Shown here: positions 1 to 64,000 of the stretch, piece after piece
Layout of the letters: each line of letters begins with the position of its first letter
Numbering within the stretch: position 1 is the stretch's first letter
Assembly (NCBI RefSeq): GCF_900104025.1
Contig: NZ_FNIQ01000001.1
Location: 806,001-870,000 of the forward strand
Origin: Geodermatophilus sp. DSM 45219
GTDB taxonomy: Bacteria > Actinomycetota > Actinomycetes > Mycobacteriales > Geodermatophilaceae
DNA: 64,000 nt
Direction: 5' to 3'
Program-made: the position numbers and the translations under genes
The notes under the pieces: generated by a model
Databases searched by the model: none
Told to the model about the DNA's origin: nothing
Seen by the model: only the letters and a program-made list of their open reading frames with translations

Positions 1-993
1 GGCCCGCACCAGCCGGCGCGCGAGACGTCGCGGTGCGGTCAGCACCCCGAGGCACCAGACGAGGATCGCCAGCCGCGTCCCTGCGGGCTCTGGGCCCGGG
101 TGCACCGGGGACAGCACGGTGTCGCGGAGCAGGCGGGCGCGGGACTCGCCAGGGAGGGCGGGGACCCCGGGGACCAATCGCTGGGAGGCCACCCGCAACT
201 GGAGGAGGGGTCGGCTGCGGGACAGGGTTCGCTCGTCGGCCGGGGTCCCGAGGACGCGGTGGGTGTAGAGCAGCCGCTGGCGGGCCCGCTCGACGGTCCG
301 AGGGAAGCGGGCGTCGTCGGTCACCAGGTCACTCACGTTCGCCTCGTGGACGCGGTAGCCGACCAGTGGCTCGACGATGGTGACGACGTCACCGAGGAAC
401 GGTGCCACAGCGAGACAGGCCGAGTCGGTCGCCGGACCGCAACTGTCGTCGAGCGGGAAGATCCGCTCGAGGAACCAACGGGCGTAGACGTTGCCCGACC
501 CGGGCGGCGTCGGGTAGGCGCTCGTGCGGGCCGCCCACCGGCGGACCTGCTCGGGGGTGGGCTCGAACGGGTACTCCGGGAAGACGGTGCCGAGCGAATG
601 CCCGTCCGCGTCGATGCGGAGCATCTGGACCTGGACCTTGCTGATGCCCGGGCGCCAGACCTTCGCCACCTCCCGCCCCAGGGACGGGAAGAGGACGTCG
701 TCGGAGTCCAGGTGGATCACGACGTCACCGGTGGTCAGCTCGAAGCCCCGATTGCGCGCGACCCGCTGCGTGGCGTTCTCCTGGTAGAGCGCCCTGACCC
801 GGTCGGCGTACCGGTCGATGACCTCCCGCGAGTCGTCGGTCGACCCGTCGTCGACGACGACGACCTCCACGTCGTCCCAGTCCAGGGCCAGGGCGCTCTC
901 GATGGCCTGCCCGACGTAGCGCCCGTAGTCGTGGTTGGCGATGACCACGCTGATCCGCCCCAGACGGGGAGCGTCGGCAGGCAACGGTGTCAC
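1..993 (-). CDS. Family 2 glycosyltransferase (C-terminal end off the window)
   Basis: GT2 enzyme expected to transfer a sugar from a nucleotide-sugar donor during surface-polysaccharide synthesis. It starts at a GTG (991-993) with a GGAGGG ribosome site just upstream. The N-terminus reads ISVVIANHDYGRYVG, then VVVDDGSTD (donor-binding motif) and HLDSDD (DxD-like, metal/nucleotide). The frame is open to base 1; 331 codons are visible. Its end aligns with the end of the protein encoded at 4125-5135, so only a few residues are probably missing. It lies 84 bp downstream of the FAD protein gene on the same strand. The acceptor sugar is unknown. Confidence 0.9.
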   Translation of the reverse strand, partial: MTPLPADAPRLGRISVVIANHDYGRYVGQAIESALALDWDDVEVVVVDDGSTDDSREVIDRYADRVRALYQENATQRVARNRGFELTTGDVVIHLDSDDVLFPSLGREVAKVWRPGISKVQVQMLRIDADGHSLGTVFPEYPFEPTPEQVRRWAARTSAYPTPPGSGNVYARWFLERIFPLDDSCGPATDSACLAVAPFLGDVVTIVEPLVGYRVHEANVSDLVTDDARFPRTVERARQRLLYTHRVLGTPADERTLSRSRPLLQLRVASQRLVPGVPALPGESRARLLRDTVLSPVHPGPEPAGTRLAILVWCLGVLTAPRRLARRLVRA

Positions 994-1077
994 AGCGACT
1001 CCCTCCGCACGTGTACGGCGACGCCCGTCCCCCGGCGAGGTGCCGCCCGGTCCGGGCAGGGACAGACGGGCCCCCGG

Positions 1078-2451
1078 TTACGAGGACACGCCCAGCGTCC
1101 GCTCCGCCTCGACCGTAGAGACCCGAGCCGTCGGCTGGTACTGGAAGCCGCCCTGCCGGCCGAAGGACTCCAGGCCGAAGTCACGCAGCGTGGCGATCAA
1201 GCGACGTGACCGGGCGCCGGACCCGGCCGTGTAGATCGGATAGGCGTGCTCGAGGACGTGCCCGCCCTCCAGGCGCAGGTCCCCGGTGAAGAGACCGTTG
1301 GCGGCCGTGTGCGCGCGGAAGTCCGCGGCCGCCCGGTCCACGGATGCGCCGACCATGTCCCCCAGCACCTCGACGGCGAGGTACTCGCGGCCCCCGACCG
1401 GTCCGTAGAAGTCCGAGTGCACCGTCAGCCGCTTCCAGGCCCCGTCGTGCGAGAAGTTGTAGAGGATCGGGTCGTCGAAGCCCCGGCGTCCCGCGAAGCT
1501 GAGGAAGAGGGTGACGAGGGTCACCGAGGGCAACGGCTGGTCGCCGGGCGCACCGATGAGGTCCAGCGCCTGGTCGACCGGGATGGTCGAGATGACGCGG
1601 GGAGCCACGAAGGTCTGCCCCGCCACGTCGAGGCGGAAGGCGCCGTCCTCCCTGTGGAGCCGGTCGGCCCGCATCCCGAGCTGGAACGTGGTCCCCCGTG
1701 ACTCCAGACGGTCCCTCGCCGGGGCGTAGAGGTGCGTGAAGCCCTCGCGGGGCCGGACCAGCTGCCGGTTGGTCTGCACGACGGGTTGCGCGGGTGCCGG
1801 CCGCCGCCCGGGCCGGCGGTCCCGCAGGGCCCGCAGGACCCGTCGCGAGAGGTTGCCGACCGACGCGTGCTCGGCGATCCACATCATCCGCTGCTCGGCG
1901 AACTCCAGTTCGACGTGTTCCGGCGCGACCCCGCAGAAACGCGCCATGTAGGTGCCCAGACCCGAGCGGTCCAGCAGCCGGGGCCCGATCCAGCGGCGGG
2001 CGAACTCCTGCGCGTTGCGCGGTCGCCGGTGGCGCACCCGCGCAGCCGCGGCGGACAGCAGCAGCAGGGCGCACTCACGAGGACCGGCGGCCAGGAAGTC
2101 GTCCCGGACCGAGAACGGGTACTCGGTCACCACGCCCTGCGGGTTCAGTCGACCCCAGGTCGGGTCGATGGGCAGGTACCGGTCGGTGATCTCGGGGAAG
2201 TGGCGGAGCAGGGGCGAATCGTCCTGGAAGACGAGGCTGCCCACGTCGAAGGTGTAGTCCCCGAGGTGGAAGTCCAGGTGGTTGCCACCGACACGGGGGT
2301 ACTCGTCGACGACGAGGACTCTCCTGCTGCCCTGGTCGAGCAGGACCGACGCGCAGACCAGTCCGCTGATCCCGGCCCCGAGCACGATCGCGTCGAACCG
2401 CGTGCCGCCGTCCCCTCCGGAGTCGGGGCCGGGCGTGGCCTGCGCCGTCAT
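1078..2451 (-). CDS. FAD-dependent oxidoreductase, UDP-galactopyranose mutase-like
   Basis: 457 aa flavoprotein. Residues 20-30 contain the dinucleotide-binding loop LGAGISG, followed by an acidic strand end (VVDEYPRVGGNHLD). A GGN segment followed by an acidic residue is typical of the UDP-galactopyranose mutase/protoporphyrinogen-oxidase superfamily. ATG start with a purine-rich AGGGGG upstream; the stop is TAA, rare in this GC-rich DNA. It sits between two glycosyltransferases and opposite a flippase, so a role in making or oxidising a sugar nucleotide for an exopolysaccharide is likely. True mutase activity is an inference; overall similarity to UGM looks distant. Confidence 0.75.
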   Translation of the reverse strand: MTAQATPGPDSGGDGGTRFDAIVLGAGISGLVCASVLLDQGSRRVLVVDEYPRVGGNHLDFHLGDYTFDVGSLVFQDDSPLLRHFPEITDRYLPIDPTWGRLNPQGVVTEYPFSVRDDFLAAGPRECALLLLSAAAARVRHRRPRNAQEFARRWIGPRLLDRSGLGTYMARFCGVAPEHVELEFAEQRMMWIAEHASVGNLSRRVLRALRDRRPGRRPAPAQPVVQTNRQLVRPREGFTHLYAPARDRLESRGTTFQLGMRADRLHREDGAFRLDVAGQTFVAPRVISTIPVDQALDLIGAPGDQPLPSVTLVTLFLSFAGRRGFDDPILYNFSHDGAWKRLTVHSDFYGPVGGREYLAVEVLGDMVGASVDRAAADFRAHTAANGLFTGDLRLEGGHVLEHAYPIYTAGSGARSRRLIATLRDFGLESFGRQGGFQYQPTARVSTVEAERTLGVSS

Positions 2452-2751
2452 GCCGCCCCCTCAGCGATCGCGCGGGCGGTCGGCGACCGCAGCCGAGCGG
2501 GTGACCTGCGCTGATCCGATGCTAACGTCTGTCGGCTGATCGAGAGCCGGCCCAGGTCGTCCTCTCGCGGCGGGTCGACGCCCGGTGCCCCGATCGACCG
2601 CGATGGTCCGCCCACCGCAGCGGCGCCGGTACCGTCGGACCACCACACCAGCGTCGGTAGGGGTGCTGCGGTGCGCGCAGTGACCGGACGCGGCACCACC
2701 GGTGGAGGTGCCACGGGCATCTCGATCGGGCGACGGGGGTGAGGGCGGGGT
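2452..2751. other. Divergent intergenic region of the polysaccharide cluster
   Basis: Three hundred bases separate the minus-strand FAD-protein operon from the plus-strand flippase operon. Promoters for both must lie here, but I see no convincing -35/-10 pair and no strong inverted repeat. No ORF with a good ribosome site is present. Confidence 0.5.
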
Positions 2752-4128
2752 ATGTCGACCGAGACCGAGCCCGCGCCGTCGTTCCGGCGGGCGGTCGTCC
2801 TGATGACCGCCACGAGCTTCCTGGTGCCGGCCGCCGGGGTCGTCACGGCGCCGGTCCTGGCCCGAGCGCTGGACGTGGCCGGGCGGGGTGAGCTCTCCGC
2901 GGCCCTCGCCCCCGCCACCCTGATGCTGGCCGTCGCCACCCTGGGCCTGCCCGACGCGTTGACCTACCACGTCGCCAAGCACCCCGGGATCGCGCGGCCG
3001 GCCGTGCTGTGGGCCGGTCTGGCGACCGGCGTGCTCGGCATGCTCTGCACGCTCAGCGTGTGGGCAGCGCTGCCGTTCCTCTCCGCCGGGGACCCCCGTC
3101 TGGGTGAGCTGATCCTGCTCGCCACGGTGCTCACGCTCCCGGCGCTCGTGGTGGGGGTGTTCCGCGGAGCCGCGACGGGGCGGCAGATGTGGGGCGCCGT
3201 GGCCGTGGAGCGGTTGGTCAACTCCTCGCTGCGGGTGGTGCTCCTCGGGGGGCTGTGGCTGGCCGGGGAACTGACCGTGTTCGTCGCCGTGCTGGTGAGC
3301 ACGCTGACACCCGTCGTCGCCGGTCTGTCGTACTGGCGGCTGCTCACCCGCCCGCCGACGGAGGACCCCGCGCCGCCCTCAGGACGCCGGACGGCGCGGA
3401 CGCTGCTGTCCTTCGGCGGTCGGGTGTGGCTCGGGTCGGTGGCGAGCATGCTGCTGGCCAGGTTCGGCTTCCTCTTCATGGCGCCGTTGTCCAGCGTCGA
3501 GGACCTGGGTCTCTACACGGTCGCCTCGACGGTCTCCGACCTCCCGCTGGTGGTCGCGCTCGCCATCCAGGGCACCCTCTACGGCGTCGACAGCAGGTCC
3601 CGGGACGCCGGCCGGCTGACCGCGACGAGCCGCGTCACGCTGCTGGTGGGGCTCCTGGGGTGCGTCGTGCTGGGCGCCACGCTGCCGCTGTGGATCGGTC
3701 CGCTGTTCGGCGAGGAGTTCACCGCTGCGACCGTGCCGACGATCATGCTGCTGGGATCCGCGCTCATCTGCATCCCAGGCCTGATGGCGGCCGCCGGCGT
3801 CGCGGCCTGGGGGCGGCCGGGACTGCGGAGCGCCGGTCTGGCGGTCGCGCTCGTCGCGAGCGCCTCGACGTTCCTGCTGCTGGTGCCGGTCCTCGGCGTG
3901 TACGGCGCCTGCTGGTCCAGCATCGCCACCAACGTCGTCCTGACCGGGTTCATGGTCACCGCGGCCTCCCGCGTACTGGGTGTCCGGGCCACCGACTTCC
4001 TCGTCCCGCGGGTCGCGGATGCGCGGCTGGCAGTGGCGGAGGGCGCCCGGCTGGTCCGCCGACTGCGCCCCGGCCGGCGACGCGCCGGGGTGGTGGCAGC
4101 GCCTCCCGGCCGCCAGGAGCAGCGGTGA
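2752..4128 (+). CDS. Wzx-type polysaccharide flippase (lipopolysaccharide biosynthesis protein)
   Basis: 458 aa integral membrane protein with about 12-14 hydrophobic segments along its length. The N-terminus begins after about 12 residues with VVLMTATSFLVPAAGVVTAP and continues ALDVAGRGELSAALAPAT, the usual opening of the MATE/PST flippase family. The probable role is flipping lipid-linked oligosaccharide across the cytoplasmic membrane. ATG start with GAGGGCGGGG just upstream. The 3' end overlaps the next glycosyltransferase by 4 nt (GTGA), so the two are translationally coupled. The C-terminus is Arg-rich and cytoplasmic. The substrate cannot be inferred. Confidence 0.88.
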   Translation: MSTETEPAPSFRRAVVLMTATSFLVPAAGVVTAPVLARALDVAGRGELSAALAPATLMLAVATLGLPDALTYHVAKHPGIARPAVLWAGLATGVLGMLCTLSVWAALPFLSAGDPRLGELILLATVLTLPALVVGVFRGAATGRQMWGAVAVERLVNSSLRVVLLGGLWLAGELTVFVAVLVSTLTPVVAGLSYWRLLTRPPTEDPAPPSGRRTARTLLSFGGRVWLGSVASMLLARFGFLFMAPLSSVEDLGLYTVASTVSDLPLVVALAIQGTLYGVDSRSRDAGRLTATSRVTLLVGLLGCVVLGATLPLWIGPLFGEEFTAATVPTIMLLGSALICIPGLMAAAGVAAWGRPGLRSAGLAVALVASASTFLLLVPVLGVYGACWSSIATNVVLTGFMVTAASRVLGVRATDFLVPRVADARLAVAEGARLVRRLRPGRRRAGVVAAPPGRQEQR

Positions 4129-5135
4129 CCGCGCCGCCGGCCACGCGCGCGTTCCGGCGCCTCAGCGTGGTGATCGCCAACCACGACTACGAGCGCTACG
4201 TCGGTGCGGCCATCGAGAGCGCGTTGGCCGTCGAGTGGGACGACGTCGAGGTGGTGGTCGTCGACGACGGCTCGACCGACGGCTCGGTGGAGGTCATCCG
4301 GCGCTACGCCGACCGGGTCCAGGTCCTGGAGACCGAGAACGCCGGCCAGCGGGTCGCCGTCCACCGCGGCTACACGCGGACCACCGGGGACGTCGTCGTC
4401 TTCCTGGACTCCGACGACGTGCTCCCCCCGGACCTCGCCGTCCGGCTGGCCCAGGTCTGGGGCCCGACGGTGAGCAAGGCGCAGTTCCGCATGCAGCGGA
4501 CGACCGCCGACGGTGCTCCGGTGGGGACGCCCTTCCCGGCCTACCGCCGCGTGCCCACACCGGAGCAGATCCGCTCGTGGGCCGGGGCGACCACCGCCTA
4601 CCCCACCCCGCCCGGGTCGGGGAACGCCTACGCGCGGTGGTTCCTCGACCGCGTCCTCCCCGTGGGACCGGAGCTGGGCCGCGCCGCGGACTCGGCCTTC
4701 CTCGCCGCGGCCCCCTTCCTCGGCGACGTCGTGACGGTGCCGGAGGTGGTCGTCGGCTACCGGCAGCACGGGGCGAACGACAGCGACCTGCTGCGCGACG
4801 CCGAGCGCTTCCCGCGGGAGGTGGTGCGGGCCCGGCAGCGGTGGCACTTCGCGCAACGAGTAAGCGGCGGCGAGGTCGACGACCGGCCGCTGTTCCGCAG
4901 CCGCGAGCTCCTGCAACTGCGGGTGGCCGCCCGCCGGATGGCCCCCGCGGCGCGACCCCTCCCCGGCGACGGCTTCGCCCGGCTCCTCTGGGACGCCCTG
5001 CGCGCTCCCCTGCACACCGGGCCCGAGGGCCCGGGCACCCGCCTGGCGGTCACCGCCTGGTGCCTGGCCACCCTGCTGACCCCCCGCGCGGTGGCCCGCC
5101 GGCTCGTCGCCCTGCGCTACGGCCGGCGGGGCTGA
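4125..5135 (+). CDS. Family 2 glycosyltransferase (paralogue of the gene at 1-993)
   Basis: 336 aa GT2 enzyme starting at a GTG inside the GTGA overlap with the flippase stop, with AGGAG ahead of it. Motifs: LSVVIANHDYERYVG, VVVVDDGSTDGS (donor binding) and FLDSDDVLPP (DxD-type). Later blocks YPTPPGSGNAYARWFLDR and EVVVGYRQHGAN recur nearly unchanged in the gene at 1-993, so the two are close paralogues of one synthesis pathway. Cytoplasmic, membrane-associated action on a lipid-linked acceptor is inferred from the flippase next door. Convergent with the following GT2 gene 15 bp away. Confidence 0.9.
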   Translation: MTAPPATRAFRRLSVVIANHDYERYVGAAIESALAVEWDDVEVVVVDDGSTDGSVEVIRRYADRVQVLETENAGQRVAVHRGYTRTTGDVVVFLDSDDVLPPDLAVRLAQVWGPTVSKAQFRMQRTTADGAPVGTPFPAYRRVPTPEQIRSWAGATTAYPTPPGSGNAYARWFLDRVLPVGPELGRAADSAFLAAAPFLGDVVTVPEVVVGYRQHGANDSDLLRDAERFPREVVRARQRWHFAQRVSGGEVDDRPLFRSRELLQLRVAARRMAPAARPLPGDGFARLLWDALRAPLHTGPEGPGTRLAVTAWCLATLLTPRAVARRLVALRYGRRG

Positions 5136-5150
5136 GCCCGGTGCCGGCGG

Positions 5151-6056
5151 TCAGCCGGCCGGGTCGGCCGCGGGGACCGGGATGTCGAGGACCCGCTCGG
5201 GGGTGAAGCGCCGGCGGGCGACGTCACCGGCGGCGCGGAGGTTGCCGCGGAGCCGCTCGCGCCGCCAGGCGGCCTCGGGCCCCCGCACCGAGCGGACGGC
5301 GTTCTTGGCCACCCGGAACACCGTCTCGTGCACCGTCAGCCACAGCGGGAAGCTGCCGACGTGGTGCAGGTACGCCGGGTTCATCACCTGCGAGTAGCCC
5401 AGCCGCTCGTGCGCCACCCGGCCCCCGGACTTCACCCCGCGGTGGACGACCACGCAGTCCTCCACCCGTGCCAGGACGCCGTGGCGCATGGCCCGCCGCG
5501 CGAAGTCGTGGTCCTCCAGCCACGAGTACAGCGGCAGGCGGGCGTCGAACCGCTGCCCCGCGAGCGCGTCGGCCCGGAAGGCGAAGTTGCACCCGTACAG
5601 CTCCCGACTCGTCGTCCACCGGCCGCTCGCCGGCTGGGCCCAGGAGGCGGCGAGCGCGGCGTCGGCCGCGTCCCGGGGGACGGCGTCTCCGGTGGCGCCG
5701 TCCACGAGCACGCGACCGGTGAGCGCGACGACACCCGGGTGGCCGTCGAGGAAGGCCAGGCCCTGCTCGAGGTAGTCCTCGCGGACGACGGCGTCGTCGT
5801 CGAAGCAGAAGACGTGCGTGGCGTCGGGGACGGCGTCCAGCCCGGCGTTGCGCTGCGCGGCCAGCCCCCGGTCGTGGACGACGACGGCCCTCTCCGGCAG
5901 CGGGGTGGCCGGCAGGCTCGCCGCGTCGGGGACCGAGACCACCAGGGTGAAGTCCTGCCGGGTCTGACGGGCGAGGTCGGCGACGACCTCGCCGAGGAGC
6001 TGGGGGCGTCCGGCCGAGGCCAGCAGGACGACGACGCGGCGGCTGGCAGCTGACAC
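5151..6056 (-). CDS. Family 2 glycosyltransferase (rhamnosyltransferase-like)
   Basis: 301 aa GT2 protein. After RRVVVLLASAGRPQLL come DRGLAAQRNAGLD and CFDDDAVV, the DDD metal/nucleotide motif of this branch, then YGCNFAFRADAL and SWLEDHDFARRA (ED motif for the catalytic base). GTG start with GAGAGG upstream. It is a different branch from the two paralogues at 1-993 and 4125-5135. Transcribed toward the cluster's flippase side, divergent from the GT4 gene at 6169. Acceptor and donor are unknown. Confidence 0.88.
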   Translation of the reverse strand: MSAASRRVVVLLASAGRPQLLGEVVADLARQTRQDFTLVVSVPDAASLPATPLPERAVVVHDRGLAAQRNAGLDAVPDATHVFCFDDDAVVREDYLEQGLAFLDGHPGVVALTGRVLVDGATGDAVPRDAADAALAASWAQPASGRWTTSRELYGCNFAFRADALAGQRFDARLPLYSWLEDHDFARRAMRHGVLARVEDCVVVHRGVKSGGRVAHERLGYSQVMNPAYLHHVGSFPLWLTVHETVFRVAKNAVRSVRGPEAAWRRERLRGNLRAAGDVARRRFTPERVLDIPVPAADPAG

Positions 6057-6168
6057 CGGGCCTCTCCTCTCCGGGCGGGGGCGTCCCGGGGCATTGTGCC
6101 GTGCCCGGGCAGGGGCGACGGCCGAGCGTTCGCCGGCCGGTCCCAGGTCGGCCGGGCATCATGTCGGC

Positions 6169-7293
6169 GTGCCGAACCCGACCAGCGCCGACGGCGTCCG
6201 AGTGACCCTCGTCCACGAGCGCTTCACCGAGTTCGCGGGTTCGGAGGCGGTGGTCGAGCAGCTGGCGCTCGAGTGGCCGCAGGCACCGATCCTGGCGCCG
6301 ATCGGGCTGCCGGGCGTGCTGCCGCCCGCGCTGGAGGGACGGCTGCGCACCACCGCGCTGAGCCGGCTGCTGCGGGGCTCCACCTACGCCCACCTGCTCC
6401 CCGCCCTGCCGGTGGCGATGCGCCGGCTGCCGGTCCCGCCGTCCGACGTCGTCATCGCCTCGCACCACGCGTTCGCGACACAGGTCGTGCACGCCACGTC
6501 CGCGCCGGTCGTGGCCTACGTGCACTCCCCTGCGCGCTGGGTGTGGGACCCCGCCATGCGCGCCGGCGAGGTGGGCGGGCGCCTCGGGGAGACGGCGCTG
6601 GCCGCGTTCTCGACCGGCTACCGGCCACTCGACCGCCGCGCCGCCGCCCGGGTGCGCACCCTGGTCGCGAACTCCCACGCCGTCGCGGGGCGCATCGCCG
6701 ACTGGTGGGACCGCGAGGCGGTCGTCGTGCACCCGCCGGTGGACACCGGCTTCTACACGCCGGACGACACGGTGGAGCGCGAGGACTTCTTCCTGCTCGC
6801 CGGCCGGCTGGTCCCCTACAAGCGGCCCGACCTCGCCGTCCGCGCGGCCGAGCGGGCCGGCGTCCCGCTGGTCGTCGCCGGGGAGGGTCGCTCGCGGGCC
6901 GAGGTCGCGCAGCTGGCCGGTCCGGGCACCCGCTTCGTCGGCCGGGTCGACGACGCGGGGCTGCGCGACCTGTTCCGGCGCTGCCGCGCGCTGCTCATGC
7001 CCGGGGTGGAGGACTTCGGCATCGTGCCGGTCGAGGCGCAGGCCTGCGGCGCGCCGGTGGTCGCGGTCGACGCCGGCGGTGCGCGCGACTCGGTGCTCCC
7101 CGGCGTGACCGGCGAGCTGGTCCCGGCGGTCGGCCCGGACGAGGAGGTGGCGGCCTGGGCGCGGGCGCTGGGGTCCTTCGACGACGCCGCCTACGACGCC
7201 CGCCGCACCCGGACCCACGCGGAGTCGTTCTCCCGCGCGCGCTTCCGCAGCGCGATGGCCGACGTCGTGGCGAAGACGCTCAGCGCCGGCTGA
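6169..7293 (+). CDS. Family 4 glycosyltransferase
   Basis: 374 aa GT4 (GT-B fold) enzyme. It opens with VRVTLVHERFTEFAGSEAVV; the C-terminal donor domain contains FLLAGRLVPYKRPDLAV and PGVEDFGIVPVEAQACGAPV, the E-x7-E nucleotide-sugar motif of this family. It closely resembles actinobacterial mannosyl/glycosyltransferases of capsule clusters. I chose the GTG at 6169 because conserved sequence begins there; the open frame runs 25 codons further upstream without similarity. The 3' end overlaps the convergent GT4 gene by 14 bp. Confidence 0.88.
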   Translation: MPNPTSADGVRVTLVHERFTEFAGSEAVVEQLALEWPQAPILAPIGLPGVLPPALEGRLRTTALSRLLRGSTYAHLLPALPVAMRRLPVPPSDVVIASHHAFATQVVHATSAPVVAYVHSPARWVWDPAMRAGEVGGRLGETALAAFSTGYRPLDRRAAARVRTLVANSHAVAGRIADWWDREAVVVHPPVDTGFYTPDDTVEREDFFLLAGRLVPYKRPDLAVRAAERAGVPLVVAGEGRSRAEVAQLAGPGTRFVGRVDDAGLRDLFRRCRALLMPGVEDFGIVPVEAQACGAPVVAVDAGGARDSVLPGVTGELVPAVGPDEEVAAWARALGSFDDAAYDARRTRTHAESFSRARFRSAMADVVAKTLSAG

Positions 7294-8383
7294 CGCCTCC
7301 GGTGACCGCCGCGACGGTCTCGGCCGCCACGTCGTCCCAGGTGCGCGGCGCCCGCCGGGACGACGGGTGGGCGCCGCGGTCGTCCAGGTGCGTGACCGCC
7401 GCCTCCGCCCAGGCCGCCACGTCGCCGGCCGGGAGGTGCCGTGCCGCGTCGCCGCTGACCTCCACCAGCGCCGGGTCCAGGGACGTCACCAGCGGGGCGC
7501 CGAGGTCGAGGGCCTCCACCGCCGGCAGCCCGAACCCCTCGGCGAGGCTCGGCGCGAGCACCACGGCGGCGTGCTCGTAGCACCACCGCAGGGTCCCGTC
7601 GTCCACCCCGACCAGCGGGACGACGCTGCCGGCGGCCACCAGCGCCGGGAAGTGCGGGCCGTACGAGGTGGCCCCCCACGCGGGCGGGCCGACCAGCACG
7701 AGGACGGCGTCGGGGCGCTGCCGGACGACCCGCTCCCACGCCGACACCACGACGCCCAGGTTCTTGCGCGGCGAGGGGTCGCCCACGACCAGCGCGAAGG
7801 GCCGGCCGGCCACGGCCTCGACCGACACCGGCGCCGCCTCCAGCAGCCGGGTGCCGGTCGCCAGGGGGACGACGGTGCCGCGGGCCGCGCTGCCGGGCTC
7901 CCGGTGGGCCAGCCGGGCCAGGGTCGCTGCGCTCACGCAGACCAGCGCGTCGGCCTGCCGGATGGATGCCGCGTAGGGCCGGCGCAGCAGGTGCCGCTTG
8001 GCCGGCGGGAAGTCCGCCGGCCGGTCGTAGAGCAGCATGTCGTGGACGGTCAGCGCGGTCCGCGCCGCGACCCCGCGGGGCAGCAGGTGCTTGACCCCGT
8101 GGACGACGTCGTAGCGCCGGCCGAGGGTCCGGCCCAGCAGGTACCGCTCGTACAGGGGCAGCAGGGGGTCGGGCACCGCCGGGACCGCCACGACGCGGTC
8201 CCCGGCCCCGGTCAGCTCCCCCAGCGGCCCGGCGGCCTGCGGGGAGGTCACCAGGTGCAGCTCGACGTCGTCCCGGCGGTGCAGGGCCCGGGCGAGCTCG
8301 ACGGTGTAGCGGACGATCCCGCCCCCGCGGCCCTCCGGCGGGACGTGCCCCGCCATGAGCAGCCAGCGGACCGGGCGGTTCAC
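7280..8383 (-). CDS. Family 4 glycosyltransferase
   Basis: 367 aa GT-B enzyme. N-terminal VRWLLMAGHVPPEGRGGGIV shows the Gly-rich acceptor loop; the donor domain has FALVVGDPSPRKNLGVV and PSLAEGFGLPAVEALDLGAPL (E-x7-E). The ATG start lies in an ATGA overlap with the stop of the PP2C phosphatase gene, so the two are co-translated. It converges on, and overlaps by 14 bp, the other GT4 gene. The donor sugar is unknown. Confidence 0.88.
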   Translation of the reverse strand: MNRPVRWLLMAGHVPPEGRGGGIVRYTVELARALHRRDDVELHLVTSPQAAGPLGELTGAGDRVVAVPAVPDPLLPLYERYLLGRTLGRRYDVVHGVKHLLPRGVAARTALTVHDMLLYDRPADFPPAKRHLLRRPYAASIRQADALVCVSAATLARLAHREPGSAARGTVVPLATGTRLLEAAPVSVEAVAGRPFALVVGDPSPRKNLGVVVSAWERVVRQRPDAVLVLVGPPAWGATSYGPHFPALVAAGSVVPLVGVDDGTLRWCYEHAAVVLAPSLAEGFGLPAVEALDLGAPLVTSLDPALVEVSGDAARHLPAGDVAAWAEAAVTHLDDRGAHPSSRRAPRTWDDVAAETVAAVTGGVSRR

Positions 8384-9120
8384 CCCGAGACGTCCGCGGC
8401 GGCGGGCCGGCCCTCGACGACGACCACGGTCACGTTGTCGCGCGCCCCCACGCTCTCGGCCGCGGCGGTGAGCGTCGTGGCGGTCTCCTCCACCGGCCGG
8501 CCGCCGCCGAGGAGCTCGGCGAGCCGGTCGTCGCCCAGTTCCCCGGTGAGGCCGTCGGAGCAGGCCAGGAAGCGGTCACCGGGCACCACCGGCAGCAGGA
8601 CGACGTCGGCCTCGGGACGGGGGCCGACCCCGAGGGCCCGGGTGATGATGTGCCGCTGCGGGTGCGTGGCCGCGCCCTCGTCGGTGAGGTAGCCGGCGTC
8701 GATCAGCTCCTGGACGACCGAGTGGTCCCTCGTGCACTGCTCCAGGCGGTCCCCGGTCCAGCGGTAGACGCGGGAGTCACCGACGTGGAACACCGCCCAC
8801 TGCGGCCCCTCGCCCTCGTCCACCAGCGCCACGCCGGCGACCGTCGTCCCCGCGCCGGCCTTGTCCGCGCCGCGGAAGGCGCGGATCTCACCGTCCGCCC
8901 GCTGCAGCGCCAGCCGGATCCCCTGCACGGTCGTCGCGCTCCCGCCCGTCAGCGAGCGCAGCGCCTCGACGACCGCCTCCGCGGCGGCCGCGCCCCCGAC
9001 GTGACCCCCCATGCCGTCGGCGACGGCGAACACCGGCGGGCCGGCCAGGAACCTGTCCTGGTTGTCCTCCCGCTGGCCGACCGCCGTCGCCGCACCCCAC
9101 GTCAGCTCGACCTGCGGCAT
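8380..9120 (-). CDS. PP2C-family serine/threonine protein phosphatase
   Basis: 246 aa Mg/Mn-dependent phosphatase with the metal-binding motifs in order: REDNQDRF near residue 17, VADGMGGHVGG, ACSDGLTGEL, and RDNVTVVVV near the end. It dephosphorylates Ser/Thr kinase targets in the cytoplasm. The ATG at 9120 is preferred (GTGGAG upstream); the frame continues 32 codons further without family similarity. Its last codons overlap the next GT4 start, an odd partner that hints at phospho-control of glycan synthesis. No kinase gene is in the window. Confidence 0.92.
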   Translation of the reverse strand: MPQVELTWGAATAVGQREDNQDRFLAGPPVFAVADGMGGHVGGAAAAEAVVEALRSLTGGSATTVQGIRLALQRADGEIRAFRGADKAGAGTTVAGVALVDEGEGPQWAVFHVGDSRVYRWTGDRLEQCTRDHSVVQELIDAGYLTDEGAATHPQRHIITRALGVGPRPEADVVLLPVVPGDRFLACSDGLTGELGDDRLAELLGGGRPVEETATTLTAAAESVGARDNVTVVVVEGRPAAADVSG

Positions 9121-9316
9121 CCACACTCCACAACACGCATCGACGACAGGACGACCCGCGGGGAAGGCAGGTGGGGCGAGCTTAGGAGGTCGGCGACACA
9201 CCGGCAGGACACGCACCTCCGACGGTCCGGTCGCGCCGTGTCCGGACCCGGCCGGGAGGGGGGAATTCCCCCGAACGAGGCCGTCACCCCTCCCCTTCCA
9301 CCACTACCGTCGGGTG

Positions 9317-9535
9317 GTGCCCCGCAGGTTGTCCGCGCTCGTCGTCGCCGTGGTCGTCTCTGGGTTCGCCGTGCTGCTGTTGACCGGCGAGTACGCCAGC
9401 GACGGCCCGGTGCTGCTGGCCCTGGGCGAGGACCGTGGCGTCCACCTCGGCGACGTCTTCGTCCTCACCGGGTGGGCGCTGGCCCTGCTGGCCGTGGCCC
9501 GGCTGCTGGCGGCCGGGCGGCACGGCGACGGCTGA
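9317..9535 (+). CDS. Small two-TM membrane protein, unknown function
   Basis: 72 aa with two hydrophobic helices (LSALVVAVVVSGFAVLLL and VFVLTGWALALLAVARLL) joined by an acidic loop. Start at GTG 9317 or the adjacent GTG 9314; no strong ribosome site. The codon pattern has the high third-position GC of real genes. It follows the PP2C gene divergently and ends 6 bp before the convergent epimerase. I do not recognise a family. Confidence 0.5.
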   Translation: MPRRLSALVVAVVVSGFAVLLLTGEYASDGPVLLALGEDRGVHLGDVFVLTGWALALLAVARLLAAGRHGDG

Positions 9536-9541
9536 GCCCGG

Positions 9542-10540
9542 TCAGGCCTGCGCGCCCGGGTCCGGCCACGCCTCCGCCAGCCGGGCGAACCACGCGACCT
9601 CCTCGGCCAGCCCCCGGTCCAGGTCGACGGTGGGCCGGAAGCCGAGCTCCACGCGCACCCGCTCGACCCGGCAGAGCACGTCGCCGGCCCGTCTCCCCGG
9701 GAGGTGCCGCGGCGGCGGGGGCAGCACCCCCCGCTGCGCGGCCACGGCCCGCCGCACCCGGTCGGCCAGCGCCACCGTGCGCTCCGCCGTCCCGCTGCCG
9801 GCGTTGAGCAGCCGGAACCGCTCCCCCGCCGGCGAGACCGCGGGCGGGCTCGCCACGGCACGCAGCACCAGCCGCGCCGCGTCCTCCACGTGCAGGTAGT
9901 CGCGCAGCTCGGTGCCGTCGCCGGCGATCGTCGCCGGGATCCCGGCCAGGCCGGCCCGGATGAACGTCGGCACCGCCCACGGCGCGGTCTCCCCCGGCCC
10001 GTAGAGGGTGGTGAACCGGAGCACCGTGGCCTCCGGGCCACCGGCCGCGGCGGCGATCCGGAGCTGGTCCTCCAGCGCCAGCCGGGCCGCCGCCGCGGGG
10101 TCGTCGGGGGTCGGCCGCACCGACTCGTCCACCGGCGTGGCAGCGGCCCGCCCGTACACGGCCACCGAGCTGCCGAGGACCACGTGGCCCAGCCCGTCGC
10201 CGAGCGCGGCCAGCAGTTCCAGCGCCCCGGCCACGTCGACGGCGACGGCGTCCCGCGCGGTACCGGTCGCGGTGGGCTCCCCCGGCCCATCGGGCGCCGA
10301 CGCCAGGTGCACGAGCTGCTCGGTCCCCGCGGCCCGGCGCGCCACCCGGCGGGCCGCCTCCGGGCGCCACCACTCCGGCTCCTGGACCAGCTCGACGACG
10401 CCCTCGCGGATCGCCCGCCGCAGCGGCTCGCGCCACCCCGGGTCCGGGCCGACCACGGTGACGCGGCAGCCGGCGGTCAGCAGCCGGGGCACCAGGGCGG
10501 CGCCGAGGAAGCCGGTGCCGCCGGTCACCAGCACCGGCAT
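9542..10540 (-). CDS. NAD-dependent epimerase/dehydratase family protein lacking the YxxxK pair
   Basis: 332 aa extended-SDR protein. TGGTGFLG at residues 6-13 binds NAD(P); the VVLGSSVAVYGRA strand carries the usual Ser/Thr. Where the family has P-Y-x3-K, this protein has PAAAAR (residues 148-153), so catalytic Tyr and Lys are replaced by Ala and Arg. It may bind a nucleotide sugar or NAD without normal epimerase chemistry. The start is the ATG just before the Rossmann strand; an upstream in-frame GTG at 10609 would add 23 residues. A cell-envelope sugar role is inferred from the neighbours. Confidence 0.82.
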   Translation of the reverse strand: MPVLVTGGTGFLGAALVPRLLTAGCRVTVVGPDPGWREPLRRAIREGVVELVQEPEWWRPEAARRVARRAAGTEQLVHLASAPDGPGEPTATGTARDAVAVDVAGALELLAALGDGLGHVVLGSSVAVYGRAAATPVDESVRPTPDDPAAAARLALEDQLRIAAAAGGPEATVLRFTTLYGPGETAPWAVPTFIRAGLAGIPATIAGDGTELRDYLHVEDAARLVLRAVASPPAVSPAGERFRLLNAGSGTAERTVALADRVRRAVAAQRGVLPPPPRHLPGRRAGDVLCRVERVRVELGFRPTVDLDRGLAEEVAWFARLAEAWPDPGAQA

Positions 10541-10800
10541 GCCGCGCAGCCGTGCGCCGTCCGGGTCGGGTCCCCGCACCTGCCACCTCCCACGGCGCGC
10601 CCGGCGCACGCCCGTGGCTGCGGGACGTTAGGGCGGCGGGGGCTGCGACGGAACGGTCCGGTCCGCATCCGCGAGGGTCGACCCGCGTGCGCTGACCGCC
10701 CGTGCCCGTCCCGCGCCCCGGCGTGTCGCAGCCACCCGTCCGGGTGGCGCCGGCGCGCGCACCCCTCCAGCGGAACGGCGTGGGCGCCGATGGGGTGCGC

Positions 10801-11313
10801 ATGCCCATCGCGCACAACCCGCTCTCCGTGTCACTGCCGGTCTCGCTGCTGTTGCCGCCGGAGGACGACGTCACCAGCCTGCTGCCCGGGCCCAACTCGG
10901 TCTCGGCCCATCTCGCCGAGCGCCTGGCCGCCGTGGAGGCCGTCCCCGCGGCTCTCATGGTCGTGGGCCTGCTCCGGCGCGACGACACCTGGCCGATCGC
11001 GGTCAGCACGCTGGCCGCCGCCACCTCGGTGGTGGCCCGCTCGCTGCGCGGCGACGACTGGCTGGGCCGCTCCGGCCCCCACGAGTTCGCCGTGCTGCTG
11101 AGCGGCAGCGCCGAGGACGCCGAGGTCGCCGCCACTCGGGTGGCCGCCACCATCACCGGCCTGGGGATCTCCGGGCTCGCGGCCTGCGCCGGTGTCGCCG
11201 CGCTCGAGCCGGGCGCCACCGCCGCCGAGACGATGCGGCGCGCCGTCCTGTGCCTGCAGACCGCGCGCTCGCGCGGCGCGGGCGAGGTCATCCGCTACCG
11301 CGGCACCCGCTGA
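10801..11313 (+). CDS. Degenerate GGDEF-domain protein
   Basis: About 170 aa resembling a lone GGDEF domain. The expected active-site turn is SGPHEF at residues 91-96 instead of GGDEF, so metal/GTP-binding residues are lost and cyclic-di-GMP synthesis is unlikely. Hydrophobic strands LMVVGLLRR, FAVLLSG and a late AETMRRAVLCLQTARSRG helix fit the fold. The ATG at 10801 is used (GGGGTG upstream); the open frame reaches back to 10702. The stop codon is the first three bases of the large terminator hairpin. Confidence 0.6.
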   Translation: MPIAHNPLSVSLPVSLLLPPEDDVTSLLPGPNSVSAHLAERLAAVEAVPAALMVVGLLRRDDTWPIAVSTLAAATSVVARSLRGDDWLGRSGPHEFAVLLSGSAEDAEVAATRVAATITGLGISGLAACAGVAALEPGATAAETMRRAVLCLQTARSRGAGEVIRYRGTR

Positions 11314-11354
11314 GCCGACGGTCGTCCGCACCACGGCGGACGACCGTCGGCTCA
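11311..11354. terminator. Bidirectional 19-bp perfect hairpin
   Basis: Bases 11311-11329 are perfectly complementary to 11336-11354 around the six-base loop ACCACG. The left arm begins with the TGA stop of the GGDEF-like gene and the right arm ends with the TCA that is the stop of the minus-strand membrane-protein gene. One element therefore ends both convergent transcripts. There is no U-tract, as is common in actinobacteria. Confidence 0.85.
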
Positions 11355-11549
11355 GCCCCGTCTCCTCCTCCGGCGTCGCCAGGTCCGGAGCAGCAGCCAC
11401 GTCACGATCGCCAGCAGCGCGAGCCCGGTCAGCCAGCCGACCAGCTCCGGATCGCCACCGAGGCCGGTGGCCTCCCACGCCGTGTAGCCGATCGCGTACC
11501 CGAGGACGACGACCAGCAGCACCGGCACGGCGAGGACGAGGACCCCCAC
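11352..11549 (-). CDS. Small membrane protein at the end of the formate dehydrogenase operon
   Basis: 65 aa protein with two membrane helices (VLVLAVPVLLVVVLGYAIGY and VGWLTGLALLAIVTWLLL) and a very basic tail of consecutive arginines. GTG start with a perfect AAGGAGG four bases upstream, one of the best ribosome sites in the window. It follows the NrfD-like subunit by 46 bp and ends in the shared hairpin. An accessory or stabilising role for the membrane complex is inference; no family recognised. Confidence 0.72.
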   Translation of the reverse strand: MGVLVLAVPVLLVVVLGYAIGYTAWEATGLGGDPELVGWLTGLALLAIVTWLLLRTWRRRRRRRG

Positions 11550-11595
11550 GTGTCCTCCTTCGTCGCCGGCGCCCCTCCCGGACGCGACCGGGCAC

Positions 11596-12657
11596 TCAGC
11601 GGGTGACGGAGGGTGCGTGCCCGTTCTGCGCGGCCGCCTGCCCGGCCTCCCGCGCGGCCAGCCGCTCGCGCTGCGGGATGACGGTGTACTTCGGGTCCCG
11701 TGCGCTGGCCATGCCCGCCTCGTAGACGCCGAAGCGGGTGAGCAGCGACCCGGCCGCGAGCAGCGCACCGGCGAGGACCGCCCCCGCGCGCCGCCGTCCG
11801 GCGACGACGGTGAGCGCCGCGCCGGCCGCGGTGCAGGACTTCGCCGCGCGCAGCAGCGTCCCGGCCTTGCCCTCGTGGTACGGCTCGCTGACGATGCCGA
11901 ACTCGGTCTCGACCCGGTGCATGGCGGCCAGCTCGACCACCGCGCCGGTCACGGCCATCTTCCGCGAGGGCCCGGCCTCCTCGATCGGGCTGATCGCCAT
12001 CGTGATCCCCCCGCCGGCGGCCATCCCCGAGGCGCCGAAGACGAAGGGCAGCTCCTTGTGGGCGGCGTGCCACGACGGGACGGCGGTGTTGGAGAACAGC
12101 ACCCCGGTGTAGGTCGCCAGCGGAGCGCCGAACAGCGCGGCGACCACCCCGCCGAAGCGCTTGAGCCGGGGGAACCAGCCGAGCAGCTCCACCGCCGCCG
12201 TCGCCCCGGCCGCCGCGCTGAACGGCGCCAGGATGTACGAGCCGATCGACAGCGGGGACGTCGGCTTGAACACCCGCAGCATGTGCAGGAAGCGCTGCGG
12301 CCGGCCGAGGTCGTGGATGAGGAACACGACCGAGGCGATGGCCGCGCCACCGGAGACGTACCGCGAGTTGCGGGTGAGCGCCGGCCGGTCGGTGAGGTCG
12401 GCCAGCGCCGCCATGATCGACGACGAGCCCGCCGCGCCGCCGAGGAACAGGTACAGCGGCACGTCCGGCGTCTTCCACACCGGCGGCTTGATGATCGGCC
12501 GGCCGTAGTACGAGGTGAACTCGGCCTCCTCGACCATCAGCACCTCGCCGCGACGGCCCCCGCCGCCCCGGCGACGACGCCGCTTCTCGCGCTTCTGCGC
12601 CGGCGGCCCGTCCGCCCGCCGCCACCCCGCGCCCGGCGTGGTGATGCCCTCCGTCAC
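11596..12657 (-). CDS. nrfD: NrfD/PsrC-like membrane subunit of formate dehydrogenase
   Basis: 353 aa polytopic protein expected to pass electrons from the iron-sulfur subunit to menaquinone. A cytoplasmic N-terminus with a run of Lys/Arg (residues 20-37) precedes SYYGRPIIKPPVWKTPDVPL and LYLFLGGAAGSSSIMAALAD, the characteristic NrfD opening; further helices carry LIHDLGRPQRFLHMLRVFKP. The GTG start overlaps the stop of the beta subunit (GTGA) with GAGGAGG upstream. No heme-binding cytochrome b pattern is visible, so this replaces the FdnI type. Third gene of the fdh operon. Confidence 0.9.
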   Translation of the reverse strand: MTEGITTPGAGWRRADGPPAQKREKRRRRRGGGGRRGEVLMVEEAEFTSYYGRPIIKPPVWKTPDVPLYLFLGGAAGSSSIMAALADLTDRPALTRNSRYVSGGAAIASVVFLIHDLGRPQRFLHMLRVFKPTSPLSIGSYILAPFSAAAGATAAVELLGWFPRLKRFGGVVAALFGAPLATYTGVLFSNTAVPSWHAAHKELPFVFGASGMAAGGGITMAISPIEEAGPSRKMAVTGAVVELAAMHRVETEFGIVSEPYHEGKAGTLLRAAKSCTAAGAALTVVAGRRRAGAVLAGALLAAGSLLTRFGVYEAGMASARDPKYTVIPQRERLAAREAGQAAAQNGHAPSVTR

Positions 12658-13724
12658 CGAGGCCTCCTCGACCCGAGGACGGCCGACAGCGCGACCCCGA
12701 GGATCATCACCGCGGCCGCACCGGCGGACTTCCACATCGCGGGCAGGTCGCGGGTGGTGACGACCGGGTCCGGCGGCAGGCCGTAGACCTCCGGCTCGTC
12801 GAGCAGCAGGAAGAACGCCCCGGCGCCGCCGACGCCGTCGTCCTCGTCCCGCCCGTAGAGCCGGGCGGTCTCCACGCCCTGCGCCTTCAGCGTGGCCAGC
12901 CGCGCGTCGGCGCGGGCCTGCAGCTCGTCGAGGTTGCCGAACTGGATCGACTGCGTCGGGCAGGCGGTCGCGCACGCCGGCTGCAGACCGTCGGTCAGCC
13001 GGTCGTAGCACATCGTGCACTTGAAGACCCGGCCGTCGTCCTTGCGCTGCTCGATGACGCCGTACGGGCAGGCCGGCACGCAGTAGCCGCAGCCGTTGCA
13101 GATGTCGCCCTGGACGACGACCGTGCCGAACTCGGTGCGGAACAGCGCGCCGGTCGGGCAGACGTCGAGGCAGCCGGCGTGCGTGCAGTGCTTGCACACG
13201 TCGGAGCTCATCAGCCAGCGGATCTGCTTGTCCGACCCCGACTGCCCGGTCTGCGGGTCGAACTCGCTCAGCGCTTCGGCGTTGAGCACGCTGGACTGCT
13301 GCGCCGTCGCCAGGCTGTCGTCGTTCGGACCGTCGGTGACCGAGCGGCCGCTGTCCTGGCGGTCGTCACCGGGCCGGCCGAACGTCGGCATCGGCAGGTC
13401 GACGGTGCGGGTCTGCTCGATGAACGCCACGTGCCGCCAGGAGTTGGCCCCCAGCTGGCCGGTGTTGTCGTAGGACATCCCGGACAGCCCCATGGCGTCG
13501 CGCACGCCGTGCGCGTCGTCCATCGGCAGGGTGTTCCACTCCTTGCACGCCACCTCGCAGGCCTTGCAGCCGATGCACACCGAGGTGTCGGTGAAGAAGC
13601 CCACCCGCGCCGGGTGGTCCTCCTCGTAGCCGGCCTCCCCCTGCACGTCGGGCAGCGGCCCGAACAACCGGTTGTCGGGGTCCCGCCCGGTGAAGGCCGG
13701 GCTCGCCGAGCTGATCGAGGTCAC
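12654..13724 (-). CDS. Formate dehydrogenase beta subunit (four 4Fe-4S clusters)
   Basis: 356 aa ferredoxin-like electron-transfer subunit. Sixteen cysteines form four cluster motifs: C50/53/56/60, C177/180/185/189, C209/212/215/219 and C236/239/251/255, with an insertion of about 80 residues after the first. A single hydrophobic helix near residues 335-353 anchors it, as in FdnH/FdoH. GTG start with GAGGAGG upstream, 25 bp after fdhA; 4-nt overlap with the NrfD gene. It carries electrons from the Mo/W-Sec site to the membrane subunit. Confidence 0.95.
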   Translation of the reverse strand: MTSISSASPAFTGRDPDNRLFGPLPDVQGEAGYEEDHPARVGFFTDTSVCIGCKACEVACKEWNTLPMDDAHGVRDAMGLSGMSYDNTGQLGANSWRHVAFIEQTRTVDLPMPTFGRPGDDRQDSGRSVTDGPNDDSLATAQQSSVLNAEALSEFDPQTGQSGSDKQIRWLMSSDVCKHCTHAGCLDVCPTGALFRTEFGTVVVQGDICNGCGYCVPACPYGVIEQRKDDGRVFKCTMCYDRLTDGLQPACATACPTQSIQFGNLDELQARADARLATLKAQGVETARLYGRDEDDGVGGAGAFFLLLDEPEVYGLPPDPVVTTRDLPAMWKSAGAAAVMILGVALSAVLGSRRPR

Positions 13725-13749
13725 GCCGGCCTCCTCTCGTCCGATCCGG

Positions 13750-16700
13750 TCACAGGGTCGATCCCTCGCCGGCGTCGGCGGCGACCGGGTCGCGGCCGTT
13801 CACCCCGACCCGCCCCGAGGGCACACCGGCGCGCTGCCGGTAGGCCTCCACGAAGTCGATGAGCTCGGGGCCGCGCGGGCGCCGTCCCGGCCGGATGTCG
13901 GCGGTGCTGACCTTGTCCTCCTGGATGTGGGTGTTCGGGTCGAGCACGATCCCGAGCAGGTCGTTGGCCCCGTCACCGGTCGAGAGACCGCTGTAGGACC
14001 AGTGGTAGGGCATCCCGATCTGGTGCACGACCTGGCCGTCGCGCAGCCTGATCGGCCGGATCCGCTCGGTGACGAGCACCTTCGCCTCGATCGCCGTCCG
14101 CGAGCTGACCAGCGTGGCGTACTCACCGTTGGTCAGGCCGCGCAGCTCGGCGAGCTCCGGGCTGACCTCGACGAAGAACTCCGGCTGGAGCTCGGACAGG
14201 TAGGGCAGCGTGCGGCTCATCCCGCCGGCCGTGTGGTGCTCGGTGAGCCGGTAGGTGGTCACCTGGAACGGGAAGACGTCGGACATCGGCGGGTTCTCCC
14301 GGTTCCACGGGCCCTCGATGCGCTCGAGCGTCGGGTTCGCCTGCTGCTTGTACAGCGCGTTCTCGACGACGGACTCCGCCGGCTCGTAGTGCGTCGGCAG
14401 CGGGCCGTCGACCACCCCGGCGGGCGCGAACAGCCACGCCTTGCCGTCGCCCTGCATGACGAACGGGTCCGCGCCTCCGATCGCGTCCTGCGCCCGGGCG
14501 CCCTCCGGCGGCACGTAGTCAGGACGCTTGGTCGCCTCGAAGTCGGGGTTGTCCAGGCCGGTCCAGCGACCGGCCTCCTCGTCCCACCAGACGTACTTCT
14601 TGCGCTCGCTCCACGGCTTGCCGTCCGGGTCGGCCGAGGCGCGGTTGTAGAGGATGCGCCGGTTGTACGGCCAGGCCCATCCCCACTCGGCGGCCACCGG
14701 GCCCTGCTCGCGGCCGGGCTTGCGCCGGGCGGCCTGGTTCACCTCGTCGGCGTAGACGCCGGAGTAGATCCAGCAGCCGCACGACGTCGAGCCGTTGTCC
14801 TTCAGCTCCAGGTAGCCGGACACCGCGCGCCCGTCCGGGCCGGTGCCGTTGATCTCCCGCAGGATCGCGTCCGCGCTCGGCTCCTGGTCGGGCCCGTGGG
14901 TCGGGTAGTCCCAGGTCAGGTCGAGCAGCGGGCGGTCCCGCGGGTCGGTGGAGCCGGCCAGCCGCTCGCGCAGGATGCGACCGAGGTGGAAGTAGAACCA
15001 CAGGTCGCTCGTGGCGTCACCCGGCGGCTCGACCGCCTTGTGCCGCCACTGCAGCAGCCGCTGCGTCTGGGTGAAGGTCCCCTCCTTCTCCGCGTGCGAG
15101 GCCGCCGGCACGAAGAAGACCTCGGTGCCGATCGTCTCGGGCGCCAGCTCCCCGGTCTCGATCTCCGGGGACTCCTTCCAGAAGGTCGCCGACTCGATCA
15201 TCTGCAGGTCGCGGACGACCAGCCAGTCCAGGTTGGCCAGCCCGAACCGGTTCATCCGCCCGTTGGGGTGGCCGACCGTCGGGTTCTCACCGACCAGGAA
15301 GTAGCCGGAGACCTTGCCCTTGATCATGTCGGCGATCGTGCGGTACGAGCTGTGGTCGCCGTCGATCTTCGGGAGGTAGTCGAACGCGAAGTCGTTCTCC
15401 GGCGTCGCGGCGTCCCCCCACCAGGCCTTGAGCAGGCTGGTCATGTAGGCGCGCTTGTTGCCCCAGAAGCCGCCCTTGCCGGCCGCGTCGGCGCAGTACT
15501 CGTCCAGCGACCCGTGCTGCAGCGCGTGCGGCATGGGCAGGTAGCCCGGCAGCAGGTTGTACAGCGTCGGGACGTCGGTCGAGCCCTGGATGCTCGCGTG
15601 CCCGCGCAGCGCGAGGATCCCGCCGCCGGGACGGCCGATGTTGCCCAGCAGCGTCTGCAGGATCGAGCAGGTGCGGATGTACTGCGCACCGACGCTGTGC
15701 TGCGTCCAGCCCACCGAGTACACCCACGCCGTCGTCCGCTCGCGGCCGCTGTTCTCGGTCACCCAGCGGGCGACCTGCAGGAACACCTCCGGCTCGATGC
15801 CGCAGACCTCGGCCACCATCTCCGGGGTGTAGCGGTCGAAGTGCCGCTTGAGGACCTGGAACACCGACCGCGGGTGCTGCAGCGTCTCGTCGCGCTTCGG
15901 CTTGGCCGCGATCGGCGGGCCGCCGCTGCCGGCCGCCTGGGCCTTGTCGGTCTTCTTGATCTCCGGGTCCTGCTCCTTGCGGTCCTGCTCCGCGGCCCCG
16001 GCCGGGTCGTCGGAGCCCGAGTGCGGCGGCTCCTCGGGCTCGTACTGCCAGCTGGCCTCGTCGTAGGTGTTGCTCTCCGGGTCGAAGCCGGAGAACAGGC
16101 CGTCGAGGTCCTCGGAGTCGACGAACTGCTCGCTCACCAGCGCCGCGGCGTTGGTGTAGGCGACGACGTACTCCTTGAAGTACAGGTCGTTGTCGAGCAC
16201 GTACCGGATGAGGCCGCCGAGGAAGGCGATGTCCGTGCCGATCCGCAGCGGGACGTGCAGGTCGGCGATCGCGCTGGTGCGGGTGAACCGCGGGTCGATG
16301 TGGATCACCTTGGCGCCGCGCGCCTTGGCCTCACTCACCCACTGGAAACCCACCGGGTGGCACTCGGCCATGTTCGAACCCTCGATGACGATGCAGTCGG
16401 AGTTCGCGAGGTCTTCCTGGAAGTTCGTGGCGCCGCCACGACCGAACGAGGCACCCAGACCGGGCACCGTGGCGGAGTGCTATATGCGGGCCTGGTTCTC
16501 GATCTGGATCGCGCCCAGGGCGCTGTAGAGCTTCTTCATGAGGTAGTTCTCCTCGTTGTCGAGGGTCGCCCCTCCGAGGCTCGCAATCCCCATGGTGCGG
16601 TTGACGCGCTTGCCGTCGTTCTCGTCCTGCCAGCCCTTGCGGCGGGCCTCGAGCACGCGGTCGGCGATCATCTCCATCGCCGTGTCCAGCTCGAGGTCCT

Positions 16701-17040
16701 CCCACTCGGTCCCGAAGGGGCGGCGGTACTTCACCGTCGTCACCCGGGTGGGGCTGGTGACCAGCTGCTTGCTGGCGCTGCCCTTGGGGCACAGCCGGCC
16801 GCGGCTGATCGGCGAGTCCGGGTCGCCCTCGATCTGGACGATCTGCTCGTCCTTGACGTAGATCCGCTGCCCACACCCCACCGCGCAGTACGGGCACACG
16901 CTCTGCACGACGCGGTCGGCGGTGGCCGTGCGGCTCACCACGTTCTCCGTCGCCTTGCTGCGCGCGGCCGCGCCGCGTCCGAGGGGGTCGGGGCCGGTCA
17001 GCTGCCGGAACACCGGCCACGCGTCGAGCCAGGTCTTCAC
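13750..17040 (-). CDS. fdhA: Formate dehydrogenase alpha subunit, selenoprotein with UAG-encoded Sec187
   Basis: Molybdopterin (Mo/W-bisMGD) oxidoreductase oxidising formate to CO2. 1096 aa if the in-frame TAG at 16480-16482 is read. Cys49/52/56/84 bind the 4Fe-4S cluster (CPYCAVGC...LCPKGS). The active-site block reads NQARI-[TAG]-HSATVPGLG; relatives have Cys or Sec at this spot. The frame continues without change through SNMAECHPVGFQW and KVIHIDPRFT to the TGA at 13750. No Tat signal is visible, suggesting a cytoplasmic site. A charged insertion of about 80 residues follows the first domain. Start is GTG 17040; an ATG at 17103 is possible. First gene of the operon. Read as two ORFs, it would be wrongly called broken. 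Confidence 0.93.
16433..16475 (-). promoter_or_regulatory. Predicted SECIS element of fdhA
   Basis: In the mRNA, GGUGCCC pairs with GGGUGCC (five Watson-Crick pairs and two G-U) to close the loop GGUCU, bases 16461-16457. A lower stem CCGCCAC/GUGGCGG (16475-16469 with 16439-16433) is perfect over 7 bp, leaving a 10-nt bulge on the 3' side. The loop starts 18 nt after the UAG. GGUCU is also the apical loop I recall for Escherichia coli fdhF. The element lies wholly within coding sequence, as bacterial SECIS elements do. Confidence 0.8.
16480..16482 (-). other. UAG selenocysteine codon in fdhA
   Basis: The codon is TAG on the coding strand, preceded by ATA (a very rare Ile codon at this GC content) and followed by CAC (the conserved His). 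In bacterial formate dehydrogenases this residue ligates the metal and is Sec (UGA) or Cys. UAG here, with a SECIS-like hairpin directly downstream, indicates recoding rather than termination. Confidence 0.88.
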
Positions 17041-17151
17041 ACCGGCAACTCTGCCACTCTCCTGCCGCTCCGGCTCCGTGGGACCCGCCGCAACCAGGGG
17101 CAACCGGCCGTTCCCGTTTCCGTTCCGTGACCTGACGGCCGTCGTCGCGCC

Positions 17152-17221
17152 GTGATCACGGGCTCGTTGCCGGCGTTCCCGGCGCGTCGTCCCGTGTCGC
17201 CCGCAACGAGCCCATGATCAC
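17152..17221. repeat. 70-bp palindromic element, copy A
   Basis: Arms of 19 nt (GTGATCACGGGCTCGTTGC and GCAACGAGCCCATGATCAC, one mismatch) enclose a 32-nt centre. A second 70-bp copy lies at 18230-18299; the two bracket the DUF559-type gene. Outer ends (GTGATCAC/ATGATCAC) and part of the centre (GTCGTC, CGTGTC) are shared. Confidence 0.8.
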
Positions 17222-17268
17222 CTCGGAGTCGCGGGCGGGCGGGTGGTCGCGGGGTCGCCGGCGACGCG

Positions 17269-18138
17269 TCAGGGACGCCAGCCGCGGCTGATCAGCGCCC
17301 GCCTCGTGCGCTCGACCACGACGACCGGGCCGCCCAGGTGCCGCGCGGCGAAGCGGAGGACCAGCCACCCGTCGGCGGCCATCAGCGAGTAGCGGTCGAC
17401 GTCGCGGCCGAACTGGCCGGGGCCTGCGTGCTGGCGCCCGTCGTACTCCAGCGCCACCTCCCACTCCGGGTAGCCGAGGTCGGCGTGCACGACCGCGCGC
17501 CCCCACCGGTCGCACACCGGCACCTGCACCTGCGGGTCGGGCAGGTCGCTGGTCACCAGCCAGTGGCGGACGAGGCTCTCCGGCCGGGAGGCCGCCCGCC
17601 CGTCGAGCCGCGGGGCGCACTCACGGGCCCGGACGACGCCCCGCACACGGTCGGCGCGCTCCAGCCGCCGGGCGAGTGATCCGGCGTCCATCTCCCCCGC
17701 GCGCAGCAGTGCGTCGCCGACCGCGACGAGTTCCGCGGGCGGCAGCCGGGCGGCGAGGTCGAGGAACGTCTGAGGGCCGGACGTCAGCGGCAGCCCGCCG
17801 GTCACCACGACGTCCTCTTCCGCCAACAGCCGCTCGTGGACAGTGACCCCGGCCCGCCGGGGCAGCTGCCGCCGGGAGGGGACGACGACGTGGACGGTCG
17901 GCGGCTCGTCGATCGGCGCGCCGTACAGCCGCGCCGCCGTCCCCAGCCCGAAGGCGACGTCACCGGGGAGGACCAGCCGCCAGGCGCGGCAGCGGGTGGT
18001 CAGCTCGGGCTCGACGGCGGAGGAGAGGTACAGGCCGCGCCCCATGCGGACGCCGTCCTGAGCGATCTGCCGGCGGGTCGCGCCGAGATCGCGCGCCCCG
18101 GTCCAGGTGTAGGCGGTGCCCAGCTCGATGTCCGTCAC
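17269..18138 (-). CDS. DUF559/AbiEi-like protein (Vsr-fold endonuclease-like C-terminus)
   Basis: About 289 aa. The N-terminal part (YTWTGARDLGATRRQIAQDG, then MGRGLYL) looks like the winged-helix of AbiEi-type antitoxin relatives. The C-terminal part (ADLGYPEWEVALEYDGRQHA, then RDVDRYSLMAADGWLVLRF) matches DUF559, whose fold is that of Vsr-type endonucleases, with E and D/H residues suited to metal binding. GTG 18138 is chosen as start; an ATG at 18237 sits inside the flanking palindrome. The gene is isolated between two 70-bp palindromes, divergent from the MBL operon. Its biological role is not established. Confidence 0.75.
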   Translation of the reverse strand: MTDIELGTAYTWTGARDLGATRRQIAQDGVRMGRGLYLSSAVEPELTTRCRAWRLVLPGDVAFGLGTAARLYGAPIDEPPTVHVVVPSRRQLPRRAGVTVHERLLAEEDVVVTGGLPLTSGPQTFLDLAARLPPAELVAVGDALLRAGEMDAGSLARRLERADRVRGVVRARECAPRLDGRAASRPESLVRHWLVTSDLPDPQVQVPVCDRWGRAVVHADLGYPEWEVALEYDGRQHAGPGQFGRDVDRYSLMAADGWLVLRFAARHLGGPVVVVERTRRALISRGWRP

Positions 18139-18229
18139 ACCGACACCGTCGGGGTCGGTCGGCCGCGGTGGCGCCGGCGGCAGGGACGTGTGGACGGGCC
18201 GCACCGCTGTGGACGCCACCCCCTCCGCC

Positions 18230-18299
18230 GTGATCATGGGGTTCGTGCCCACCCGGACGGCGTGTCGTCGCGTGTCTCGTGCAACAACCCCATGATCAC
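18230..18299. repeat. 70-bp palindromic element, copy B
   Basis: Same length and plan as copy A. Arms are GTGATCATGGGGTTCGTGC and GCAACAACCCCATGATCAC (17 of 19 pair). Relative to copy A, the GAGCCC arm core became AACCCC while its partner GGGCTC became GGGGTT, so base pairing was kept by compensating changes. The element occupies most of the 300 bp between the DUF559-type gene and the MBL gene; nothing else is evident there. Confidence 0.8.
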
Positions 18300-18438
18300 G
18301 GCCGAGAGGGAGGGGAAGGTCGGGAGGGGTGGGGGACGGCGCCGGGCGGCGGATCGGCGGGGTGGCACCCACCTCCGGGGGTGCCCGTAGGGGTCAAACC
18401 GGTGCCGGATGGTCGGACCCTCGGTCGATACTGGCCGG

Positions 18439-19239
18439 GTGGGCGGACCGCACCTGGAGTTCCTCGGCCACTCGACGGTGCGCGTCGAGCTGGCCGGGCA
18501 CACGGTGCTGACCGACCCGGTGCTCACCCCCCGCGTCGGGCCGCTGCAGCGCGTGGTCCCCGTCCCCGCGTCCGAGGCGTACGCCGGCGTCGACCTCGTG
18601 CTGATCAGCCACCTGCACGGAGACCACCTGCACCTGCCCTCGCTGCGGCTGCTCCGTCCCGGCACGCGCGTCGTCGTCCCCCGCGGGGCCGGGGCGTGGC
18701 TGCGCTCGCGCGGGTTCGGCAACGTGACCGAGGTGCTGCCCGGGGAGGCGGTGACCCACGGCGCGCTGCGGGTCACCGCCGTCCCGGCCGCGCACTCCGG
18801 GCACCGCTGGGGTCCGCGCCTGACGCACGGCCCGGACACCCCTGCCGTCGGTCACCTGGTCCAGGGCGGCGGGTGCACCGTGTACGCCGCCGGCGACACC
18901 GGACTGACCGACGCCATGTCCCTGCTCGGCGGGCGCGGGGTCGACGTCGCGCTGCTGCCGGTGTGGGGCTGGGGGCTCACGCTCGGCCCCGGCCACCTCG
19001 ACCCGGCGGGCGCGGCCGAGGCGGCGGCGCGGCTGCGGGCGCGGGTCGCCGTCCCGGTGCACTGGGGCACGCTCGCGCTGCCGGGTGTCGCGAGGCGCCC
19101 GCTGATGCGCCGGCTGCTCACCGAGCCACCCCACGAGTTCGCGGCCGCGGTCGCCGGCCGCGGCCTGCCCACGGCGGTGCCGGTCGCCGAGCCCGGGCAG
19201 CCGGTCATGCTCCCCGCCGACGTGGGGACGACGTCGTGA
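18439..19239 (+). CDS. MBL-fold metallo-hydrolase (UlaG/NAPE-PLD-like)
   Basis: 266 aa metallo-beta-lactamase-fold hydrolase. LEFLGHSTVRVELAG opens the protein, followed by SHLHGDHLHLPSL (HxHxDH metal motif), a later VPAAHSGHRWG and AAGDTGLT metal ligands, and VPVHWGTLALPG near the end, as in the UlaG-like branch of cytoplasmic phosphodiesterase/lactonases. GTG 18439 starts close to the conserved strand; 10 more codons are open upstream. The stop overlaps the DedA gene start by 4 nt, so three genes here form one operon. The substrate is unknown. Confidence 0.88.
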   Translation: MGGPHLEFLGHSTVRVELAGHTVLTDPVLTPRVGPLQRVVPVPASEAYAGVDLVLISHLHGDHLHLPSLRLLRPGTRVVVPRGAGAWLRSRGFGNVTEVLPGEAVTHGALRVTAVPAAHSGHRWGPRLTHGPDTPAVGHLVQGGGCTVYAAGDTGLTDAMSLLGGRGVDVALLPVWGWGLTLGPGHLDPAGAAEAAARLRARVAVPVHWGTLALPGVARRPLMRRLLTEPPHEFAAAVAGRGLPTAVPVAEPGQPVMLPADVGTTS

Positions 19240-19871
19240 GCGCCGGCGCGCTCGCGGCCGGGTGGACCGACGGCTCGTCGATCGGCTACCCGGTGCTGTT
19301 CGGCGGCGTGCTGCTCGGCTCGGTCGTGCCCGTCGTCCCGACCGGCGCCGTCGTGGGCGCCGGTGCGGCGTTCGCCGTCACCGCCCACGAGCTCGACCTC
19401 GCGCTGGTCATCGCGGTGGCCACCCTCGGCGCCTGGCTCGGCGACCTGGTCACCTTCGCGATCTGCCGGTTCGGCGGGCCCTCGGCGGTCCGCTGGGTCG
19501 CCCGCGGTCAGCACGCCGACCGGATCGAGGAGGTCCGCGACCAGTTCCACCGGCACGGCTGGCAGATCGTCGTCGTCGGCCGGTTGCTGCCCGCCGGCCG
19601 CATCCCGGTGCTGCTGGCCGCCGGCGCGCTGGCCTACCCCTGGCGGCGGCTGCTGCCGGCGTCCCTGCTCGCCGCGTTCCTCTGGGCGGTCGCCTACGCC
19701 GCGTTGGGCGTGCTCAGCGGCGGCATCTTCGACTCCCCGCTGGTCGCCGTCCTGCTGGCGACCGTGCTGGTGCTGCTCGTGGGCGCGGTGCTGAACCTGG
19801 TCGGCGCGCACCGCCGGCGCACCCCTGACCCGGAGCCCGAGCGCGACGCCTCGGCCTGCGGCCCGGCATGA
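19236..19871 (+). CDS. DedA/VTT-family membrane protein
   Basis: 211 aa integral membrane protein of the DedA (SNARE-associated, VTT) family, implicated elsewhere in lipid-carrier recycling and envelope homeostasis. It has the family's FAICRFGGPSAVRWVARG and VVVGRLLPAGRIPVLLAAG blocks with the essential Arg and Gly-Arg residues between helices. GTG start in the GTGA overlap with the MBL gene; its own stop overlaps the next gene in ATGA. The C-terminus is charged and disordered. A role in undecaprenyl-lipid flipping is possible, not shown. Confidence 0.88.
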   Translation: MSAGALAAGWTDGSSIGYPVLFGGVLLGSVVPVVPTGAVVGAGAAFAVTAHELDLALVIAVATLGAWLGDLVTFAICRFGGPSAVRWVARGQHADRIEEVRDQFHRHGWQIVVVGRLLPAGRIPVLLAAGALAYPWRRLLPASLLAAFLWAVAYAALGVLSGGIFDSPLVAVLLATVLVLLVGAVLNLVGAHRRRTPDPEPERDASACGPA

Positions 19872-22015
19872 CCGCTCCTCCCGGGCGGGTGCTCCAGCGG
19901 GGCCGGACGCCGGCGCGCGTCCTGCTCACCTGGGCGGCCAGCACCGCGGCGCTCGTCGTCCTCGACCGCTGGCTCGGCGCCTTCGCGATGCCCTCGTGGT
20001 GGCAGCCACCGCTCATCGCGCTGCTGCTCGGCCTGCTCACCGGGGTGGTGTGGCCGCTGGTCATGCGGGTCGCGCTGCCGCTGGCCTTCTTCACCCTGGG
20101 CCTGGGCAGCTTCCTGCTGCTGGGCGCGGCGGTGCTCGGCCTGTCCTTCCTCGTCCCCGGCGTCGTCATCGCCGACCTGCGCACCGCCGTCGTCGTCGGG
20201 GTCACCATGGCCGGCGTCTCCGGGCTGGTCAGCAGCGTGCTGGCCCTCGACGAGGACGAGCTGTTCTTCCGCCGCGTCCGCCGGCGGGCCCGGGGGACGG
20301 CGGACGGCGAGCCGCGCCCGCCCGGCGTGCTGTTCCTGCAGATCGACGCGCTCTCCCACGACACCGCGCGGCGCGCCGTCCGCGACGGGTCGATGCCCAA
20401 CCTCGCCGCCTGGCTGCGCTCGGGCAGCCACGTGCTGACCTCCTGGCACACCGACTGGAGCTCGCAGACCGGCGCCTCGGTCTGCGGCATCCTGCACGGG
20501 TCCAACGCCGACATCCCCGGTTTCCGCTGGTACGACAAGGAGCGCGACCGGATCGTCCGGGTCTCCTCGCCCACCGACGCCGCCGGGATCGAGCGGGCGC
20601 ACTCCGACGGCCGCGGGCTGCTGTCCGGCGGCGGGGCCAGCCGCGGCAACCTGTTCACCGGCGACGCGACGCACGTCAGCCTCACGATGAGCTCGCTGGC
20701 ACACGTCGTCCCGGCCGCCAGCCGCCGGGCCCGGCAGCGCCGGGACCGGGCCGGCGCCGGCTACTACGCCTACTTCGCCAACCCGGTGAACGCGCTGCGC
20801 ACCATCGCGGTCTCCCTCGTCGACGTCCAGCGCGAGCTGGTCGCGGCGGCCCGGGAGCGCCGCGACGACGTCCGGCCGCGGGTGTCACGCGGCGGCATCT
20901 ACCCGCTGGCCCGTCCGGGGACGACGGTGATCTCCCGCGACGTCGTCGTCTTCGCGCTGCTCGAGGACATGCTGGCCGGCCGGCCGGTGGCCTACGCGGA
21001 CTTCCTCGGCTACGACGAGGCCGCCCACCACGGCGGGCTGGAGCGGGCCGACAGCCTCGCCGTGCTGCACAGCATCGACCAGCAGATCGGCCGGCTGCAC
21101 CGCGCCGCCCAGCTGGCGCCGCGCGAGTACCACCTGGTCTGCCTCTCCGACCACGGGCAGACCCAGGGCGAGTCGTTCGCCACCCGCTTCGGGGAGACCG
21201 TCGAGCAGCTCGTCGGCCGGTTGTGCGGTGCGACGGGCGAGCTGCCGGAGCGGCACCTGACCGGCCCCAGGGACAGCCGGCGGCTCACCGAGGGCTGGCA
21301 GGTCGGGGCGGCGCTGGCCGAGGGCGGCGGGCCGATCGCCCGCCGGCTGCGGGAGCGGGGGGAACGCGCCGAGGGGGTGCCGCACGCGCACGAGCTGCCC
21401 ACCGACCGGGAGGGCCGGGTGCCGCGGGTGGCCCCCGGCGTGGTGGTCGCCGTCTCCGGCCACACCGCGATGGTCTCCTTCGCCGACCTCCCCGGCCGGG
21501 TGTCGCTGGAGGAGATCGAGCGGCACTGGCCGGCCCTGCTGCCCGGGCTGGTCGACCACGACGGCGTCGGCTTCCTGCTCGTGCACTCCGAGGAGCACGG
21601 TCCGGTGGCGCTCGGTCGCGACGGGCTGCACCGCCTGGCGTCGGGCGCGGTGATCGGCGAGGACCCGCTGCTCCCCTACGGCCCGCACGCCGCCGGCCTG
21701 GTGGCCCGGGGTTCGACGTTCCCGCACTGCGCGGACGTCGTCGTCAACAGCCGCTACGACCCGGTCACCGACGAGGCCTCGGCGTTCGAGCCGCACGTCG
21801 GCTCGCACGGCGGCCTGGGTGGGCCGCAGCAGCACGCCTTCCTGCTGCACCCGCGCTCGTTCCGGCCGCCGGGCGAGATCGTGGGTGCCGAGCACCTGCA
21901 CCGGGTCCTGCGCGGGTGGCTGACCGATCTCGGTCACCCCGAGCCGGCGGCGGACGACGCGACCGTGGGTGCACTCAGCGTGACAGCACGACGCCGCTCC
22001 GACGTCCCGGCGTGA
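19868..22015 (+). CDS. Holin-like membrane domain fused to alkaline-phosphatase-superfamily hydrolase
   Basis: 715 aa. Residues about 15-125 hold four hydrophobic helices resembling the phage holin IV/Mycp1 family seen in actinobacterial envelope proteins. From about residue 150 a phosphodiesterase/alkaline-phosphatase domain follows: LFLQIDALSHDTARRA (metal ligand Asp, nucleophile region), LTSWHTDWSSQTGASVCGIL, FLGYDEAAHHGG and LVCLSDHGQTQGESF supply Asp/His ligands. It likely acts at the membrane on a phospholipid or lipid-linked phosphodiester; the substrate is unknown. ATG start in a 4-nt overlap with the DedA gene, last gene of that operon. Confidence 0.85.
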   Translation: MTAPPGRVLQRGRTPARVLLTWAASTAALVVLDRWLGAFAMPSWWQPPLIALLLGLLTGVVWPLVMRVALPLAFFTLGLGSFLLLGAAVLGLSFLVPGVVIADLRTAVVVGVTMAGVSGLVSSVLALDEDELFFRRVRRRARGTADGEPRPPGVLFLQIDALSHDTARRAVRDGSMPNLAAWLRSGSHVLTSWHTDWSSQTGASVCGILHGSNADIPGFRWYDKERDRIVRVSSPTDAAGIERAHSDGRGLLSGGGASRGNLFTGDATHVSLTMSSLAHVVPAASRRARQRRDRAGAGYYAYFANPVNALRTIAVSLVDVQRELVAAARERRDDVRPRVSRGGIYPLARPGTTVISRDVVVFALLEDMLAGRPVAYADFLGYDEAAHHGGLERADSLAVLHSIDQQIGRLHRAAQLAPREYHLVCLSDHGQTQGESFATRFGETVEQLVGRLCGATGELPERHLTGPRDSRRLTEGWQVGAALAEGGGPIARRLRERGERAEGVPHAHELPTDREGRVPRVAPGVVVAVSGHTAMVSFADLPGRVSLEEIERHWPALLPGLVDHDGVGFLLVHSEEHGPVALGRDGLHRLASGAVIGEDPLLPYGPHAAGLVARGSTFPHCADVVVNSRYDPVTDEASAFEPHVGSHGGLGGPQQHAFLLHPRSFRPPGEIVGAEHLHRVLRGWLTDLGHPEPAADDATVGALSVTARRRSDVPA

Positions 22016-22056
22016 CCAGGGGCAGCACGGCGGATGACGACCGAGTGAACTGAGTC

Positions 22057-22072
22057 GCGCGCCGTGGCGCGC
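22057..22072. terminator. Short GC hairpin after the phosphodiesterase gene
   Basis: GCGCGCC and GGCGCGC are separated by two bases, 42 bp after the stop at 22015 and 29 bp before the next start. It may terminate the upstream operon. It is short and lacks a U-tract, so this is tentative. Confidence 0.35.
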
Positions 22073-22100
22073 CGGTGATCACCTCCCCGACAGTGGGCGG

Positions 22101-23075
22101 ATGCGACCCGACGCGCGCGCCTGGTTCGAGCACCGCACCACCTCGGCTCCCTCGCTCGACGCGCTGGACCTCGATGCGCTGCTGCGCGCCAAGCTCCGCG
22201 GGCAGCACCGGGTCAGCGTCGTCCTGCCCGCCCGCGACGAGGAGGCGACGGTCGGCCGGCTCGTCGGCGAGCTGCACGAGCGCTGGGTGCGGCGGACCCC
22301 GCTGGTCGACGAGCTGCTGGTGGTCGACTCCGACTCCACCGACGCGACGGCCGCGGTGGCCCGCGCCGCGGGGGCCGACGTCGTCGCCGCTGCCGACGTG
22401 CTCCCCTGCCACGGCAGCCGCCCCGGCAAGGGCGAGGCGCTCTGGAAGTCGCTGGCCGCGACCACCGGCGACCTCGTCGTCTTCCTCGACGCCGACCTGC
22501 TCGGGGACGTCACGCACTTCGTGCCCGGCCTGCTCGCCCCGCTGCTCGCCGATCCCCAGGTCGACTACGTCAAGGGCTGCTACACCCGCCCGCTCGAGTA
22601 CGCGGGCGGGGCCGTCCCGGCGGGCGGCGGGCGGGTCACCGAGCTGACCGCGCGGCCGCTGCTCAACGCCCTGTGGCCGGAGCTCGCCGGGTTCGTGCAG
22701 CCGCTGGGCGGGGAGTACGCGGGGCGGCGGTCGGCGCTGGAGCGGGTGCCGTTCGTCTCCGGCTACGGCGTGGAGGTCGGGCTGCTGGTCGACCTGCTGG
22801 AGCACTCGGGCCTGGCCGGGCTGGCCCAGGTGGACCTCGGCGTCCGCCGGCACACCTCCCAGGACCAGGAGGCGCTGGGCCGGATGGCGGGGCAGGTGGT
22901 CTCCACGGTGCTGGCCCGCGCGGGCCGCGGCCAGGCCGGCGGTCTGCTCACCCAGTTCCGCCACGACGGCGCCGGCTTCGTCCCGCACAGCACCGCGGTG
23001 GCGGTCGACGAGCGGCCGCCGATGGCGACGGTGCCGGAGTACCGCGCCCGGCTGGGGGACGCCGTCGTCGGGTGA
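22101..23075 (+). CDS. gpgS: Glucosyl-3-phosphoglycerate synthase-like GT (copy 1)
   Basis: 324 aa GT81/GT2-like enzyme expected to join NDP-glucose to 3-phosphoglycerate, the first step of glucosylglycerate (compatible solute, methylglucose-polysaccharide primer) synthesis. Motifs: VVLPARDEEATVG, VVDSDSTDATAAVA, GSRPGKGEALWKSL, FLDADLLGD (DxD) and PFVSGYGVEVGLLVD, with RRHTSQD carrying the late His. Starts at an ATG 85 bp after the previous operon. A second copy lies 283 bp downstream. The stop codon region is part of a 35-bp direct repeat. Confidence 0.88.
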   Translation: MRPDARAWFEHRTTSAPSLDALDLDALLRAKLRGQHRVSVVLPARDEEATVGRLVGELHERWVRRTPLVDELLVVDSDSTDATAAVARAAGADVVAAADVLPCHGSRPGKGEALWKSLAATTGDLVVFLDADLLGDVTHFVPGLLAPLLADPQVDYVKGCYTRPLEYAGGAVPAGGGRVTELTARPLLNALWPELAGFVQPLGGEYAGRRSALERVPFVSGYGVEVGLLVDLLEHSGLAGLAQVDLGVRRHTSQDQEALGRMAGQVVSTVLARAGRGQAGGLLTQFRHDGAGFVPHSTAVAVDERPPMATVPEYRARLGDAVVG

Positions 23076-23207
23076 CGCCGCCGGGAGCATCGCAGCGAGC
23101 GACCGAGCCGACAGCGAGTGAGCATCGCAGCGAGCGAGGAGCGGACCGGGGGCGGAACCCGGCCCGGGGACATCGTCGGGTGACGCCGCCGGGAGCATCG
23201 CAGCGAG
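23065..23207 (+). repeat. 35-bp direct repeat with GAGCATCGCAGCGAG motifs between gpgS copies
   Basis: Bases 23065-23099 and 23173-23207 are identical over 35 bp and include the TGA of the first gpgS copy. Within and between them GAGCATCGCAGCGAG occurs three times (23085, 23120, 23193). The inverse of this motif occurs twice more at 39954-40002. The 283-bp gap between the two gpgS genes otherwise shows no ORF. Confidence 0.8.
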
Positions 23208-23358
23208 TTCGCGCACGTGCGCCCTCGGTTGCGGGCGGTCACGGGTCGCGGACGCTGAGAAACGCAGGGGAGCCGAAACCCCCCGTTGTCGTGCATCCTG
23301 ACGCCCGACGGGGACCACGTGCCGGCATCGCGGTCGGCACCCGACCTGTGGGAGACAC

Positions 23359-24321
23359 GTGCGCCCTGACGTCCGACGCTGGCTCCAGCACCGCACCTTC
23401 ACCGCCGAGACGTGGGCGGCACCCGACCTGGCCAGCGTCAAACACACCCATGGCTCCACCGTCAGCGTGGTGCTCCCGGCACTCGACGAGGAGCGCACCG
23501 TCGGCACGATCGTCGCCACGATCCGCGAGGCCCTGGTCGAGGGCTGCCCGCTGGTCGACGAGGTCGTCGTCGTCGACAGCGGCTCCGGCGACCGGACCGC
23601 GGAGGTCGCGGCCGCCGCCGGCGCCCGGGTGGTCTCCGCCGACGCGGTGCTCCCCCGCCACGGCAGCCGGCCGGGCAAGGGCGAGGCGCTGTGGAAGTCA
23701 CTGCACGCCACCAGCGGCGACCTGCTGGTGTTCGTCGACTCCGACCTCATCGGCTTCGACCCGCAGTTCGTCGTCGGCCTGCTCGGACCGCTGCTCACCG
23801 ACCCCACCGTCGGCTACGTCAAGGCCCTCTACGACCGGCCGCTGACCACCACCGACGGCATCGTGCCTTCGGGCGGCGGCCGGGTCACCGAGCTGCTCGC
23901 CCGCCCGCTGCTCAACGCCTTCTGGCCCGAACTGGCCGGCTTCGTCCAGCCGCTGTCCGGCGAGTACGCCGGCCGCCGCGAGCTGCTCGAGCAGGTGCCG
24001 TTCGTCTCCGGCTACGGCGTGGAGCTGGGCCTGCTGGTCGACCTCGTGGCCCTGGCCGGCCTGGACGCGCTGGCCCAGGTCGACCTCGGCACCCGGCAGC
24101 ACACCCACCAGGCCGACGCCGCGCTGGGCCGCATGGCCGGGCAGATCCTGCAGACGGCGCTGGCCCGCCGGCCCGGCGGGGCGAAGCCGGACAGCGAGCT
24201 GCTGCAGTTCCTGCGCACCGCCGACGGCCTCGAGGGGGTCAGCTGGGACGTCGGGGTGGTGGAACGCCCGCCGATGCGGACGGTCCGGGCCGCCGGGCGC
24301 CGCCGGGGGATCCGGTCGTGA
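23359..24321 (+). CDS. gpgS: Glucosyl-3-phosphoglycerate synthase-like GT (copy 2)
   Basis: 320 aa paralogue of the preceding gene, sharing every signature: VVLPALDEERTVG, VVDSGSGDRTAEVA, GSRPGKGEALWKSL, FVDSDLIGFD, PFVSGYGVELGLLVDL and LGTRQHTHQAD. Both copies look catalytically intact, so they may differ in donor, regulation or partner. GTG start. The stop overlaps the start of the GT4 gene (GTGA), so this copy, not the first, is coupled to it; the pair may make a larger glucosylglycerate-based product. Differences cluster in the N-terminal 30 residues. Confidence 0.87.
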   Translation: MRPDVRRWLQHRTFTAETWAAPDLASVKHTHGSTVSVVLPALDEERTVGTIVATIREALVEGCPLVDEVVVVDSGSGDRTAEVAAAAGARVVSADAVLPRHGSRPGKGEALWKSLHATSGDLLVFVDSDLIGFDPQFVVGLLGPLLTDPTVGYVKALYDRPLTTTDGIVPSGGGRVTELLARPLLNAFWPELAGFVQPLSGEYAGRRELLEQVPFVSGYGVELGLLVDLVALAGLDALAQVDLGTRQHTHQADAALGRMAGQILQTALARRPGGAKPDSELLQFLRTADGLEGVSWDVGVVERPPMRTVRAAGRRRGIRS

Positions 24322-25514
24322 AGATCCTGATGGACGCCGGGCCGTGGCTGCCGGTCCCCCCGCCGGGCTACGGCGGCCTGGAGAACGTCGTGGCGACGCT
24401 GACCGCCGAGCTGCGCGCCCGCGGGCACGCCGTCGTCCTGGCCTCCGTCGGCGACTCGACGCTGCCGGTCGACGGCCTGGTCAGCGCCTTCCCCAGCGGC
24501 CGGTTCGAGCAGCTCGGCGGGCCCTACCCGCAGGTGGTCGGCACCGCGCACGCCCACGAGCAGGTCGTGTTGTCGACCCTCGCCGAGCACGCCCTGGCCG
24601 GCGAGCCCTTCGACCTCGTGCACAGCCACGTCGAGGTGGTCGGCCCGGCACTGCTCGCCGGCCTGGGGGACGCGGCGCCGCCGACCCTGGCCACGCTGCA
24701 CTGGGACACCGGCCGCAACGCCGACTTCTGGTCCTCCTTCGACGGCCGGGGCCGGGTCTGGTTCGCCGGCGTCTCCGACACCCAGGTGGCGCAGGCGCCG
24801 CCGCGACTGCGCGAGCAGGTGGCCGGCGTCGTCCCGCTGTCGGTCCCGGTCGACGGCCCGCCGCCGGTGCCGCGGACGGACCGGTCCGGCTCGGTGCTGG
24901 TCCTGGCCCGGCTGTGCGAGCCCAAGGGCATCGACACCGCGCTGCGCGCCTGCCGCGCCGCGGGGGTGCCGCTGGTGCTCGCCGGGCCGGTCGGCGGCCT
25001 GCCCGACCGGGAGTCGCTGGAGCAGGCGCTCGGCACCCCCGGCCACCCCGCCCGGTCGCACCCCGACGTCTCCTGGTTCCTGGAACACGTCGACCCGCAC
25101 CTCGACGGCGTGCACGCGCGCTGGATCGGCAGCGTCGGCGGCGCGGCGAAGGAGGAGCTGCTGCGCACCTCCCGCGCCGTCCTGTTCCCCATCCGCTGGG
25201 AGGAGCCGGGCGGCACGGCGGTGTGCGAGGCCCTGGCCGCCGGGACGCCGGTGGTCGCCATGGCCCGCGGCTGCCTGCCCTCCCTGGTGGACGACGGCCG
25301 GACCGGCCTGCTGGCCACCGACGAGGAGGGGTTCACCGCGGCGCTGGGCCGGATCGGCGAGATCGACCCGGAGGACTGCGCCGCCGAGGCCCGCCGCCGG
25401 TTCGCCCCCGCGGTGATGGCCGACGGCTACGAACGGCTCTACGCCACGACGCTGGACCGCGCCCGCACGCGCGGACGGCTGCCGTTCCCCCGCGGCCAGC
25501 GCGCGCTGCGCTGA
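24318..25514 (+). CDS. Family 4 glycosyltransferase coupled to gpgS
   Basis: 398 aa GT-B enzyme. KILMDAGPWLPVPPPGYGGL and LENVVATLTAELRARGHAVV form the acceptor loop and first helix; VLVLARLCEPKGIDTALRA and FPIRWEEPGGTAVCEALAAG (E-x7-E) form the donor site. GTG start in the GTGA overlap with the second gpgS-like gene. Co-translation suggests it extends or uses glucosyl(glycerate), for example as a mannosyl- or glucosyl-glucosylglycerate synthase; that product is inference. Convergent with the oxidoreductase 7 bp away. Confidence 0.85.
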   Translation: MKILMDAGPWLPVPPPGYGGLENVVATLTAELRARGHAVVLASVGDSTLPVDGLVSAFPSGRFEQLGGPYPQVVGTAHAHEQVVLSTLAEHALAGEPFDLVHSHVEVVGPALLAGLGDAAPPTLATLHWDTGRNADFWSSFDGRGRVWFAGVSDTQVAQAPPRLREQVAGVVPLSVPVDGPPPVPRTDRSGSVLVLARLCEPKGIDTALRACRAAGVPLVLAGPVGGLPDRESLEQALGTPGHPARSHPDVSWFLEHVDPHLDGVHARWIGSVGGAAKEELLRTSRAVLFPIRWEEPGGTAVCEALAAGTPVVAMARGCLPSLVDDGRTGLLATDEEGFTAALGRIGEIDPEDCAAEARRRFAPAVMADGYERLYATTLDRARTRGRLPFPRGQRALR

Positions 25515-25521
25515 CCGGACC

Positions 25522-26496
25522 TCAGGGCCGCACGGCCGCGCCCGTCCGGGCCGACTCGGCGATCGCCACCGCCACCCGGTGGGTGCGCAGCGCCTCGGCG
25601 TGGTCGACCAGCCCCTCGGCGGGCGCGCCACCGGCGAGCAGGTCGACGAACGCGCGGTCGACCGCGGTGCGCGCGTCGACCTGCGGCTCGCGGCGGTCGG
25701 CGCCGGCCGCGGTCGTGACGGTCAGCCAGGTCTCGGTGAGCTCGACCGCCGCCCCGTCGCACACCACGTCCAGACCGGCCCGCAGCTTGCCGGGCAGCGA
25801 GCACGCGGCGCTCACCGTGCCGACCGCACCGGAGTCGAAGGTGAGCAGCGCGGCGGTCGCGTCGTCGACGTCGCGCCCCTCGGCGGTGGACGGTGCGGCG
25901 GTCGCGCGCACCTCGACGACCTCGCCGGCCAGCAGCCGCGCCAGGTCCAGGACGTGGGTGAGCTGCTCGACGACCTGCCCGCCCGACCGCTCCCGGCGCG
26001 ACCACCAGGCCGGCGGCGGGACCTTGTCCAGCCAGGTGGCGCCGACCAGCCGGGGCCGGTGCGCGGCGACGACCTCCCGGGCGGCGGCCACGGTGTCCAG
26101 GTGCCGCCAGTGGTACCCGGTCGCCGTGGGCAGCCCGGCCGCCGCGACGGCGCGCGACACCTCCTCGGCCACCTCCACCCCGTTGGCCAGCGGCTTCTCC
26201 ACGAAGAACGGCAGACCGGCCCGGACGGCGGCCAGCTCCAGCTCGCCGTGGGCGAAGGGCGGGACGCACAGCCACACGGCGTCCAGCCGCTGGGCGAGCA
26301 GCCGGTCGACGTCGTCGAGGGCGGGCACCCCCAGCTCCGCGGCGAGCGCGTCGGCCGCGCCGGGGACGACGTCGGCGACCCCGGCGAGCTCCACGTCGGG
26401 GAAACCGGCCAGCGTCCGGGCGTGCCGGGCCCCGACGCCGCCCGCGCCGACGAGGCCGACGCGGACACGGGGAGCGGTGCTGCCGGGTTCACCCAT
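25522..26496 (-). CDS. Gfo/Idh/MocA-family NAD(P) oxidoreductase
   Basis: 324 aa. VRVGLVGAGGVGARHART is the Rossmann loop; FVEKPLANGVEVAEE carries the family's EKP lysine; TGYHWRHLD and GGQVVEQLTHVLDLARLLAG supply the substrate-site His residues. It oxidises a sugar or polyol at a ring carbon, judging by the family. ATG 26496 is preferred to an open extension of 69 codons. Single gene, convergent with the GT4 gene, with 275 bp upstream before the TetR regulator in which I see no ORF. Confidence 0.86.
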   Translation of the reverse strand: MGEPGSTAPRVRVGLVGAGGVGARHARTLAGFPDVELAGVADVVPGAADALAAELGVPALDDVDRLLAQRLDAVWLCVPPFAHGELELAAVRAGLPFFVEKPLANGVEVAEEVSRAVAAAGLPTATGYHWRHLDTVAAAREVVAAHRPRLVGATWLDKVPPPAWWSRRERSGGQVVEQLTHVLDLARLLAGEVVEVRATAAPSTAEGRDVDDATAALLTFDSGAVGTVSAACSLPGKLRAGLDVVCDGAAVELTETWLTVTTAAGADRREPQVDARTAVDRAFVDLLAGGAPAEGLVDHAEALRTHRVAVAIAESARTGAAVRP

Positions 26497-26757
26497 GCGG
26501 ACGTCCTGCCCCGCCCGCCGACGGCGCAACCGCAGGTGGGAGCAGGGGCGGCCGCAGGAACCCCTCCCGCAGCGTCCGCGCCGGCGGTGCGGCCGGACGG
26601 CGCCACGCCGGCGCGCCGGCGGCCCGCGGTGTCCCACCTCGACGTCACCGACCTGCCCGTTCCCGTCGAGACGTGGGGACGCGCCGTGCTGGACGACCGA
26701 CACGGGCGCACAATGGGCCGGTGACGCGGGGCATCCCGACCCTGCGTACGGAGCGGA

Positions 26758-26768
26758 GTTAGCCTAAC
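26758..26768. promoter_or_regulatory. Near-palindrome upstream of TetR gene, candidate operator
   Basis: GTTAGCCTAAC (5-nt arms GTTAG/CTAAC around one base) lies three bases before the GTG start of the TetR gene. It is AT-rich against its background and so close to the start that binding would block initiation. Autoregulation is plausible for TetR proteins. Confidence 0.4.
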
Positions 26769-26771
26769 ACC

Positions 26772-27461
26772 GTGAGTGAGGTAATCGACCGGCGCGCCCG
26801 GAAGAAGGCGCAGACCCGGACACTCATCCGGGAGACCGCGCAGGCCCTGTTCGCCGAGCGCGGGTTCGAGGCGGTCACCATCGCCGACATCGCGGCGGCC
26901 GCGGACGTCGCCGTCCAGACGGTCTTCAACCACTTCCCGACGAAGGAGGACCTCTTCTTCGACGGGCACACCCCGTGGGTCGAGGCCCCCGCGGACGCGG
27001 TGCGCACCCGCGCCCCGGGGACGCCTCCGCTCGAGGCCCTGCACGCCTATCTCGTCGAGCGGGTCGCCGCGCACGTCCGGCAGCTGTCGACGCCGGAGGG
27101 CCGGGCCTTCGCCGCGACGCTGGAGGCCTCGCCCGCCCTGCGCGCACGCGAGCGGGAGTTGCACCACCAGGCCGTGACCCGGCTGGCCGACGCGCTCATG
27201 GAGGCCTGGACCGGTGGGGGCGGCGCGCCGACCGTCCCGGCCGACCCGCACACCGCCGCGTCGGTCACCGCCGCGATCTGGCTGGCCGCCGTCCGGACGC
27301 TGATCGTCCAGCACCGGGGCGTCCTGAGCGGGTCGACCGGCCTGCCGGCCGACACCGAGGAAGGCGTCGCCCTGGCCTGCTCGGTGGCCGACCAGGTGTT
27401 CACCGGCCTCGGCTCGGCACTGACGTCGTCGACGCCCGGCGGGTTGCGCCCCACCGGCTGA
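26772..27461 (+). CDS. TetR-family transcriptional regulator
   Basis: 229 aa. The helix-turn-helix lies in residues about 15-60: LIRETAQALFAERGFEAVTI, ADIAAAADVAVQTVFNHFPT, KEDLFF, the standard TetR_N pattern. The ligand-binding half is helical and unassigned. GTG start just after an 11-bp near-palindrome. Convergent and only 3 bp from a second TetR gene; target genes are not evident, the nearest being the Gfo/Idh/MocA oxidoreductase upstream and divergent. Confidence 0.9.
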   Translation: MSEVIDRRARKKAQTRTLIRETAQALFAERGFEAVTIADIAAAADVAVQTVFNHFPTKEDLFFDGHTPWVEAPADAVRTRAPGTPPLEALHAYLVERVAAHVRQLSTPEGRAFAATLEASPALRARERELHHQAVTRLADALMEAWTGGGGAPTVPADPHTAASVTAAIWLAAVRTLIVQHRGVLSGSTGLPADTEEGVALACSVADQVFTGLGSALTSSTPGGLRPTG

Positions 27462-27464
27462 CGG

Positions 27465-28058
27465 TCAGACCGAGGCGTTCTCCTGGTCCGGCGCGACGAG
27501 CGGGAGCAGCACCTCGTCGAGCACCCGCACCACCTCCTCGCGGGACATGGCGCCCCGGTCGGATGTGTAGCGCTGCCACCAGAAGGCCTCGATGACCGAG
27601 CCGAGCAGCGCCAGCCGCACCGCCGGGACCTCCTGGCCCCGGTCGGCCGCCCGGGCGCCGATCGTCGCGATGGCCTCGGCGAGGGGACGGACGAGGGCGG
27701 CGTCCAGCCCGGCGCGGAGGTCCTCGTCGTGCCGCGCGGCGCCGACCAGGCTGGCGGCGGCGCGTTCCTCGCGGTCCAGGGGCCGGCGCCACCGGTCCAG
27801 GAGCGCGGCGAGGTCGTCGCGCAGCGAGCCCTGGTCCGGCGGGACGCGGACGAGCGTGAAGCCGCCCACGGCCGAGCGGGCCATCGCCGCCATCGTGGGC
27901 CAGCGACGGTAGATGCCGGCCTTGCCGGCCCGGGCGCGGGCGGCGACGCGGTCGCTGTTGAGCTTGCCCCAGCCCTCGTCGGCGAGGATGTCGACGGCGA
28001 CGGAGAGGAGCTGCTCGGACAGTTCGGCGCTCAGCGGGCGCCCCGGCGTGCCGCTCAC
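27465..28058 (-). CDS. TetR-family transcriptional regulator
   Basis: 197 aa with N-terminal HTH: LLSVAVDILADEGWGKLNSD, RVAARARAGKAGIYRRWPTM. The C-terminal domain resembles TetR_C_33-type ligand domains. GTG 28058 gives a compact N-terminus (VSGTPGRPLSAELSEQ); 20 more codons are open upstream but run through a candidate operator. Two dyad-symmetric sequences lie in the 145 bp upstream, suggesting autoregulation and control of the divergent-side or neighbouring genes. Confidence 0.88.
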   Translation of the reverse strand: MSGTPGRPLSAELSEQLLSVAVDILADEGWGKLNSDRVAARARAGKAGIYRRWPTMAAMARSAVGGFTLVRVPPDQGSLRDDLAALLDRWRRPLDREERAAASLVGAARHDEDLRAGLDAALVRPLAEAIATIGARAADRGQEVPAVRLALLGSVIEAFWWQRYTSDRGAMSREEVVRVLDEVLLPLVAPDQENASV

Positions 28059-28079
28059 GCCGGGACCTGTGGAATGTGG

Positions 28080-28167
28080 GTCACGGTGCACATGGTGACG
28101 CGCAACTGGAACCACCACAACGATGACACCGGAACGTCTCGCGATTTTCAGCGATGTGATGTTCCGG
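28080..28167. promoter_or_regulatory. Two dyad sites upstream of TetR gene
   Basis: Bases 28080-28099 form an imperfect 20-bp dyad with outer arms GTCAC/GTGAC, 22 bp upstream of the TetR start. Bases 28129-28138 (CCGGAACGTC) and 28158-28167 (GATGTTCCGG) form 10-nt arms with one mismatch. Either could be an operator; the second could also be a terminator stem for the 110-aa gene. Confidence 0.35.
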
Positions 28168-28202
28168 AAACAAGCTGGTCCGCGCGGCCGCCGGCTCCCG
28201 GG

Positions 28203-28535
28203 TCAGGCCCCGGCCGCGCTCTCCACCTGCACCTGGAGGCCGGCGCCGTCGTCGACCAGCCGCCCCGCACCCGCCGCCTCGGCGACCACGCTGTCCCAGC
28301 GCTGCGCCCAGTCGCCGGTCCCGGCCTGCGGCTCGGCCGCCGCCCGGAGCGCGGCCACGTCCAGGACACCGGTCTGGTCGTCCTCCAGCCGGCCCAGGCC
28401 CGCCTCCCGCAGCGCCTCGTCGGCCTCCTCGTCGGTCACCGCCCCCAGTGCCAGGTGCAGCCGGGTCAGGTCGTCGACGTCGACCACCCGCACCTCGGGC
28501 ACCTCGTCGGCGCCACCCACCACCTCGACGATCAC
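28203..28535 (-). CDS. Acidic 110-aa hypothetical protein
   Basis: Short soluble protein, strongly acidic (VRVVDVDDLTRLHLALGAVT, then DEEADEALREAGLGRLEDDQ), without cysteines, signal peptide or membrane segment. GTG start with AAGGAGG eight bases ahead. It follows menB at 200 bp on the same strand. The pattern of paired acidic helices is not enough for a family call. Confidence 0.7.
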   Translation of the reverse strand: MIVEVVGGADEVPEVRVVDVDDLTRLHLALGAVTDEEADEALREAGLGRLEDDQTGVLDVAALRAAAEPQAGTGDWAQRWDSVVAEAAGAGRLVDDGAGLQVQVESAAGA

Positions 28536-28566
28536 CAGGAGGACCTCCTTCTCCCCAACACCCGTA

Positions 28567-28583
28567 GGAGGACCCCGTCCTCC
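28567..28583. terminator. Possible small hairpin between menB and the acidic protein gene
   Basis: GGAGGAC and GTCCTCC surround CCC in the 199-bp gap after menB. It could attenuate or end the menB transcript. Weak evidence: a 7-bp stem and no U-tract. Confidence 0.3.
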
Positions 28584-28734
28584 TCACCGCTCGCCGGCTC
28601 GTGGCGAGCCTTTGGACGGGGCCGGCCCTGGAGGGGGCCGCGTCGCCGGACCTGCGGTACCTCAGACGTGCCGTGCCCACACACGTCTTGCGCCCCGGCC
28701 CTGCTCCTCGCCCACTGCGGTGCCCACCGCGGCG

Positions 28735-29625
28735 TCACACGTGCCAGGGAAAACGCGAGAAGTCCGGGTCGCGCTTCTCCAGGAACGCGTCCCGGCCCTC
28801 GACGGCCTCCTCGGCCATGTACGCCAGCCGGGTCGTCTCCCCGGCGAAGAGCTGCTGGCCGACCAGCCCGTCGTCGATCAGGTTGAACGAGTACTTGAGC
28901 ATCCGCTGGGCGGTCGGGCTCTTGGCCACGATCCGCCGTCCCCAGTCCAGGGCCGTGCGCTCCAGCTCGGCGTGCGGCACCACCCGGTTGACCATGCCCA
29001 TGCGGTGGGCGTCCTCGGCGGAGTACTCGTCCCCGAGGAAGAAGATCTCCCGGGCGTGCTTCTGGCCCACCTGGCGGGCGAGGTAGGCCGACCCGAAGCC
29101 ACCGTCGAAGCTGCCGACGTCCGCGTCGGTCTGCTTGAAGCGCGCGTGCTCCGCGGAGGCCAGCGTGAGGTCGGCGACGACGTGCAGGCTGTGCCCGCCG
29201 CCGGCGGCCCACCCGGGGACGACGCAGACGACGACCTTGGGCATGAAGCGGATGAGCCGCTGCGCCTCCAGCACGTGCAGCCGGCCGCTGCTGCGCCCCT
29301 GGTCGTGCTCGTAGCCGTACCTCCCCCGCACCCGCTGGTCGCCGCCGGAGCAGAAGGCCCAGCCGCCGTCCTTCGGGCTGGGGCCGTTGCCCGTGAGGAG
29401 GACGCACCCGACGTCGGTCGAGAGCCGCGCGTGCTCCAGGGCGGTGATCAGCTCGTCGACGGTCTGCGGCCGGAAGGCGTTGCGGACCTCGGGCCGGTCG
29501 AACGCGATGCGGACGATCCCGGCGTCGACGGCACGGTGGTAGGTGATGTCGGCGAAGTCGAAGCCCTCGACCGGCTGCCACGCCGCGCTGTCGAAGATCT
29601 CGGAGACGTCGTCGCGGGCGGTCAT
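28735..29625 (-). CDS. menB: 1,4-dihydroxy-2-naphthoyl-CoA synthase
   Basis: 296 aa crotonase-fold enzyme closing the naphthoate ring of menaquinone: O-succinylbenzoyl-CoA to 1,4-dihydroxy-2-naphthoyl-CoA. MenB hallmarks are visible: RPEVRNAFRPQTVDEL, WAFCSGGDQRVRGRYGY, VVPGWAAGGGHSLHVVADLT (oxyanion hole) and FKQTDADVGSFDGGFGSAYL with the Asp and Tyr of the active site. Full family length. Menaquinone is the acceptor expected for the membrane formate dehydrogenase, and a menJ-like gene lies 3 kb away. Transcribed alone. Confidence 0.95.
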   Translation of the reverse strand: MTARDDVSEIFDSAAWQPVEGFDFADITYHRAVDAGIVRIAFDRPEVRNAFRPQTVDELITALEHARLSTDVGCVLLTGNGPSPKDGGWAFCSGGDQRVRGRYGYEHDQGRSSGRLHVLEAQRLIRFMPKVVVCVVPGWAAGGGHSLHVVADLTLASAEHARFKQTDADVGSFDGGFGSAYLARQVGQKHAREIFFLGDEYSAEDAHRMGMVNRVVPHAELERTALDWGRRIVAKSPTAQRMLKYSFNLIDDGLVGQQLFAGETTRLAYMAEEAVEGRDAFLEKRDPDFSRFPWHV

Positions 29626-29654
29626 GGACCGAACCTAGCGCCGCTCCCCGCCGG

Positions 29655-30569
29655 TCACGGCAGGAGGCCGCCGACCACCCCGCCGACGCCGCCGACGACG
29701 TCCTCGACACCGTCGGTGACCTCGCCGACCGGTTCGCACGCACAGTCGTCCTCGGGTGCCGGGGCACCGCCGCCGTCCGGCGCGGGAGGGCTGCCGGCAC
29801 CGCCGCCCGGCGCAGGGGCGCCACCGCCGCCCGGCGCGGGAGCACTGCCGCCGGGGGCCGGGGCGCTGCCGCCCCCGCCGGTCGAGCCGCCGCCCCCCGG
29901 CGAGCCGCCGGTACCGCCCGTCGTCGAGCCGCCGGTACCGCTCGTCGAGCCGCCGGTCGCGGCACCCTGGCCGCCCGCCGGCCGGCCGGCCGCGGTGCCG
30001 CCACTCCCCTGCCCGGCCGGTGCCGCGCCGCCCCCGGAGGTGGTGCCGCCCCCGCCGCCGGGGCCGGCACCCGCGGAGCCGCCCGGCGCGACGGCGGCCG
30101 GCTGGTCGCCCGCGGGGACCACACCGGCGCCCGGGGCCGCCGGGTCGCCGGTGACCGGGGTGCCCGGGACCGCCGGCGCGCCACCGGGTCCGCCGGCCGG
30201 CACCCCGACCCGGGTCTGCGTCGCGGCGGCCGCGGGGACCTGCGGCGGCTGCCGGGCGGCCGGGCCGATGCCCTCGTCGCCGGTGTCGGCGGGGATGTCC
30301 GTGGCCGCGTCCGGGACGCGCGCGCCGCTGCCGGTGGGAGCGGGCGCGACGGCGATCATCAGCAGCGCCGCGGCGCCGAGGAGGCCCGCCAGGAGGAACA
30401 GTGCCAGGGGCGCCCGGGCGCGCAGCGCCTCCGGGAGCACAGTGGCCCGGGTCCGCCGCGGGGAGTCGGGGCCGGCGGCGAGGTGGCGGGGGCGGGCGGA
30501 CAGGGCCGACTCCTCGAGCGGTGGGAACGGGGCGGTACACAAGGTAGGCGTCCCCGCACGCTGCGGCAC
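29655..30569 (-). CDS. Membrane-anchored Gly/Pro/Ala-rich protein
   Basis: About 304 aa. A short cytoplasmic N-terminus with Arg-rich stretches precedes one helix, LALFLLAGLLGAAALLMIAV (around residues 50-72). The rest, about 220 residues, is low-complexity Gly/Pro/Ala/Ser repeats (GSAPAPGG units) ending in an acidic CACEP turn and a GGVGGVVGG tail. Likely an exposed, disordered envelope protein. The GTG at 30569 is a best guess for the start. It is divergent from the EEP hydrolase. No function can be assigned. Confidence 0.62.
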   Translation of the reverse strand: MPQRAGTPTLCTAPFPPLEESALSARPRHLAAGPDSPRRTRATVLPEALRARAPLALFLLAGLLGAAALLMIAVAPAPTGSGARVPDAATDIPADTGDEGIGPAARQPPQVPAAAATQTRVGVPAGGPGGAPAVPGTPVTGDPAAPGAGVVPAGDQPAAVAPGGSAGAGPGGGGGTTSGGGAAPAGQGSGGTAAGRPAGGQGAATGGSTSGTGGSTTGGTGGSPGGGGSTGGGGSAPAPGGSAPAPGGGGAPAPGGGAGSPPAPDGGGAPAPEDDCACEPVGEVTDGVEDVVGGVGGVVGGLLP

Positions 30570-30615
30570 GTCGAGCGCCGGACGCCGTCCCGGCCGCCCG
30601 GGTACCGTCGCCGGG

Positions 30616-31422
30616 GTGTCCGGGGCGCCCGCCGTGCGAGTCGGCACCGTGAACGTCGCCTCGGGCCGCAGCGCGGCAGGGCCCGTCCTCGGCGCCGCGG
30701 GGCTGGCGGAGGCCGTGGCCGGCCTGGACGTCGACGTGCTCGCCGTCCAGGAGGTCGACGCCGGGCAGCCGCGCTCGCACGGGACCGACCAGGCCGCCGT
30801 CCTGGCCGCGGGGCTCGGCGCCGTCGACTGGCGCGGCGCCGCGACCGTCGCCGGCACGCCCGACCCGTTCCGCAACTGGTCGCCGGCCGGGCCGCTGCTG
30901 CGCGGCCCCCGGACCCCGGGCGACGGCCCGCTCTACGGGATCGCGCTGCTCAGCCGGCTGCCGGTGCTGGAGTGGTCGGTGCTCGACCTGGGCACCGGCC
31001 GGGCGAGGCTGCCGGTCCAGGGCCCCGACCCGCGCACCGGCCGGCTGCGCTGGTGGTGGTTCCCCGACGAGCCGCGGGCCGCCGTCGCCGCCCGGCTGGG
31101 GCCGCTGACCGTCGTCGCCACCCACCTGTCGTTCGCCCCGCACACCGCCGTCCGCCAGCTGCTGCGGCTGCGCCGGTGGATCGCCGGGATGGCCGGGCCG
31201 GTCCTGCTGGCCGGCGACCTGAACCTGCCCGGCGGCGTACCCGCCCGGCTGCTGGGGGCGACCCCGCTGGTGCGCGAGCCGAGCTTCCCGGCGTCCGGCC
31301 CGCGGGTGCAGCTGGACCACCTACTGGCGGTCGGCGACGGGCTGCGCGGGCGCGACGCGGCGGCCACCGTGCTCCCGGTCGGTGACCACCGGGCGCTCAC
31401 CGTGACGGTGACCCCGGCGTAG
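30616..31422 (+). CDS. Endonuclease/exonuclease/phosphatase-family hydrolase
   Basis: 268 aa EEP-fold protein. VGTVNVASGR (Asn metal site), VLAVQEVDAG (catalytic Glu), VVATHLSFAPH, LLAGDLNLPGG (GDxN) and PVGDHRALTVTV (final DH pair) appear in order. GTG 30616 as start. No signal peptide. Substrates in the family range from phosphodiesters to lipids. It ends with TAG, one of the genes showing that UAG still terminates here. Convergent with the Nudix gene 2 bp away. Confidence 0.85.
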   Translation: MSGAPAVRVGTVNVASGRSAAGPVLGAAGLAEAVAGLDVDVLAVQEVDAGQPRSHGTDQAAVLAAGLGAVDWRGAATVAGTPDPFRNWSPAGPLLRGPRTPGDGPLYGIALLSRLPVLEWSVLDLGTGRARLPVQGPDPRTGRLRWWWFPDEPRAAVAARLGPLTVVATHLSFAPHTAVRQLLRLRRWIAGMAGPVLLAGDLNLPGGVPARLLGATPLVREPSFPASGPRVQLDHLLAVGDGLRGRDAAATVLPVGDHRALTVTVTPA

Positions 31423-31423
31423 G

Positions 31424-31891
31424 TCAGGCGGAGAGCAGGTCGGACAGGCGGTACAGCGACGCCTCGAAGCCCGGGTGCAGCGGCAGCGACACGAGGTCGT
31501 CGAGCGCCACCCAGGCCACGCCCTCGCTCTCGCCGTCCAGCCGCAGGTCCCCGGGCTCGATGCCGCGCAGCGGGCGGGCCAGCACCGTGGTGTACGACCA
31601 GCCGCCGTGGTCGTCGACGGAGGTCGCGCCGAGCTCGAGGTCCCGCGGCAACAGCCCCAGCTCCTCCTGCACCTCGCGCAGCGCACCGTGCTCGGGACTC
31701 TCCCCCGCGTGCAGGGCGCCACCCGGCGTCCCCCAGGTGCCGCCGTGGTGCGACCAGGTCGCCCGCTGCTGCAGCAGCAGCTCCGGGCCGTCTAGGCCGG
31801 CGCGGTGCACGAGCAGCCCGGCCGCGCCGACCCGTCCCCAGTGCCGGTGGCCGAGCGCGCAGGTCACCCAGCCGTCGGTCGGAGAGAGCAC
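31424..31891 (-). CDS. Nudix hydrolase
   Basis: 155 aa. The Nudix box is complete: GGALHAGESPEHGALREVQE followed by ELGL, giving the REVQEE metal ligands. It hydrolyses a nucleoside diphosphate linked to another moiety. GTG start with ACTGGAGCGC ahead. The gene shares a 55-bp divergent promoter region with the LOG-family gene, so the two may be expressed together. Substrate class undetermined. Confidence 0.88.
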   Translation of the reverse strand: MLSPTDGWVTCALGHRHWGRVGAAGLLVHRAGLDGPELLLQQRATWSHHGGTWGTPGGALHAGESPEHGALREVQEELGLLPRDLELGATSVDDHGGWSYTTVLARPLRGIEPGDLRLDGESEGVAWVALDDLVSLPLHPGFEASLYRLSDLLSA

Positions 31892-31946
31892 GCGCTCCAG
31901 TGAACCCCGTCCGGGGTGCCGGCGCCGCCGTGCCAGGCTCGGTGTC

Positions 31947-32516
31947 GTGCGCGTCGCCGTCTTCACCGGGTCCCAGAGCGGACCGCCGTCCCACCGGACC
32001 GCTGCCATCCGGCTCGCCGCCGGGCTCGCCCGTGCCGGGGTGGGCATCGTCTACGGCGGCGGGCGCGCCGGGATGATGGGCGTGGTCGCCGACGCCGCCC
32101 TGGCCGCCGGCGGTTCCGTCGTCGGCGTCATCCCGCAGCACCTGGTGGACGACGAGCTGGCGCACACCGGGCTGCCGCAGCTCGAGGTGGTCCAGTCGAT
32201 GCACGAGCGCAAGGCGCGGATGGCCGAGCTCGCCGACGCCTTCGTCGCCCTGCCGGGGGCCGCCGGCACCCTCGAGGAACTGTTCGAGGCATGGACCTGG
32301 GGGATGCTCGGCCTGCACGCCAAGCCGGTCGTGCTGGCCGACGTCGACGGGTTCTGGCAGCCGCTGCTGGACCAGCTGCGCCGCATGGTGGACGACGGCT
32401 ACCTCGACGGCCGCCGGCTGGACGCGCTGGGCGTGGTGACCGACGCCGACGAGCTGGTCGCCTTCGTCGAGCGCTACGAGCACCCGGCCCGCAAGTGGGC
32501 GCCCACCCCGCCCTGA
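31947..32516 (+). CDS. LOG-family protein (TIGR00730, nucleotide 5'-monophosphate phosphoribohydrolase)
   Basis: 189 aa Rossmann-like protein. VRVAVFTGSQSGPP, VYGGGRAGMMG, SMHERKARM (the MHxRK signature) and LPGAAGTLEELFE (PGGxGTxxE with Gly to Ala at one position) identify the family, which cleaves ribose phosphate from cytokinin-type or other nucleotides. GTG start. Length is normal for the type I group. The Gly to Ala change in the catalytic loop may be tolerated. Confidence 0.85.
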   Translation: MRVAVFTGSQSGPPSHRTAAIRLAAGLARAGVGIVYGGGRAGMMGVVADAALAAGGSVVGVIPQHLVDDELAHTGLPQLEVVQSMHERKARMAELADAFVALPGAAGTLEELFEAWTWGMLGLHAKPVVLADVDGFWQPLLDQLRRMVDDGYLDGRRLDALGVVTDADELVAFVERYEHPARKWAPTPP

Positions 32517-32588
32517 ACCGCCAATGTCGCGACAAAGGCAGCGACGGGCAGGCGGCGGGACCCTGCAGGGGGCCGTAGCGTCGGGCGG

Positions 32589-33707
32589 GTGGAGCGCTGG
32601 GACGTCGTCGTCGTCGGGGGCGGCCCGGCCGGATCCGCCGCCGCGCTGGCCGCGGGGCGCGGCGGCGCGCGCGTGCTGGTGCTCGACCGCGCGGACTTCC
32701 CCCGCGACAAGGTCTGCGGCGACGGCATCGCCCCGGAGGCCCTCGACGTGCTGGCCGGCCTCGGGGTCGACCCGGACGCGCTGGTCGCCGGCTACCCGCC
32801 GGTCCCCCGGCTGTCGCTGCGGTCCCCGGGTGGGGCGGTCGTGGAGCGCGACACGCACCGGCCGTCGTCCGTCGTCCCCCGGGCGGTCTTCGACGCCCGG
32901 CTGCTGGCCGCGGCACGCGCGCAGGGGGCCGAGCTGCGCCGGCGGACCGTGCGCACCGTGGTCGCCGACGACGACGGCGTGACCGTCGACGGGGAGCTGC
33001 GGGCGGGCGTGCTGGTCGGTGCGGACGGCGCGGAGTCCGTCGTCCGCCGGGCCCTGGGGCTCGGGTCCAACCGCCCGGACCGACTGGCGGTGGCCATCCG
33101 CGGCTACGCGCCCGCGCTGCCCGGGCAGGGCGCCACCCAGGTGCTGGTGACCACCGAGCAGCGCTGGCCGGCCTACGCGTGGTCCTTCCCGCTGGGCGAC
33201 GGGCGGGCCAACGTCGGTTACGGCGAGCTGGTCTCGGGCGGGGCGACCCGCGCCGCGCTGGTCGAGGGGCTGCAGCGGCTGCTGCCCGGGGTGGCACCGG
33301 AGGAGCTGCGCGCGCACCGGCTGCCGCTGTCGACCGGCCGCCCGCGGCTGCCCGACGGCCGGGTGCTGCTCGCGGGGGACGCCGCGTCGCTGGTCAACCC
33401 GCTGACCGGCGAGGGCATCTTCTACGCCGTCCTCTCCGGCGCGCTGGCCGGCGGGGCGTGGTCCGCCGGCGCCGGAGCGGGCGCCGGGTACCGCGACGCG
33501 CTGCGGCAGCGGCTGGGCGCGCACCTGCGGGGCACCCGCGCGGCCTCCGAGCTCTCCCGCTGGCCCCGGCTGATGGACGCCACCGTCCGCGCCGCGGCGG
33601 CCGACCAGCGGGTCTTCGACGAGGTCGTGGCGCTCGGGCTGGCCGAGGGCCGGCTCACCGGGCGCACCCTGGCCGCGGCGGCCCGCCGGCTGGCCGCCGC
33701 GCGCTGA
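32589..33707 (+). CDS. menJ: Geranylgeranyl-reductase-family FAD oxidoreductase (MenJ-like)
   Basis: 372 aa flavoprotein: VVVVGGGPAGSAAALAAGRG (FAD loop, residues about 6-20), FPRDKVCGDGIAP (CGDG) and LLAGDAASLVNPLTGEGI (second FAD motif). It resembles mycobacterial MenJ, which saturates one isoprene unit of menaquinone, and other geranylgeranyl reductases. GTG start. menB nearby supports the quinone role, but archaeal-type lipid or carotenoid reduction cannot be excluded. A strong hairpin directly follows the stop. Confidence 0.8.
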   Translation: MERWDVVVVGGGPAGSAAALAAGRGGARVLVLDRADFPRDKVCGDGIAPEALDVLAGLGVDPDALVAGYPPVPRLSLRSPGGAVVERDTHRPSSVVPRAVFDARLLAAARAQGAELRRRTVRTVVADDDGVTVDGELRAGVLVGADGAESVVRRALGLGSNRPDRLAVAIRGYAPALPGQGATQVLVTTEQRWPAYAWSFPLGDGRANVGYGELVSGGATRAALVEGLQRLLPGVAPEELRAHRLPLSTGRPRLPDGRVLLAGDAASLVNPLTGEGIFYAVLSGALAGGAWSAGAGAGAGYRDALRQRLGAHLRGTRAASELSRWPRLMDATVRAAAADQRVFDEVVALGLAEGRLTGRTLAAAARRLAAAR

Positions 33708-33710
33708 GGC

Positions 33711-33767
33711 GCCCGCCGTCCCTCAGGGTGCTCTCGCGCGCGGAAGGCAACCCCGGGGACGGCGGGC
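33711..33767. terminator. Hairpin after the menJ-like gene
   Basis: GCCCGCCGTCCC (33711-33722) pairs perfectly with GGGACGGCGGGC (33756-33767), 12 bp with a 33-nt loop, beginning 3 nt after the TGA. It separates this gene from the next dehydrogenase and is a good candidate Rho-independent terminator without a U-run. Confidence 0.5.
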
Positions 33768-33823
33768 TGACCTGCGGACACCTCGCTACGGTGGCTCCCG
33801 ACCCGGCTGCGAGGAGACCCCGG

Positions 33824-34795
33824 ATGACCGTCCGCATCGCCGTGCTCGACGACTACCAGGGCGTGGCGCTGCGCCACGGCCGCTGGGCGGACCTGCCCGG
33901 GGACACCGAGGTCACACCGCTGCGCGAGCACGTCCCCGACCCCGGGCGGCTGGTGGAGCTGCTCCGCGGCCACCAGGTCGTCGTCGCGATGCGCGAGCGC
34001 ACCCCGCTCCCGCGCGCGGTCCTCGAGCAGCTGCCCGAGCTGCGGCTGCTGGTGACCACCGGCATGCAGAACGCGTCGATCGACATGGCCGCGGCCGCCG
34101 GGCTCGGCATCACCGTCTGCGGCACGCAGAGCGACTCGTCGGGGCCGGCCGAGCTCACCTGGGGGCTGGTCCTCGCGCTGGCCCGGCACGTCGTCCCCGA
34201 GGACGCCGCGACGCGCGCGGGCCGCTGGCAGCAGACGGTCGGCACCGGGCTGCGCGGCCGCACCCTGGGCCTGGTCGGCCTGGGCCGGATCGGCGGGCTG
34301 GTCGGGCAGGTGGGGGTCGCCTTCGGCATGCGGGTGCTGGCGTGGAGCCAGAACCTGACCCCCGAGCGGGCGGCGGAGGTGGGCGCGGAGGCGGTGAGCA
34401 AGGAACGGCTGCTCGCCGAGTCCGACGTCGTCTCGCTGCACCTGCGGCTCAGCGACCGCTCGCGCGGGATCGTCGGCGCGGCCGAGCTGGCTGCGATGAA
34501 GCCCACCGCGGTGCTGGTCAACACCAGCCGCGGCCCGCTCGTGGACGAGGCGGCGCTCGTCCGCGCGCTCCACGACGGCACCATCGCCGGCGCGGGACTG
34601 GACGTCTACGACGACGAGCCGGTGCGGCCCGGGGCGGCGATCCTCTCGGCGCCCAACACCGTCCTGACCCCGCACCTCGGCTACGTCACCGACTCGACCT
34701 ACGACGTCTTCTACGGCCAGGCGGTCGAGGACGTCGCCGGGTTCCTCACCGGTGCGCCGGTGCGGGTGCTCGCCGCGCCGGAGCGGCCCCGGTAG
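33824..34795 (+). CDS. D-2-hydroxyacid dehydrogenase family protein
   Basis: 323 aa NAD-dependent dehydrogenase. LGLVGLGRIGGLVGQ is the Rossmann loop; VNTSRGPLVDEAALV holds the substrate Arg; DVYDDEPV the Glu; LTPHLGYVTD the catalytic His. It interconverts a 2-hydroxy and a 2-keto acid. ATG start with GAGGAG ahead. It terminates with TAG at 34793-34795. Convergent with the SDR gene by 1 bp. The specific acid is not deducible. Confidence 0.86.
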   Translation: MTVRIAVLDDYQGVALRHGRWADLPGDTEVTPLREHVPDPGRLVELLRGHQVVVAMRERTPLPRAVLEQLPELRLLVTTGMQNASIDMAAAAGLGITVCGTQSDSSGPAELTWGLVLALARHVVPEDAATRAGRWQQTVGTGLRGRTLGLVGLGRIGGLVGQVGVAFGMRVLAWSQNLTPERAAEVGAEAVSKERLLAESDVVSLHLRLSDRSRGIVGAAELAAMKPTAVLVNTSRGPLVDEAALVRALHDGTIAGAGLDVYDDEPVRPGAAILSAPNTVLTPHLGYVTDSTYDVFYGQAVEDVAGFLTGAPVRVLAAPERPR

Positions 34796-34796
34796 C

Positions 34797-35615
34797 TCAG
34801 TCGCAGCGGGCCGACATGCCGCCGTCCACCACCAGCTCGGTGCCGGTGACGAAGCGGGCCTCGTCGGAGGCGAGGAACAGCGCCGCCGCGGCGGTGTCCC
34901 GGCCGTCGCCCATGAAGCCGAGCGGGATGCGGGCCTGCCGCTGGGCCAGCAGCGCCTCGACGTCCCCGCCCGCGCGCTGACCGGCCAGCCGGGCCTCGAC
35001 CATCGGCGTGTGCAGCTGGCCCGGGACGACGGTGTTCGCCCGGATGCCGTCGGGGGCGTGGTGCACCGCGACCGCGCGGGTGAAGGCGATGACCCCCGCC
35101 TTGGACGCCGAGTAGGCCACCTGCGCGGCACCGGTCCACCGGATGCCCGACGTCGACGACGTGTTGACGATCGCGCCGCGGCCGGCCTGCACCATGAACG
35201 GCAGGACCGCCTTGCAGGTGAGGAACGTGCTGGTCAGGTTGACGTCCAGCTGCTCGTGCCACAGCTGCTCGGTCATCTCCACCGCCCCGCCGGCCCGCGA
35301 GCCGCCGACGTTGTTGAGCAGCACGTCCGGGGTGCCGAGCTCCTCGGTGCAGGCCCGCACCATGGCCGCGACCGCCTCGGCATCGGTCACGTCGCAGATG
35401 TGCGGGACCGCCGTCCCGCCCCGCTGCGCCACCTCGTCCAGCGTCTCCGCCAGCGAGGCCTCGTCGCGGTTGACCGCGAAGACCCGGGCGCCCTCCTCGG
35501 CGAAGCGCACCGCGGCGGCGCGGCCGTTGCCCCACCCGGGTCCGACGCTGCCCGCGCCGGTCACGATCGCCACCTTGCCGGCCAGTCGTCCCGACCCGCG
35601 CGCTCCACCGTCCAT
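34797..35615 (-). CDS. SDR-family oxidoreductase
   Basis: 272 aa classical SDR: VAIVTGAGSVGPGWGNG (cofactor), LLNNVGG (structural Asn), TSSTSGIRW (Ser) and VAYSASKAGV with the intact YxxxK. It reduces or oxidises a hydroxyl/keto substrate with NAD(P). The ATG 35615 start puts a 25-bp sequence shared with the CoA-transferase promoter directly upstream, so it likely belongs to the same regulon. Divergent from the AbrB-type membrane protein. Confidence 0.9.
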   Translation of the reverse strand: MDGGARGSGRLAGKVAIVTGAGSVGPGWGNGRAAAVRFAEEGARVFAVNRDEASLAETLDEVAQRGGTAVPHICDVTDAEAVAAMVRACTEELGTPDVLLNNVGGSRAGGAVEMTEQLWHEQLDVNLTSTFLTCKAVLPFMVQAGRGAIVNTSSTSGIRWTGAAQVAYSASKAGVIAFTRAVAVHHAPDGIRANTVVPGQLHTPMVEARLAGQRAGGDVEALLAQRQARIPLGFMGDGRDTAAAALFLASDEARFVTGTELVVDGGMSARCD

Positions 35616-35622
35616 GAGCAAG

Positions 35623-35647
35623 ACCATACTCAACATCCTGTAGGAAA
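35623..35647. promoter_or_regulatory. Shared operator-like motif, copy 1
   Basis: A 25-bp sequence matches 45997-46021 at 23 positions; its core is ACATCCTGTAGGAAA, with an internal TCCT-GT-AGGA dyad. On the minus strand it ends in TATGGT, a plausible -10 box for the SDR gene, so a bound repressor would overlap the promoter. It sits in the gap divergent to the AbrB gene. Confidence 0.65.
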
Positions 35648-35671
35648 TGCCTCGTCGAGAGGACCGACCGG

Positions 35672-36727
35672 ATGTGCGCACCCCATGCCGGTCGCCGGGC
35701 GCTTCGACTGGTCCTCCTCGCCGGGGTCGTCGCCGGGGTGGCGGTGGCACTGGAGCGGGCCGGGCTCCCCTCGCCGCACCTGTTCGCCGGGCTCCTCGTC
35801 GGGCTGGCCCACGCCCTCCTCGCCAGGGACGAGCTCCGCACGCCCGCGTGGCTGGGCACGGCGGCACAGGCGGTCATCGGCGTCGTCATGGGCGTCCTCG
35901 TGCAACCGGACACCCTCGCGACCCTGGCCGGCTACTGGCTGCCGATCACGCTGATCACCCTCGCCACCCTGCTGCTCACCGTGCTGGCCGGGCTGCTGCT
36001 CGCCCGGTTCGCGCCGGTCGACCGGACCACCGCGACCTTCGGCATGATCGCCGGCGGGGCCGCCGGCATCGTCGCCGTGAGCGACGAGCTGGGCGCCGAC
36101 GGGCGACTGGTGGCCGTGCTGCAGTACCTCCGCGTGCTGCTGATCGTGGTCCTGATGCCCCTGGCGGTGGTCGTGCTCTTCGACGGCAGCGGCGAGCAGG
36201 GGACGCTGGCCGCGGGCGGCTCGGCGCCGTGGCCGCTGGCGACCCTCGTCGTGGTCGCGGTCGCCGCGGTCGGCGCGCTGCTCGGGCGGCTGGCCCACCT
36301 GCCGGCACCGAGCCTGCTGGGCCCACTGGTCGTCACCGCCGTGCTGGCCGCCTTCGACGTCCCCCTGCTCGAGGGCGTGCCCGGGCCGATCACCGCGGCG
36401 GCGTTCGCCGTGGTCGGCGCCCAGGTGGGGCTGCGGTTCACGCCCGGCACCCTCCGGACCCTGCGCCGGGTCCTCCCGGCCGGCCTGGCCCTGATCGTCG
36501 GGCTGATCGTGGGAAGCGGCGGGCTGGGCGTGCTGCTCAGCGAGCTGACCGGCCTGAGCCCGCTCGACGGCTACCTCGCGACCACGCCCGGCGGGATCTT
36601 CGTCGTCCTCGCCGTGGCGACCGGGTCGGGGGCCGACGGCACCGTCGTGCTCGCGGTGCAGGTGCTCCGCATGCTGGTCATGCTGCTGGCCGGACCACCC
36701 CTGGCGCGCCTGCTGCGGAACCGCTGA
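35672..36727 (+). CDS. AbrB-family membrane protein
   Basis: 351 aa, about ten hydrophobic segments arranged as a duplicated unit, as in the PF05145 AbrB family (annotated as regulator or ammonia-monooxygenase-related, but really a membrane protein). GLPSPHLFAGLLVGLAHALL and its echo GPLVVTAVLAAFDVPLLEGV are the two repeats. These genes often sit with carboxylate catabolism, so a transporter role is possible. ATG start with GAGAGGA. Divergent from an SDR gene across the shared motif. Confidence 0.82.
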   Translation: MCAPHAGRRALRLVLLAGVVAGVAVALERAGLPSPHLFAGLLVGLAHALLARDELRTPAWLGTAAQAVIGVVMGVLVQPDTLATLAGYWLPITLITLATLLLTVLAGLLLARFAPVDRTTATFGMIAGGAAGIVAVSDELGADGRLVAVLQYLRVLLIVVLMPLAVVVLFDGSGEQGTLAAGGSAPWPLATLVVVAVAAVGALLGRLAHLPAPSLLGPLVVTAVLAAFDVPLLEGVPGPITAAAFAVVGAQVGLRFTPGTLRTLRRVLPAGLALIVGLIVGSGGLGVLLSELTGLSPLDGYLATTPGGIFVVLAVATGSGADGTVVLAVQVLRMLVMLLAGPPLARLLRNR

Positions 36728-36743
36728 GGCCCGGCCGACGCGG

Positions 36744-37955
36744 TCAGGCGATCACCCCCCGGCCCCTCAGCTCGGCCAGGCGTTCGGCGGGGATGCCGAG
36801 CTCGTCCCCGAGGACGGCGTCGGTGTCGGCGCCCAGGCGCCGGCCGGTCCACCGGATCGAGCCCGGGGTCTCGGACAGCCGGGAGACCACGTTCTGCATC
36901 CGGACCGGACCGAGGTCCTCGTCGGGGACCTCGGTGATCATGTCGGTCGCCTGCACGTGGGGATCGGCCATCAGCTCGGCCACGTCGTACACGGGGGCGA
37001 CCGCGGCCTGCGCCTCCTCGAACGCCGCGAGCACCTCGTCGCGCGTGCGGGCCGCGATCCACCCGCCCACGTACTCGTCGAGCAGGTCGGCCCGGAGCGC
37101 GCGCTCGCGACCGCTGGCGAACCAGGGCTCGCCGACGACCTCCGGGTGGCCGACCAGCCGGAGCACCCGCTCGGCGACGACGGTCGCGCTGGTCGAGACG
37201 GCGACCCAGCGGCCGTCCCCGGTGCGGTAGGTGTTCCGGGGGGCGTTGTTCCCCGACCGGTTGCCCGTGCGCCGCTGGACGTGGCCGAGCTGGTCGTACC
37301 AGGTGGGCTGCGGCCCGAGCGCCGTGACGATGGGCTCGAGGATGTTCTGGTCGATGACCTGTCCCCGGCCACCCCCCGCGTCCCGGTGGTACAGCGCCAT
37401 CGTGATCGCCGACGCGAGGGCCATGCCCGCGATCCCGTCGGCCAGGCCGAAGGGCGGCAGCGTCGGCGGGCCCCCGGGCAACCCGGTGATCTCGGCGAAG
37501 CCGCTCATCGCCTCGGCCAGCGTGCCGAAGCCCGGGCGGTTCCGGTAGGGCCCGGTCTGGCCGAAGCCGGTGACCCGGGCGAGGACCAGGCCCGGACTGC
37601 GCCCGCTGAGCACGTCGTAGCCGAGTCCCCAGGACTCCAGCTTCCCCGGGCGGAAGTTCTCGACCACGACGTCGGCCGTCTCGACGAGGCGCAGGAAGAC
37701 CTCGGCGCCGTCGGGGTCCCCCAGGTAGCACCCCACCGTGCGCTTGTTGCGGGACAGCACCTTCCACCACAGCGGCACGCCGTCCTTGGCCAGGCCGTGG
37801 GTGCGCAGGGCGTCGCCGAGGCCCGGGTGCTCGACCTTGATCACGTCGGCCCCGAAGTCCCCCAGGATCTGGCAGGCCAGCGGTCCGGCGAGGATCGTCG
37901 AGACGTCCAGCACGCGCAGACCGGCGAGCGGCCCGGCCGGCGGGTCGGGGGTCAC
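36744..37955 (-). CDS. Class III CoA-transferase (CaiB/BaiF)
   Basis: 403 aa. VLDVSTILAGPLACQILGDF and ADVIKVEHPGLGD open the family fold; FGLADGIAGMALA carries the nucleophilic Asp; DLKD-like segments are replaced by CYLGDPDGAE. It moves CoA between acids, activating a substrate without ATP. GTG start overlapping the previous stop by 4 nt. Last gene of the nine-gene operon running from 45963. One of three such enzymes here, all distinct in sequence. Confidence 0.92.
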   Translation of the reverse strand: MTPDPPAGPLAGLRVLDVSTILAGPLACQILGDFGADVIKVEHPGLGDALRTHGLAKDGVPLWWKVLSRNKRTVGCYLGDPDGAEVFLRLVETADVVVENFRPGKLESWGLGYDVLSGRSPGLVLARVTGFGQTGPYRNRPGFGTLAEAMSGFAEITGLPGGPPTLPPFGLADGIAGMALASAITMALYHRDAGGGRGQVIDQNILEPIVTALGPQPTWYDQLGHVQRRTGNRSGNNAPRNTYRTGDGRWVAVSTSATVVAERVLRLVGHPEVVGEPWFASGRERALRADLLDEYVGGWIAARTRDEVLAAFEEAQAAVAPVYDVAELMADPHVQATDMITEVPDEDLGPVRMQNVVSRLSETPGSIRWTGRRLGADTDAVLGDELGIPAERLAELRGRGVIA

Positions 37956-39037
37956 CTCGGGGAACCCAGCTCGCGGACGACCGCGTCGGTGAACCCCTCC
38001 GTCCCCGCCGAGCCGCCGAGATCGCCGGTGGCCACGCCGGAGGCGAGCACGGAGTCGATCGCCCGCTCGATCGCGGTCGCGGCGCGGCCGGCGGCCGCGC
38101 CGTCGTGCCGCTCGCCCAGCCAGGCCAGCAGCATCGCCGACGAGACCATCATGCCGACCGGGTTGGCCACCCCCCGACCGGCGATGTCGGGCGCCGAGCC
38201 GTGCGCCGCCTGCGCCATCGCGTACCGGTCGCCGGCGTTCAGGCTGCCCGACGTGCCCAGCGCCCCGGCCAGCTCACCCGCGAGGTCGGACAGGGTGTCA
38301 CCGAACAGGTTCTCGGTGACGACCACGTCGAAGGACCCGGGAGAGCGCACCAGTCGAGCGGCCATCGCGTCGAACAGCACGGTGTCCAGCCGGACGCCGG
38401 GGTGCTCGCGGACCGCGGCCTCGCACTCGGCCAACCAGATGCCGAACGCCAGGTGCAGCACGTTGGCCTTGTGCACCAGGGTCACGTGCCCGCGCCGCTC
38501 TCCGGCCAGCGCGAACGCCCGCCGCACCACCCGCCGCACCGCCTGGCGGCTGAACACGCCCACCACCAGCGCCAGGTCGGGCGTCGGCATGAACTCGCCG
38601 CTGCCGACGGCCATGTTGCGGTCGGCGTAGAAGCCCTCGGTGTTCTCCCGCACGATCAGCAGGTCCATCTGCGGCACCCGGCCGGCGACGCCCCGGCGGG
38701 TGCGGCTCGGGCGCAGGTTGGCGTAGAGGTCGAAGACGTGCCGCAGCTCGCCGCCCGGCGCCCGCTCGCCCGACGCCCGCCAGGAGGGCGGGTAGGACTC
38801 GTTGTCGTGCGGCCCGGCCAGCCAGCCGTCGCACTCCTCCAGCGCGGCCTTGGTGGACGCGGGCACGGCCGCCCCGTGCTCGGCCAGGGCCGCCGCCCCC
38901 ATCGGCAGGTCCACCCACTCGACCGGCAGCGCTCCGGCCGCGGCGAGCGCGGCGTCGGTCACCCGCCGCGCGGCGGGCACGATCTCCGGTCCGATCCCGT
39001 CACCGAGCAGGCAGCCCAGCCGGTACGTGCGGGTCAT
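37952..39037 (-). CDS. Isocitrate/isopropylmalate dehydrogenase family protein
   Basis: 361 aa. LGDGIGPEI start motif, RENTEGFYADRN (substrate Arg/Tyr), THVHK-type VTLVHKANVLHLAFG (catalytic Lys) and VVTENLFGDTLSDLAGELAG with the metal Asp residues. It oxidatively decarboxylates a beta-hydroxy acid using NAD(P). ATG in the ATGA overlap with the citrate-synthase-like gene, and its stop overlaps the CoA-transferase. A malate/tartrate- or isopropylmalate-type substrate is likely. Confidence 0.88.
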   Translation of the reverse strand: MTRTYRLGCLLGDGIGPEIVPAARRVTDAALAAAGALPVEWVDLPMGAAALAEHGAAVPASTKAALEECDGWLAGPHDNESYPPSWRASGERAPGGELRHVFDLYANLRPSRTRRGVAGRVPQMDLLIVRENTEGFYADRNMAVGSGEFMPTPDLALVVGVFSRQAVRRVVRRAFALAGERRGHVTLVHKANVLHLAFGIWLAECEAAVREHPGVRLDTVLFDAMAARLVRSPGSFDVVVTENLFGDTLSDLAGELAGALGTSGSLNAGDRYAMAQAAHGSAPDIAGRGVANPVGMMVSSAMLLAWLGERHDGAAAGRAATAIERAIDSVLASGVATGDLGGSAGTEGFTDAVVRELGSPR

Positions 39038-40020
39038 CGATCTCCCCCGAGGTCGGGCAGGTCGCGCAGCGGCGGGCCGTCGTAGGGCGCGGTGAACGAC
39101 GGCGGCAGCGGCCCCTTGATGCGGGTCCCGGCCTGCGTCTCCTCCCACGCGTGGGCCAGGACGCCGACGGAGCGGGCGAGCACGAACAGCCCGCGGGCCA
39201 GCTCGGGGGCGAAGCCCAGCTCGCAGTACAGCGCCGCGGTGACGCCGTCGACGTTCACCGGCACCGCCGTGCCGCGCCGTCCACCGAGCTGCCGCTCCAC
39301 CTCCAGCAGGACGGCGAGGTGGTGACCCGGCACCACCCCGTCCTCGACCGCCGCCCGCAGCAGCCCGACCAGGGGGTCGCGGCGGGGGTCGCGGGCGTGG
39401 AAGCGGTGCCCGAAGCCCGGGACGTGGGCACGCCGCTCCCGGAGACCCGCCAGCTCCCCGGCGACGACGTCGGCCAGCCCGGCGCCGTCGCCGGCTGCCG
39501 CGCGCACCCGCACCAGCAGCTGCATGCACTGCTGGCCGGCTCCACCGTGCACGTCGCCGAGCAACCCCACGCCGGTGGCCACCGACGAGTTCAGCCCGAC
39601 CCCGCAGGTCGCCGCCATCCGGGCGGCGGCGATGGACGGCGCCTGGGGCCCGTGGTCCACCGAGGCCACCAGGGCGGCTTCCAGCAACCGCGCCTGCGCG
39701 CCGGTCGGGAACTCGCCGCGCAGCAGCAGCCACGCGGTCTCGACGAACGAGACCCGGCCGATCAGCTGCTCGACCGGGTAGCCACGGAACCGGATGACGT
39801 CGGGAGCGGTCTCCGAGACCGCCGTCCGCCACCAGCCCGCGGCCTCCTCGGCTGTCCCGGTCGCAGGGCCGGTCGGTCCGCTCCCGCGGGGCGCTCCGCT
39901 CCTCGCTCCCATGCCCAGGCCGCCTCCGCGGTCGGTCCGCTCGTCGCTCGTTCCTCGCTGCGATGCTCCCTCCCTGTCGGCGGTCGCCTCGCTGCGATGC
40001 TCACGCCCCTGTCCGCTCAC
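39034..40020 (-). CDS. Citrate-synthase/citryl-CoA lyase-like protein with repeat-derived N-terminus
   Basis: 328 aa, short form of the citrate synthase fold. DVHGGAGQQC, PGFGHRFHARDPRRD and VNVDGVTAALYCE hold the two His and one Asp of the family's active site. It makes or splits a citrate-like CoA ester. The first about 45 residues (from GTG 40020, overlapping the upstream gene by GTGA) are encoded by the GAGCATCGCAGCGAG repeat and are Gly/Arg-rich; an ATG at 39912 would skip them. Cleavage rather than synthesis is inferred from the context. Confidence 0.82.
   Translation of the reverse strand: MSGQGREHRSEATADREGASQRGTSDERTDRGGGLGMGARSGAPRGSGPTGPATGTAEEAAGWWRTAVSETAPDVIRFRGYPVEQLIGRVSFVETAWLLLRGEFPTGAQARLLEAALVASVDHGPQAPSIAAARMAATCGVGLNSSVATGVGLLGDVHGGAGQQCMQLLVRVRAAAGDGAGLADVVAGELAGLRERRAHVPGFGHRFHARDPRRDPLVGLLRAAVEDGVVPGHHLAVLLEVERQLGGRRGTAVPVNVDGVTAALYCELGFAPELARGLFVLARSVGVLAHAWEETQAGTRIKGPLPPSFTAPYDGPPLRDLPDLGGDR
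39954..40002 (-). repeat. Dispersed GAGCATCGCAGCGAG repeat inside a coding 5' end
   Basis: Two copies of the 15-mer (39954-39968 and 39988-40002, minus orientation) lie within the first 25 codons of the citrate-synthase-like gene. The same 15-mer occurs three times at 23085-23207. Nearby sequence contains more GAGCG/CGGACCG units of the same kind. Confidence 0.75.
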
Positions 40021-41222
40021 AGTGCCCCCTCCGCGTACAGCTCGTCGATCTCGGCGTCGGCGTAGCCCAGCCGGCGCAGCTCGTCGCGGGTGTGCTCGCC
40101 GAGCAGCGGGGGCGCGGCGGCCGGGCCGACCGCGGCGCCGTCGACGTGGACGGCGCTGCCGAGCACCCGCACCTCGTCGTCCACCCCGGGCACGGCCACG
40201 GCGTGCAGCAACCCGCGCTGGTGGACCTGCTCGAGGTCCAGGGCCTCGGGCACGGTGAGCACGGCAGCGACCGGGACGCCGCTACCGGACAGCTGCGCCA
40301 CCCAGGCATCGGCACTGCGGGCGGCCAGTGTCCGTTCCAGCTCGACCCTCAGGGCGTCGCGGTGGCGCTTGCGGTCCTCGCGCGACGCGAAGCGCGGATC
40401 GGTCAGCAGGTCCGCACGGTCCATCCCGCGGGCCAGCGCCTCGAACTGCTCCTGCTTGTTGGCCGCGATGTTGAGCAGACCGTCCGCGGTGCGGAACGTG
40501 CCCGACGGCGCGGCGGTGCGGTTCTCGTTGCCCATGGGCACCGGGGCCTGCCCGGCGATCGCGTAGTCCGACACCACCCAGCCCATCGCGACCAGCGCCG
40601 ACTCCAGCATGGAGACGTCCAGGTACGCGCCCTCGCCGGTCCGCTCGCGCCGGACCAGCGCCGCCGCGACGGCGAAGGCGGCCGCGAAGCCCCCGAGGGT
40701 GTCGCAGACCGGGAAGCCGGTGCGCAGGGGGGCGGTCTCCGGCGTGCCCGTCGTGCTCATCACGCCGGACAGTCCCTGGACGATCTGGTCGTAGGCAGGC
40801 AGGTCCCGCATGGGCCCGGTCTGGCCGAACCCGGAGACGGCGCAGTAGACCAGCCCCGGGCGGATCGCCCGCAGCTCCTCCCAGCCGAAACCGAGGCGCG
40901 CCAGCACGCCCGGCCGGAAGTTCTCCAGCAGGACGTCGGCCGAGGCCACCAGCCGGCCGAACACCTCCCGCCCCCGCGGGTGCTTCAGGTCCACCGTCAC
41001 CGAGCGCTTGGCCGCGTTCTGCGCCAGGAACGACACGCCCAGCCCGCGGGCGGACAGCTCGGGGTCGGCGCCCAGGTGCCGCGCCAGGTCACCGGTGCCG
41101 GGCACCTCGACCTTCACCACGTCGGCGCCCATGAGGGCCAGCTGGTAGCCGGCGAACGGACCGGCCAGCACGTTGGTGAGATCGAGGACGCGCACGCCGT
41201 CCAGCAGCGGCACCGACCTCAC
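40017..41222 (-). CDS. Class III CoA-transferase (CaiB/BaiF)
   Basis: 401 aa. VRVLDLTNVLAGPFAGYQLA, then MGADVVKVEVPGTGDLARHL, VDLKHPRGREVF and FPVCDTLGGFAAAFAV with the active-site Asp. C-terminal GEHTRDELRRLGY is the family's usual ending. GTG start overlapping the thioesterase stop. Second of the three CoA-transferases in the operon; the closest in architecture to succinyl-CoA:acid transferases, but the acid is unknown. Confidence 0.92.
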   Translation of the reverse strand: MRSVPLLDGVRVLDLTNVLAGPFAGYQLALMGADVVKVEVPGTGDLARHLGADPELSARGLGVSFLAQNAAKRSVTVDLKHPRGREVFGRLVASADVLLENFRPGVLARLGFGWEELRAIRPGLVYCAVSGFGQTGPMRDLPAYDQIVQGLSGVMSTTGTPETAPLRTGFPVCDTLGGFAAAFAVAAALVRRERTGEGAYLDVSMLESALVAMGWVVSDYAIAGQAPVPMGNENRTAAPSGTFRTADGLLNIAANKQEQFEALARGMDRADLLTDPRFASREDRKRHRDALRVELERTLAARSADAWVAQLSGSGVPVAAVLTVPEALDLEQVHQRGLLHAVAVPGVDDEVRVLGSAVHVDGAAVGPAAAPPLLGEHTRDELRRLGYADAEIDELYAEGAL

Positions 41223-42178
41223 CCCCGGCCCGGCACGCGCTGGAACGTGAAGCTGCCGGTGACCACCAGCTCGTCGCCGTCCAGCAGCCGGACCTCGGCG
41301 AACGCCGTCCGCCGCCCCTGGCGGAGCAGCCGGGCCTCGCCCACCACGGCGGTGCCCGCGGCCGGCCGCAGGAACTGCAGGTGCCCCTCGGCCAGGTGCA
41401 TGCCGGCGCCGACCAGCCGACCGGCGGCCAGCGCCGCGAACCCGTAGAGAACGCCGCCCTGCACGTGCCCGCCGCGGTTCGCGTGCTCGCCGCCGACGCC
41501 GAGGACGCCGCGCACCACGCCGTCCGCCGGCGAGGACCAGGTCGCGGCCAGGAGCTCGTCGACGACGGACGTGCCGGCCGCGGCGGCGCGCTCCCCCGCC
41601 GCCGTGCACGCCTCGACGGCGGCTCGCTCGGCCGGCTCCAGGCCGGCCTCGTCGACGGGCGGGACGGGGGTGTCCTCGGGCAGCTCCCACGGGACCGGGC
41701 CGAGCCGCTGACCGGACGGCAGCGGCATGGCGGTGAACCAGCCCTCCACGGCCGCGACCAGCGTGCCCGCCGGGTCGCGCACGTCGCAGCGGGCGAAGCC
41801 GCGTTCCTCGTCGAGCTCGACGCGCTGCGCGACGGCGTCGGTGCACAGCGGGCCGCGCACGTCGGGCTCCAGGTGGTGGACGGCGAGGGTGATGGTGCCC
41901 AGCCGGTTCTGCGGGCCCAGCCGGTTGCGGATCGCCGCGCTCATCGTCAGGTCGGCCACCGTCGCCAGCGCGGTCGCCGAGATCCGCCCGCCCGGCCGGT
42001 CACCGGGCTCGACGTCGAGCGACAGCGACGCGCGGCCGCCGACCGCGCCCCGGCCCGAGATGCCGACGAAGTTGCCGAAGAAGTGCGGCCCCACGGCCCG
42101 GGTGCGCGCCACCGACTCCAGCGCCCGGTGTCGCGCAGCCTGCCCGGCCGGCCGGTCCACGACGGTGCCCTCGGTCAC
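41219..42178 (-). CDS. Tandem hotdog-fold thioesterase-like protein
   Basis: 319 aa with two hotdog halves. The N-terminal half contains LATVADLTMSAAIRNRLG and a TITLAVHHLEP strand; the C-terminal half has HANRGGHVQGGVLYGFAALA, a PaaI-type active-site segment, and AEGHLQFLRPAAG. It may hydrolyse acyl-CoA or act as an acyl-CoA hydratase-like partner. GTG start in overlap with the LLM gene's stop; translationally coupled on both sides. Substrate unknown. Confidence 0.78.
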   Translation of the reverse strand: MTEGTVVDRPAGQAARHRALESVARTRAVGPHFFGNFVGISGRGAVGGRASLSLDVEPGDRPGGRISATALATVADLTMSAAIRNRLGPQNRLGTITLAVHHLEPDVRGPLCTDAVAQRVELDEERGFARCDVRDPAGTLVAAVEGWFTAMPLPSGQRLGPVPWELPEDTPVPPVDEAGLEPAERAAVEACTAAGERAAAAGTSVVDELLAATWSSPADGVVRGVLGVGGEHANRGGHVQGGVLYGFAALAAGRLVGAGMHLAEGHLQFLRPAAGTAVVGEARLLRQGRRTAFAEVRLLDGDELVVTGSFTFQRVPGRG

Positions 42179-43188
42179 CGGCCGTCCCGGAACCGCGGCG
42201 CGACCTCATGGGCGAACAGCCGCATGCCGGTGAGGGCGGTCTCCAGCGGCATGCCCGGCCAGTTGGTGCGCAGGTGCACCTTGTCGACGCCCAGCTCGGC
42301 GTAGCGAGCGATCTCCCGGGCGCAGTCGTCGGGGTCACCGATGACGAACCGGTCACCGGCCAGCTCCTCGAGCGGGATCGCGAAGCTCTCGTCCCCCGGC
42401 AGCGCCTTGTCCTGGCCCCAGCTGCCGTACGCGGCGTACTTCTGGCCGAGGTAGGGGAACGCGAGGCGGACGGCGTCCTCCCGCGTCTCGGCGCAGAACA
42501 CCTCGCGGCTGATCGGGAAGGTCGGCTCGCCCACGTGCCCCGCCTCACGCCAGGCGTCCACGTACAGGCCGACCTGGCGGGCCACCGTCTCGTGGGTGGC
42601 GTGCGGGTTGATGTTCCAGGGCAGCCCCCACTGCGCCGCCCGGACCACGGCGGCGTCGGCGTTGGCCGCGATCCAGATCGGCGGGTGCGGCCGCTGCACC
42701 GGCCGCAGGGTCACCGTCTGCGCGTCCAGGCGGAAGTCCAGTCCCTCCGCGGTGACGTCGTCCTCCGTCCACAGCCGGCGCAGGGTCTCCACGATGTCGC
42801 GCTGCCGCCGCACGCGGGTCTTCGGGTCGACGCCGAACGCGGCGTACTCCTCGTCGCGGTAGCCCAGCGCCAGGCAGATGCCCACCCGGCCGCCGGAGAG
42901 CACGTCGAGGCCGGCCCAGGTCTCGGCCAGCTCCACCGGGTTCTGCAGCGGCGCGACGATCGTGCTGTACATCCGCATCGACCCGGTCTCGGGGATCAGC
43001 CGGGCCAGCAGCGGCACCGGCTGGAACTGCTGGAACGGCGCGGTGAGGTAGTGCTGCCCCATGGTCAGGTGGTCGTAGCCCGCGTCGCGCACGGCGTGCA
43101 CCCACTCGAGCAGCTCGGCGAACCGCTCCTGCATGTCCTGGTCCCGGGGCTGCTGGGCCAGGCCCAGCAGGTTGACGCCGAACTGCAT
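42175..43188 (-). CDS. LLM-class flavin-dependent oxidoreductase
   Basis: 337 aa luciferase-like TIM-barrel monooxygenase using FMN or F420. Seen: MQFGVNLLGLAQQPRD, YDHLTMGQHYL, GRVGICLALGYRDEEYAAFG and PHPPIWIAANADAAVVRAA. ATG start with GGAGGAG seven bases upstream. It overlaps the thioesterase gene by 4 nt. In this operon it may oxidise the carbon skeleton before CoA-ester cleavage. Cofactor choice cannot be told from sequence. Confidence 0.9.
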   Translation of the reverse strand: MQFGVNLLGLAQQPRDQDMQERFAELLEWVHAVRDAGYDHLTMGQHYLTAPFQQFQPVPLLARLIPETGSMRMYSTIVAPLQNPVELAETWAGLDVLSGGRVGICLALGYRDEEYAAFGVDPKTRVRRQRDIVETLRRLWTEDDVTAEGLDFRLDAQTVTLRPVQRPHPPIWIAANADAAVVRAAQWGLPWNINPHATHETVARQVGLYVDAWREAGHVGEPTFPISREVFCAETREDAVRLAFPYLGQKYAAYGSWGQDKALPGDESFAIPLEELAGDRFVIGDPDDCAREIARYAELGVDKVHLRTNWPGMPLETALTGMRLFAHEVAPRFRDGR

Positions 43189-43223
43189 GCGGACTCCTCC
43201 GGTGGGTGCGGGTCGGTGGCGGG

Positions 43224-43961
43224 TCAGACGGACGCGGCCATGCCGCCGTCCACGCCGACGGTCTGACCGGTGACGTAGGTGTTGCGCGGCGACCCGAGCA
43301 GCAGGGCGATCGGGGCGACCTCCTCGGCGGCGCCGAAACGGCCGAGCGGGATGTGCTGCGACGCGAAGGCCGCACGGGCCTCGTCGTCGGGGAAGGCGCG
43401 GTCGAGCTGGCGGCTGCGCACCCGCCCGGGCGCGACCGCGTTGACCAGGATCCCGTCGGGCGCCCACTCCCGGCTGAGCGTCTTGGCCAGCGCGGTGACG
43501 CCTGCCTTGCCGACGTTGGAGACCACGTGCCCGGCCCGCGGCTCGGACGCCGAGAGCGCGCTGAGCAGCACCACCCGGCCGGCCGTGCTCCCCCGCAGCA
43601 GCGGCAGGGCGGCCCGCATCAGGCGCACGGTGCTGCGCAGGTTGAGCTCCAGGCCGGCGTCCCAGACGCCGTCGTCCAGGTCGTCGAACCGGCCCCGGAC
43701 GGCCCCGCCGGCCGCGGCCACCACGGTGTCCAGGCCACCGAGCTCCCGGACGGCGGTGTCGACGAGGGTCCGCGCGGCGTCCGGCGCCGTCAGGTCGAGC
43801 CGTACCTGCGCCGCCACCCCGTCGGGCACCGGGTGGCCCGGGTCGCGGCCGGCGGCGAGCACGCGCGCGCCCTCGGCGACGAAGGCCGCCGCGATGGCGG
43901 CGCCGAGCCCGCCGCTGGCGCCGGTGACCAGCACGCGCCGCCCGTCCAGTCCCAGGTCCAC
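43224..43961 (-). CDS. SDR-family protein with the catalytic Tyr replaced
   Basis: 245 aa. RVLVTGASGGLGAAIAAAF binds NAD(P) and VAAAGGAV is the NAG-like turn. The active site, normally YxxxK, reads SNVGK (residues 148-152), so Tyr is Ser; Ser at SALSASE and Lys are kept. Such variants exist among enoyl- or dienoyl-type reductases, so the chemistry may differ from alcohol oxidation. GTG start; 5 bp after the enoyl-CoA hydratase stop, part of the same operon. Confidence 0.85.
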   Translation of the reverse strand: MDLGLDGRRVLVTGASGGLGAAIAAAFVAEGARVLAAGRDPGHPVPDGVAAQVRLDLTAPDAARTLVDTAVRELGGLDTVVAAAGGAVRGRFDDLDDGVWDAGLELNLRSTVRLMRAALPLLRGSTAGRVVLLSALSASEPRAGHVVSNVGKAGVTALAKTLSREWAPDGILVNAVAPGRVRSRQLDRAFPDDEARAAFASQHIPLGRFGAAEEVAPIALLLGSPRNTYVTGQTVGVDGGMAASV

Positions 43962-43966
43962 GGCCG

Positions 43967-44752
43967 TCAGCGCCGCTCGAACACGGGGGGACGGCGGGCG
44001 AAGAACGCGGTGAGCGCCTCGTCGTGGTCGCGGGTCGCCAGCATCTCGAGGAACCGCTCGCGCTGCAGCCGGCCGGCCACCTCCGCCGTCAGGTCGAAGG
44101 CGTGATTGGCGCAGGCCTTGGTCGCCTCGACCGACAGCGGGGCCCGGGAGGCGATCCGCTCGGCGAGCTCGAGCGCCGCCGGCAGCAGCGCATCCGGCTC
44201 GTGGACGGCGGTGACCAGCCCCCAGCGCTCGGCGGTCCCCGCGTCGTAGGCGGCACCCGTCAGCAGCATCTCCTTGGCCCGGCCCAGCCCGATGGTGCGG
44301 GGCAGCCGGTACCAGCTGAGGATCAGCCCGACGTTCACCCCGGCCGCCACGAACCGGGCCGTGCGGGCGGCCAGCCGGACGTCGCAGCACAGCGCGAACT
44401 CCAGCCCTCCGCCGGCGACGTCCCCGTTGATCGCGGCGACCACCGGGACCCGGGCCTCCTCCACGCGGCGCATCGCCGCGCTCAACCCGTGCGGGTGGTC
44501 GGCGTAGGCCTCGCGGTCCTCACGGGTCGCCAGGGTCTGCTGCACCCGCAGGTCACCGCCGGCGAGGAACGCCGTCCCGGTGCCGGTGACGACGACGCAG
44601 CGCACGCCGGTGTCGGCGTCGAGCCGGTCGAAGGCGGCGAGGAACTGCGCCCCCTGCGCCGGCCCGAAGGCGTTGCGCGGCGGGCTGTCGACGGTGAGCA
44701 CGGCGACGCCGGGCGCGGGGGTGTCGATCCGGACCAGGGGGCGGTCGCTCAC
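43967..44752 (-). CDS. Enoyl-CoA hydratase/isomerase family protein
   Basis: 261 aa crotonase fold. RNAFGPAQGAQFLAAF, FLAGGDLRV and AAINGDVAGGGLEFALCCDV form the CoA site and oxyanion hole; GVNVGLILSWYRLPRTIGLG follows. The hydratase Glu positions are not clear, so isomerase, hydratase or lyase activity are all open. GTG start overlapping the CoA-transferase stop. Second gene of the operon. Confidence 0.9.
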   Translation of the reverse strand: MSDRPLVRIDTPAPGVAVLTVDSPPRNAFGPAQGAQFLAAFDRLDADTGVRCVVVTGTGTAFLAGGDLRVQQTLATREDREAYADHPHGLSAAMRRVEEARVPVVAAINGDVAGGGLEFALCCDVRLAARTARFVAAGVNVGLILSWYRLPRTIGLGRAKEMLLTGAAYDAGTAERWGLVTAVHEPDALLPAALELAERIASRAPLSVEATKACANHAFDLTAEVAGRLQRERFLEMLATRDHDEALTAFFARRPPVFERR

Positions 44753-45963
44753 GGCAGCTCCGGGGCCACGGGATCGGGGCAGGACAGGACGCTGCCCTGC
44801 GCGAGCAGCCGGTCGATGCGGTCCTGGTCGTAGCCGAGCTCGCGGAGGACTTCCACCGTGTGCTCGCCCTGGAGCGGCGCGGGCCGGCGCAGGCTGCCCG
44901 GCGTCCCGCCGAGCTTGGCCGGGATGCCGAGCGTGCGGATCCGGCCCTCCACCGGGTGCTCGAGCTCCTGCACCATCCCGCGGGCCACGGTGTGCGGGTC
45001 GCACAGCGACTGCCCGTAGTCGAGGATCGGGCCGGCGGGCACGTTCGCCTCGAGCAGCGTGTCGACCCAGTCGGCCACCGTGCGACCGGCCAGCCCGGCC
45101 TCCAGCTCGGGCACCAGCTGGTCCAGGTTGCGCAGCCGGTCGGCGTTGGTCGCGAACCGGGGGTCGTGCTCCAGCTCCGGGTGGCCGAGCACCGCGCACA
45201 GGTTCCGCCAGAAGTGCGGCTTGTTCGCGGCGACGACCAGGTGGCCGTCGGCGGCGCGCAGCGCCTGGTAGGGCGCCGACCCGCGGTGCGCCGACCCCAG
45301 CGGGCCGGGCACCTCGCCGGTGGCCCACACCTGCGCGCTCTCCCACACCGACATCGACATCGCCGCGTCGAACAGCGAGGTGTCGATGTACTGGCCCTCG
45401 CCGGTGCGCGCGCGGGCGAGCAGCGCGCTCAGGATCGCGTTCGCGCCGATCAGTCCGGCGGCCAGGTCGGCGACCGGCAGCCCGGCCTTCATCGGCGGTC
45501 CGCCGGGGGCGCCGGTGACGCTCATGATCCCCGACATCCCCTGCGCGATGATGTCGTAGCCGGGGCGCTCCGCGTACGGCCCGGTCTGCCCGAAGCCGGA
45601 GATGCTGGCGTACACCAACCGCGGGTTCACCGCGCGCAACGCCGCGAAGTCGATGCCCAGCCGGGTCATCACGCCAGGGCGGTAGTTCTCCACGAAGACG
45701 TCGGCAGTGGCCACCAGGGCCAGCAGCGCCCGGCGGCCGTCGGCGTCCTTGAGGTCGACGGTGAAGCTGCGCTTGTTGCGGTTCAGCGCGAGGAACGCGG
45801 CCCCGTCCTCGCCGGTCATCGCGAACCCGAACCTGCGCGACGTGCGGTCCGGCCCCTCGACCTTGATGACGTCGGCGCCCATGTCCGCGAGCGACATCGT
45901 GCAGTACGGCCCGGCGAGCACCTGGGTCATGTCCAGGACGCGGTACCCGTCCAGCGCCGGCAC
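44749..45963 (-). CDS. Class III CoA-transferase (CaiB/BaiF), first gene of the operon
   Basis: 404 aa. VLDMTQVLAGPYCTMSLADM, GADVIKVEGPDRTSRR, VDLKDADGRRALLALV and LPVADLAAGLIGANAI with the nucleophilic Asp. GTG 45963 is chosen: GAAGGGAG lies just ahead, and the ATG at 46008 would start inside the operator-like motif. Leads a nine-gene 4-nt-overlapping operon, so it probably activates the pathway substrate. Divergent from the carboxymuconolactone-decarboxylase-like gene. Confidence 0.92.
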   Translation of the reverse strand: MPALDGYRVLDMTQVLAGPYCTMSLADMGADVIKVEGPDRTSRRFGFAMTGEDGAAFLALNRNKRSFTVDLKDADGRRALLALVATADVFVENYRPGVMTRLGIDFAALRAVNPRLVYASISGFGQTGPYAERPGYDIIAQGMSGIMSVTGAPGGPPMKAGLPVADLAAGLIGANAILSALLARARTGEGQYIDTSLFDAAMSMSVWESAQVWATGEVPGPLGSAHRGSAPYQALRAADGHLVVAANKPHFWRNLCAVLGHPELEHDPRFATNADRLRNLDQLVPELEAGLAGRTVADWVDTLLEANVPAGPILDYGQSLCDPHTVARGMVQELEHPVEGRIRTLGIPAKLGGTPGSLRRPAPLQGEHTVEVLRELGYDQDRIDRLLAQGSVLSCPDPVAPELP

Positions 45964-45996
45964 GGTGCTCCCTTCGTCGTCCTGGTCGTGATCCGT

Positions 45997-46021
45997 ACCA
46001 TAGTCCACATCCTGTAGGAAA
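45997..46021. promoter_or_regulatory. Shared operator-like motif, copy 2
   Basis: Nearly identical to 35623-35647 (23 of 25). Core ACATCCTGTAGGAAA. Minus-strand TATGGT at its end is a likely -10 for the CoA-transferase operon; on the other side it lies 26 bp before the ATG of the divergent gene. A single regulator bound here could control both directions. Confidence 0.65.
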
Positions 46022-46046
46022 CGACCGCCCGACTCGAGGAGACCCC

Positions 46047-46559
46047 ATGGCCCGCCTGCCCGACGCCGAACCCACCGGAGAGGTCGTCGACCGGGTGCGG
46101 GCGCGTCGCGGGGGCACCCTCACCCCGCTGGACCGGATGCTGCTGCACAGCGAGCCGCTCGCCGACGGCTGGAACACCCTGCTCGGCGCCGTGCGGTCGC
46201 GCTTCGAGCTCGCCGCGGACCTGCGCGAGCTCGCCATCTGCCGCGTCGCGGTCCTCAACGACGCGGACTACGAGTGGCGGGCGCACGCCCCGCTGCTCGT
46301 GCGCGCCGGCTTCCCCGAGGAACAGCTCGACGCCCTGCGCGACGACGGCGACCTCACCGTCCTCTCCGCGACCCACCGCTGCGTGGTCGCGTACACCGAC
46401 GCGATGACCCGCGCCGTCCGCGTGCCCGAGGCCCTGTTCGGGGACGTCCGGGCACTGCTCGGCGACCGGGCGACGGTGGAGCTGACCGCGACGATCGGCG
46501 CGTACAACATGGTCTCCCGCTTCCTCGTCGCCCTCGAGGTGGGCGGCGACGAGCACTGA
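46047..46559 (+). CDS. Carboxymuconolactone decarboxylase family protein
   Basis: 170 aa. The family helix pattern LRELAICRVAVLNDADYEWR followed by AHAPLLVRAGF is clear; the AhpD-type CxxC is absent, so this is not a peroxidase partner. It may decarboxylate a ring-cleavage or related intermediate. ATG start with GAGGAG ahead. Divergent from the CoA-transferase operon, sharing its operator-like motif. Confidence 0.85.
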   Translation: MARLPDAEPTGEVVDRVRARRGGTLTPLDRMLLHSEPLADGWNTLLGAVRSRFELAADLRELAICRVAVLNDADYEWRAHAPLLVRAGFPEEQLDALRDDGDLTVLSATHRCVVAYTDAMTRAVRVPEALFGDVRALLGDRATVELTATIGAYNMVSRFLVALEVGGDEH

Positions 46560-46579
46560 CCGGCCGGTGCGGCAGCCGC

Positions 46580-47926
46580 TCAGCCGGGCGGCGCGGCGGC
46601 GGCCCGCGCCATCCGCGCCGCCAGTCCGGTGTACCGCAGCGGGTCCAGGTGCCGGTCGATCGCGTCCTCGCCGAGGACGGAGCGGACGGTGACGTCGGCC
46701 TTGAGCGCGTCGGCGAACGGGGTCCCCGTCTCCGCGCAGCGCATCGAGATGTCGTAGACGAGGTCGTGGGCCTCGTGGCGCCCGACCACCTCGGCCAGCT
46801 TGAGCATGATCGACTCGGCCATGATCAGCCCTCCGGTGAGCCCGGTGTTCCGGCGCATCCGGTCGCCGTCGACGACGAGCTGGTCCAGCACCTTCCGCGA
46901 GTCGGCGGTGATGCCCCCCATGAGCATGAACATCTCCGGCAGGAACTCCCACTCGGTCTGCCACAGGGCCTTGTCGCGCTCGTGCTCCTGCATCATCGCG
47001 TCGTACCCGAGCTGCGCCTGCGCCTTGAGGATCACCGCCTTGGCGACGATCGACTCGCTGGTCGCGGGGTTGCGCTTCTGGGGCATGGTGCTGGAGCCGA
47101 CCCTGCCCTCGGGGAACGCCTCCTCCAGCTCGCCGAACTCGGTCTTCTGGAGCTGGTAGACCTCCCGGCCGATGCGGCCCAGCGTGGTGCCGGCCATCGC
47201 GAGCCAGCCGGCCATCTCGGCCACCCGGTCCCGGGAGGAGTGCCAGCAGATCTCGGGCACCCCCAGCCCGAGGTCACCGAGCGCCCTCGCCTGGACCTCC
47301 AGACCCACCTCGCCCACGAACGCCATCGTCCCGACGGCGCCGTTGAGGTTGCCCACGAGGACCCGTGGCCGCAGCTGGGCGAGCCGCTGGTGGTGGCGGT
47401 CGACCTCGGCGAGCCAGGTGGCGACCTTGTAGCCGAAGGTGATCGGGAGCGCCTGCTGGCCGTGCGTGCGCCCGGGCATGACGGTCTCGGCGTGCTCCTC
47501 GGCGAGCTGTCGCAGCCGCTCGCGCACGGCGGCGAGGTCCTCGGCGATGATGTCGAGCGCGCGCCTCATCCGCAGCGCCGTGCCGGTGTCGACGATGTCC
47601 TGGGTGGTCGCGCCCCAGTGCAGGTAGCCGCGGTGCTCCTCGGAGCAGAGTTCCTGGTAGCGCCGCAGGAACGGCATCAGCGTGTGGGAGGTCGCCGCGA
47701 TCCCCTCCCCGAGCGCCACCAGGTCGAAGTCGTCGACGAGACCGCGCCTGGAGATCTCCTCGGCGGCCTCGCGCGGCACCAGCCCGACGTCCGCCTGGGC
47801 GCGCGCGAGCGCGCTCTCGGCGTCGATCCACGACTGCACGACGCTGCGCGACGCGAACACCTCACGCATCCGGGGGGTGGAGTAGCTGTTGCCGAACATC
47901 TCGGAGTCGATGACGTGCCCTGGCAT
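46580..47926 (-). CDS. Fumarase/aspartase-superfamily lyase (adenylosuccinate-lyase/PcaB-like)
   Basis: 448 aa. The superfamily signature GSSTMPQKRNPATSE is intact, with the mobile-loop Ser; WGATTQDIVDTGT and GRTHGQQALPITFGYK provide the other active-site blocks. Relatives cleave adenylosuccinate, argininosuccinate-like C-N bonds, or cycloisomerise carboxymuconate. No purine genes are nearby, and catabolic genes flank it, so a role in degrading the transported acid is favoured. ATG start. Last gene of its operon. Confidence 0.88.
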   Translation of the reverse strand: MPGHVIDSEMFGNSYSTPRMREVFASRSVVQSWIDAESALARAQADVGLVPREAAEEISRRGLVDDFDLVALGEGIAATSHTLMPFLRRYQELCSEEHRGYLHWGATTQDIVDTGTALRMRRALDIIAEDLAAVRERLRQLAEEHAETVMPGRTHGQQALPITFGYKVATWLAEVDRHHQRLAQLRPRVLVGNLNGAVGTMAFVGEVGLEVQARALGDLGLGVPEICWHSSRDRVAEMAGWLAMAGTTLGRIGREVYQLQKTEFGELEEAFPEGRVGSSTMPQKRNPATSESIVAKAVILKAQAQLGYDAMMQEHERDKALWQTEWEFLPEMFMLMGGITADSRKVLDQLVVDGDRMRRNTGLTGGLIMAESIMLKLAEVVGRHEAHDLVYDISMRCAETGTPFADALKADVTVRSVLGEDAIDRHLDPLRYTGLAARMARAAAAPPG

Positions 47927-48029
47927 GGTCCGCTCCTTCGGTCGATGGACCCCTGGACGACGGGGACGCGCACCTCGAGGGGGCCGGAACGGGGACCCCC
48001 GGGACGTGGCCGGGACCGCTCCGCGCGCC

Positions 48030-49175
48030 CTACCTGCGCTGGTCGAACCGCCGGTCGAAGACCGACTCGGCGATCCGGTTGCGCAGCATCTCCAGCGATC
48101 CGCCGGCGATCATCCAGCCCCGCGTGCGGCGCAGGCAGTACTCGACCAGCGAGTCGGTGCTGTAGCCGAGCCCGCCCATCACCTGCAGCGCCTCGTTGGC
48201 GCACTCGAAGCCCGCGGTGTTGCAGGCCAGCTTGGCCACCGAGGTGTCGTAGGCCGAGGGCAGGCCGTCGTCGGCGTCGGTCGCGGCGCGGTACAGCAGC
48301 AGCTGTGCGGCGTCGAGCTTCACCGCCATGTCGGCGAACTTCCACTGCAGGCCCTGGAACTCGCACAGCGGCTTGCCGAACTGCTCGCGCACCAGCGCGT
48401 GGGCCCGGGCCTCCTCGTAGGCATACCGCCCCAGGGCGAGGGCGCGCGCGGAGTTGCCGATCCGCTCGACGTTGAAGCCGGAGATCTGCTTCTTGAAGCC
48501 GCCGGGGCCCAGCAGCACGTTCTCGGCCGGGATGCGGCAGTCCTCGAAGACCAGCTCGGACCACCGCTCGCCGCTCATGTACTCGTGCTCGGCGCCCACG
48601 GTGAACCCCGGCGTGCCCCGTTCCACGAGCACCGAGCCGATGTTCGACGTCCCGGGGCCGAACCGGACGTAGACCAGGTAGAGCGTCGCCTCGGGACTGT
48701 GCGTGCCGTAGATCTTCGTGCCGTTGACGACGTACTCGTCGCCGTCCCGGACGGCGGTGGTGCGCAGCTCGGTCACCGCCGAGCCGGCCTCCGACTCCGA
48801 CATGCCGAGCGAGATGAGCTTCTCGCCGGACAGCAGGCCGGGCAGGAACCGTTCCTTCTGCTCCGGGGTGGCGTACTCGGCGAGCGTGCGGATGGCGCCG
48901 AAACTGCCGGCCTGCACGATGTCGGCGGCCTTCGGCGAGGCGTAGGCCACCTCCTGGATCGCGATGACGGCGTCCATGAGCGAGGCGCCCTGCCCGCCGT
49001 CCTCCTCCGTGAGCGTGAGACCCAGCAGGTGGTTCTTGCCGAGCAGCCGGGCGACGTCCCACGGGTAGCCGGGTTGGTGGGCCAGCTCCACGGCCGAGCC
49101 CTTCAGCTCCGACCGGGCGAAGTCCCGGACCGCGGCGGCGAACGCCCGCTGGTCCTCATCGAGCCGGAAGTCCAT
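48030..49175 (-). CDS. Acyl-CoA dehydrogenase
   Basis: 381 aa FAD enzyme introducing a C2-C3 double bond. MDFRLDEDQRAFAAAVRDFA start, LTLTEEDGGQGASLMDAVIA, ISLGMSESEAGSAVTELRTT and LQVMGGLGYSTDSLVEYCLR are typical. At the usual GTxE end the protein reads IAGGSLEMLRNRIAE, so the common catalytic Glu is replaced by Gly; another residue would be the base. ATG 49175 avoids starting in the operator-like site. Ends with TAG. It is 103 bp upstream of the lyase gene. Confidence 0.9.
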   Translation of the reverse strand: MDFRLDEDQRAFAAAVRDFARSELKGSAVELAHQPGYPWDVARLLGKNHLLGLTLTEEDGGQGASLMDAVIAIQEVAYASPKAADIVQAGSFGAIRTLAEYATPEQKERFLPGLLSGEKLISLGMSESEAGSAVTELRTTAVRDGDEYVVNGTKIYGTHSPEATLYLVYVRFGPGTSNIGSVLVERGTPGFTVGAEHEYMSGERWSELVFEDCRIPAENVLLGPGGFKKQISGFNVERIGNSARALALGRYAYEEARAHALVREQFGKPLCEFQGLQWKFADMAVKLDAAQLLLYRAATDADDGLPSAYDTSVAKLACNTAGFECANEALQVMGGLGYSTDSLVEYCLRRTRGWMIAGGSLEMLRNRIAESVFDRRFDQRR

Positions 49176-49198
49176 GCTCGTCCTCTCTGGGAGATCAG

Positions 49199-49215
49199 AC
49201 ATCGTGTGGGAAACG
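49199..49215. promoter_or_regulatory. Shared operator-like motif, weaker copy 3
   Basis: ACATCGTGTGGGAAACG matches the core of copies 1 and 2 at 15 of 17 positions (copy 2 core ACATCCTGTAGGAAACG). It lies 23 bp upstream of the acyl-CoA dehydrogenase start and just after the transporter gene tctA. Confidence 0.4.
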
Positions 49216-49248
49216 GGGGCGGGCGCGGCGCGCGACCGGGCCGTCAGG

Positions 49249-50778
49249 TCAGTCCTCGACCTCGAGCTTGACCTTCTCCCCCTCGGCCCCGATGAGCCGC
49301 CGGCGGAGCAGCCGCCAGAGCCCGCCGCCGAACATCACGACGAGCGCGACGACCCAGATCCCGATCGCGATCGGGCTGTCCAGGAAGTAGGAGAGGTCCC
49401 CGCGACTGAGGAACATGCCCTCGCGGAAGTGCTTCTCGATGAACGGCCCGAGGACCAGGCCGACGATGAGCGACGCCATCGCGAAGTCAAGTTTGCGCAG
49501 CGCGTAGCCGACCACGCCCATGGCCAGCAGCACCCAGACGTCGAGCATGCTGTTGCGGGTGCTGAACGCGCCCAGCACGGCGATCACCAGGATCCCGGGC
49601 ATCAGCATGCTCTTCGGGACGCGCAGCAGGCTGACCCAGACCCCGACCAGCGGCAGGTTGAGGACCAGCAGCATCACGTTCGCCACGTACATCGAGGCGA
49701 TGAGGCTCCAGAAGATGTCCGGGCGCTGCTCGATGAGCAGCGGGCCGGGCTGGATGCCCTGGACCACCATCGCGGCCAGCATGAGCGCGAACGTGGCCGA
49801 GAACGGCAGGCCCAGCGACAGCAGCGGGACGAGGCTGCCCACGGCCGCCCCGTTGTTCGCCGCCTCCGGGCCCGCGACCCCCTCGACGGCACCCTTCCCG
49901 AGCTCGTCGCGGTGCTTGGAGACCGACTTCTCCAGCCGGTAGGAGGCGAAGCTGGACAGCGTCGCCGACGGCCCCGGGAGCAGCCCGAAGAAGAAGCCGA
50001 GCGCCGAACCGCGTCCCCACGGCGCCCAGGCCCGCCGCCACTCCTCGCGGCTGGGCAGCAGCTCGCGGAGCTTGACGCTGCGGACCTTCGCCGCCCGGTC
50101 GGGGTCCTCGATGAGCAGGAAGATCTCCGCCAGGCCGTAGAGCCCGACCGCCACGGGCACCAGCGAGAAGCCGAGCGCCAGGTCCTGCAGGCCGAAGGTG
50201 TAGCGGAAGATCCCGGTCACCTGCTCCACCCCGACGGTGCCGAGCATGATGCCCAGCACCATCGGGAAGTAGCCGCTGGCCGGGCTGCCCCCCGCGACCC
50301 GGGCGAGCACCAGCAGGCCGCCCCCGGTCAGCGCCAGGTACTCCGCGGGCCCGAACAGCAGCGCGATGTTGGCCACCAGCGGCGACATGAGCGTCACCAG
50401 GACGATCGCGACGGTGCCCGCGATGAACGAGCCCACGGCCATGATCGACAGCGCCGGTCCCGCGCGCCCCCGGCGGGTCATCTCGTACCCGTCGATCGCC
50501 GTCACCACGGACGCCGACTCGCCGGGCATGTTCATCAGCACCGACGTCGTCGACCCGCCGTACATCGACCCGGCGTAGACACCGGCGATCATGATGAGCC
50601 CGGCAGCGGGGGGCAGCGTGAAGGTCAGCGGCAGGATCAGCGCGGCGCCGGCCACCGGGCCCAGGCCGGGCAGCACGCCGATCGCCGTCCCGGCGGCCGC
50701 GCCGACGAACGCGGCGAGCAGGAGCTCGGGGGTGAAGACCAGCTCGAGCCCGTACAGCAGCCCCTCGATCGGGTTCAC
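49249..50778 (-). CDS. tctA: Tripartite tricarboxylate transporter, large membrane subunit
   Basis: 509 aa, about 12 helices, with TctA landmarks: GTAIGVLPGLGPVAGAALIL, GVYAGSMYGGSTTSVLMNMP, GESASVVTAIDGYEMTRRGR and GLLPGPSATLSSFASYRLEK. It forms the ion-coupled channel for a carboxylate delivered by TctC. GTG start overlapping the tctB stop. Gene order in the mRNA is UGSC protein, tctC, tctB, tctA. Substrates in the family include citrate, tartrate and aromatic acids. Confidence 0.95.
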   Translation of the reverse strand: MNPIEGLLYGLELVFTPELLLAAFVGAAAGTAIGVLPGLGPVAGAALILPLTFTLPPAAGLIMIAGVYAGSMYGGSTTSVLMNMPGESASVVTAIDGYEMTRRGRAGPALSIMAVGSFIAGTVAIVLVTLMSPLVANIALLFGPAEYLALTGGGLLVLARVAGGSPASGYFPMVLGIMLGTVGVEQVTGIFRYTFGLQDLALGFSLVPVAVGLYGLAEIFLLIEDPDRAAKVRSVKLRELLPSREEWRRAWAPWGRGSALGFFFGLLPGPSATLSSFASYRLEKSVSKHRDELGKGAVEGVAGPEAANNGAAVGSLVPLLSLGLPFSATFALMLAAMVVQGIQPGPLLIEQRPDIFWSLIASMYVANVMLLVLNLPLVGVWVSLLRVPKSMLMPGILVIAVLGAFSTRNSMLDVWVLLAMGVVGYALRKLDFAMASLIVGLVLGPFIEKHFREGMFLSRGDLSYFLDSPIAIGIWVVALVVMFGGGLWRLLRRRLIGAEGEKVKLEVED

Positions 50779-51317
50779 AGGAACAGCCCCCCGATGACAC
50801 CGGTCGGGCCGAGCAGCCCCTCGGGCAGCCGGACCCCGAGCAGCTCCATGAAGAAGGCCGAGATCGCCACACCGATGGCGGTCCCGTAGACGACGTTGCG
50901 CACCCACGAGCGCGTGCCGAGCGCGGCGAGCGCCGTGATCATGAACAGCGACGAGGCGATGTACTGGCCGAGGAACTGGTAGAGAGCGACGAACGCGACC
51001 ATCGCCACCGCCATGAGCAGCACCGTGCGCCGCTTCTCTCCGGTCGGGAAGCGGATCTCCCCGCTCACCTGGTCGGTCCGCAGCGCCTCGACGATGGTCA
51101 TCACGGACACGACCACCATGCCGATGCCGACGACCAGCGGGAAGACGCCGGCGCCCGGCCGGTCCTGGGTGCCGAAGGGCACGGTGGACCACGTGTACCA
51201 GCTGAACCAGAGGCCGAGCAGCAGACCGAGGCCCCCGGCGACGATCCGTCCTCGGCGCTTGCCGTCCAGGACCGACCGCGCGTCCCGCTCGCTGTCGGCC
51301 GAGCTCTGCCGGGTCAT
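50775..51317 (-). CDS. tctB: Tripartite tricarboxylate transporter, small membrane subunit
   Basis: 180 aa with four helices. RIVAGGLGLLLGLWFSWYTW, FPLVVGIGMVVVSVMTIVEA and the pair LLMAVAMVAFVALYQFLGQY and SSLFMITALAALG fit TctB. ATG start; 75 bp after tctC and coupled to tctA by a GTGA overlap. Partner of the large subunit in the cytoplasmic membrane. Confidence 0.92.
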   Translation of the reverse strand: MTRQSSADSERDARSVLDGKRRGRIVAGGLGLLLGLWFSWYTWSTVPFGTQDRPGAGVFPLVVGIGMVVVSVMTIVEALRTDQVSGEIRFPTGEKRRTVLLMAVAMVAFVALYQFLGQYIASSLFMITALAALGTRSWVRNVVYGTAIGVAISAFFMELLGVRLPEGLLGPTGVIGGLFL

Positions 51318-51392
51318 GTGTCCCTTCCTCTGGTGGGCCGGGGCCCGGTCGCGGTCCCCGGCGGGGGGACCGCGACCGGACGGTGCGCCGGA

Positions 51393-52397
51393 TCAGGCGT
51401 CGGAGCCCTCGATCTCCTCGAAGACCGGCCGGTAGTCGTCGATCTCCGCGGCCAGCTCGTCGAGCTGGATCGGGTCGGTGACGTAGCCGTTCTCCTCCGC
51501 GAACTGCTGGAACTCCTCGGACTCCACGATCTGCTGGGAGACCTCGACGAGGGTGTCGCGGCACTCCTCGTCGAGGTTCGCCGGCGCGATCGTGTAGTAC
51601 GCGGCGGGCATGGAGGCGCCCTCGAACTGCTCGCCGATCAGCGGCAGGTCGGGCAGCAGCGGGTACTCCTGGTCGTAGAAGATGCCGAGCGGCCGCAGGT
51701 CGCCGGACTCCACGAAGCCCTGCATCGACGGGTAGAAGGTGCCGATCGACTCGATCTCCCCGGAGACCGCGGCCGTCAGCGCCTCGCCGCCGCCGCCGCT
51801 GAACGGCACACGGTTGAGCTCGATGCCCGACCGGATCTCCAGCAGCTTGGCGGCGGTGTCCGGCGTCCCCCCGGCACCGGAGGTGGCGTAGCCGATCCCG
51901 TTCGGGTCGGCCTCCGCCGCGGCGAGGAACTCCTCCAGCGTCTGCCACGGGGTGTCGGCGTTGACCGCCAGCACGACCGGGATGTCCCCGAGCTTGACCA
52001 GCGGCGTGTAGTCGTCGGTGGTCTGGAAGGGCAGGTCCGGGTTGAGCGCCGGCTGGTTGGCCAGCGCGGTGTGGTTGGACAGCCCGAGCGTGTAGCAGTC
52101 CGGCTGCGCGGTGACGATGCCGGTCGTGCCGATCGTCGCGGCACCACCCTCGCGGTTCTCCACGACCACGTCGACGCCGAGCTCCTCCGACAGCTGCGAG
52201 GCGAACTGCCGACCGATCGGGTCGGTCGAGCCACCGGTGCCGTAGGGGATGATGTAGGTGATCGGCCGGTTCGGCTGCCAGGCCCCGGCCTCGCCCGCGG
52301 CGGCGTCCGTCCCGCCGCTGCCACCGTCGCTCCCGCAGGCGACCAGGGCCAGGGCACTGGCAACCGCGAAGGCGCCGTGCAGGTGGTGCTTGTTCAT
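51393..52397 (-). CDS. tctC: Tripartite tricarboxylate transporter substrate-binding lipoprotein
   Basis: 334 aa Bug/TctC solute receptor. A lipoprotein signal MNKHHLHGAFAVASALALVA-C (lipobox LVAC) anchors it outside. ITYIIPYGTGGSTDPIGRQF is the canonical loop gripping the substrate carboxylates, and GIGYATSGAGGTPDTAA follows. Two consecutive ATGs; the second is better spaced from GAGGAG. First transporter gene after the UGSC selenoprotein. Binding pocket residues do not identify the ligand. Confidence 0.93.
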   Translation of the reverse strand: MNKHHLHGAFAVASALALVACGSDGGSGGTDAAAGEAGAWQPNRPITYIIPYGTGGSTDPIGRQFASQLSEELGVDVVVENREGGAATIGTTGIVTAQPDCYTLGLSNHTALANQPALNPDLPFQTTDDYTPLVKLGDIPVVLAVNADTPWQTLEEFLAAAEADPNGIGYATSGAGGTPDTAAKLLEIRSGIELNRVPFSGGGGEALTAAVSGEIESIGTFYPSMQGFVESGDLRPLGIFYDQEYPLLPDLPLIGEQFEGASMPAAYYTIAPANLDEECRDTLVEVSQQIVESEEFQQFAEENGYVTDPIQLDELAAEIDDYRPVFEEIEGSDA

Positions 52398-52467
52398 CAT
52401 CGATCTCCTCGTCGTCGAGTGGAACGGTGTGCTGGGGGGTCCGGGACGGCCGGCTCGGCCGGGAGGG

Positions 52468-54081
52468 TCAGCCACCGGGGGCCCCGCGGGCCGGCGGGCG
52501 GACGTCGACCGTGACGGCCTCGGTGGTGCCGAAGGTCGGCACGAGCACCGAGTGCTTGCCGGGCCCGCCGGCCACCACGACCAGCAGGTTCTCCGGGCCG
52601 TCGAGCATCGGGACGACGCCGTCGCCCGGGACGTCCGCGAAGACGTGCGGCGCGGTGCGCCGGTAGCGGTCGAGGTTGCCCTCCGAGACCCCCGCGAGGC
52701 TCACCTGCGCCTGCGGGTGGGCGTGCACCGCCTCCTGGATCCGCCGCCGGTCGTAGCCCTCGCGGGCCAGCACCTCGGCGTGCTCCGGGCCGAGCACCAG
52801 CAGCACCTGCCCGCGCAGGTACAGGTTGTTGCTGCCGAGGCTGGCCACGGTGCCGGCGATGGTGGTGAGGATCCCGGCGGCGTCGGTGCTGCCGTGGTCG
52901 TTGACGTTGTGCGGCCCCTCGCCGCCCAGGACGGTCACCGCGCCCGCCGGCCCGCCGCCGCGCGCCTGGTGGAAGGTCTCGAAGGGGGACGCGGCGGCGT
53001 TCTCCGCGATGCAGTAGGCGTACTTGCCCGGCGTGCCGTGGGTGGCGCGGTCGGTCTCCCCGGGCCGGGCCTCGCCGACGTTCTGCAGGACCAGCCGCAG
53101 GGCGCGGCCGACCCCGGCGTTGGCCCGGTTGCCCTGCCCGAACACGTTGGGGCCCCCGTTGAAGCCGAGCTCGGCGGCCACCGGTCCGTGCACGACGACC
53201 AGCGGGGTCACCGGGTGCGTGGTCGTGGTGAGCGCCTGCAGGTTGAACCGGGGTTCCAGCACCGCCTGCACCGCGGCGACGACGACCGGCAGGAGCTCGG
53301 GCGGGCACCCGGCCATGACGGCGTTCGCCGCCACCGCGGCGACCGTCGCGCCGCGGTCGGACGGCGGCACCAGGCCGAGCACCTCGCCGGCGTCGCGACC
53401 GGTGGCGGCGACCGCACGGGCCACCAGCTCCTCGGTCGGCGGCACCAGCGGCAGCCCGTCGCTCCAGCGCCGTCCCTCGGCGAAGGCGAGGAACCCCAGC
53501 ACGTCGCACGGGGCGTCGTGCACCGTCGCGGTCGGCGCGGTCGTCACCTCCGCGGGGGTGGACAGCAGCGCCTCGGCCACCCGGTCCACCGCCGCGGCCA
53601 GGGCGTCGTCGAGCTGCCCGGGCTCCACCCCGCCGATCGGGTGCGGGATGGTCGCCACCGCGAGCGACTCCAGCCCCTCCTGGCGCGCGACGGCGCGCGC
53701 GAGGGGCAGGAACGAGTCGGTGGCGATCATGACCGTCGGGATCCCTCGCCGTTCCAGCTCAGCGGAGTCGTGGACACTCCACGACGTGCAGGAGCCCTAG
53801 TCACCGACGCCCACGATCGCGGCGTCGAAGTTGCGGAACCGGTCGAGGACCTCGGCCTCGAACGGACGCGAGGAGTTGGGCTTCTCCGCCGCCACCGGCG
53901 GCTGCGCGCCGAACCGGTCGGCCAGGTGGCGGCCGAGCTGCCCGACGACGTGCGCCGCGTTGGGCTTGCCGTTGTCGAGGACGGCGATCCGCGCCCCGGC
54001 CAGCGAGGACACCCGCGGCGACGTGGTGAGCCGCTGGGTCGGGGGCTCGGTCCCCGACGGGTCGGTGATCCGGACGTCCAT
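52468..54081 (-). CDS. UGSC-motif selenoprotein with UAG-encoded Sec95, fused to a C-terminal domain
   Basis: 537 aa when the in-frame TAG at 53797-53799 is read. The N-terminal domain runs ARIAVLDNGKPNAAHVV, FDAAIVGVGD-[TAG]-GSCTSWSVHD, then GIPTVMIATDSF: exactly the U-G-S-C motif of the family NCBI calls UGSC family (seleno)protein. From about residue 200 a second domain begins (GRRWSDGLPLVPPTEELV, NAVMAGCPPELLPVV), often found with this family. ATG 54081 follows GGAGG. Redox or thiol chemistry at Sec95/Cys98 is inferred. First gene of the transporter operon; divergent from GntR. Read as two ORFs it looks broken. Confidence 0.9.
53756..53796 (-). promoter_or_regulatory. Predicted SECIS element of the UGSC gene
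   Basis: In the mRNA GUCGUGG (53785-53779) pairs perfectly with CCACGAC (53773-53767), an eighth A-U pair being possible, to close the loop AGUGU at 53778-53774. A lower helix GGCUC/GAGCU (53796-53792 with 53760-53756, one G-U) follows a six-by-six internal loop. The loop begins 18 nt after the UAG, the same distance as in fdhA. Confidence 0.75.
53797..53799 (-). other. UAG selenocysteine codon in the UGSC gene
   Basis: Coding-strand GAC-TAG-GGC-TCC-TGC gives D-U-G-S-C. The frame on both sides is the same, and the downstream 430 codons have normal usage. No base change other than TAG is needed to restore the known motif (Cys or Sec at this position), so Sec insertion is the simplest reading. 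Confidence 0.87.
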
Positions 54082-54163
54082 GCCTGGTGGGTCCTCCGCT
54101 CGACGGTCGACGGGCGGGCCGGGGAGCGGCCTCGCTCGCATGCCTCTGGCAGCGCGGCGTGGA

Positions 54164-54181
54164 CACTATATAATGTATGTG
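54164..54181. promoter_or_regulatory. AT-rich promoter core between UGSC gene and GntR
   Basis: CACTATATAATGTATGTG contains a perfect TATAAT (54169-54174) on the plus strand and TATAGT on the minus strand, in otherwise very GC-rich DNA, with partial dyad symmetry. It lies 83 bp from the UGSC start and could serve both directions and bind a regulator. Start points unverified. Confidence 0.55.
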
Positions 54182-54390
54182 ATGCGGACAACACGCGTCA
54201 CGAAGTCGTGATCTGCGCTCTCCCGGCACCGGTCCGGGAGGGACGAGCGGCAGGGAGGTCGGCGGTGCCGAGGGACGTCTGCACGGCTCAGCACGCGTGC
54301 GGCCTGGGCGTTCGGCCCCCGGCCGGCTCCGCGGTGGCGGTGCGTCGTCCCCTCCGGCACCGGTTCGGACCCCGGGTCGGGCAGTCCGGC

Positions 54391-54407
54391 CCGTATCGTC
54401 TATACGG
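54391..54407. promoter_or_regulatory. Palindromic operator candidate for the GntR regulator
   Basis: CCGTATcgtctATACGG has perfect 6-bp arms separated by 5 nt, the size expected of a GntR/FCD dimer site. It lies 124 bp upstream of the GntR ATG, after the open region from the divergent promoter. Autoregulation is likely for this family. Confidence 0.6.
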
Positions 54408-54530
54408 TGCCGACGCCTGCTCTGGACGTCGGTCCAGGACGGGCGGGTCGCCGGCCGCGGCGCCGTCCCTGCGGAGTCCGTCGGGGGGCGACCGCGTGGC
54501 AACTCGCACGACGACGAGGACGGTGCCGGC

Positions 54531-55202
54531 ATGACCGAGGCCCAGAGCTCCCAGGGCGGGGCGGCGCAGGGGCTCACCGGCCCCCCGCTCAGCAAGACCG
54601 AGTACGTGCTCCAGCGGCTGCGCGAGGACATCGCCAGCGGCGTGGTCGTGCCCGGGACGTCACTGCGCCAGAGCGAGATCGCCGCCCGGTACGGCGTCAG
54701 CGCCACCCCCGTCCGCGAGGCGCTGCGCCTGCTCGAGGCCGGCGGGAGCATCAGCTATGCCCCGCACCGGGGGGCCACGGTCCGCGAGCTGTCGCCGGAG
54801 CGGGTGCGCGACGTCTACCTGCTGCGCGCCGAGATCGAGGGCCTGGCCACCGCGGTGGCCTGCGAGCGGATGACCGACGAGCAGTTCGCCAGGATCGAGG
54901 CGGTCCACGAGGAGATCCGTGCGCACCGCGGAGGGGACGGCGAGGAGCTCGCCGTCCTGAACCGCCGGCTGCACTTCACGATCTACCACGCCGGGTCCGA
55001 GCTGATCGCCTCGCACGCGTCCAGCCTGTGGTCGCTGTTCCCGCCCCGGGTCACCATCTGGGCCGTGCCGGACGCCGCGGCGGCCCTGGCGGCCGACCAC
55101 GACGGGATCATCGAGGCGCTGCGCGCCCGCGACGCGAAGCTGGCGCAGAACCGCGCGCGTGACCACGTGCTGCACGCCGCCGACCTGCGCGAGCACCTGT
55201 GA
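54531..55202 (+). CDS. GntR-family regulator (FCD subfamily)
   Basis: 223 aa. The winged helix-turn-helix spans about residues 20-90: YVLQRLREDIASGVVVPGTS, LRQSEIAARYGVSATPVREA, RLLEAGG. The C-terminal FCD ligand domain follows with DVYLLRAEIEGLATAVA and LNRRLHFTIYHA, where Asp/His metal ligands sit; FCD proteins sense organic acids. ATG 54531 is taken as start. Divergent from the UGSC-transporter operon, which it most probably controls; stop overlaps an alternative start of the next small gene. Confidence 0.92.
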   Translation: MTEAQSSQGGAAQGLTGPPLSKTEYVLQRLREDIASGVVVPGTSLRQSEIAARYGVSATPVREALRLLEAGGSISYAPHRGATVRELSPERVRDVYLLRAEIEGLATAVACERMTDEQFARIEAVHEEIRAHRGGDGEELAVLNRRLHFTIYHAGSELIASHASSLWSLFPPRVTIWAVPDAAAALAADHDGIIEALRARDAKLAQNRARDHVLHAADLREHL

Positions 55203-55234
55203 CCGCACCACCCGACCCCACCCAGGAGGAGCAC

Positions 55235-55474
55235 ATGTCGGCTCAGGCCGAGGCCGAGCAGGAACTGAACGCCATGCTCGACGAGGGCGTGACCGCGCAG
55301 CTGGTCGACGTCGACGCGGGCGTGTACGAGCTGCGGCTGGCGATGGACGAGAGCGCGTGCGCCGACTGCCTGGTGCCCGACCCCACGCTGGTCTCGATCG
55401 CGACCGACGCGCTCCAGCGGCGCGGGGTGCCGGTCGCCTCGATGTCGGTGCTCCGCCCCGCCGCGCACGCCTGA
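55235..55474 (+). CDS. Small 79-aa hypothetical protein with a CADC pair
   Basis: 79 aa, acidic, with two closely spaced cysteines (SACADCLVPDP) that could bind metal or form a redox pair. ATG 55235 after AGGAGG; a GTG at 55199 overlaps the GntR stop. Same strand and probably same transcript as GntR. The fold of about beta-beta-alpha resembles small NifU-type pieces, but no family is recognised. Confidence 0.65.
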   Translation: MSAQAEAEQELNAMLDEGVTAQLVDVDAGVYELRLAMDESACADCLVPDPTLVSIATDALQRRGVPVASMSVLRPAAHA

Positions 55475-55486
55475 CCGCCCGCGGGC

Positions 55487-56710
55487 TCAGCCCGGCGACG
55501 GCGGCGCTGCCCGCCGGGACACCAGCGCCGCCGTGCCGAGCACCGCGCACGACAGCCACCACGCGCCGGCCGCGCCCGCGGACGCCGCGATCACCCCGGC
55601 GAGGCCGGGCACGGCCACCTGACCGATCCGGTTGGCCACCATCCGCAGGGCCAGCACGCTGCTGCGCGCGTTGTCCGGGACGGCGAGCGCCAGCACGCTC
55701 ATGGTCAGCGGCTGGCCCACGCCCAGCAGGAAGCCGCCGACGGCCAGCGCCGCGGCCATGCCCCCCACCCCGATGCCGCCGATCGGCACGACGGCGAGCG
55801 CCACGGCCGACCCGGCGGCGCTGAGCACGATGAGCTGCTCCCGCGAGCGCCACCGCAGCATGACGCCCAGCAGCAGCCGCGAGGAGATGGTGGCCGCCGA
55901 GCGCAACGCCAGCAGCAGGCCGACGAGGGCCGGCGAGATCCCCCGCCGCTCGCCGATCAGCGGCAGGTAGGCGGTGAGGACGTCGACCGTCGACAGCAGC
56001 GCCAGGCTGGCGTACATGCCCGCGCCGACCCCGCGGTGCCGCAGCAGCTGCGCGGTCGTCTCGGTCGGCTCCCGCTCCTCCCCCGCTGCGCGGCGCGGTG
56101 CGCGGGGGGTGCGCAGCCCGATCAGGACGACGAGGAGGAGCGGGAGCAGCCCGATGGCCGCGGCCACCCAGAAGGCGCTGCGGCTCGCCGCGATCAGCTC
56201 GGCGCCGCTGGCGTCGCCGAGCAGCGCCCCGACCAGCAGCGGCCCGACCAGCTGCCCGACCGCCACGGCGGCGGTGAACAGGCCGAAGAAGCGGTCCAGC
56301 CGCTCGTCGCCCGACCAGCGCGCGACGATCCCCTGGCCCGAGAACATGAAGACCAGCTGGCCGAGGCCGAGCACCGCGCTGCTCGCCGCCAGCGCGACCA
56401 GGCTCCCGGTGGTGGACATCAGCAGCACGCCGCCGGAGGAGAGCAGCAGCCCGAGGCCGAGCAGGGTGGCCAGGCCGCGCAACCGGTCGGTGAGCCGGCC
56501 CAGCGGCAGGGCCACCACGAGCGGCAGCACGGCGAAGCCGGCCGTCACCAGGCCGACGGCGAGCGCGTCGCCGCCGAGCCCGATGACCCGGTAGGTGACC
56601 AGCGGCCGGCTCAGGTTCAGGGCGGTCTGGGCGAGCACGGTGACCACCAGCAGGGGTGGCAGCCAGCGCGGGAAGCGGCTCCGGCTCACCTGCCCGTCCC
56701 CGGTCGCCAC
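55487..56710 (-). CDS. MFS transporter
   Basis: 407 aa, twelve hydrophobic segments in two halves. The MFS loop-2 signature appears as LPLGRLTDRLRGLAT, and the second half carries a similar RWRSREQLIVL. No signal peptide. GTG start, 63 bp after the SDR gene on the same strand, the last gene of the downstream operon. It could export or import the pathway acid or a by-product; specificity unknown. Confidence 0.88.
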   Translation of the reverse strand: MATGDGQVSRSRFPRWLPPLLVVTVLAQTALNLSRPLVTYRVIGLGGDALAVGLVTAGFAVLPLVVALPLGRLTDRLRGLATLLGLGLLLSSGGVLLMSTTGSLVALAASSAVLGLGQLVFMFSGQGIVARWSGDERLDRFFGLFTAAVAVGQLVGPLLVGALLGDASGAELIAASRSAFWVAAAIGLLPLLLVVLIGLRTPRAPRRAAGEEREPTETTAQLLRHRGVGAGMYASLALLSTVDVLTAYLPLIGERRGISPALVGLLLALRSAATISSRLLLGVMLRWRSREQLIVLSAAGSAVALAVVPIGGIGVGGMAAALAVGGFLLGVGQPLTMSVLALAVPDNARSSVLALRMVANRIGQVAVPGLAGVIAASAGAAGAWWLSCAVLGTAALVSRRAAPPSPG

Positions 56711-56773
56711 TGCCGGGTTCCCACCGCGTCGCCTCCTCCGCTGCCCTGCCCGCGTACCGGTCCGGGAGCGGCG

Positions 56774-57538
56774 TCAGGTGACGAGGAACTCGCCGCCGTT
56801 CACGTGCACGGCCTGGCCGGTGATGTACTCGCCCTCGGCGACCAGGAAGCGGACGGTCGTGGCGATGTCCTCCACCGAGCCCGCGTGGCGGACGGGGATG
56901 CCCTTGGCGCGCTCCTCGTAGGAGAGCGTCGGGTACCACTCCTTGGGCCGGGTGGTGTGGATCAGGCCCGGGACGACGGTGTTCACGGTGATCCCGGAGG
57001 GCCCGAACTCCAGCGCGAGGGCCTTGGTGAAGCCGTGGATGCCGGCCTTGACGGTCACCCCGTGGGCCCGGTTGAGGATGCCGGAGAAGCCGTCGCGGCC
57101 GGAGATGTTGATGATCCGGCCCCAGCCGGCCTCGACCATGCCGGGGATGGCCGCCTGCGCGCAGTGGAACGCGCCGGTGAGGCCGATGCCGAGCACCCAG
57201 TTCCAGTCCTCCGGCGTGATCTCCAGGAAGGGCTGGTGCGGCCGGACCGCGGCGTTGTTGACCAGGATCTGCACCGGGCCGAGCTCGGCGGTGCCCTGCT
57301 CGAAGACGCGCCGGACGTCCTCGACCTGCGAGACGTCCCCGGCCACGACCGTCGCCTTGGCGCCGAGCGCCCGCACCTCGTCGGCGGTCTCCTCGCCCTC
57401 GGCCAGGTTCTGCCGCACGTTGACGATCACGTCCGCCCCCGCGGTGGCGAGCTGCCGGGCCATGGCCCGGCCGATGTTGCGCCCGGCTCCGGTGATCAGC
57501 GCCGTCCGGCCCTCGAGCGGCCTGCTGGTGTCTGCCAT
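56774..57538 (-). CDS. SDR-family protein lacking the catalytic Tyr
   Basis: 254 aa. ALITGAGRNIGRAMARQL (cofactor) and LVNNAAV are standard, and the Ser at NISGRDG is kept, but the site normally YxxxK is GVTVK (residues 160-164): Gly replaces Tyr, the Lys remains. It may be a binding protein or use another acid/base. ATG start with GAGGAGGATCG. Follows the universal stress protein gene by 128 bp on the same strand. Keto-acid or acyl-CoA reduction is possible. Confidence 0.85.
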   Translation of the reverse strand: MADTSRPLEGRTALITGAGRNIGRAMARQLATAGADVIVNVRQNLAEGEETADEVRALGAKATVVAGDVSQVEDVRRVFEQGTAELGPVQILVNNAAVRPHQPFLEITPEDWNWVLGIGLTGAFHCAQAAIPGMVEAGWGRIINISGRDGFSGILNRAHGVTVKAGIHGFTKALALEFGPSGITVNTVVPGLIHTTRPKEWYPTLSYEERAKGIPVRHAGSVEDIATTVRFLVAEGEYITGQAVHVNGGEFLVT

Positions 57539-57666
57539 CGATCCTCCTCGCACGTTGGTGGCCGTGGCCTGCGGCATGGCGCGGGCACGGCCGGTTCCCC
57601 GACCCGTGGACACCGGTCGGACGTCGGTCCGGGGTGGTCCGGCCGGGCGGCCGGGCACCCCGCCGT

Positions 57667-58095
57667 TCAGCGCGCCTTGACCGCCAGCACGGGGACCGTG
57701 GCGTCGAGCAGCACCCGCTGCGCGTTGCTGCCCATGATCAGCTTGCCGACGGCGCTGCGCTGCCGGATGCCGATGACCAGCACGGAGGCGGCGACCTCCT
57801 CCGCCACCGTCACCAGGTGCTCGCTGGGGCTGCGCTGGGACCCGAGCTGCCGCAGCTCGTACTCGACGCCCCCGGCCGCCGCGACCTCCCGCAGCGCCTC
57901 GACGTCCTCCTCGCCGGCCCGCTTGGGGTCGGCGAACCCGTCGGAGCCGGCCGAGTTCACCACCACCAGCCGGGTGCCGCGCAGGCGCGCCTCGGCGACG
58001 GCGTGCTCGAGGGCCGCGCGGCCCTGCGCGGTGGGCACGAAGCCCACCACGACGGGACCGGTGGTTCCGGGCGGGGTGGACGCTGGCTCGGTCAT
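57667..58095 (-). CDS. Universal stress protein
   Basis: 142 aa UspA-fold protein. VVVGFVPTAQGRAALEHAV is the first strand and helix; VLVIGIRQRSAVGKLIMGSN and AQRVLLDATVPVLAVK contain the G-2x-G-9x-G(S/N) ATP-loop. ATG start after CAGGAG. Commonly induced in stress or starvation; here in a catabolic operon. 88 bp downstream of the small membrane protein. Confidence 0.9.
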   Translation of the reverse strand: MTEPASTPPGTTGPVVVGFVPTAQGRAALEHAVAEARLRGTRLVVVNSAGSDGFADPKRAGEEDVEALREVAAAGGVEYELRQLGSQRSPSEHLVTVAEEVAASVLVIGIRQRSAVGKLIMGSNAQRVLLDATVPVLAVKAR

Positions 58096-58183
58096 CTGCG
58101 GCTCCTGGTGAGGCGGCCCGGCGCGGGCCGGGTGGACGAGGGGACCCACCGGCCGGCTCAGGCGCCGGCGGGCGGGCGGGGGG

Positions 58184-58402
58184 TCAGCGGTCCGGCTCGG
58201 CCGCCCGGCGGTCGAGCCGGCGGCGGACGGCGAGCAGCCGGGCGTTGAGGAGCGTGGCGATGCCCAGGACGAGCAGCCCGTGGACGGCCTGCCCGGCGAC
58301 GAGCAGGACACCGCTGATCAGCAGCAGCGCCACGAGGATCCCGGAGAGGACCGCCATGCGGGAGCGCCGTGGCGAGCCGGTGCCCGCTCCCGGGGCGCTC
58401 AC
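58184..58402 (-). CDS. Small two-TM membrane protein
   Basis: 72 aa with two helices (MAVLSGILVALLLISGVLLV and GQAVHGLLVLGIATLLNARL) and a basic tail. GTG start inside the GTGA overlap with the hydratase gene, so it is translated with it. No family recognised. Confidence 0.6.
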   Translation of the reverse strand: MSAPGAGTGSPRRSRMAVLSGILVALLLISGVLLVAGQAVHGLLVLGIATLLNARLLAVRRRLDRRAAEPDR

Positions 58403-59178
58403 CGGGCCCGCCACTGCGGCGCCCGCTTCTCGGCGAAGGCCCGCACGCCCTCGACCCGGTCCTCGCTGGAGTACGGGTCGGGCCGGACGTCGAGCCGGAG
58501 GGCGGCGGCCGGTGCCTGGTGCAGGCCCGCCTGGATGACCGCCTTGTACCGGCGGATGGTCAACGGGGCGTTGGCCAGGAGCATGCGCACGTACTCCTCG
58601 GCGGTGGCCGCGAGCTCGGCTGCGGGCACCACCCGGTTGACCAGGCCCCACCGTTCGGCCTCGTGGGCGGAGACCGTGCGGCCGCTGTAGAGCATGTCGT
58701 AGGCGATCCCCAGCGGGACCAGCCGCGGCAGCATGACCGAGCCGAAGTTCGCGCCCATCCCGCGCAGCGCCTCGGGGAGGGCCAGCTGTGCGTGCTCGGC
58801 GGCCAGCCGGACGTCGCAGGCCATCGCCAGCTCCAGCCCGCCCCCCATGGCCCAGCCGTTGAGCGCGGCGACGGTGGGCTTGCGGCACTCGTGGACGACC
58901 TCGAACGGGTTGCGCTGCAGCTGCCGCATGGGGGACGGCGGAGCCGCGCCGGCGGCGTCGCGGCCGGCCAGCTCCTTGAGGTCCCGCCCGGCGGAGAAGG
59001 CCTGGTCGCCGGCGCCGGTGACCAGCACCGCCCACACGTCGTCGTCGGCGTCGAACCGGACGAAGGTCTCGACCAGGCCGGCCATGACCTCCGCGCCGAG
59101 CGCGTTGCGCCGCTCCGGCCGGTCGATCGTCACGTAGCCCACGCGGTCGCGGACCTCGACCCGCAGCCCCTCGGTCAC
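58399..59178 (-). CDS. Enoyl-CoA hydratase/isomerase family protein
   Basis: 259 aa crotonase. IDRPERRNALGAEVMAGLVE, FSAGRDLKELAG and AALNGWAMGGGLELAMACDV give the CoA pocket and oxyanion hole; LPEALRGMGANFGSVMLPRL lies at the catalytic helix. A Glu-rich pair typical of true hydratases is not obvious. GTG start in overlap with the DUF6282 gene. Acts on an acyl-CoA made by the ligase or CoA-transferases. Confidence 0.88.
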   Translation of the reverse strand: MTEGLRVEVRDRVGYVTIDRPERRNALGAEVMAGLVETFVRFDADDDVWAVLVTGAGDQAFSAGRDLKELAGRDAAGAAPPSPMRQLQRNPFEVVHECRKPTVAALNGWAMGGGLELAMACDVRLAAEHAQLALPEALRGMGANFGSVMLPRLVPLGIAYDMLYSGRTVSAHEAERWGLVNRVVPAAELAATAEEYVRMLLANAPLTIRRYKAVIQAGLHQAPAAALRLDVRPDPYSSEDRVEGVRAFAEKRAPQWRAR

Positions 59179-60086
59179 GTGCCCGCCTCCGCCGCCCGGG
59201 CCGGCGCGTCCAGGGCCAGGGCCTCGCTGGGGTTGTGGACGGTCATCGCCTCGATGTCGGCCTGGCTGAACCCGCGGTCCCGCATCGCGTCGACGTACTG
59301 CTGCAGGCCGACCACCGGCGAGACGTTGTGCGCCTGGCCGAAGTCGGTGGCCATGACGGTGCTGTCGACGCCGACCGTGCGGATCGCCTCGGCGATGCTC
59401 TGCAGCGGCACCTCGTCGCTGGTGGGCAGGGTGACCGCGAAGACCCGCTCGAACCAGACGCCCCCGAGCCCGGCCAGCTCCAGCTGGTCGTCGAGGCCCA
59501 GGCCGACGCAGGAGTGCTCCGGGTGGGTGACCAGCACGTTCGGCACGCCGCGCCGGCGGGCCTCGGGCACCACCTGCATGATCTCGGCCGGCCCGATGTG
59601 CCCGGTCGCCAGCGTGGCGCCGGCCGCGGCGACGAGGTCGAGCACGCGGCAGACGTCGGCGGTGGGGCGCCCCTCGTCGTCGAGCACGCTCAGGCCCGGC
59701 CCCTCGATCCTGCCCAGCCGCTGCAGGTTGCCGCTGGTGATGCCCTTCTCCGCCGCGTGCCGGACCTGGTTGGCCGCGGTGATCGTCGGCATCCAGATGA
59801 CCCGGCCGCCGAGCCGGAGCGCGGTGTCCACCGCGTGCGGGTTGATGCCGCCGGTGGCCTGCACGTTGAGCACCGCCCCGCCGAGGATCTGCGCGTCCAC
59901 GGCGTGCTCCTGGGCCATCGTGGCCCGCGCCGCGGTGACCGTGTGGTGGCTCTTGAGCACCACCGCGCGGTAGCCGGCCGCGTCGACCGCGGCGGCCAGC
60001 TGCGAGTCGGTCATCAACCGCGGGATCACGTCGGGCGCCGTGTGCACGTGGGTGTCCACGAGCCCGGTCGGCAGCCTCCGGTTCAT
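59175..60086 (-). CDS. DUF6282 family protein (amidohydrolase-like)
   Basis: 303 aa TIM-barrel hydrolase resembling metal-dependent amidohydrolases. Ligand blocks: VDTHVHTAPDVIPR (HxH), VVLKSHHTVTAARA, ATGHIGPAEI, VTHPEHSCVGLG and ATDFGQAHNVSP (final Asp). All His and Asp are kept. ATG start, 25 bp after the hydroxyacid dehydrogenase stop. It may hydrolyse a lactone or lactam related to the acid substrate. Confidence 0.78.
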   Translation of the reverse strand: MNRRLPTGLVDTHVHTAPDVIPRLMTDSQLAAAVDAAGYRAVVLKSHHTVTAARATMAQEHAVDAQILGGAVLNVQATGGINPHAVDTALRLGGRVIWMPTITAANQVRHAAEKGITSGNLQRLGRIEGPGLSVLDDEGRPTADVCRVLDLVAAAGATLATGHIGPAEIMQVVPEARRRGVPNVLVTHPEHSCVGLGLDDQLELAGLGGVWFERVFAVTLPTSDEVPLQSIAEAIRTVGVDSTVMATDFGQAHNVSPVVGLQQYVDAMRDRGFSQADIEAMTVHNPSEALALDAPARAAEAGT

Positions 60087-60111
60087 CGGCGTCCTCTCCT
60101 CGGGTGGCGCA

Positions 60112-61089
60112 TCAGACGACCCGGTCCTCGACCGGCTCCCCGGCCCAGAACCGCCCGATGTTGTCGAGCACGGCCTGGGCCTTCTGCACCGACGTGGTGC
60201 GCGTGCCGGCCGCGCAGTGCGGCGTCACCACGACGTTGGGCAGACAGAGCAGCGGGTCGTCCGCCGCCACGGGCTCCTGCGCGAACACGTCCAGCCCCGC
60301 GGCGGCGGGCCGGCCGGCCCGCAGCGCGGCGACCAGGTCGTCCTGGACCACCAGCCCGCCCCGGGCGGTGTTGACGAACACCGCGTGCTCCCGCATGAGC
60401 CCGAGCCGGCGGGCGTCGACCATCCCCCGGTTCTCCGGCAGCAGCGGGCAGTGCAGGCTGACCACGTCGGCGGCGGCGAACAGCTCGTCCAGGCTCGCGG
60501 CGGCGCGGACCGGCCGGCCCGCCCACTCCGCGCCGAGCGGCCCCCCGCGCCGCCGGTGCACCAGCACGTCGCTGCCCAGGGCCAGGACGGCGCGGGCGAC
60601 GGCCTGGCCGATCCGGCCGAAGCCGACCAGCCCGACGGTGGAGCCGGCCAGCCCGACCGAGGTGCTGCGGTAGTCCCACTTCGGCCAGCGGCCCTGCCGG
60701 GCGACGTCGTCGTGCAACCGGACCAGGTGCCGCCCGGCCGCCAGGGCGAGCAGCACGGTGTGCTCGGCGACCGACTCGGCGGTGCCGGCGGTGCACACGG
60801 CCAGCGCCACGCCGCGCGCGCGGAGCTCGTCCTGGTCGACCGCGTCGAGCCCGACGCCCTGGCGGTGCACCAGCCGCAGCCGCCGCGCGGCGTCGAGGTG
60901 CGCCCGCGTGAGCGGGGTGTTGTCGGTGTGGACGACGACGTCGACGTCGGGGAGCAGCCGCAGCTTGCCCTCCTCGTCGTCCCGGTCGCGCAGCGTGCTC
61001 AGCCGCCAGCCGTCGGGCAGCCGCTCGCGGTACAGGCCGCTGACCGGCCCCTCCGGTCCCCAGAAGAGGACGTGCGGCCCCTCGCTCAC
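60112..61089 (-). CDS. D-2-hydroxyacid dehydrogenase
   Basis: 325 aa. VGLVGFGRIGQAVARAV (NAD loop), FVNTARGGLVVQDDLVAALR (substrate Arg) and VVTPHCAAGTRT (catalytic His, Cys following). GTG start in the GTGA overlap with the MmgE/PrpD gene. Reduces a 2-keto acid or oxidises a hydroxy acid. Not closely similar to the enzyme at 33824. Confidence 0.9.
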   Translation of the reverse strand: MSEGPHVLFWGPEGPVSGLYRERLPDGWRLSTLRDRDDEEGKLRLLPDVDVVVHTDNTPLTRAHLDAARRLRLVHRQGVGLDAVDQDELRARGVALAVCTAGTAESVAEHTVLLALAAGRHLVRLHDDVARQGRWPKWDYRSTSVGLAGSTVGLVGFGRIGQAVARAVLALGSDVLVHRRRGGPLGAEWAGRPVRAAASLDELFAAADVVSLHCPLLPENRGMVDARRLGLMREHAVFVNTARGGLVVQDDLVAALRAGRPAAAGLDVFAQEPVAADDPLLCLPNVVVTPHCAAGTRTTSVQKAQAVLDNIGRFWAGEPVEDRVV

Positions 61090-62486
61090 CGGGTGCCGTC
61101 CGGCGCGCCGAGGAGGGCGAACAGCCGCGCGGGGTCGTCGAGGGCCCAGACCGCCGCGGCGATGTCCGCGCAGCGCCGCTCCCCCACGACCGGGCCCGCC
61201 AGCCGGTGCAGCTTGCGCTCCAGGTCGTCGTCGCTCATCGGGTTGCCCGGCTCGCCGTACGGCTGGTCGATACGCAGCACCCGCTCCCGGCCGCCGGCCC
61301 GCACGGTGACCCGCGCCGGGCGCATGGCGGGGTAGTCCCGGACGCAGTCCTCGGCCTCCTCGACCTCGACCAGGTCGACGACGCGGGCGATCCGCGGGTC
61401 GCGGCGGACCTCGGTGTCGAAGTGCTCGAGCGCCGGGACGCCGTGCAGCATCGTCACCGCGACCGCGTACGGGATGCTCATCTGCGCGGCGATGAAGTCG
61501 TCGATCCGCTTCCCGCCGTGCCGGGCGGCCGCGGGGAAGGTCTCCACCCGCACCGACTCCACGGCGTCGACGTCCAGCGGCTCCTCGGCGGCCATGGCCA
61601 GGATCGCGTCGATCGGGCCGTGCAGGTGCCGGCAGCAGGGATAGGGCTTGACGTACATCCCGAGCATCCGCCACTGCGCGCCCAGGCCCCCGACGAGGTG
61701 GTCGGCGTCGTAGTCGTCGTCGGCGAACGCGTGCAGGTAGCCGTTGGGACCCTCGAGCACGGTCGCCGGGCCGGTGAGCCCGCGAACGGCCAGCTCGGCG
61801 CTGACGATGCCGTCGCGCGCCGCCTTCCCCGGGTGCAGCCGCTTGACCTCGCCGCCCCCGTGCAGGAACTCGAACAGGCCGCCGGCGTGCGAGCCGGCGA
61901 TGCCGAACGCGTCGCCGAGCACGTCCCGGTCGGCGCCGAGCAGCCGGCCGGCCGCGGCCGCGGCACCGAAGACCCCGTTGACCGCGGTGTTGTGGAAGCC
62001 CCGGCGCCACGTGGCCGGGTGCCCGGCGCCGCCGATGCGGCAGTGCACCTCCAGCCCGACCGCCATGGCCAGCAGGAGCTCCTCGGGTCCGGCGTCCCGG
62101 GCCTCCGCGAGCGCCAGCACCGCCGAGCCGATCGGCCCGCCCGGATGGGTGCTGCCCGGGGTGTAGCCGTCGTCGACCTCCAGCCCGTGCGTCGCCGTCC
62201 CGTTGACCAGGGCGGCGCTCGCCGCCGTCGCGCGCAGCGGGGTGCCCACCACCGTGGCGGGCCCCGGGCCCTCGGTCTCGCTCACCCAGCGCTGCAGGAT
62301 CCGGGCCGGCCCGGAGGTGGAGCCGACCAGGGTGGCCGCCACGTAGTCCAGCAGCACCCGCTTGGCCTGGTGGACGACGGGGTCGGGCAGGTCGGCGGGG
62401 CGCAGTCCGGCCGCCCAGTCGACCAGCTGCGCGGTGAGCGCCGGGCGCCCGCCGGCCGCCGGTACGGCGGGGTGCGGCGCGGTCAC
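61086..62486 (-). CDS. MmgE/PrpD family protein
   Basis: 466 aa. VKPYPCCRHLHGPIDAILAM and HGLEVDDGYTPGSTHPGGPI are landmarks of the family, which includes 2-methylcitrate dehydratase and cis-aconitate decarboxylase; the second carries conserved Asp/His. GTG start overlapping the acyl-CoA synthetase stop. It likely dehydrates or decarboxylates a tricarboxylate-like intermediate, consistent with the tricarboxylate transporter upstream. Which of the two reactions cannot be settled here. Confidence 0.88.
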   Translation of the reverse strand: MTAPHPAVPAAGGRPALTAQLVDWAAGLRPADLPDPVVHQAKRVLLDYVAATLVGSTSGPARILQRWVSETEGPGPATVVGTPLRATAASAALVNGTATHGLEVDDGYTPGSTHPGGPIGSAVLALAEARDAGPEELLLAMAVGLEVHCRIGGAGHPATWRRGFHNTAVNGVFGAAAAAGRLLGADRDVLGDAFGIAGSHAGGLFEFLHGGGEVKRLHPGKAARDGIVSAELAVRGLTGPATVLEGPNGYLHAFADDDYDADHLVGGLGAQWRMLGMYVKPYPCCRHLHGPIDAILAMAAEEPLDVDAVESVRVETFPAAARHGGKRIDDFIAAQMSIPYAVAVTMLHGVPALEHFDTEVRRDPRIARVVDLVEVEEAEDCVRDYPAMRPARVTVRAGGRERVLRIDQPYGEPGNPMSDDDLERKLHRLAGPVVGERRCADIAAAVWALDDPARLFALLGAPDGTR

Positions 62487-64000
62487 CGGGCGCCGCCCGC
62501 GCCGTGGGCGCGCAGCGCCCGGGCACCGGCCATGACCGCCGCGACGGCGAGGGTCGCGCGGTCGGGCGCGTCGAGGACGTGCACGGAGTTGCGCCGGTAG
62601 ACCTCGAGCGCCTTCGGGGCCAGCTGCGCGCCGCCGTAGCGGGAGACGTAGAGCGGGATGTCGAGCCGGTCCCGCATGGCCACCACCTTCTCCGCGATCT
62701 TCTCCGCGTAGGGGTCGGCGTTGGTGGTGAACTGCAGCAGCAGCGCGTCGTACTCGCCGCGCTCGGTGAGCGCGGTGATCAGCTTCTCGAAGGCGTCGGG
62801 CTGGGTGATCATCTGGTAGCTGCAGTCCAGCGGGTTGCGCACCGCGGCGTACGAGGGCACGTGCGGGCGGACCGCCTCGCAGGTGGCCTCCGAGAGGTCG
62901 GGCAGCTCGATCCCGGCGACCTCGCCCTCGTCGGCGATGATCGAGCACGCGCCACCCGAGAAGGTCACCGCCACCAGCCGGTCACCGGCCGGCAGCGGCT
63001 CCAGCGCGGCCAGGGCCACGGCGTCCTCGAGGACCCGCAGCGAGGGCACGCTCACCATGCCGGCCGCGCGCACCACCGCCTCGCGGACGGCGAAGGAGCC
63101 CACCATCGCGCCGGTGTGGCTGAGCGCCGCGGCGCGGCCGCGGTCCGAGCGCACCATGTTGTAGGCGAACATCGGCTTGCCGGCCTCGGCCATCCGCCGG
63201 CCGGCGGCGATGAAGCGCGGCCCGTCCTTCACGTCCTCCAGCAGCAGCGCGACCGACCGGGTGTCCTCGTCGCCGGCCAGCCACTCGAGGTAGTCGGCGA
63301 TGACGAGGTCGGCCTCGTTGCCCGCGTGGATCCAGTAGGACAGGCCGACCCGCTCGCCCATGAGCCGGGTGCCCAGGCAGCTGCCGAGCGCGCCGGAGCT
63401 GCTGAGCAGCGCGACCCCGCCCTCGACCAGCCCCTCCTCCAGGCCCCCGGAGATCGAGGCGGTCAGCTTGCGGAACGGCGCCACCACGCCCATGTCGTTG
63501 GGCCCGGCGAGCGGCACCCCGCCCTCCCGCAGCACCCGGGCCAGCTCCTCCTGCGCGGCCCGCCCCTCCTCGCCGACCTCGGCGAAGTCGGAGCTGTGCA
63601 CGATCACGCCGCCGGCCTTCTTCTCCACCGCCTGCCGGGCGACGTCCAGCACGAACCGGCCCGGCACGGTGACGCAGACCAGGTCCGGCGAGCCCTCGAC
63701 CTCGGCCAGCGAGGTGTAGCGCCGCCGTCCGTCGACCTCCCCGCCCGAGGGGTGGACGGCGTCGAGGCGGCCCGGGAAGCCGTGCTCGTCGAGATACCGG
63801 AACAGCCGGGCGCCCACCTTGTGCGGGTCGTCGGAGACGCCGACGACCACGACGTGCCGCGGGCGCAGCATGCGGTCCAGGTCGTGCCGCGCCCGCTCGA
63901 CCAGCGGCGGGTCGTCGGTGCGGATGACCCGGGCGTCCACCACGGCGACGCCCTCGCCGTCGTGGCCGACCATCACCGGGTTGAGGTCCAGCTCGACGAT
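62483..64000 (-). CDS. ADP-forming acyl-CoA synthetase (partial, N-terminus off the window)
   Basis: About 505 residues are visible. The first (VELDLNPVMVGHDGEGVAVV) are the end of an ATP-grasp domain; then HVVVVGVSDDPHKVGARLFR (CoA-binding), HSSDFAEVGEEGRAAQEELA and LSHTGAMVGSFAVREAVVRA with the phosphorylated His. Thus ATP-grasp precedes the CoA-ligase domains in one chain. It makes acyl-CoA from acid, CoA and ATP. First visible gene of the block reading toward 55.5 kb. Confidence 0.9.
   Translation of the reverse strand: MVELDLNPVMVGHDGEGVAVVDARVIRTDDPPLVERARHDLDRMLRPRHVVVVGVSDDPHKVGARLFRYLDEHGFPGRLDAVHPSGGEVDGRRRYTSLAEVEGSPDLVCVTVPGRFVLDVARQAVEKKAGGVIVHSSDFAEVGEEGRAAQEELARVLREGGVPLAGPNDMGVVAPFRKLTASISGGLEEGLVEGGVALLSSSGALGSCLGTRLMGERVGLSYWIHAGNEADLVIADYLEWLAGDEDTRSVALLLEDVKDGPRFIAAGRRMAEAGKPMFAYNMVRSDRGRAAALSHTGAMVGSFAVREAVVRAAGMVSVPSLRVLEDAVALAALEPLPAGDRLVAVTFSGGACSIIADEGEVAGIELPDLSEATCEAVRPHVPSYAAVRNPLDCSYQMITQPDAFEKLITALTERGEYDALLLQFTTNADPYAEKIAEKVVAMRDRLDIPLYVSRYGGAQLAPKALEVYRRNSVHVLDAPDRATLAVAAVMAGARALRAHGAGGAR

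Follow-up and report, generated by a model that had tools for sequence, protein, structure and literature searches.

The SECIS of the E. coli fdhF gene is a hairpin that lies inside the coding region just past the selenocysteine (Sec) codon, with G23 and U24 in its loop and a bulged U17. A second point of reference is the UAG-programmed selenoprotein synthesis that Mukai et al. reportedly showed in Geodermatophilus and Blastococcus in 2016 (Angew. Chem.).

According to excerpts of a later article, the reported elements include (i) a tRNA-Sec with the anticodon CUA, (ii) formate dehydrogenase, and (iii) UGSC-motif selenoproteins, all credited to Mukai et al. 2016; the same excerpts assign the three genomes found with CUA tRNA-Sec to the family Geodermatophilaceae and mention a UAG-encoded AhpC in Blastococcus saxobsidens (PMC5330540). 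A 2013 paper on pyrrolysine, in its accessible part, lists a tRNA hit for Geodermatophilus obscurus with the remark 'No UAG-anticodon' (PMC3639795). The UGSC family was described in 2008, in the portion available, as fused to an unknown domain under the name 'UGSC/Unknown_1' (PMC2398784), and it is included in the lists of reviews from 2022 and 2026, in whose accessible parts the terms Geodermatophil- and Blastococcus are absent (PMC9312934, PMC13188914).

The locus described here lies in a 64-kb stretch of Geodermatophilus DNA, analysed as a whole and referred to as the window. An in-frame TAG in a UGSC-family gene would, with a probability of roughly 0.95 as judged from sequence, be read as Sec by the genome's own machinery by means of a CUA tRNA-Sec. 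The case is real but not new as a kind, and the earlier note on this DNA overstated its novelty, since publications of 2016-2017 already described UAG-encoded Sec in Geodermatophilaceae, UGSC proteins included.

Reading frame and conservation around the TAG codon

The UGSC gene (52468..54081, minus strand) comprises a 537-codon frame, read from 54081 to 52468, whose sole interruption is the TAG at 53799-53797 within the motif D-[TAG]-G-S-C. The plus strand reads CTA at 53797-53799, so that the TAG belongs to the minus strand; the earlier note had placed the codon and its motif correctly, leaving the strand unstated. The frame closes with a TGA at 52470-52468, 442 codons past the TAG, and would encode 537 aa if the TAG is counted as one residue, which fits the '430 codons' and '537 aa' given before. 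The start at ATG 54081 is preceded by a GGAGGA 10 bases upstream, and the alignment of the relatives begins near it. The predicted Sec codon (53797..53799, minus strand) is residue 95 from this ATG and residue 115 of P0001, the 557-residue translation from ATG 54141 in which the TAG was likewise taken as one residue. The UGSC domain PF24696 extends over residues 25-192 of P0001 (53566..54069, minus strand; 158.3 bits, gathering threshold 25), with a predicted α/β/α fold, whereas the NCBIfam UGSC equivalog NF041046 scores 120.7 bits, slightly under its cut-off of 125, so that the protein is filed under PF24696 and not under the equivalog.

The division made by gene finders, into a 94-aa N-terminal peptide ending at the TAG and a 420-aa protein from ATG 53730, is a very improbable account of the locus. 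It agrees with the 'headless' relatives in the protein database, since all 17 of the 17 aligned to P0001 start after the stop, and with the occurrence of UGSC and its partner domain as separate genes in some relatives; in the latter, however, the split falls between the UGSC and the partner domain and not at the Sec codon, and a start at 53730 would halve the UGSC domain. The 22 codons between the TAG and the next ATG were compared as well: with the close relatives L148, L149 and L150, this stretch displays 7, 8 and 5 synonymous changes and 0 non-synonymous ones, and with the more distant L238 and L239, 5 and 7 synonymous and 1 and 3 non-synonymous changes. A restart at the next ATG would leave these codons untranslated, yet they are conserved as protein, which argues against two separate ORFs, an option that the earlier note had raised against its own reading. 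The relatives that start after the stop are beheaded gene calls. The crossing of the TAG by PF24696 and the 22 codons past it without non-synonymous change in three relatives point to more than chance, in agreement with a frame that is translated through the TAG.

UAG is a rare stop in the window: among 41 ORFs selected by composition, 38 end with TGA, one with TAA, and two with TAG, one of the latter two being the Sec codon of a formate dehydrogenase gene and the other ending at 48030. A codon so rarely employed as a stop would be a cheap one to reuse. Since UAG ends at least one apparent gene, that at 48030, some of the UGSC product may stop at codon 114.

In the rows read, the homologue column at the TAG discloses only Sec-type stops and Cys, apart from a single off-target row. 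In the Geodermatophilaceae loci read base by base, the codon is TAG in 37 rows and TGC or TGT in 15, with one row off target, these being counts of rows and not of genes, since a few loci overlap. Among named genomes, the 91 rows from 79 loci, drawn from the best 80 of 535 stretches, comprise 88 TGA, two TGT (Natronomonas), and one TAG, the latter from Geodermatophilus sp. DF01-2 (86%). The expectation that the column would hold U or C was thus borne out, as TAG or Cys inside the family and, beyond it, as TGA or Cys. The closest non-family relatives are MAGs labelled Pseudonocardiaceae (72%) and Nitriliruptorales (67%), both with the same hairpin and with a TGA that nearly identical bases follow. 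Across 112 Geodermatophilaceae genomes, 54 display UGSC-domain matches; by hand count, 72 of the 94 matches listed contain one internal TAG, its position being checked only in the loci read base by base, and the other 22 show no stop, TGA or TAA occurring in none. All 23 full-length proteins that were aligned share the segment D-U-G-S-C, and some Cys rows of Geodermatophilaceae carry C-A-G-C instead of U/C-G-S-C.

Downstream hairpin, tRNA-Sec and further predicted UAG targets

Immediately downstream of the TAG, a SECIS-like hairpin of eight pairs is predicted at 53767..53785 on the minus strand and backed by covariation; counting the T of TAG as base 1, bases 15-22 pair with 26-33 around the loop G23-U24-G25. 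The six inner pairs and the GU of the loop occur together in 18/18 distinct Geodermatophilaceae TAG sequences versus 0/15 Cys rows, one of which (L221) preserves the six pairs with a different loop and no GU. Under a null of synonymous codons (2000 draws), the full element arises in 0.6% of cases on average and in 11% at most. Among the distinct Sec-type sequences of the named loci (n = 69, including the TAG of DF01-2), the GU is found in 68 and all six pairs in 58. Over 85 UGSC sequences, 95.3% of cells are paired, against at most 50.3% when the pairing is slid, and both sides have changed in 45 cells, against 7.1 in shuffles. The 31 UAG sequences, 18 from UGSC and 13 from formate dehydrogenase genes, are 92.7% paired with 55 double-changed cells versus 18.2; on this set, two of the five covariation measures are no higher than in the shuffles, namely the pairs with a double change and the further pair types.

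A covariance model was built from these 31 sequences, two gene families that include the two sites of the window, and run on the host genome (G000; 4.97 Mb, 12 contigs, 99.99% complete). It returns three strong matches of 55.0, 51.9 and 50.7 bits, the next one, at 22.7, lying 28 bits lower: (i) the formate dehydrogenase gene (55 bits), (ii) the UGSC gene of the window (53761-53799, 51.9 bits), and (iii) a second UGSC gene at C11:343192-343230. Five of nine weaker matches inspected start with TAG, in frames that look non-coding by base composition. No further kind of UAG target was found in the genome by this hairpin model, which is based on UGSC and formate dehydrogenase and could miss other kinds of selenoproteins.

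The formate dehydrogenase alpha gene, on the minus strand at 13750..17103 with a putative start codon, carries its in-frame TAG at 16480-16482 in the context ENQARI-[TAG]-HSATVPGLG, the codon and its SECIS-like hairpin together spanning 16444..16482; the other TAG to which the earlier note alludes is likewise real. This hairpin was read in 30 loci, and 11 of its 13 distinct sequences show all eight pairs. Of the 140 formate dehydrogenase matches listed, a hand count gives 118 with exactly one TAG; the others are seven close fragments off the site and 15 distant, stop-free matches of 31-34% identity.

Also by hand count, 17 Geodermatophilaceae genomes (e.g. G004, G005, G007, G008 and G009) have another UAG formate dehydrogenase copy, which shares 69-85% identity with that of the window. 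In one genome, G079, both formate dehydrogenase copies (L368 on C4 and L369 on C12) have lost the segment with the Sec codon and hairpin, with a change of frame and a common right-hand end point, either a real deletion or an assembly fault at the hairpin. The second UAG UGSC gene of the host genome (L217:1486-2004, minus strand, on C11) overlaps by four bases a 557-aa ORF that contains a CPTC segment and a partner domain 41% identical to that of P0001; the CPTC segment has a thioredoxin-like Pfam match of 19.3 bits, below the cut-off of 27.

No tRNA genes were found within the window. In the whole genome there is a single clear tRNA-Sec, at C8:292436-292527, with the anticodon CUA and a score of 65.1 bits (cut-off 47). 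Another match, at 47.5 bits, barely exceeds the cut-off and is classed by ARAGORN as a tRNA-Ser; a further four do not reach the cut-off. Genes for SelD (386.3 bits), SelA (408.9 bits) and SelB (288.4 bits), all above their cut-offs, are located within about 5 kb of the tRNA-Sec. ARAGORN gives the CUA tRNA-Sec (L001:1501-1596) the label tRNA-Pyl, which is likely to cause misannotation.

That label speaks for a decoding of UAG as pyrrolysine or by a different amber suppressor tRNA, a reading of scant probability given that the same tRNA scores as tRNA-Sec and that the relatives read have a Sec-type stop or Cys in the column. Likewise, the best score of the pyrrolysyl-tRNA synthetase model PylS in the genome is 24.1 bits versus a cut-off of 178.15, and the model also matches 13 of 14 control genomes, in one of them above the cut-off. 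The weakest alternative, a nonsense mutation or sequencing error that broke a former Cys or UGA-Sec gene, has in its favour a frame formally interrupted by a stop and is already contradicted by the recurrence of one internal TAG among the UGSC and formate dehydrogenase matches listed, by the TAG at the same column in 37 rows, by a CUA tRNA that matches the codon, and by the unchanged 22 codons.

The location of the TAG at a Sec/Cys column, the CUA tRNA-Sec gene, and the conserved predicted hairpin just downstream together make it likely that UAG is read as Sec, in support of the UGSC-motif selenoprotein proposed in the earlier note. SelA and SelD would make Sec-tRNA(CUA) from Ser-tRNA, and SelB, bound to the hairpin, would deliver the Sec-tRNA(CUA) to a ribosome that pauses at UAG, where it would compete with release factor 1. 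In the resulting 537-aa protein, Sec and the Cys three residues on (U-G-S-C) would act as a redox pair where a helix begins.

Domain organization and neighbourhood of the UGSC protein

The UGSC domain is followed by a C-terminal partner domain (residues 205-557 of P0001; 52471..53529, minus strand), for which no Pfam or NCBIfam family was found above cut-off and which some relatives encode as a gene of its own; the Natronomonas genes for UGSC and partner domain, for example, are separate and adjacent. The predicted structure of P0001, based on 23 sequences, has a pLDDT of 89.5 and a pTM of 0.89, and in this model Sec115 is found at the junction of a strand and a helix, and Cys118 one turn further. 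A thioredoxin-like fold was put forward as likely for UGSC in 2008, in the part of the source available (PMC2398784). The modelled UGSC half is not obviously a thioredoxin fold, and the solved structures closest to it have other α/β/α folds, such as those of receiver domains and flavodoxins. The Sec region also has weak profile matches to the selenoprotein B family of glycine/betaine/sarcosine/D-proline reductases, TIGR01917 (22.2 bits, cut-off 602.2) and TIGR01918 (15.5 bits, cut-off 65.45), a faint likeness far under the family cut-offs.

The overlap of the second UGSC gene with a gene that carries the same partner domain behind a CPTC segment points to a thiol/selenol redox role, and the fused protein is likely a thiol/selenol redox enzyme. 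A listed ORF for a TctC-family solute-binding protein (51393..52475, minus strand) shares 8 bases with the end of the UGSC gene, and the two are likely on one transcript; a GntR/FCD regulator (54531..55202, plus strand) is divergent from the UGSC gene. As a guess, these two neighbours would fit the uptake and turnover of a small acid. Further along are a 79-aa ORF with a CxxC pair and no Pfam family (55235..55474, plus strand) and a DUF6282 family protein (59175-60086, minus strand, 208.6 bits).

UAG and UGA types in the family, and comparison with known systems

Matches to tRNA-Sec are present in 108 of 112 Geodermatophilaceae genomes, and the 110 loci read comprise 102 with CUA and eight with UCA. 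The CUA type occurs in 101 of the 108 genomes, G037 having two, while seven genomes from three genera (g5, g6 and g7) have UCA only; both types coexist in G059, a Geodermatophilus. At the level of the order (397 genomes), 75/75 family members drawn, none of them from g5-g7, show the CUA pattern, versus 1/322 others; the UCA pattern is found in 194 of the 322 non-family genomes, a few being visibly other tRNAs, and in two of the 75 family members, one of which is G059 and the other a tRNA-Gly-like match. The single CUA case outside the family, L324 (G230:C194), is a 4.8-kb contig with a CUA tRNA-Sec and a partial selA, and is likely contamination, since G230, which belongs to another family, has its own UCA tRNA-Sec and selA.

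A SelA tree was computed from 31 rows, comprising 27 of 30 loci, G000, G059 and two rows of G230; one row, G067, in which no tRNA-Sec was found, took its label from the genus. All 22 CUA rows fall into a single clade with a support of 100/100; when G230:C119, from another family, serves as the only outgroup row, this clade has g5 as its sister, whereas g6 and g7 group with the outgroup. This topology, from one gene and with one long outgroup branch, suggests a single switch from UGA to UAG.

The second tRNA-Sec of G059 (L218, G059:C17:1-12000, at 1173-1263, minus strand) has the anticodon UCA, is divergent, and scores 81.8 bits, the native CUA copy being on C11. It lies on the margin of a region whose GC content is about 60%, and matches to transposases of IS30 and IS110 occur within 8 kb. 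For selA there is one match in this genome, which may read both UAG and UGA as Sec. A complete history can be sketched, tentatively and with more doubt than confidence: a single family-wide switch from UGA to UAG, in which the anticodon arm of tRNA-Sec and every Sec codon changed while SelA, SelB, SelD and the hairpins were kept, the three UGA-type genera being ancestral and G059 having regained a UCA tRNA-Sec on a low-GC mobile region and perhaps reading two stops.

A stop other than UGA that is read as Sec shows that Sec can pass to another codon with the remainder of its system left in place, and the presence of CUA and UCA types in one family, along with nearest outside relatives that have TGA and the same hairpin, makes the order of the codon switch testable. 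The present analysis adds to the 2016 findings a map of tRNA-Sec types across the family, the three UGA-type genera, the SelA tree, and the Geodermatophilus genome with both types; in open literature listings, no title or abstract was found on UGA-type genera or a two-tRNA genome in Geodermatophilaceae. On the practical side, these proteins are beheaded in gene calling, and their tRNA is attributed by ARAGORN to pyrrolysine.

Compared to the described UAG-Sec system of Geodermatophilaceae, the locus shares the CUA tRNA-Sec, UAG at the Sec site, both target types (formate dehydrogenase and UGSC proteins) and, very likely, the bacterial family. The gene of the window fuses the UGSC domain to a partner domain of 350 aa, a form that may or may not be among those described in 2016. 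A UAG-encoded AhpC is on record for B. saxobsidens, whereas here the hairpin model, restricted to UGSC and formate dehydrogenase, gave no further target kind. With the E. coli fdhF SECIS, the UGSC hairpin has in common its position in the coding region at the same distance and the G23 and U24 of the loop; in contrast, its loop comprises three bases and there is no bulged U17, base 17 being a C paired with G31 in 85/85 UGSC rows, while the formate dehydrogenase hairpin has U at 17. Finally, the protein resembles the UGSC family (PF24696 / NF041046) in its domain, U-G-S-C motif and UxxC pair, a fusion with an unknown domain being also represented by 'UGSC/Unknown_1' in the available part of PMC2398784, and departs from it in a Sec codon that is UAG and not UGA.
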